Part shown: piece after piece, positions 1 to 20,179 of the stretch
Numbering within the stretch: position 1 is the stretch's first letter
Layout of the letters: each line of letters begins with the position of its first letter
Source of the DNA: a virus
Virus record (IMG/VR): IMGVR_UViG_3300032156_000097
Location: 1-20,179 of that record
DNA length: 20,179 bases
Direction: 5' to 3' (one strand)
Position numbers and translations under genes: made by a program
Notes under the pieces: generated by a model
The model's database searches: none
Seen by the model: only the letters and a program-made list of their open reading frames with translations
What the model was told of the DNA's origin: nothing

Positions 1-2233
1 ATCCGTATAGAGTTTCGGGAGGAGTAATTGTATTTGTTATTTTTGTATGAGTAGCATCTAAAAATTCAATTATTAAATCATTATCAAAACATAAATGTCT
101 ACTCCCAACTAAATAATTAACATCTATTTGACTTAATGATGGAGTTGCTGTTGCATCTGTTGTTTTTAAACTTGCTACAATGTCTAAAGTTCCAGCAATA
201 AATAATAATCCCCATTCACTATCGGTTAATACTTCTATTTCTGATTCTGTATTTCCTTGTGTGTCTATATTTGCCAAAGAAACTGTAACCCAATTTGTTC
301 CATTCCATTTTTTCCAAGTTACTCGACTATCCACACTAATTAAATATTTTATATTTGTATTTGTGGGCATTGTTGCTGTTATATTAATATGTCCTATATT
401 ATACCAAGTAGAAGTATTTATTTGATTTGTATTTGTTCTTACATACCAACCTTTAGTAATGTCATAACCTGAACCATTAAGATGATACTGAGCATAGGCA
501 GTTCCAAATAATGTTTCAGTTCCTGCTCCCCCATTATATCTATTAGAAACTTCAGTTATATCTAATTCTCTATCATAAATTACTGCTTCATCTAATTTGC
601 CATTGAGACAATAACCATCTGCTCTACCTGCTAATCCAAAAATTTGAGAACTAAGAATAGTGCTAGTTAAATTATCTTTTATAATAGTTACTGATTGAAG
701 GATATTGTCTATATAAATTTTTGCTCCTGAAGCAAGAGAAGAACCATTATAAGTTGCAATTAAATGATGCCAATTACCATTATTGAATAAATTAATGGTA
801 TTTATTCTTAAATAATTAGTAACACTACTATATAAAGCAAAAGAGACTTTGCCAGAAATTAAATTTAATTGATAACCTCTACCAGGTAATAATAATTTAT
901 CTAATAACATTTTAGTTGTAGTATCTGAAGTTTGAAACCAACATTCTAAACTAAATGGTTGTGTTTTTTCAAAATTTGCTATGCTTCCACAATTAACATA
1001 ATTCGTTCCATTAAATTGTAAACAATTATTTAATTTTCCTGCAACCCATAATGGATTATTTACAGTAACTCCATTTCTTCCATTACCAGATGAATCCAAA
1101 ACAAAAGTAGCATCTCCTGCTAATTGTACTTGTCCACCAATAAAATTAGTTTTAGTAACATCTTCTTGAGTAAATAATCCTTCATCTATTTCATCAAAAT
1201 CTATGTCTGTATAATTTGCAGAACCAATTCTACTAATTTGAATTAATCTTGCATATTTGCTATCTGATAAATGTGTAAAAGTTTCGCTATCTCCTGCTTC
1301 TAATTTGGTTATATTATACAAAAAAACATTTTGAGTTTGTATATTATAAGTTGGTTTTTCAAAATAATTTGCTTCCGATACTATATTAATAAGAGTATCA
1401 GAATATATAGAATAAAGACCAGAACTATATAATGTACATGCAACAAATTTAGCATAACTTGGTATTGCATGAAATTGGATTGTATTCTCAGAATTTCCAC
1501 TATTTAAAATTAAATTATTGCCTCTTATGTCTCCAGTTGTGGAAAAATTTATAGCATAAGTATCTGTGTTTCTTATCCATACATAATCTAATTGGCAACT
1601 TGCTGCATTTTCTACATCTAAAAATCCATTATCAATTAATGCAATATTAAACATTTCCAATAATCCACTATTCCATGTTATTCCACCAGAAATATATGCG
1701 GCTTCTAATTTAAGATTTATATTTGACCCACTTGATAAAGAAGTTATAATCTTTTTCCCATCATTCCATCCTTCAGTCTCATATAAATAAGCTATAACAT
1801 TATTTGCAAATTCTAATACATTTCTATCATCTCCAGTACCTTCAAAATAACAATCATATATCGCTATTTCTATTTGTGATGCACCACCATCTATAGAAGC
1901 AAATTTTCCATCTGTGTCTGTAACTCTAAAACTCATAGTATTAATAACTGTATTATCTACATTATAAACAAGAGGCAATGTACCCCTCTCTACTATACAA
2001 GTTTCTTTATTTCTTCCTTTAAGAGCAACCCATTCTGCCATTATAACTTGTTCGTTATAAATTCCATTTTCAACTAAAACTGTCCACATATTATTTTCAT
2101 CAGGACTTTGACTAATTGCATAATCAATAGCTGCCTGAATAGTCGAAAATTTTCTAGTAAAAATGTCATTACTATAATTTGGACTTACAAAACAAGTCTG
2201 TTCTGGACTTTCTGGAAGTTTTTTAAGAATCAC
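1..2233 (-). CDS. Large tail fibre / spike protein, beta-helix plus LamG domains (3' end missing)
   Basis: The frame is open from a GTG at 2233 to the left edge, about 744 codons with no stop. The GTG is chosen because GAGGAG lies 5 nt upstream (2239-2244). Residues about 24-270 begin with FSTIQAAIDYA and TVLVENGIYNEQV and continue as short beta-strand turns, as in the pectate-lyase-like right-handed beta-helix of phage tailspikes. Residues about 370-570 look like a LamG / concanavalin-A-like lectin domain (LDSSGNGRNG, FNGTNYVNCG, FSLECWFQ, WHHLIATYNG, GKLDEAVIYDREL). A further beta-rich region follows and is cut by the window. The protein probably binds or degrades a surface glycan on the host. 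It directly follows the Ig-like baseplate gene. The fold assignments come from motif reading only; a fibre or surface-adhesin role is fairly safe, enzymatic activity is not. Confidence 0.8.
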   Translation of the reverse strand, partial: MILKKLPESPEQTCFVSPNYSNDIFTRKFSTIQAAIDYAISQSPDENNMWTVLVENGIYNEQVIMAEWVALKGRNKETCIVERGTLPLVYNVDNTVINTMSFRVTDTDGKFASIDGGASQIEIAIYDCYFEGTGDDRNVLEFANNVIAYLYETEGWNDGKKIITSLSSGSNINLKLEAAYISGGITWNSGLLEMFNIALIDNGFLDVENAASCQLDYVWIRNTDTYAINFSTTGDIRGNNLILNSGNSENTIQFHAIPSYAKFVACTLYSSGLYSIYSDTLINIVSEANYFEKPTYNIQTQNVFLYNITKLEAGDSETFTHLSDSKYARLIQISRIGSANYTDIDFDEIDEGLFTQEDVTKTNFIGGQVQLAGDATFVLDSSGNGRNGVTVNNPLWVAGKLNNCLQFNGTNYVNCGSIANFEKTQPFSLECWFQTSDTTTKMLLDKLLLPGRGYQLNLISGKVSFALYSSVTNYLRINTINLFNNGNWHHLIATYNGSSLASGAKIYIDNILQSVTIIKDNLTSTILSSQIFGLAGRADGYCLNGKLDEAVIYDRELDITEVSNRYNGGAGTETLFGTAYAQYHLNGSGYDITKGWYVRTNTNQINTSTWYNIGHINITATMPTNTNIKYLISVDSRVTWKKWNGTNWVTVSLANIDTQGNTESEIEVLTDSEWGLLFIAGTLDIVASLKTTDATATPSLSQIDVNYLVGSRHLCFDNDLIIEFLDATHTKITNTITPPETLYG

Positions 2234-2245
2234 GATTGCTCCTCT

Positions 2246-2572
2246 TTATACTGTAAGTGCTGAAATTATATTTACATTAAAAGTCTTTGATTTATCAACT
2301 TCACCAGTAGTAAAAATAGTCTTTAATTCTAATAAATAAACTCCAGCAGGAAGTGTTAAATTGGCTACTGTAAAAGTAACTTTAACGATACCTGTCGCCA
2401 CCAATGTTTTATCAAAATCAGTATCGGTTTTTGTAATAACATCGGTACCTTCTGAATTTTCCATTATCAGAGAAAAAGTAGCTCCAGTTAAAGGAATTAT
2501 AGTTCCAGAAGCATCTTTAAAAGTGAAGGCGATAACTTTTTGTTCTTTTACTTTTAGGGTAATGTCGTTCAT
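2246..2572 (-). CDS. Ig-like / BppU-type baseplate protein
   Basis: This 108-residue protein resembles the N-terminal domain of phage upper-baseplate (BppU-like) proteins: a short beta-sandwich with the order KEQKVIAFTFKD, PLTGATFSLIM, GIVKVTFTVANL, AGVYLLELK. Such domains attach receptor-binding proteins to the tail tip. It lies 12 nt upstream of the fibre gene, which fits an adaptor for that fibre. A good SD (AAGGAG) sits just upstream of the ATG. No signal peptide or membrane segment is seen. The beta-sandwich reading is firm; the specific baseplate role is inferred from context. Confidence 0.6.
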   Translation of the reverse strand: MNDITLKVKEQKVIAFTFKDASGTIIPLTGATFSLIMENSEGTDVITKTDTDFDKTLVATGIVKVTFTVANLTLPAGVYLLELKTIFTTGEVDKSKTFNVNIISALTV

Positions 2573-2581
2573 TTTTTCTCC

Positions 2582-2809
2582 TTAGTCTAATTTTACTTCT
2601 ACGTTTATAGATTCTATTTCTACTGTTAAATCTTCTTGTCCAGCCTCTATTGTTAAAACTTCTTGCTCAGTTTCAACTAATAAATCTATATCTTCTACTA
2701 ATACATCTATTATTTTTTCACCATAATCGATTGTTACATCAAAAGGATATGAAAAATAATTTTTTAAAGTTGAAATAAATCCTTTTGTAAGTAATGAAAT
2801 TGGCAACAT
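2582..2809 (-). CDS. Small acidic protein in the tail-tip module, unknown function
   Basis: I prefer the ATG at 2809 (75 residues, starting MLPISLLTKGF) to the longer open frame from 2836, because GGAGG lies exactly 7 nt upstream of 2809 and the upstream nine codons overlap the end of the preceding gene. The C-terminal half is strongly acidic and repetitive (VLVEDIDLLVE, LTIEAGQEDLTVEIE), predicting alternating beta strands. Small beta-rich proteins of this kind are common between tail and fibre genes in phages of gut-type communities. I do not recognise a family. It lies 9 nt upstream of the Ig-like baseplate gene and is probably a minor tail or baseplate component. Confidence 0.65.
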   Translation of the reverse strand: MLPISLLTKGFISTLKNYFSYPFDVTIDYGEKIIDVLVEDIDLLVETEQEVLTIEAGQEDLTVEIESINVEVKLD

Positions 2810-2811
2810 AT

Positions 2812-3018
2812 TTATTCCTCCGCAATCGCAATACAAAAAAGTATATTTAATTTAAATAAAGATAACTCTATTAATTGATAGTACTGTTTTATACTAAAAT
2901 GTATTTTTTTAATTTGATAAGCATATAAAGAAAAAGGCAGACCCCAAGATTTATCAATTTTTATCTTGATTCTGCCTAATTTAATTGCTATTAATATTTT
3001 TTGCCTTACTTTATTCAT
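2812..3018 (-). CDS. Small basic protein, unknown function
   Basis: The start is placed at the ATG at 3018 (68 residues) because AAGGAG lies 7 nt upstream. The longer open frame from 3078 would run through the stem of the hairpin at 3046-3086. The N-terminus is lysine/arginine-rich (MNKVRQKILIAIKLGRIKIKIDK) and the C-terminal half is hydrophobic with aromatic residues. It could be a small membrane-associated or DNA-binding protein, but no family is recognised. Its stop codon lies 2 nt before the next gene's ATG, so the two are translationally coupled. It follows the intergenic hairpin after the HNH gene. Confidence 0.5.
   Translation of the reverse strand: MNKVRQKILIAIKLGRIKIKIDKSWGLPFSLYAYQIKKIHFSIKQYYQLIELSLFKLNILFCIAIAEE
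2817..2821 (-). promoter_or_regulatory. Ribosome binding site deciding the start at 2809
   Basis: GGAGG on the minus strand, 7 nt before the ATG at 2809. It sits within the last codons and stop of the preceding small gene (GAG GAA TAA), so translation of the two genes is probably coupled. Confidence 0.75.
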
Positions 3019-3025
3019 TATATTT

Positions 3026-3031
3026 CTCCTT
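3026..3031 (-). promoter_or_regulatory. Ribosome binding site deciding the start at 3018
   Basis: AAGGAG on the minus strand, 7 nt before the ATG at 3018, just downstream of the intergenic hairpin. Confidence 0.7.
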
Positions 3032-3045
3032 ACTTTATTATTTTT

Positions 3046-3086
3046 GGGAGGGAAGTTTCTTCCATAAACGGTAGACAACTTCCCTC
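3046..3086 (-). repeat. Intergenic GA-rich hairpin, copy 1
   Basis: A perfect 10-bp stem (3048-3057 with 3077-3086) and a 19-nt loop lie between the HNH stop and the small gene starting at 3018. On the transcribed strand the stem is followed by CTCCCAAAAATAA, the sequence shared with the other copies at 3984-4010, 9768-9791 and 18280-18304. An A tract, not a U tract, follows, so it does not read as a standard rho-independent terminator of this operon. Confidence 0.65.
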
Positions 3087-3095
3087 ATTTATTCA

Positions 3096-3977
3096 TTAAT
3101 ATTTATCACTTTTACTTAAATTCTCTTTAGCCCATAGGGGCTGAAGATTGGTATAGCGAAAGCATTTGCGTTGTTCTGATTTCTTTCGCAAATCAAATTT
3201 AGCACAGGGCTTGATATGGTCTATGTGCCATTTGCCATAATTAGCCCAAGACATACCTGAAACAAATTTAGATTCTAAATGCTTTTTTAATTGTTCTAAA
3301 GAACAACCTACCAATTTTAATGCCGATTCTAATTTGGTATTATTTTTTAATACTTTGTTTAATCTTGTTCTTAAATAATGGGCTAACCTAAAATTAATGT
3401 CAATTTTGCGTCTATTTTTATCATACTGATTGCCATATTTTATTCTTTCTTTTCTATGTTTTAATCTATATTGTTTTGCTTCTTCTTTATGATTTTTCCT
3501 ATATTCTGTATGTTGAAGTAAAATTTTTTCTTTATGTTTTTGATAATGTTCTCGTTTCTTTTTTAAAAGTTCTTCTTTATGTTTTTCATAATATTTTCTA
3601 ATTTCCTTTTTATGAGTTTGATAATATATTTTATGATATTTTTTTATTCTCACCGAAATTTCTTTTTTATGTTCTTGACAATATTTTTTTTGATATTGTT
3701 TTTCTTGTTTTTTATGCGTTTGATAATATTTTTTTCTTTTCTCTTTTAATTTTTCTTTATTTTCTTGATAGCGCCTTTTGGTATATTTTTTTGTTTCTTC
3801 TTTATGAGTTAAACGATATTTTTTCATTTCCTCTATATGAGTATCCCTATATTTTTTATCTATCTGTTTTTTACATAATTTACAATAACTTTGCAAACCA
3901 TCTAAATGTAATTGATGTTTTCCGAATTCGCTTATATCTTTTTTTATTTTACATTTATTACAGATTTTAGTTTTCAT
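3096..3977 (-). CDS. HNH homing endonuclease with zinc ribbon and basic repeat linker
   Basis: This 293-residue protein is a probable free-standing homing endonuclease. Residues 6-35 hold two CxxC pairs (CNKC, CKLC) of a zinc ribbon. Residues about 40-215 are about a dozen imperfect repeats of the type Y-x-x-T-H-K-E-E, 11 or 15 residues apart and extremely Lys/Glu-rich, predicting a long charged helix. The C-terminal HNH domain (residues about 245-293) reads WHIDHIKPCAKFDL, then YTNLQPLW and ENLSKSDK, giving the His, His and Asn metal-binding pattern. A paralogue with the same repeat and nuclease lies at 8514-9266 but lacks the zinc ribbon. The gene sits between the tail tube gene and small tail genes. 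It has no SD: the ATG abuts the 3' arm of a hairpin. Confidence 0.85.
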   Translation of the reverse strand: MKTKICNKCKIKKDISEFGKHQLHLDGLQSYCKLCKKQIDKKYRDTHIEEMKKYRLTHKEETKKYTKRRYQENKEKLKEKRKKYYQTHKKQEKQYQKKYCQEHKKEISVRIKKYHKIYYQTHKKEIRKYYEKHKEELLKKKREHYQKHKEKILLQHTEYRKNHKEEAKQYRLKHRKERIKYGNQYDKNRRKIDINFRLAHYLRTRLNKVLKNNTKLESALKLVGCSLEQLKKHLESKFVSGMSWANYGKWHIDHIKPCAKFDLRKKSEQRKCFRYTNLQPLWAKENLSKSDKY

Positions 3978-3983
3978 ATTTTT

Positions 3984-4010
3984 GGGAGAGGGAAAATCAA
4001 TTCCCTCTCT
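3984..4010 (-). repeat. Intergenic GA-rich hairpin, copy 2
   Basis: A perfect 9-bp stem (3986-3994 with 4001-4009) and a 6-nt loop lie between the tail tube stop and the HNH start. On the transcribed strand it is followed by CTCCCAAAAAT directly before the ATG at 3977. Read on the opposite strand, the stem is followed by a weak T-rich stretch. Confidence 0.7.
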
Positions 4011-4017
4011 ATTTTAA

Positions 4018-5238
4018 TTACGCATCAATTTCTGTTTCGTCGGGACTAATAAAAAAATTATCCGACTCCATTGTATTATCCGCAGAGTCCATATCTTCGG
4101 GTCTCGCACCGAGGGGCTTCAACGCAGTAGCTGAAAGATTTGAGATTTTATATCCACATTTAAATGTACTTTTCGTATTATCCGTAAAAATTTTTACCGT
4201 TAATGATATAGTATCTGTCAGATTCTCAACATTGATGTCTTTATAAGCACCGATATTACCTAAAATTTCTTCGATTGTGAAATCTTCCAAGATGCGACCA
4301 AGAGTAACGGTTACCGTTTTCGATTTGACTCCAGTTTGGGCTATCTCTTTGCTACCTATCTGTTTGTAGTCTGCCCTTTCTAAAACGACATCTATTCCTA
4401 AAGATTGTAACATGTAAACTTGCTGATTTGTTCCTGCACCAATTTTTAAATAGATAGTACATTGGTCTGCATATAAAGCAGCAACATCATCATTGTCAGC
4501 CCAAAGAGTTTCATAGGCTGAAGCAGCAGGATAAAAAACTTTTATAATATCACTAACTACACAAGTTTGTACTATAACTGTGCCAGCAGAGTATCTCCAA
4601 GTATTATCAGCATAGGGAGAAGCATTATCTTCTATCAATTCGCTTACAACACCAGAACGAACTCTTAATACTCTATAAATGTATTTTCCAGCAGCATATT
4701 CGATTGCAGCAGGGTCTAAAGTAACTGTTTCAATTGTTCCTGTAGCTGTTTTCTTTTCAAAAGCTAAATAATTATCTTTAATTATTCTACATTGTTCTCC
4801 AGCTAAATCAAAACTTCTTACAACCATTGCATCTGGGTCAGCAATGTTAATACTAAATCCACTTAATCTTTGTTTCGGAAAATAAACTGTTCCCTTAAAA
4901 CTTCCATCTTCGTCTGTCAAATAAGCACTAATGTCAAAACGAGTAGATTTTAAATCATCCAAATCTACACTTTCATCCAATGCTCCAGATGCAGGGTCAA
5001 CGATGTTAGCCAATGACCTCCAAAAATCCATTGAACCATATTCGTTCTGAGTTAATGTTACTGGACAAGAAGGTGTAAGTTTATGAACTCCTAACTTTAA
5101 TGTTCGACCTAATTCATATAATTTTTCCTGATTCAGAGTTACATCACCAGTTAATTCAGTTACCCTATCTACCTGGGATGGACTTCGGTCTGAATTCCAT
5201 GGGTAGACACGACAGACACTTGCATTTCCCTTAATCAT
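4018..5238 (-). CDS. Probable major tail tube protein
   Basis: This 406-residue protein is likely the tail tube (major tail) subunit. It is rich in beta-strands and threonine/valine, with segments such as VTELTGDVTLNQEKLYELG, VTLTQNEYGSMDFWRSLANI and GVKSKTVTVTLGRILEDFTIEEILGN that resemble the way tube proteins describe repeated strands. It has no signal peptide, membrane segment or enzyme motif. It comes after the tail-completion genes and before the baseplate and fibre genes, where tail tube genes usually lie. A strong SD (AAGGAG) precedes the ATG at 5238. Its leader is the longest non-coding gap in the operon and contains a complex hairpin. Its codon use is less AT-skewed than that of the neighbouring endonuclease genes, as is typical of a highly expressed structural protein. 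Another structural role cannot be excluded. Confidence 0.6.
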   Translation of the reverse strand: MIKGNASVCRVYPWNSDRSPSQVDRVTELTGDVTLNQEKLYELGRTLKLGVHKLTPSCPVTLTQNEYGSMDFWRSLANIVDPASGALDESVDLDDLKSTRFDISAYLTDEDGSFKGTVYFPKQRLSGFSINIADPDAMVVRSFDLAGEQCRIIKDNYLAFEKKTATGTIETVTLDPAAIEYAAGKYIYRVLRVRSGVVSELIEDNASPYADNTWRYSAGTVIVQTCVVSDIIKVFYPAASAYETLWADNDDVAALYADQCTIYLKIGAGTNQQVYMLQSLGIDVVLERADYKQIGSKEIAQTGVKSKTVTVTLGRILEDFTIEEILGNIGAYKDINVENLTDTISLTVKIFTDNTKSTFKCGYKISNLSATALKPLGARPEDMDSADNTMESDNFFISPDETEIDA

Positions 5239-5272
5239 CTTTGTATCTCCTTTGTTTTAAGTTATCTTTTTA

Positions 5273-5355
5273 GTTATGATTTTTTGCTCTTCATAGCCAT
5301 CAATTATTGGTTATTTTTTCTCTTCATTAGAAAAAACTAATCAATGAATCATAAC
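5273..5355 (-). promoter_or_regulatory. Nested hairpin in the leader of the tail tube gene
   Basis: An outer inverted repeat GTTATGATT / AATCATAAC (5273-5281 with 5347-5355) encloses an inner stem (5306-5321 with 5329-5345, one bulged base and one mismatch) around a 7-nt loop. It occupies most of the 164-nt gap between the 72-residue membrane protein and the tail tube gene. No clear -35/-10 promoter is visible in the gap. The structure may process or stabilise the tail tube mRNA, or attenuate transcription; the sequence does not decide between these. Confidence 0.5.
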
Positions 5356-5402
5356 CCATACTAAAATTTCAAACGCTTGTATATCTTTCAAGCACCTTAC
5401 TA

Positions 5403-5621
5403 TTATCTTTTTCTTTTGTTACATAATTTCCCTTTTAAATGAGCAACATCTTCAGCTATAGAAACAATCTTAGTTGAGTGTTCTTTTAGTTCATCTTTTA
5501 TTTCTGTTAAATCTTTTTGAACATGACGTAAATCATTAAATTTCATTGCTAATAAAACAACGACGTTGATAATTGCTGTAAAAATTGAAAATCCTGTTCC
5601 TAATAATGAAAGCCAATTCAT
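5403..5621 (-). CDS. Small membrane protein with coiled coil
   Basis: This 72-residue protein has one hydrophobic segment (residues about 3-27, LSLLGTGFSIFTAIINVVVLLAM) followed by a charged coiled coil (residues about 30-65, DLTEIKDELKEHSTKIVSIAEDV). The layout matches many small phage proteins with one anchor and a coiled coil, including holin-associated and baseplate-linked ones, but no specific family is recognised. Its SD (GGAG, with the ATG at 5621) overlaps the stop codon of the endonuclease upstream, so it depends on translation through that gene. It precedes the tail tube gene. Confidence 0.6.
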   Translation of the reverse strand: MNWLSLLGTGFSIFTAIINVVVLLAMKFNDLRHVQKDLTEIKDELKEHSTKIVSIAEDVAHLKGKLCNKRKR

Positions 5622-5630
5622 AATTATCTC

Positions 5631-6374
5631 CTATGTTAAAGCAACTCTTGCACAAATTAATTTTTTATAATATTTTTTCCAATAATCTCTATTAGAATTT
5701 GCCCTAAAATTACACCAAAGACATACCGTAATTAAATTATCTTTATTACAATTTTGTTTAATATAATCTATGTGATGAACTGTCAGTACTTTTCCCATCA
5801 CAATCAAATGCTCTTCTTCGGTTATGCCACAGTTTTGACAAGTATAATTATCACGTTTACGGATGGATTCTTTTAATTCAGGAGACCAATTAATTCCATA
5901 AGGTTCTCTACTGCTATAATTATTAAAATTATAATTATTCTCTCCTTTAAAAAATCCCTCTAATTGTTTTGCTCTAATTATCCGAAGTTCTGGATACTCA
6001 TCATAACTTATTTTTACTGATTCTGATAAATTACGTAATTTTATTTTGAATCTTTTAAAATATTTTCTTAAAACGGTTATAGAACATTTTAATAATTTAG
6101 CAATTTGACGTGATGATAATTTTTCTATATTATATTTTTGATTTAGCCAATACTTTGTTATATTTAATTTTGGAATATTTACTAAACAAACTCCTTCTTT
6201 CATTGTACGGATTTTTATATGATATTCTTTCAGTCGATTATATATCAATGTATCAGAACACCCTAATTTATTGGCTATCTGCACTGTAGATTTTCTATCT
6301 ATTATATATAATTTATAAAGATTTTTTTTAGAAAATTTTTTACTCGGATTAAAATTATGATTTCTTTTTTTCAT
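5631..6374 (-). CDS. HNH endonuclease with two helix-turn-helix segments
   Basis: This 247-residue putative homing endonuclease has two N-terminal DNA-binding helix-turn-helix units at about 28-55 (STVQIANKLGCSDTLIYNRL) and 86-113 (SSRQIAKLLKCSITVLRKYF), each resembling sigma-70 region 4 or resolvase-type HTHs. A NUMOD-like GENNYNF motif is near 144. The C-terminal HNH domain (about 168-235) has zinc-binding CQNC and CLWC pairs and the VHHID core at 199-203. The usual final histidine after the second Cys pair is asparagine (CNFRANSN), so activity is uncertain. The gene has no SD and starts 1 nt after the stop of the upstream tail gene. Its last residues (RVALT) copy that gene's C-terminus. 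Confidence 0.85.
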   Translation of the reverse strand: MKKRNHNFNPSKKFSKKNLYKLYIIDRKSTVQIANKLGCSDTLIYNRLKEYHIKIRTMKEGVCLVNIPKLNITKYWLNQKYNIEKLSSRQIAKLLKCSITVLRKYFKRFKIKLRNLSESVKISYDEYPELRIIRAKQLEGFFKGENNYNFNNYSSREPYGINWSPELKESIRKRDNYTCQNCGITEEEHLIVMGKVLTVHHIDYIKQNCNKDNLITVCLWCNFRANSNRDYWKKYYKKLICARVALT

Positions 6375-6375
6375 T

Positions 6376-6846
6376 TTAAGTTAATGCTACTCTACATTTT
6401 AGAGATAATAAACTTCTATATCTATCTTCCTTTACCAAATTATCGGTTACTCTGAGTTCTTTTCGGTTAGCAACAATCTCCAAAATGGAAATTCTTCCCT
6501 TTGGAACTTTTGATGATACAATTCCATTGGTAATGGTGTAAGAATAATAAGGAATTCCACTCATTATTTTAGACAATAAATAATCACTAAGGTCGAGACG
6601 GTTTCCATCTGAAGTTGCAAAAATTCTAATTTCTATGTCAACAAAATTACTTAATACATCACTACCCACCTGTAATCTCTTCTCTGGTCTGTCCGAAACA
6701 TTTATAACAATACAAGGAAGTTCGCCTTTGTATGCCTCTGAGAAAGATTTTTCTACCCTAATTCCAGTCCAACCGTCTGTTACTAAATCGGCGGTAATTT
6801 TGTCAATTACTGAGGCTTCACAATTTCTTGATAATCTATATGCCAT
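6376..6846 (-). CDS. Probable tail terminator / tail completion protein
   Basis: This 156-residue protein lies between a gp10-like neck protein and the tail tube gene, the usual position for a tail terminator that caps the tube. The sequence is alpha/beta: an N-terminal helix (ASVIDKITADLVTD), then strands including CIVINVSD, FVDIEIRIFATSDGN and ISILEIVANRKEL, and finally YRSLLSLKCRVAL. Small size, an N-terminal helix and a 'VDIEIRIFA'-type central strand are typical of this group. Its start overlaps nothing and lies just after the upstream gene's stop. The role comes mainly from gene order. Confidence 0.6.
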   Translation of the reverse strand: MAYRLSRNCEASVIDKITADLVTDGWTGIRVEKSFSEAYKGELPCIVINVSDRPEKRLQVGSDVLSNFVDIEIRIFATSDGNRLDLSDYLLSKIMSGIPYYSYTITNGIVSSKVPKGRISILEIVANRKELRVTDNLVKEDRYRSLLSLKCRVALT

Positions 6847-6847
6847 T

Positions 6848-7390
6848 TTATTTTCCTGCGTTTTCGAGTGATTTATTAAATTTTGTAATTTCTTTTTCTA
6901 TGTGTTTTTTTAGCTCATCAAATCCAATATCAACATACCTAAGTGGTTCAATTACTTTATTTGGTTGCATAAAAAAGAATCCCGAACCTTTTCCTGTATG
7001 ATGCCATTTTTCTCCTGACCCACCTGCTTCTGGTGCCCTAAAAGCATCACCAAAATAACCAATGTTTGCCTGAGTTACTGCAAATCCATCATTAAATGCT
7101 TCCCAATAAGATGCCCCACTTTGTTGACCAACTGGAAAAGTAGAAATATTTCCTATACCTATATGGATACCAGCAGTTGAAGAAAGAACATCTACTCCAA
7201 TTGCTCCTGCTAATTTTTGTAATTTATAGCCAGAGCCTTCAAGGATTTTCTTCATAATTTCGGCAGTAGCCTCGGCACTTAACAAAATCTGTGCCTGGAG
7301 TTCAGGATATATAATTTTTTGAACCTCCGAAAACCATTGAACAGGATTTTTTCCTCTATGAGAAATTCTTACTTCAAATGTTTGTGGCAT
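6848..7390 (-). CDS. HK97 gp10-like neck / tail completion protein
   Basis: This 180-residue protein is probably a head-tail joining or tail-completion protein of the HK97 gp10 type. It has an N-terminal strand (FEVRISHRG), a helix with EATAEIMKKILEGSG, and a glycine/aromatic-rich middle (IHIGIGNI, SYWEAFNDG, KWHHTGKGSGFFF, with Trp, His and Phe), ending in a basic helix (DELKKHIEKEITKFNKSLENA). Gp10-like proteins similarly carry a helix and then a 'G..Y....E.G' region followed by a C-terminal helix. It sits two genes downstream of the connector. The assignment rests on order and general sequence character. Confidence 0.55.
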   Translation of the reverse strand: MPQTFEVRISHRGKNPVQWFSEVQKIIYPELQAQILLSAEATAEIMKKILEGSGYKLQKLAGAIGVDVLSSTAGIHIGIGNISTFPVGQQSGASYWEAFNDGFAVTQANIGYFGDAFRAPEAGGSGEKWHHTGKGSGFFFMQPNKVIEPLRYVDIGFDELKKHIEKEITKFNKSLENAGK

Positions 7391-7401
7391 TTATGAGTTC
7401 C

Positions 7402-7785
7402 TTATGTATTTATTACCTTTTTCTCTAAAATTACTACGAGATAATCTTGTCTTGAAAGTATCCCAAAGCCCTTTTGGTCATCTTTGTAACACTTAAAATA
7501 ATCTTCTCCAATTTTTATACGGTCTGCTGCTTTAATTGTATTTATATGTCTTTTTTCTATATAAATTTCTTTCGACCCGATGGGAATATTTCCATAATAA
7601 GCCCATTTTAGAGCCTCTGGCGACACATCTCTCACCAAGGCATCAATTGCTACGGGCTGCAAGTAACTTAAATTTTTTGTATGTTCGTATGGGTCATTTT
7701 CAGTTTCTTTAGCAACATAAACTAATACCTTAGTTAATTTCTCTTCATTTTTTAGTAATCCGAACAAATCTATTCTTTTATCCAT
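7402..7785 (-). CDS. Probable head-tail stopper / head completion protein
   Basis: This 127-residue protein follows the connector and precedes the gp10-like gene, as head-tail stopper (head completion) proteins do. Its C-terminal half (IEKRHINTIKAADRIKIGEDYFKCYKDDQKG, then DYLVVILEKK) reads as a small beta-barrel, the fold usual for stoppers. Residues 25-60 (AKETENDPYEHTKN, QPVAIDALVRDVSPEALKW) resemble the exposed loop region of such proteins. The ATG at 7785 overlaps the end of the small upstream gene by 8 nt. The functional role is inferred from context and fold impression. Confidence 0.55.
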   Translation of the reverse strand: MDKRIDLFGLLKNEEKLTKVLVYVAKETENDPYEHTKNLSYLQPVAIDALVRDVSPEALKWAYYGNIPIGSKEIYIEKRHINTIKAADRIKIGEDYFKCYKDDQKGFGILSRQDYLVVILEKKVINT

Positions 7786-7909
7786 TATTTATTCCTTGTG
7801 AATTTTCTGGTATTTCTGCTTGTGAAAAATATAAAATATTATCCTTGAATACTAAACAAAAATAAACATTCCCAATCTTCCACCAATCCCATATTACATA
7901 TACTGCCAT
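7778..7909 (-). CDS. Small ORF of 43 residues between connector and stopper genes
   Basis: An ATG at 7907-7909 opens a 43-codon frame that ends at TAA 7778-7780. It fills what would otherwise be the only unexplained gap of more than 100 nt among these head-tail genes. The start lies 1 nt after the connector stop (TAA-T-ATG) and the end overlaps the stopper gene by 8 nt, matching the local packing. The protein is aromatic and hydrophobic (VIWDWWKIGNVYFCLVF, then LYFSQAEIPENSQG). There is no SD, so it would depend on re-initiation. No family is recognised. Confidence 0.5.
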   Translation of the reverse strand: MAVYVIWDWWKIGNVYFCLVFKDNILYFSQAEIPENSQGINNG

Positions 7910-7910
7910 A

Positions 7911-8504
7911 TTAGTTGTCCGTTGGTTCTGGTAATTGTTCATCCATTCCTATATAATCTAAAATTCCAAAAGTTTTTTTGTATTGAATTAATGTAGCCCT
8001 TATTTTTTTCTCCACACTCATGTTGTCAGTATCAAATGTTATAGTAAATTCGGGAGTGCGATATTGTCTTACTTGTCCTTTTATTAGAATTGCTGCTATA
8101 ATTGCAATTAAACATTCTTCCGATTCACTTGCAGAAGGAAAAATTATGTTATCTGATTTAGCAATAAAAACTCGATATTTATTTACTGCCAATTGATAAA
8201 GAGCAGAACGAATATAGCTTCTTAATTCAGAAGTTGAATATTTTTCATATTTATTATAAGAAAATGTCAATACATCTCCAGAAGTTAATGTTCCCGTTAC
8301 TGTAATTTTAGATGTATTACTATCATAAGTATAATTAGAAGCCAACCAAATTGCTCCATTCTTTTTTACTATCAAAGTAGCAGAATCTATATTAGCATAC
8401 TGCAATGAAAAAATTTTAGCTCCGCCATAATACTCTTGTGCCTCTTCAAAATATTCGTAATTATCATTTATCAGATTTCTTATTTTCAATATAACTTCTT
8501 GCAT
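7911..8504 (-). CDS. Head-tail connector / adaptor protein
   Basis: This 197-residue protein resembles phage head-tail connectors: an N-terminal helical part (EVILKIRNLINDNYEYFEEAQEYY), a beta-hairpin insert (residues about 40-83: ATLIVKKNG, NYTYDSNTSKITVTGTLTSGDVLTFSYNKY), then a mainly helical region (STSELRSYIRSALYQLAVNKYRVF, EECLIAIIAAILIKGQVR). The hairpin is the type seen in many phage structural genes as a 'TYD..TG.IT..AL..GD.L...Y' insert. Its position, just after the capsid genes and before the stopper, supports an adaptor role. A usable SD (AGGAG) precedes the ATG at 8504. Confidence 0.6.
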   Translation of the reverse strand: MQEVILKIRNLINDNYEYFEEAQEYYGGAKIFSLQYANIDSATLIVKKNGAIWLASNYTYDSNTSKITVTGTLTSGDVLTFSYNKYEKYSTSELRSYIRSALYQLAVNKYRVFIAKSDNIIFPSASESEECLIAIIAAILIKGQVRQYRTPEFTITFDTDNMSVEKKIRATLIQYKKTFGILDYIGMDEQLPEPTDN

Positions 8505-8513
8505 GTTATTCTC

Positions 8514-9266
8514 CTATAATATAATTTTATCTTTTTTTGATAAATTCTCTCCTGCCCAGAGGGGCTGAAGATTAATGTAATTAAAGCATTTACGCTGCTC
8601 GATTGGTTTGGATAAATCAAAACTCGCACAGGGTCTTATATGGTCGATGTGCCACTTACCATAGTTAGACCAAGACATACCTAACTTGAATTGTTTCTGT
8701 AAATGTTTTCTTAACTGTTCAATACTACAACCTAATAATTTCATAGTTTTTACCGATTTGTAATTATACTTTAATGCGTTACAAATTCTTATTCTCAAAT
8801 TACATTTAATCCTAAAATTTAAATCTGTTCTTCTTCTATTTTTTTGAAATTTTCTAATCTCATCTCTATGATTTCTTCTATATTTTCTTACTCTTTCTCT
8901 GACATTTTCTTTATGAGTTTTACCATATTTTGCAGATTTAATTAATATCTTTTTTCTATTTCTAATATAATAATCTCTTTTTTGTTCAGCAATTTTATCT
9001 TTATGGATTTTGCGATATTCTTTTTCTTCTTCTTTATGTTTTTGATAGTATTCTCTTCTTTGTTCTTTTAATTTTTCTTTATTCTCTTGATAATGCTGTT
9101 TTCTATATTTTCTTAATTTGTCTTTATGTGATTTGCGGTATTGTTCCACAGAATTTTTTATTTCTATTTTATGAGTTTGGCGATATTTTTTCATGTATTT
9201 CTTTAATTCTTCTTTATGTATTTTTCTATATATTTTCATATATTCTTTTTTTGTTTCTGTTTTCAC
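8514..9266 (-). CDS. HNH homing endonuclease with basic repeat linker
   Basis: This protein of 250 residues starts with GTG at 9266, supported by GGAG upstream. It is built mainly of imperfect Y-x-x-x-H-K-E-E repeats (residues about 5-145), strongly Lys/Arg/Glu-rich, probably a long charged helix. The C-terminal HNH domain (about 200-250) reads WHIDHIRPCASFDL then YINLQPLW and ENLSKKDK. It is paralogous to the product at 3096-3977 but lacks its zinc-ribbon N-terminus. The GTG overlaps the upstream stop by 4 nt. Of the five endonuclease genes it is the only one with a good SD. A self-mobilising endonuclease is the most likely role; the target site is unknown. Confidence 0.85.
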   Translation of the reverse strand: MKTETKKEYMKIYRKIHKEELKKYMKKYRQTHKIEIKNSVEQYRKSHKDKLRKYRKQHYQENKEKLKEQRREYYQKHKEEEKEYRKIHKDKIAEQKRDYYIRNRKKILIKSAKYGKTHKENVRERVRKYRRNHRDEIRKFQKNRRRTDLNFRIKCNLRIRICNALKYNYKSVKTMKLLGCSIEQLRKHLQKQFKLGMSWSNYGKWHIDHIRPCASFDLSKPIEQRKCFNYINLQPLWAGENLSKKDKIIL

Positions 9267-9742
9267 TTTATCTCCTGAATTTTTATTTCTCTTTTTTCTT
9301 GTTTTGGTCTGTATAATAAAATTTCTTTTCCCCGAAAACCTTTAGCGATAAATCCAAATGTTAATCGTTTAGTTATTCTATTTTGTTTCTGTAATGTTCT
9401 TGCCAATGGATTAGTTAATTTTAATTTAGCATAAATTTCATCAAAATTATTCCATGTTAGAAATTTTAATAAATCCCATTCTGTTTTTGAATCTTTTGCC
9501 AGTATTTTTAAATAAGGGCGAAATCCCTTCTCATGTAAAATTATCAAAATTCCTTTTATTTCTTTTTCTTCTTCAGCATATATTTCCTGATACCGCAGAA
9601 GTTTTTCTATAAGTTTTAAATCTCCACTTATAAATTTGCGTTCTTTATTTTGCGTGATATACCAATCTTCGTATTTATCTTGGCAACGCAAACAGAATTC
9701 ATAAAAATTTATAGAGTCTTTTATTTTTAAACGCCTAATCAT
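9263..9742 (-). CDS. GNAT-like protein of unknown role
   Basis: This 159-residue protein looks like a weak GNAT-fold acyltransferase relative: an N-terminal MIRRLKIKDSINFYEFCLRCQDKYEDWYI, the pair GILIILHEKGFRPYLKILA (strands 4-5 of the fold), a helix with DLLKFLTWNN, and a closing strand FRGKEILLYR. The canonical acetyl-CoA loop (Q/R-x-x-G-x-G/A) is not seen, so it may be catalytically inactive. It sits directly downstream of the major capsid gene, where some phages carry similar small GNAT-like proteins. A particle-related or regulatory role is a guess. Confidence 0.45.
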   Translation of the reverse strand: MIRRLKIKDSINFYEFCLRCQDKYEDWYITQNKERKFISGDLKLIEKLLRYQEIYAEEEKEIKGILIILHEKGFRPYLKILAKDSKTEWDLLKFLTWNNFDEIYAKLKLTNPLARTLQKQNRITKRLTFGFIAKGFRGKEILLYRPKQEKREIKIQEIK

Positions 9743-9753
9743 TTTTTACCTTT

Positions 9754-9803
9754 CTAGTTATGTTTGTGGGAGGGGAGAAAAATCTCCCCTCTATATTAAC
9801 TAG
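9754..9803 (-). repeat. Intergenic GA-rich hairpin, copy 3
   Basis: A perfect 9-bp stem (9770-9778 with 9783-9791) with an AAAA loop is extended by an outer 7-bp stem CTAGTTA / TAACTAG (9754-9760 with 9797-9803). It lies directly after the major capsid gene and before the GNAT-like gene. Its trailing CTCCCACAAAC matches the consensus of the other copies. It is the strongest of the family. Confidence 0.75.
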
Positions 9804-9806
9804 AAA

Positions 9807-10742
9807 TTACACGTTTAAATCATCCGACCATGCTATAGCTTTAAAATTAACCACAGCTTCAACTACACATTCGTATCCAACGCATCCATATCCTAAAATG
9901 TTCTTGCTATTATTAATTACCTGAAGTCCACCGATAGTTGTAATTATTCTTTGAAGTTCATCAGGTGCAATTCCTAATAATGCAGCAACTTCAGGACTAA
10001 TTTTGCGTCTTACAAATAAGCAAGGTTTTCCGCCAACTCTTAACTTAGAATCTCTTGCCACTAAAATAGCTTTAGTTGCAGCTAAAACTGGGTCATAAGA
10101 ACCAGAATCTACCTTTACAGTACCAACTACTTTTATAACTTTAATACCATTAGCAGCCAACATTTCTTTTATACCAACTCTATAATTGAAATTATCAGCA
10201 TTTTCTTTATCATAAGTATTGATTTTTTCCCAAACTGTAGAACCAGCTAAAAGAATAAAATTATCTCCATAATCAACTATTTTATGAACCATCTTCACAA
10301 TACCGTCATAAAGGTCTTCGCCAGAACCGCAAGTAATTCTCTGAGTAGCTATAGCTAAAATAACATCTAACAATTTCTTTACATCCTGTTTATCCATAGA
10401 ACGAGTAATTGCTGCTTTCTTTCTTGCCAAAGCTGACTGGTCTTTTGCATCCTGAAGTTCATGGATAGTAACATAAGCTAAATCTGACTGATAACCAACA
10501 AATGTCATAGTTGCAACACCACTGGGGGATTTCTTGTTTGATGTAATCTCGCCAGAATCTCCAGCAGTATAAACGGTATCAACGTTGTCATCATAAGCAG
10601 AAAAATAATAAACATCCTCACCAAATTCCGCAGTCTCTAAATCGCATATTTCAACTAATTCCACTGGAACTGGAAGAGTACTGTCTATAGGCTGCCCGAT
10701 AACTCTCGCAATCTCTAAACCGTTAAGTTCGATTTTTTCCAT
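9807..10742 (-). CDS. Major capsid protein, HK97-like
   Basis: This 311-residue protein is the best candidate for the major capsid subunit. It follows a scaffold-like gene and a protease gene, and shows HK97-type features: an E-loop-like region after VYTAGDSGEITSNKKSPSGVATMTF, a spine-helix-like stretch (ELQDAKDQSALARKKAAITRSMDKQDVKKLLDVILA, residues about 95-130), and an A-domain with LLAGSTVWEKI and NGIKVIKVVGTVKVDSG. It lacks signal and membrane segments. An intergenic hairpin and a leader of about 70 nt precede its ATG; another hairpin follows its stop. Its base composition is less AT-rich than that of the neighbouring endonucleases, consistent with high expression. The precise fold is not proven by sequence alone. 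Confidence 0.75.
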   Translation of the reverse strand: MEKIELNGLEIARVIGQPIDSTLPVPVELVEICDLETAEFGEDVYYFSAYDDNVDTVYTAGDSGEITSNKKSPSGVATMTFVGYQSDLAYVTIHELQDAKDQSALARKKAAITRSMDKQDVKKLLDVILAIATQRITCGSGEDLYDGIVKMVHKIVDYGDNFILLAGSTVWEKINTYDKENADNFNYRVGIKEMLAANGIKVIKVVGTVKVDSGSYDPVLAATKAILVARDSKLRVGGKPCLFVRRKISPEVAALLGIAPDELQRIITTIGGLQVINNSKNILGYGCVGYECVVEAVVNFKAIAWSDDLNV

Positions 10743-10785
10743 TGTTATTACCTCTTTTATTTTATCTTTTATTTTTTTATCTTTT

Positions 10786-10810
10786 AAGTTTAGGCTATTG
10801 CCTTTAACTT
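10786..10810 (-). promoter_or_regulatory. Small hairpin in the leader of the major capsid gene
   Basis: A short imperfect stem (AAGTT and GGC with GCC and AACTT, loop around TATT) lies in the 74-nt gap between the scaffold-like gene and the capsid gene. An A-rich stretch follows on the transcribed strand, as with the GA-rich hairpins, but the sequence is different. Confidence 0.4.
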
Positions 10811-10816
10811 ATCTTT

Positions 10817-11854
10817 TTATTCGTGTCCGTAGGCTTTTAAGTTTATCTTTTTTTGTCTTTCTTTAAGTTTACTATCTTTTTCTATTTTCTCAGTATTTCC
10901 TACTTCAACTGTAGGTTCTTCTTTTGCTACTTCAACTTTAGGTTTAGTTAATTCCGCAATCTCTTGAGCTTTCGCATCAAGTTCTTTTTTTAGATTAGTG
11001 ATTTCAGTTTCTTTATCAATTATCTTTTTTTCTAAATCAACTTTAATCTCATTAGTTTTGGCTTCTAATTCAGTTTTATGAAGATTTGCTAATTCTTCTT
11101 TGGCTTTATTAACTGCCTCTTCTAATTGTGCAGAAGTATATTTACTGATTTTAGAATCACTAGCTGAATTTGCATCTCTTATTTCGATTTCTTCATGACC
11201 ATCTTTATAAGTTCTTATGATTTTTTCATAAGACTTACTCTGATAATCAACTCCGCCATCTTCGCCAATAGATTCTATATTCTCAGATGTATAATAAGAG
11301 ACGGTTTTTATTGGTTTTTCTTTCTCTTTTTGTTCTCCAACAGGTGCTTCCGCTACTTGAGCAGGTTCGGGCTTCACCTCTACAGGTGGCACTACTTGTG
11401 CTGGTTCGGGAGTTACCTGAGCAGTTGGTTCTTCTGCTTTTTCATATCTTTTTAACAATTCGGTCATATTTAATTCTTTGGCTTTTTTCAAAGCTCTCTT
11501 TTTTACAAGTTCTCTTTCTTCCTCTGTAAGATTTTTAGCAACGGGAAGACGTGCCAAGCAATTTCTAACGTGTGCAGGGTCGTAAATAGGAAATCTGCGA
11601 ACTTTAATTTTTTCGCCAGTCTTCTTGTTTACAACATATTGAATCAAAGCAAAATCAGAATCTTTCAATTCTTTACGTTCTTTATAAGTAAGTTTCTTTG
11701 CTTCTTCAATAATTTTGCCTTCCTCATCTAATAAATCTTCATCGGCAATATCTTCATCTTTTAGTTTATCAGATAAAAACTCAGCTTGGATAACGCTATC
11801 AATTTCTTTCAATTGTTCCTCATTCAAATCATCAAGAACTATTTCACGATTCAT
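10817..11854 (-). CDS. Scaffold-like protein with DUF6582-like domain and coiled coil
   Basis: This 345-residue protein lies between the prohead protease and the major capsid gene, as scaffolding proteins do. Residues about 53-130 (KKLTYKERKELKDSDFAL, then RRFPIYDPAHVRNCLARLPVA and LVKKRALKKAKELN) match a domain found in phage and prophage capsid-assembly proteins (DUF6582-like: dSDFAL, yPIhDpaHaRNcLaR). Residues about 143-172 are Pro/Glu/Val-rich with a repeated EPAQV. Residues about 235-300 are a charged coiled coil (ELANLHKTELEAKTNEIK, KEITNLKKELDAKAQEIAEL). An SD with AAGGAGG precedes the ATG at 11854. No canonical catalytic motif is seen. Confidence 0.65.
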   Translation of the reverse strand: MNREIVLDDLNEEQLKEIDSVIQAEFLSDKLKDEDIADEDLLDEEGKIIEEAKKLTYKERKELKDSDFALIQYVVNKKTGEKIKVRRFPIYDPAHVRNCLARLPVAKNLTEEERELVKKRALKKAKELNMTELLKRYEKAEEPTAQVTPEPAQVVPPVEVKPEPAQVAEAPVGEQKEKEKPIKTVSYYTSENIESIGEDGGVDYQSKSYEKIIRTYKDGHEEIEIRDANSASDSKISKYTSAQLEEAVNKAKEELANLHKTELEAKTNEIKVDLEKKIIDKETEITNLKKELDAKAQEIAELTKPKVEVAKEEPTVEVGNTEKIEKDSKLKERQKKINLKAYGHE

Positions 11855-12608
11855 TTACTATCCTCCTTATCTTTGTTTTTATTTTAGATACAGAAACGGA
11901 TTTATTATTTTTTATCTCTTTTTCTGTAAGTCTTAAAATATTGAGTCCATTGTTTTTAAACCACTTATCTTTTTTTATATCCATTCTTCTTCTTTCTGGT
12001 AAAGCATGAAAATAATCCCCATCACATTCTATAACTAATTTATATTTAGGTAAATAAAAATCAGCAACCCATAAAGAATTATAACTCCATTGACTTATAA
12101 ACTTTATATTTAATTTATGAAGTTCTCGATTAATTATTTTCTCTATAGAAGAAATTCTGTTTTTAGCTATAAATATTCTTGCACATTGTTTAGAACAAAA
12201 TTTTCTTTTTGAACTCTTGAAATCCTTTACTTTTTTCTCGCAGTTTTTACATTTAAAATTCATAACTCTATCTGTTAATCCTTTATTCCAAGGAATACGA
12301 CCCTTTTTAAGCATCAAATTATTTTTACCATGCAATAAATAAGTATGCTTTCCTAAACAACTTCTATTACAAAAATGATGTTTATAAATCCTTAATTTAG
12401 ATGGTATTCGCCAAATTGTTTTATCACAAAAATCACATTTAACTTTAATTTTCTTACTCAACTTTTGTCCTATTATTTTACCATTGTGTTTATTAGCACA
12501 ATTTTTAGAACAAAAATGATGGTTATGTTGTTCAAATAAACTTTTACAATTATAAACTTTTATTCCACAACGTTCACAATTAAACCAAATACCTGATTTT
12601 TTATTCAT
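11844..12608 (-). CDS. Zinc-finger PD-(D/E)XK endonuclease, Vsr/DUF559-like
   Basis: This 254-residue putative homing endonuclease has treble-clef-like zinc fingers at about 11-37, 58-84 and 120-142 (CERC...CSKNC, CDFC...CNRSC, CKNC...CSKQC). A NUMOD3-like stretch lies near 92-111 (GKNNLMLKKGRIPWNKG). The C-terminal nuclease (about 152-235) has VADFYLPKYKLVIECDGDYFHALPERR, with D183, E194, D196 and H201, resembling the Vsr-like 'EDxHD' phage homing endonucleases and DUF559. It overlaps the upstream protease gene by 8 nt and the downstream scaffold gene by 11 nt. It has no SD of its own. The catalytic residues were assigned by eye. Confidence 0.8.
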   Translation of the reverse strand: MNKKSGIWFNCERCGIKVYNCKSLFEQHNHHFCSKNCANKHNGKIIGQKLSKKIKVKCDFCDKTIWRIPSKLRIYKHHFCNRSCLGKHTYLLHGKNNLMLKKGRIPWNKGLTDRVMNFKCKNCEKKVKDFKSSKRKFCSKQCARIFIAKNRISSIEKIINRELHKLNIKFISQWSYNSLWVADFYLPKYKLVIECDGDYFHALPERRRMDIKKDKWFKNNGLNILRLTEKEIKNNKSVSVSKIKTKIRRIVNES

Positions 12609-13323
12609 GTTTAAAATAATTATTTATTTTAGAAATTAATTGTTCTTTTTCGCATGTACAAGGATTACATCCTTTACATTTAGGTTCGTCTACAGCTAAC
12701 TCCGCATAAACTAAATCTTCTGCAAATAATTTTTCTATATATTTTTCTACTCTGCCTATTAATTTAAAAATTTTGGCATTAGGACAAGCAGGCTTATGAG
12801 CTAATAAAACACCTGTTCCATGAAAAATTATCGGGTCTATTTCTCTCTGCCCATTCGCTAATTCTTTAATTACTGATTTTCCATCTATTTTATTATAAAT
12901 TTCAAATGATACAGCAGCTTCTTTTGATTGCACTTTTGCTTTTAGTTCTTCTATTTGTTCGGGAAATAAAGATTTAAAAAGAACATTTATTGTTTCTACT
13001 TTATCTTCATTTATTTCCGCTTTTATACTATAACCACATACAAATCCCGCACCATTATGTTCCCAATTACATTGTTTTCCGACTAAAGTTTTCAATCCCC
13101 TTTCAACTGCTTTGCGAGGAAGAATTACTCCATTTCTATTTACTTTATCAATTTCTGCATAAACAGTCTTCATTACCATTAAATCTGGAGAAGGCAATTC
13201 AATTCCTATTTTTTTAGCAGCTTCTATTAATTCTTTATTATCATCTGATATTTCAATAAAAGTAGTTTCAGACCTTTTTGCTATTTCTAATAATGCTTCA
13301 GCAATTATTCTTTTATCTTCCAT
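12601..13323 (-). CDS. Probable prohead (capsid maturation) protease
   Basis: This 240-residue protein is likely the maturation protease that trims the capsid or scaffold. It has NRNGVILPRKAVERGLKTLVGKQCNWEHN with a candidate catalytic His (H89), and KEAAVSFEIYN with a candidate Ser (S139), the H...S arrangement of herpesvirus-like phage proteases; a third acidic residue was not assigned. The position (portal, protease, scaffold, capsid) is classical. The extreme C-terminus carries CKGCNPCTC, a Cys-rich tail unusual for this family. The ATG overlaps the portal stop (TAATG) and is preceded by AAAGGAG. Confidence 0.65.
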   Translation of the reverse strand: MEDKRIIAEALLEIAKRSETTFIEISDDNKELIEAAKKIGIELPSPDLMVMKTVYAEIDKVNRNGVILPRKAVERGLKTLVGKQCNWEHNGAGFVCGYSIKAEINEDKVETINVLFKSLFPEQIEELKAKVQSKEAAVSFEIYNKIDGKSVIKELANGQREIDPIIFHGTGVLLAHKPACPNAKIFKLIGRVEKYIEKLFAEDLVYAELAVDEPKCKGCNPCTCEKEQLISKINNYFKHE

Positions 13324-15248
13324 TATTTATTCTCTCCTTTGGAGTGTCGTTTCATCCATTTCTTGAGTTGACTCCATGCTCCCGCAAATGCTCTTGCTTC
13401 ATCATGAGTTTCGTTATAAATAGAATTCCATGTTTCTATCCAGACATTTCTAGCTCCTTCAGGATATTTATCAAGATATTTGGGATAGTTAGTTTTAGTA
13501 TAGGGGGCTATAATTAAGTCTTCATCTAAAGAAGATTCTATAATTTCAATCGTAGCGTTGCTGTGTTCTTTAACCCATTCTTGTGCTTCTTTCAAAGACC
13601 ATTTGGTTTTCTCAAATAAATAACTCTGTATAGTTGTGGACTTTTTCCCTTTAAGTCTCCCAATCACAGCCTTAATTCCTTTTTCTTTTGATAATGTAAT
13701 TATTCTAAAACTATTTTGCTCAAAATCTTTTGGGTCTTTTTGTCTTAGTCGAATATAATTTTCAGTAATTTCTGGAGTATATCCTATGACTGCTTTTAGA
13801 TATTCTACTTCTGTTTCTTCTGTTAGTTCATCTTCCAATCCTACTTTTTGGGTTTCTTTTTCTTTTTGTTTTTCAGTTTCTTTTTTTGTAATGGGAACTA
13901 TTCTTTCTGTATCTATTCCTTTCTCCTCCTGATTTTGTATAACGTGTGGATAATAAATTTCTCTCAATCCATTTTCCCATTCTTTTTTCATTCTCTCTAA
14001 TTCTTGTTCTGGGTCAATTCCTAAGGATTCTTGATAAGTTTCAAAAGTAACAGCACCATAAACGAATCCACTTCTTATAGAATCTAAAATGTATTGAACA
14101 TTTATTTTAAGTGGGCTATTTACTATTTTTAATGCTTTATTGTCGCTAAATAGCTTTCTGTGGTCTATTTTATTTTCAGAAATAATTAATCTTACAACAT
14201 CCAATAACATAGACTTAAAATCAGCCACACCTGAATTTATCTCAGCTATAAAAGGTTTTGGATTGAGCCTCGTTTCCTGTCTTGATGGCGTAATTTCGAG
14301 CATGTCGGCAAAGCCGAGTCCAGCCATTATTGCTCTATAACCCTGCCTATAAAGCTCTTCCTTTAATATAGGTAAGAGGTCTGGAATTAAATGTTCATAC
14401 TTCTGGTCAAAAGGAATGGCATTTGCAGGTAATTTTCCTTTTTCATTTTTATAACGTTCTACTGCTGATTTAAAATTGTCTAATAATGTTTTTAATTCGG
14501 CATCAGAATAATCTACATTTTTTTGTAAAAAAGCATTTTCTGTTCCCTTTGTAATCTGAAATAAATAAGGTAATACTTTAGAGATGGCTTCATCACCTTT
14601 TGAAGAGAGAATTTCCATTGCCATCCAATTCTTTAATACTCCTTTTTTCACAAGATAAGGAGACGGATATTTGCTAAACCATCTTGCAAAAGGTTTTTGG
14701 ACAATTATTTGCTCTTTATCATTTTTGGGTATTGGTAAATCTTTTTTCTCATCTAAATAATACTTATCAGTTCCTAATTTATAATTTTTTTCATTTTTTC
14801 TATCAATATAAACAGATGACCCATTAACAAAATAAAGTAATGTAGGAACTTTGATAGAGGTATTCCCAATAGAAATAGTTTCCCATATTCCAAGTCGCAT
14901 TAAACATAAAGATGAACCAGCCCATCTTTCTTTGTAATATTCCTTGGCGAGTTCTTGAAGACCAGTAGGAACTCCATTTACATTTAAATTGATTCTTGAA
15001 AGCCATAAATTCAGGAGTTGTTCTAATGTATCATCAGAGCACTCTACTTTTAAAATTGCCTCTGAAGAAGAATTAATAGAATAATCTACAATGGTCGAAA
15101 TTATTCCTGAAATGTCATTATCCAACATCTCAGAAATTTTTCCGCAACGTTCATGAAAACTTTCTGGAACTTTAATATTTCCTGAAGAATAAGCCCAAGT
15201 AAGAAACGATTCCCAAAGACCTGAAGCAAGGCCTGAATTATTTGCCAT
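13323..15248 (-). CDS. Portal protein with C-terminal ChaB-like extension
   Basis: This 641-residue protein is the portal vertex subunit. Its N-terminal half carries portal-like helices (DNDISGIISTIVDYSINSSSEA, LQELAKEYYKERWAGSSLCL) and the middle has GYRAIMAGLGFADMLEITPSRQETRLNPKPF and the ISE/DSIRSGFVYGAVTFETYQESLGI region typical of phage portals. Residues about 455-580 (KKETEKQKEKETQ, then EKGIKAVIGRLKGKKSTTIQSYLFEKTKWSLKEAQEWVKEHS) are a charged linker and an 'SYLF.K..W...EAq.Wv..h' motif. The last 60 residues (LDKYPEGARNVWIETWNSIYNETHDEARAFAGAWSQLKKW) resemble the ChaB domain. Its SD (AGAGGA, 15255-15260) lies inside the end of the upstream endonuclease gene, which it overlaps by 11 nt. 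Confidence 0.8.
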   Translation of the reverse strand: MANNSGLASGLWESFLTWAYSSGNIKVPESFHERCGKISEMLDNDISGIISTIVDYSINSSSEAILKVECSDDTLEQLLNLWLSRINLNVNGVPTGLQELAKEYYKERWAGSSLCLMRLGIWETISIGNTSIKVPTLLYFVNGSSVYIDRKNEKNYKLGTDKYYLDEKKDLPIPKNDKEQIIVQKPFARWFSKYPSPYLVKKGVLKNWMAMEILSSKGDEAISKVLPYLFQITKGTENAFLQKNVDYSDAELKTLLDNFKSAVERYKNEKGKLPANAIPFDQKYEHLIPDLLPILKEELYRQGYRAIMAGLGFADMLEITPSRQETRLNPKPFIAEINSGVADFKSMLLDVVRLIISENKIDHRKLFSDNKALKIVNSPLKINVQYILDSIRSGFVYGAVTFETYQESLGIDPEQELERMKKEWENGLREIYYPHVIQNQEEKGIDTERIVPITKKETEKQKEKETQKVGLEDELTEETEVEYLKAVIGYTPEITENYIRLRQKDPKDFEQNSFRIITLSKEKGIKAVIGRLKGKKSTTIQSYLFEKTKWSLKEAQEWVKEHSNATIEIIESSLDEDLIIAPYTKTNYPKYLDKYPEGARNVWIETWNSIYNETHDEARAFAGAWSQLKKWMKRHSKGENK

Positions 15249-15882
15249 TTTTTATCCTCTCTTTATTAAAATAAGTTTTATTCAAAATTAATATTATTAT
15301 ATTTGGATATAATTTTTTAAATAAATCAAATTTTTCTTTTGCATCATCTCTCCACCAGCCTTTGATTTCCACATAAGTATCGCTTTCAGGTAAATAAAAG
15401 TCTGGGGTATAAGTAGTAGTTTCTAAATTAAAAGTTTTAGATTCGTAGAGCCATTTGATGCCTTTAGAATCTAATTCTTTGGCATAAATAACTTCCCAAT
15501 TACTGCGAAACCAAATATTTTTATAGTAAGAACCTTTACCATGAAAAGATAATTTTCCAAATCGAGGACTGTTTTTTCCTCTATTGAATTTATAATGACA
15601 TTTTTTACATCTTTTGCTTCTATAATTAATTAATGGTATTCCGCAATCGATACAAAAAGGTTTTTTATTAGTCCTACCATCTTTATAACTTGAATTATTT
15701 TTACCTACATTAAATGCATACCAACATTGTTCACATCTTATTGCACGACAATTTATTAATTCTTTTCCACAAGAACAATAATATTTTTTTCTACCTGTTT
15801 TGTGTGAGCAAGATTTACATAAACCAGATTTGCTACTTCTCGTAATTTCTTTTTTACAACATTTACAAATTCTTATTTTCAT
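15238..15882 (-). CDS. Zinc-finger PD-(D/E)XK endonuclease
   Basis: This 214-residue putative homing endonuclease has several CxxC pairs (residues 6-9, 22-25, 36-38, 50-53, 77-80 and 92-95) and NUMOD3-like motifs (GKNNSSYKDGRT, RGKNSPRFGK). The C-terminal nuclease is clear: SNWEVIYAKELDSKGIKWLYE (E130), YTPDFYLPESDTYVEIKG (D161, E172, K174), the E...PD...ExK pattern of PD-(D/E)XK enzymes. It is inserted exactly between the large terminase (1 nt gap) and the portal (11 nt overlap). It has no SD. Its activity depends on E130-D161-E172-K174, all present. Confidence 0.85.
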   Translation of the reverse strand: MKIRICKCCKKEITRSSKSGLCKSCSHKTGRKKYYCSCGKELINCRAIRCEQCWYAFNVGKNNSSYKDGRTNKKPFCIDCGIPLINYRSKRCKKCHYKFNRGKNSPRFGKLSFHGKGSYYKNIWFRSNWEVIYAKELDSKGIKWLYESKTFNLETTTYTPDFYLPESDTYVEIKGWWRDDAKEKFDLFKKLYPNIIILILNKTYFNKERIKNGK

Positions 15883-15883
15883 T

Positions 15884-17521
15884 TTAAGAAAAAACTCCTA
15901 AACCTGGCTTCCTAACCTCTGTTATTGCATTTATTAATGGTAATTGTTCTGTCAACCATTCTAAAATAGCGAAAACTTCAAAACTCTGCACATAATGGTC
16001 TTCAGTTGTTGTATCGTAAATTATTTTGCTTCCAGAAACTATTTCTATATAAGACGAAAATTGTAAATCAAATTTATAGTCATCATCTGGTATATCAAAT
16101 CTTTTATCATAGAACATTTGTTTTAATCTACTAACAGCAAAATAAAGTGTTGGGTCTTTCTTTTCTATTACTTCACCTTTTTTATCTCTAACTATTTTTC
16201 CTTTATCATCTTTTTCAATTCCAGTTACAATGTCTTCATTAAAAGCACACCAATAAACTCTTTTTATTACTTTTGTAATTTCACCTTTTTCATTTGTAAT
16301 CTTTTCATTTAATTTTTCAGAAAGTATTTCATATACTGGTTTTCCCATAATAGTACAATCCAATGAAATATAATGACCGTTTACTTTTCTAAAAATATAT
16401 TCCATTAATTCTGGTAACTCTTTTGTCAAAGAAAGGCGATAAGTAGTTATATTATAAATTAATTGATACTTATTATTTACTTTTCCAATAATGCAAATTT
16501 CTGTCGCAGCAGCATCTCCTATATCAGACACTACAAAAGTTCTTGTTGCATTATATACTGGTTCTAAAACTAAAATATTCGTATAATCTTTAAAATTTGA
16601 TTTTGTAATTTCAAAATGTTTTATTATTCTTTTTTTATTATAATTTTGTTTAACTCTATCCATATCAAAACAATTTTGCGTTCCTTCTATTAAATCGGCA
16701 GCCACATTTATGCGATAACCAGTTGACTCGCTTCCACCATAAGCTCTTATTCTATTGCTTTTAGTTCTTTCATCAAATAATTTACTTACATATTGAGGTA
16801 ATCTTATGACATGTTTTTTTGTTTCTGTATCTCTAATTAATCTTCCTAATGGAGATGATTTAGTTATCAATGGAATACCACATAAAATCTCCATGACTCC
16901 AAAATCACTTACTGCATCTATTTTTTTTGTGTATGCTTCTTCTGTTTCTGCTTGTATTTCATCTTGAAAATTTATATATGTATGATGACCCCACCAAGAT
17001 TCTCCTGGATTTTTTCCTTTAATAGTTTCATTAACTCCGAATAATGAATTTCCATTAGTTGTCTGAATCTCATATTCTGGACTCCCTCTTATTCTTTTCT
17101 TATAAAATTGAAAAAAATTATGAGAAACAACAAATTCTCTAACATTATCTAATACTTTAGAAACATGTTTTTCGTCATAAGAAGACATTGTCATTTCTTT
17201 GTCTCTATAGTAAATTAATTTTAATAAAATATTTGCAATTAAAGCTATAAAAGTCTTTCCTATTTTTCTTGCAGAAATTACAATTCTTGTTCCTAAATTT
17301 ATTCTTCTACGAAAATTATCTACTTCTGATAATGTATTATCATCTTCTATAATACTATCGTATCCCAAAAAAGGTATCTGATAAAGCCTTACTCTAATAC
17401 ATTCTTCTCCATCATTCCAATTTCTCGGAGTTCCTTTAGAAAACAAAGACTCTGTTGCACATTTAGGATTATAAAATCTTTCCATAAACTGTTCTTCTTC
17501 TCTGTCTAATTTTTTATACAT
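15884..17521 (-). CDS. Terminase large subunit
   Basis: This 545-residue packaging ATPase-nuclease drives DNA into the prohead. Walker A is VISARKIGKT (residues about 81-90), a variant with Ser-Ala-Arg-Lys before IGKT. Walker B is YINFQDE (182-188). The coupling segment is CGIPLITKSSPLG (about 214-226). The RNase H-like nuclease has FVVSDIGDAAATEI (D333), YISLDCTIMG (D388) and a C-terminal DTTTEDHYVQSFEVFAILEWL, fitting the three-acidic-residue pattern. Length is normal. It overlaps the upstream gene by 8 nt and is followed at once by an endonuclease. Motifs are intact, so it should be active. Confidence 0.85.
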   Translation of the reverse strand: MYKKLDREEEQFMERFYNPKCATESLFSKGTPRNWNDGEECIRVRLYQIPFLGYDSIIEDDNTLSEVDNFRRRINLGTRIVISARKIGKTFIALIANILLKLIYYRDKEMTMSSYDEKHVSKVLDNVREFVVSHNFFQFYKKRIRGSPEYEIQTTNGNSLFGVNETIKGKNPGESWWGHHTYINFQDEIQAETEEAYTKKIDAVSDFGVMEILCGIPLITKSSPLGRLIRDTETKKHVIRLPQYVSKLFDERTKSNRIRAYGGSESTGYRINVAADLIEGTQNCFDMDRVKQNYNKKRIIKHFEITKSNFKDYTNILVLEPVYNATRTFVVSDIGDAAATEICIIGKVNNKYQLIYNITTYRLSLTKELPELMEYIFRKVNGHYISLDCTIMGKPVYEILSEKLNEKITNEKGEITKVIKRVYWCAFNEDIVTGIEKDDKGKIVRDKKGEVIEKKDPTLYFAVSRLKQMFYDKRFDIPDDDYKFDLQFSSYIEIVSGSKIIYDTTTEDHYVQSFEVFAILEWLTEQLPLINAITEVRKPGLGVFS

Positions 17522-18257
17522 CTTCTTTTTCTATTTCTTTGTCTTCTGATAAAGGATAATTATCCTTAATCCATTTTAAATATTCTATAGAGCAATCTAA
17601 ATAACGGGCAGCTTGTTCTTCAGTTATTTTTTTATCATTTAAATCTATAAAAATTTCCTTATTAAATAAAATGCCACCTTCTATAAACCAAGGATGCTCT
17701 CTGACTTCATCTTTTTCTTTGTCTAATCTTCTTCTAATAAGAACAGTCTGACCACATTTAAAACATTGAAAAGTATAATTACTACGATTTTCTGGTATAT
17801 TTATCCATTTATTAAATCTTAATTTTAAATCTTCTATAATTTGAGCAGCATTGTTAATTTCGTTTTCTTTTCTTGTTAATCCTAATTTTTCTTTTAATTC
17901 TTCTATTCTTTCTACTACTTTATCTAATCGTTCTACCATATCCAAACAAATTGCTGGATTTGCAGTATTATATTCTGTTTTTAATTTTTCTTTCATTCTT
18001 TTTGCTAATAATTCTTGGTCTATCAATTGACCTAATGTTTGTCTTTCGCTAAAATTTTCAAAAGAAGATTGTGCTAAATAATTCTCTAAAATAGTTTGAG
18101 CAAATTTTCTTTCTTCATCATTTATACAAAATGTCAAAGAACCAAGAATTTCATCTTTATCTAATCTTTCTTGAGCAATTTTGTTTATCTCTTCTTCAGA
18201 AAGATTTTTGTATTGGGATAAGTTTCTTAATTTTTTTATTGTTTTTTCTAAATTCAT
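17514..18257 (-). CDS. Candidate terminase small subunit
   Basis: This 247-residue protein, overlapping the large terminase start by 8 nt, is in the usual position of the small terminase subunit, which recognises phage DNA. It is mostly helical: a coiled-coil-like middle (VERLDKVVERIEELKEKL, 110-125), a zinc-finger-like CFKCGQ (residues about 164-169), and a C-terminal stretch resembling a helix-turn-helix (ITEEQAARYLDCSIEYLKWIKDNY). Small terminase subunits vary greatly, so the call relies on position and a DNA-binding-like C-terminus. A weak SD (AAGGA) precedes the ATG at 18257, and a hairpin lies just upstream. Confidence 0.55.
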   Translation of the reverse strand: MNLEKTIKKLRNLSQYKNLSEEEINKIAQERLDKDEILGSLTFCINDEERKFAQTILENYLAQSSFENFSERQTLGQLIDQELLAKRMKEKLKTEYNTANPAICLDMVERLDKVVERIEELKEKLGLTRKENEINNAAQIIEDLKLRFNKWINIPENRSNYTFQCFKCGQTVLIRRRLDKEKDEVREHPWFIEGGILFNKEIFIDLNDKKITEEQAARYLDCSIEYLKWIKDNYPLSEDKEIEKEDV

Positions 18258-18279
18258 ATTTCCTTACTTTCTTATTTTT

Positions 18280-18304
18280 GGGAGAGAAAAATTAATCTTC
18301 TCTC
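18280..18304 (-). repeat. Intergenic GA-rich hairpin, copy 4
   Basis: A 7-bp stem (18282-18288 with 18298-18304) with a 9-nt loop lies between the 109-residue gene and the candidate small terminase gene. On the transcribed strand it is followed by CTCCCAAAAATAA, as in copies 1 and 2. It is the weakest of the four. Confidence 0.55.
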
Positions 18305-18310
18305 TATAAA

Positions 18311-18640
18311 TTATTCTGATAATTTCATTACTTCTGAAGCAATTTCTTTTGCTTTTGTTCTTAATAATTGATATTCCTCATATTCTAAAGTTCCTGGATT
18401 TACTATTTCATTATTTATTAAAGCAAATTCGTCATCTCTTGAATAATTATTAGAAATAATTGCAATAATTATTTTATCTCTTGTTAATTCTCCTTCAATT
18501 TCTACATAATCAAAATCATAAGATAATCGAGATTTTCCAGTTATGTCTTCTTTGGTGGTTTCTAAAATATTAAAACGTACCTGAGTTTTACCGTTTGATT
18601 TTACTATAATTTTTGGTTGTTTATCCGAATTTCCTTTCAT
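18311..18640 (-). CDS. Small protein coupled to the reverse transcriptase, unknown function
   Basis: This 109-residue protein starts at the ATG at 18640, which overlaps the reverse transcriptase stop (ATGA), with GGAGG upstream, so the two are made together. Sequence features: a beta-rich N-terminus (IIVKSNGKTQVRFNILETT), a middle LSYDFDYVEIEGELTRDKIIIAIISNNYSRDDEFALINN and a C-terminal helix (YEEYQLLRTKAKEIASEVMKL). It is not a four-helix Avd-like protein by eye. Proteins of this pattern (an 'elTrdkII.AII...YS.ddE.Al.NN' core) occur near tail and DGR genes in gut-type phages, but I cannot name a function. It could be a DGR accessory factor or an unrelated structural protein. Confidence 0.6.
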   Translation of the reverse strand: MKGNSDKQPKIIVKSNGKTQVRFNILETTKEDITGKSRLSYDFDYVEIEGELTRDKIIIAIISNNYSRDDEFALINNEIVNPGTLEYEEYQLLRTKAKEIASEVMKLSE

Positions 18641-19689
18641 ACTAATACCTCCTCTAAGGGATTTTTATGGTTTAATAATGCACAATTATTTGCAACTATG
18701 GTTTGTATATCTGTATCTATATATTTAGTAAATAACTGTCGACAATCACCATATTTCATCCAACCATAATAACTCATAATCGAATTAATTATATTCTCAT
18801 TTAATAAGTTATATTTGTTTTTAATTAATTTAATCTTTCTTTTAAATCTAAGTACAATTGATTTCCTAAGTAAAGTAAAATCGTGAAAAAATCGATAACC
18901 TAAAAAATCAATTCCTCGAATATCAACGGGAAATATTTGATAATTTTCTTTTAAAGAAAGAACAATATTTTTACAATAATTATTGATTTCTTGAAAAATA
19001 AACCATAATTCATTCTTCGAATTTGATAATATCACAATATCATCACAATATCTAAAATAATATTTTATGTTAAATTCTTCTTTAACAAAATGGTCAAGAC
19101 CTGATAAATAAATATTTCCAAAATATTGTGATAAATAATTTCCTATCGGTACACCTTTTGTTGATTCTATTATTTCATCTAATAACCAAAGTGTATCTTG
19201 ACATTTTATTTTCTTTCTGATTATTTTTTTCAGTACATCATGGTTAATAGAAGGATAGAATTTTTTAATATCTAATTTTAAACAATATTTTGTTCCTTCT
19301 ACGTCTTTAAGAGCATTTTTAATTCTTCTTACTCCATCATGTAATCCTCTACCTTTAATTGAAGAATAAGTATCTCGTATTAAAGACCTTTTCCATATCT
19401 TTTCCGTTACCTGCATTATACAGTGATGAATAATTCTATCGGGAAAATATGGTAATTTAAATATTTCTCGTTCTTTTCCATAAAAATCTCTTTTAAAAAT
19501 ATAATATTCAGAGTTTTTAAACGTCTTATTTTTTAGCATATTATGAATTTTGTTTACATGCTCATCTAAGTTAGAGTCTACTACTTTAACCTCGGCGTAA
19601 TATTTCTTTCCTTTACTAGCGTTATGATGAGCAAGTTTAATATTATTTATATCGTATATTTTTTGATACAAATTACCGAATCTTTTCAT
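18637..19689 (-). CDS. Reverse transcriptase of a diversity-generating retroelement
   Basis: This 350-residue enzyme copies the adjacent template RNA into mutagenised cDNA. Motifs: YFPDRIIHHCIMQ (81-93), YCLKLDIKKFYPSI (135-148, catalytic D140), GVPIGNYLSQYFGNIYL (179-195, the I-G-x-x-x-S-Q motif characteristic of DGR enzymes, where other bacterial RTs have QG...SP), YFRYCDDIVILS (211-222, with Y-C-D-D at 214-217) and GIDFLGYRFFHD (259-270). The ending is basic. Retron, group II intron and Abi domains are not seen. It starts at 19689, right after the TR and a short spacer. The ATG has no clear SD. It overlaps the next gene by ATGA. The adjacent TR/VR pair confirms the assignment. Confidence 0.95.
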   Translation of the reverse strand: MKRFGNLYQKIYDINNIKLAHHNASKGKKYYAEVKVVDSNLDEHVNKIHNMLKNKTFKNSEYYIFKRDFYGKEREIFKLPYFPDRIIHHCIMQVTEKIWKRSLIRDTYSSIKGRGLHDGVRRIKNALKDVEGTKYCLKLDIKKFYPSINHDVLKKIIRKKIKCQDTLWLLDEIIESTKGVPIGNYLSQYFGNIYLSGLDHFVKEEFNIKYYFRYCDDIVILSNSKNELWFIFQEINNYCKNIVLSLKENYQIFPVDIRGIDFLGYRFFHDFTLLRKSIVLRFKRKIKLIKNKYNLLNENIINSIMSYYGWMKYGDCRQLFTKYIDTDIQTIVANNCALLNHKNPLEEVLV

Positions 19690-19707
19690 ATAATTTTGTG
19701 TTTATTC

Positions 19708-19748
19708 GCCTCTGAGCTTTCGGTTACCCTACCAGCACATTGTGAGGC
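19708..19748 (-). ncRNA. Candidate structured RNA between TR and RT
   Basis: The spacer between TR and RT (19690-19802) contains a G+C-rich block in an AT-rich setting. On the transcribed strand it can fold as a closing stem GCCTC/GAGGC (19744-19748 with 19708-19712) enclosing GCT/AGC and GGT/ACC pairs around the loop AGGGTA. A small CACC/GGTG hairpin lies next to it at 19763-19774. In studied DGRs, RNA flanking the TR is needed for cDNA priming, so this is a candidate for that element. Folding was done by eye. Confidence 0.5.
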
Positions 19749-19802
19749 AGTCTTTTATTTTTCACCAAGTGGTGTGGTTACATATCTTAATAAAACATTT
19801 AT

Positions 19803-19918
19803 AAACATAACTGCTCGCTGATATTAGAATTAGAATTAGCTGAATCATTATTCAAATTCAAATAGAACTCGCTATCATTAGCCTCATAATTAGCAATACC
19901 TCCTGAATTAGCAACTCG
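19803..19918 (-). repeat. DGR template repeat (TR)
   Basis: 116 bp that aligns without gaps to 19958-20073 at an offset of 155. On the transcribed strand it carries 35 adenines, of which 28 are different in the VR, while only 2 of the 81 other bases differ. Read in the target frame it contains nine AAT codons, the typical AAY pattern of DGR templates, and would end in a stop. It begins 30 nt after the target gene's stop. Confidence 0.95.
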
Positions 19919-19947
19919 TATCAGTGCACAGATATGCAACCTTAAAA

Positions 19948-20179
19948 TTATTTTCTAAAACACAGCCGCCCGCCGAAATGAGAAAAAGAAAAAGCCGAAG
20001 CAGTACTCAAATGCAAACAGAACCCGCCATCATCAGCCCCACAACAAGCAGCACCCCCCGAAAAAGCAACTCGCCAACCAACAGACCGATAATAATAGTC
20101 TGTAATCTTTGTTGCCCCATCAGCACCTATAGAAGCTGGTAAAAATCCTCTCGCAATATTTAATAATGTTGCTTGCCAA
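19948..20179 (-). CDS. DGR target protein, C-terminal lectin-like domain (5' part missing)
   Basis: The frame is open from the right edge to TAA at 19948-19950, giving the last 76 residues. It has DYYYRSVGWRVAFSGGAACC, GADDGGFCLHLSTASAFSFS and HFGGRLCFRK, resembling the C-terminal end of C-type-lectin-fold (formylglycine-generating-enzyme-like) DGR target proteins, where variable residues are displayed on a ligand-binding face. The VR covers nearly all of this segment (from about residue 36 to residue 73). The protein probably decorates the virion or is a host-interaction factor; its N-terminal part would decide this and is not in the window. Confidence 0.85.
   Translation of the reverse strand, partial: WQATLLNIARGFLPASIGADGATKITDYYYRSVGWRVAFSGGAACCGADDGGFCLHLSTASAFSFSHFGGRLCFRK
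19958..20073 (-). repeat. DGR variable repeat (VR)
   Basis: 116 bp at the 3' end of the target gene, matching the TR except at template adenines (28 of 35 changed) and two other positions. All nine AAT codons of the TR are altered, giving F, C, D, H, S, T, F, F, H. The repeat ends 8 bp before the stop codon. A GC-rich stretch (GGCGGGCGGCTG) lies near its 3' end, partly created by substitution of adenines. Confidence 0.95.

Follow-up and report, generated by a model that had tools for sequence, protein, structure and literature searches.

Near the end of a virus fragment recorded in IMG/VR (20,179 bases; the entire fragment was analysed and is called the window here) lies a cassette that raises the question of whether it is a genuine diversity-generating retroelement (DGR) and, if so, of which type. 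A reading made from the letters alone (the sequence-only reading) had proposed a DGR at positions 18637-20179. Because of the adenine-specific divergence of a template repeat (TR) and a variable repeat (VR), the identity of the reverse transcriptase (RT), the type of the target gene and the recurrence of the arrangement in relatives, we consider, with a probability of about 0.94, that the cassette, carried by a genome fragment of a tailed virus, is a genuine DGR of the Avd-less 'target-VR-TR-RT' type. The proposed identity thus stood, supported by the RT match and tree, the TR/VR pairs of the relatives and the predicted fold of a target homolog; what had been overlooked was the Avd-less type, a structured RNA in the spacer between TR and RT, and the incompleteness of the element, which continues past the contig end.

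The TR (19803-19918, 35 adenines) and the VR (19958-20073), both on the minus strand, aligned without gaps over 116 bp with 86/116 positions (74%) identical. On that strand 28 of the 35 template adenines differed in the VR, versus two of the 81 non-adenines (Fisher p about 4e-18), so that the repeat coordinates, the identity and both counts of the sequence-only reading were reproduced exactly. The changes from TR to VR were A to G (16), A to T (8) and A to C (4), plus two T to C, and the mismatches fell 12, 14 and 4 times on codon positions 1, 2 and 3, respectively. Read in the target frame, the TR consists of AAT-rich codons, which is the usual DGR design, and its 35 adenines are mostly in AAT-type codons. 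An adenine-specific repeat scan of the whole window found this pair alone, and no such pair appeared in 24 dinucleotide-preserving shuffles, bearing out the adenine-specific signature that had been claimed. Of the two changes at non-adenines, that at TR position 109 lies 8 bases from the 3' end of the VR, inside the IMH/IMH* zone, in which mismatches are to be expected; that at TR position 23 is not explained by this zone. On the minus strand, the VR is in frame and occupies the extreme 3' end of an ORF (19948-20178), and the gap of about 40 bp between VR and TR contains no ORF.

The RT gene (18637-19689, minus strand) is intact and encodes a full-length protein of 350 aa with all motifs, including the IGNYLSQ (19126-19146) and YCDD (19039-19050) noticed by the sequence-only reading. 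It matched the profiles RVT_1 (E 8.5e-19) and phrog_1423 (E 9e-118), and the best match among solved structures was the RT of the BPP-1 DGR (bRT, PDB 8ub7, E 6e-39, residues 2-321), followed by a group II intron RT (E 2e-15) and, still weaker, by other RTs. A tree combining 19 DGR-type RTs with four others has a branch (support 93/89) that sets the DGR-type RTs, the window RT among them, apart; a position outside the DGR clade, which had been put forward as evidence against a DGR, was therefore not what the tree gave. The window RT paired with that of IMG/VR locus L012 (98/94), and crAss phage RTs were among its relatives, the deeper branching being without resolution. In one related locus (L007, 228-761) the catalytic core of the RT gene is deleted in frame, and the same contig carries an integrase-like gene.

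The target gene (19948-20178, minus strand) is cut by the contig end, and only its last 76 codons are present, the 5' part lying beyond the contig. This C-terminus matched the tail protein profile phrog_5302 (profile positions 477-543 of 548, E 2.5e-11). As the window target is truncated, the lectin-fold test was run on a complete homolog from locus L002, a protein of 459 aa with the VR at its end and an Mtd N-terminal domain (Mtd_N). The only significant PDB matches of its model (mean pLDDT 78) were chains of the Thermus aquaticus DGR variable protein (TaqVP 5vf4, E 2e-8), with BPP-1 Mtd (1yu3) next at a weak E of 0.19. Complete target homologs are thus predicted, from modelling, to fold like DGR variable proteins, and the window target would be the C-terminus of a C-type-lectin-type tail protein with a presumed role in receptor binding.

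Scans covered IMG/VR loci beyond the window, 80 of them chosen through a related RT and 17 through a related target. In most of these about 100 loci the VR, TR and RT follow one another in that order, and the two repeats differ at adenines. When 79 distinct TR/VR pairs were pooled, 1676/2497 adenines (67%) and 62/6253 other bases (1.0%) differed. Ten pairs of near-identical relatives (for example L049/L050/L051, L030/L031 and L041/L042) had identical TRs and, mostly, flanks 97-100% identical, and their VRs differed at 13-22 TR adenines versus 0-5 other sites. A more distant pair (L005/L006), from the branch holding BPP-1, showed the same combination of identical TRs, near-identical flanks and VRs that differ chiefly at TR adenines. 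Since near-identical relatives keep the TR and differ in the VR at TR adenines, the DGR lineage of the window is active in nature, as seen through these relatives, and the window virus itself would presumably share this activity. At another locus (L087, 3177-7283) one TR serves two targets with VRs.

Two other explanations of the cassette were weighed against these data. An RT from a different system (a group II intron, a retron or an antiviral RT) could stand by chance beside a tandem duplication that resembles a TR/VR pair, and the nearest NCBIfam models to the window RT were indeed group II intron and Drt/retron RTs, all of them far under cut-off. Since, among solved structures, the DGR RT matched better than any other RT by 23 orders of magnitude, the divergence of the repeats has the adenine specificity given above and the same arrangement is present in most relatives, we regard this coincidence as next to impossible. 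The cassette might otherwise be a fossil, that is, a DGR no longer active in the window virus, given that 80% of the template adenines have already changed together with two non-adenines, and that a search of IMG/VR with a degenerate TR pattern yielded no sister of the window contig carrying a different VR. Loss of activity is nevertheless improbable in view of the full-length RT with all its motifs, a VR that has kept its frame at the 3' end of an open ORF, an intact spacer RNA, divergence at just 2/81 non-adenines, and relatives whose VRs turn over while the TR remains unchanged.

The spacer between TR and RT measures 113 bp, and its segment 19694-19779 (minus strand), lying between the 3' end of the TR and the RT start, matched the Rfam family RF03020 ('RT-17 RNA') over the full model with 38.4 bits (E 2.7e-5), 2 bits under the curated cut-off of 40.4; the match to RT-18 (RF03021) was weaker (23.2 bits). 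The nearest relative, L012, scored 42.7 with RT-17, over the cut-off. Matches to RF03020 were found in 43/49 DGR relatives, 27 of them over the cut-off, and all 43 lay between the TR end and the RT start. Thirty bacterial and archaeal genomes chosen for related RTs gave 22 RT-17 matches, 19 of which, after conversion of coordinates, were directly before a related RT; two of the remaining three adjoin another TR, and one, under the cut-off, has neither. Across 28 spacers, P1 (a hairpin) and P3 (a helix) were paired in 92.5% of cells, with a covariation of 0.591 versus 0.252 in shuffled and at most 0.15 in slid alignments, as counted from the alignment, a regex-based helix count having been abandoned as unreliable. 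The outer helix P2 was supported among close relatives only (22/64 below p 0.05). In one stretch (L199, 3628-3805) an RT-17 RNA accompanies a TR and two VRs, and a tblastn search using the window RT as query detected no RT there.

The same position between TR and RT is occupied in other phages by Phage_DGR in BPP-1, by RT-14 in BalMu-1 and by RT-3 in hankyphage and BT-TP2; the RT-14 match (L109, 2834-2977) and the RT-3 matches (L110, 2825-2974, and L111, 2809-2958) lie between the TR and the RT of a DGR. RT-18 was located directly before the RT of LBR48 (L107, 702-777), in a stretch where no TR/VR pair was found. These positions suggest that several Rfam RT-n families are DGR spacers. The title of the Rfam entry RF03020 gives no function, and the RNA was reportedly described by Weinberg et al. 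2017. The Rfam accessions gave no hit in the part of the literature searched; the link between RT-17 and DGRs may already be known.

The bAvd profile PF22296 had no match in the window or in any of the 49 relatives, and recognised the positive controls BPP-1 (E 2e-37) and BalMu-1; PF05635 was dropped as a detector after it missed the BPP-1 Avd. The relatives searched include several large records, of 69-283 kb, and complete crAss phage genomes. The window is part of a virus genome, and, its target being truncated by the contig end, an Avd gene or a second target may lie beyond that end in this virus. Avd is reportedly missing from about a quarter of DGRs (PMC7290462). In BPP-1, the folded spacer recruits the bRT-Avd complex and cDNA synthesis is primed from it, Avd being needed along with this structured spacer (PMC12875486). 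As 43/49 relatives carry the RNA match between TR and RT and 0/49 a bAvd match, RT-17 looks like the priming spacer of Avd-less DGRs, by analogy with BPP-1. On its position and the same analogy, the window spacer RNA is probably the RT-binding and priming part of the template RNA. A broader proposal, to which we give even chances, is that RT-17 (and RT-18) would serve a large Avd-less DGR lineage as its dedicated template-RNA module, replacing the BPP-1-type spacer and Avd, so that RT and RNA alone would bind and prime adenine-mutagenic cDNA synthesis, RT-3 and RT-14 being modules of other DGR lineages.

According to the mechanism that we propose, the minus strand would be transcribed through the target, TR, spacer and RT. 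The RT would bind the template RNA at the RT-17-like hairpins between TR and RT, and cDNA would be primed there, as at the BPP-1 spacer and here without Avd. The TR transcript would then be copied into cDNA with misincorporation opposite template adenines, and by replacing the VR this cDNA would rewrite those codons of the tail receptor-binding protein that carry adenines in its C-terminal lectin-like domain.

A small gene (18311-18640, minus strand, 109 aa) overlaps the RT stop by 4 bp and is conserved after the RT in most relatives. It might be taken for the missing accessory factor of this Avd-less DGR, since it directly follows the RT, often overlapping it, in most relatives as well as in the crAss phages cr50_1 and cr55_1; a profile search placed it beside the RT in about fifty loci. 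Three loci separate it from the RT. In the Methanosarcina virus MetMV the homologous target, which aligned in two blocks with 42% and 57% identity, is followed directly by the small gene, and a related RT was not found in that genome. Locus L094 has the target and then the small gene, with no RT ORF between them, and in L087 the order is target, small gene, second target, TR, RT, small gene, one copy thus following the first target and another the RT. The protein model (pLDDT 93) is a beta-hairpin with three helices, unlike the all-helical Avd bundle; it had no significant match in a PDB fold search and, among viral models, resembled uncharacterized phage proteins, those of cr50_1 and cr55_1 among them. 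We thus consider an accessory-factor role unlikely. Because MetMV, L094 and L087 separate the small gene from the RT, its product is probably a partner of the target protein, similar to an assembly factor, rather than an Avd or other DGR factor; perhaps it has a role in tail assembly. We read the TR-RT cassette as sitting between the target and its partner gene. In L094, the target and small gene are followed immediately downstream by a long serine-rich, low-complexity ORF (6914-7780).

The sole phage match of the small gene was MetMV, and an archaeal host was not assigned, one phage match being too little. The proteins at the portal (13323-15248), terminase (15884-17521) and capsid (9807-10742) positions, all on the minus strand, had no tblastn match among 50,697 phage records, and the window virus is therefore a member of a poorly sampled virus group. 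Five endonuclease-like ORFs (3096-3977, 5631-6374, 8514-9266, 11844-12608 and 15238-15882, minus strand) lie between the morphogenesis genes; they are HNH or HNH-like, Vsr-like or phage endonuclease I-like, and those at 3096-3977 and 8514-9266 are apparent paralogs with lysine-rich repeats. Five such genes in 20 kb is an unusually dense set of homing-type genes.

More than 30,000 DGRs have been catalogued so far (PMC8144416), and the window DGR, as a single locus, is one more among them, an ordinary but well-supported further example of the already known Avd-less type; its value is in the comparison. Tying an Avd-less group to one conserved RNA shape indicates a likely function for a catalogued RNA whose entry title has none, and this consistent tie is the part that deserves specialist attention. 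If RT and RNA suffice, targeted protein diversification could be studied, or put to use, with a simpler system of two parts.

With the BPP-1 DGR (mtd/avd/TR/brt) the window element shares the adenine-specific TR to VR transfer, a related RT, a lectin-type receptor-binding target and a structured RNA between TR and RT. Three features of BPP-1 were not found in the window: Avd between VR and TR, the different spacer RNA (Phage_DGR, RF03022) and a strong GC stem-loop behind the VR. The window sequence after the VR folds at -4.8 kcal/mol versus -31 in BPP-1. The DGR of crAssphage LMMB belongs to another virus group, has an RT of 431 aa versus 350 aa, and the small gene that follows the RT in the window was not detected there. 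In PMC7290462, which cites Wu et al. 2018 for the lineages, this DGR is placed in lineage 3, with the order target-VR-TR-RT and without avd. This order, the lack of avd, a tail-protein target and a related RT are common to both elements, and an RT-17-like RNA also precedes the RT of LMMB (30.5 bits, under the cut-off). By gene order and Avd absence, the architecture of the window fits the published lineage 3 DGRs.
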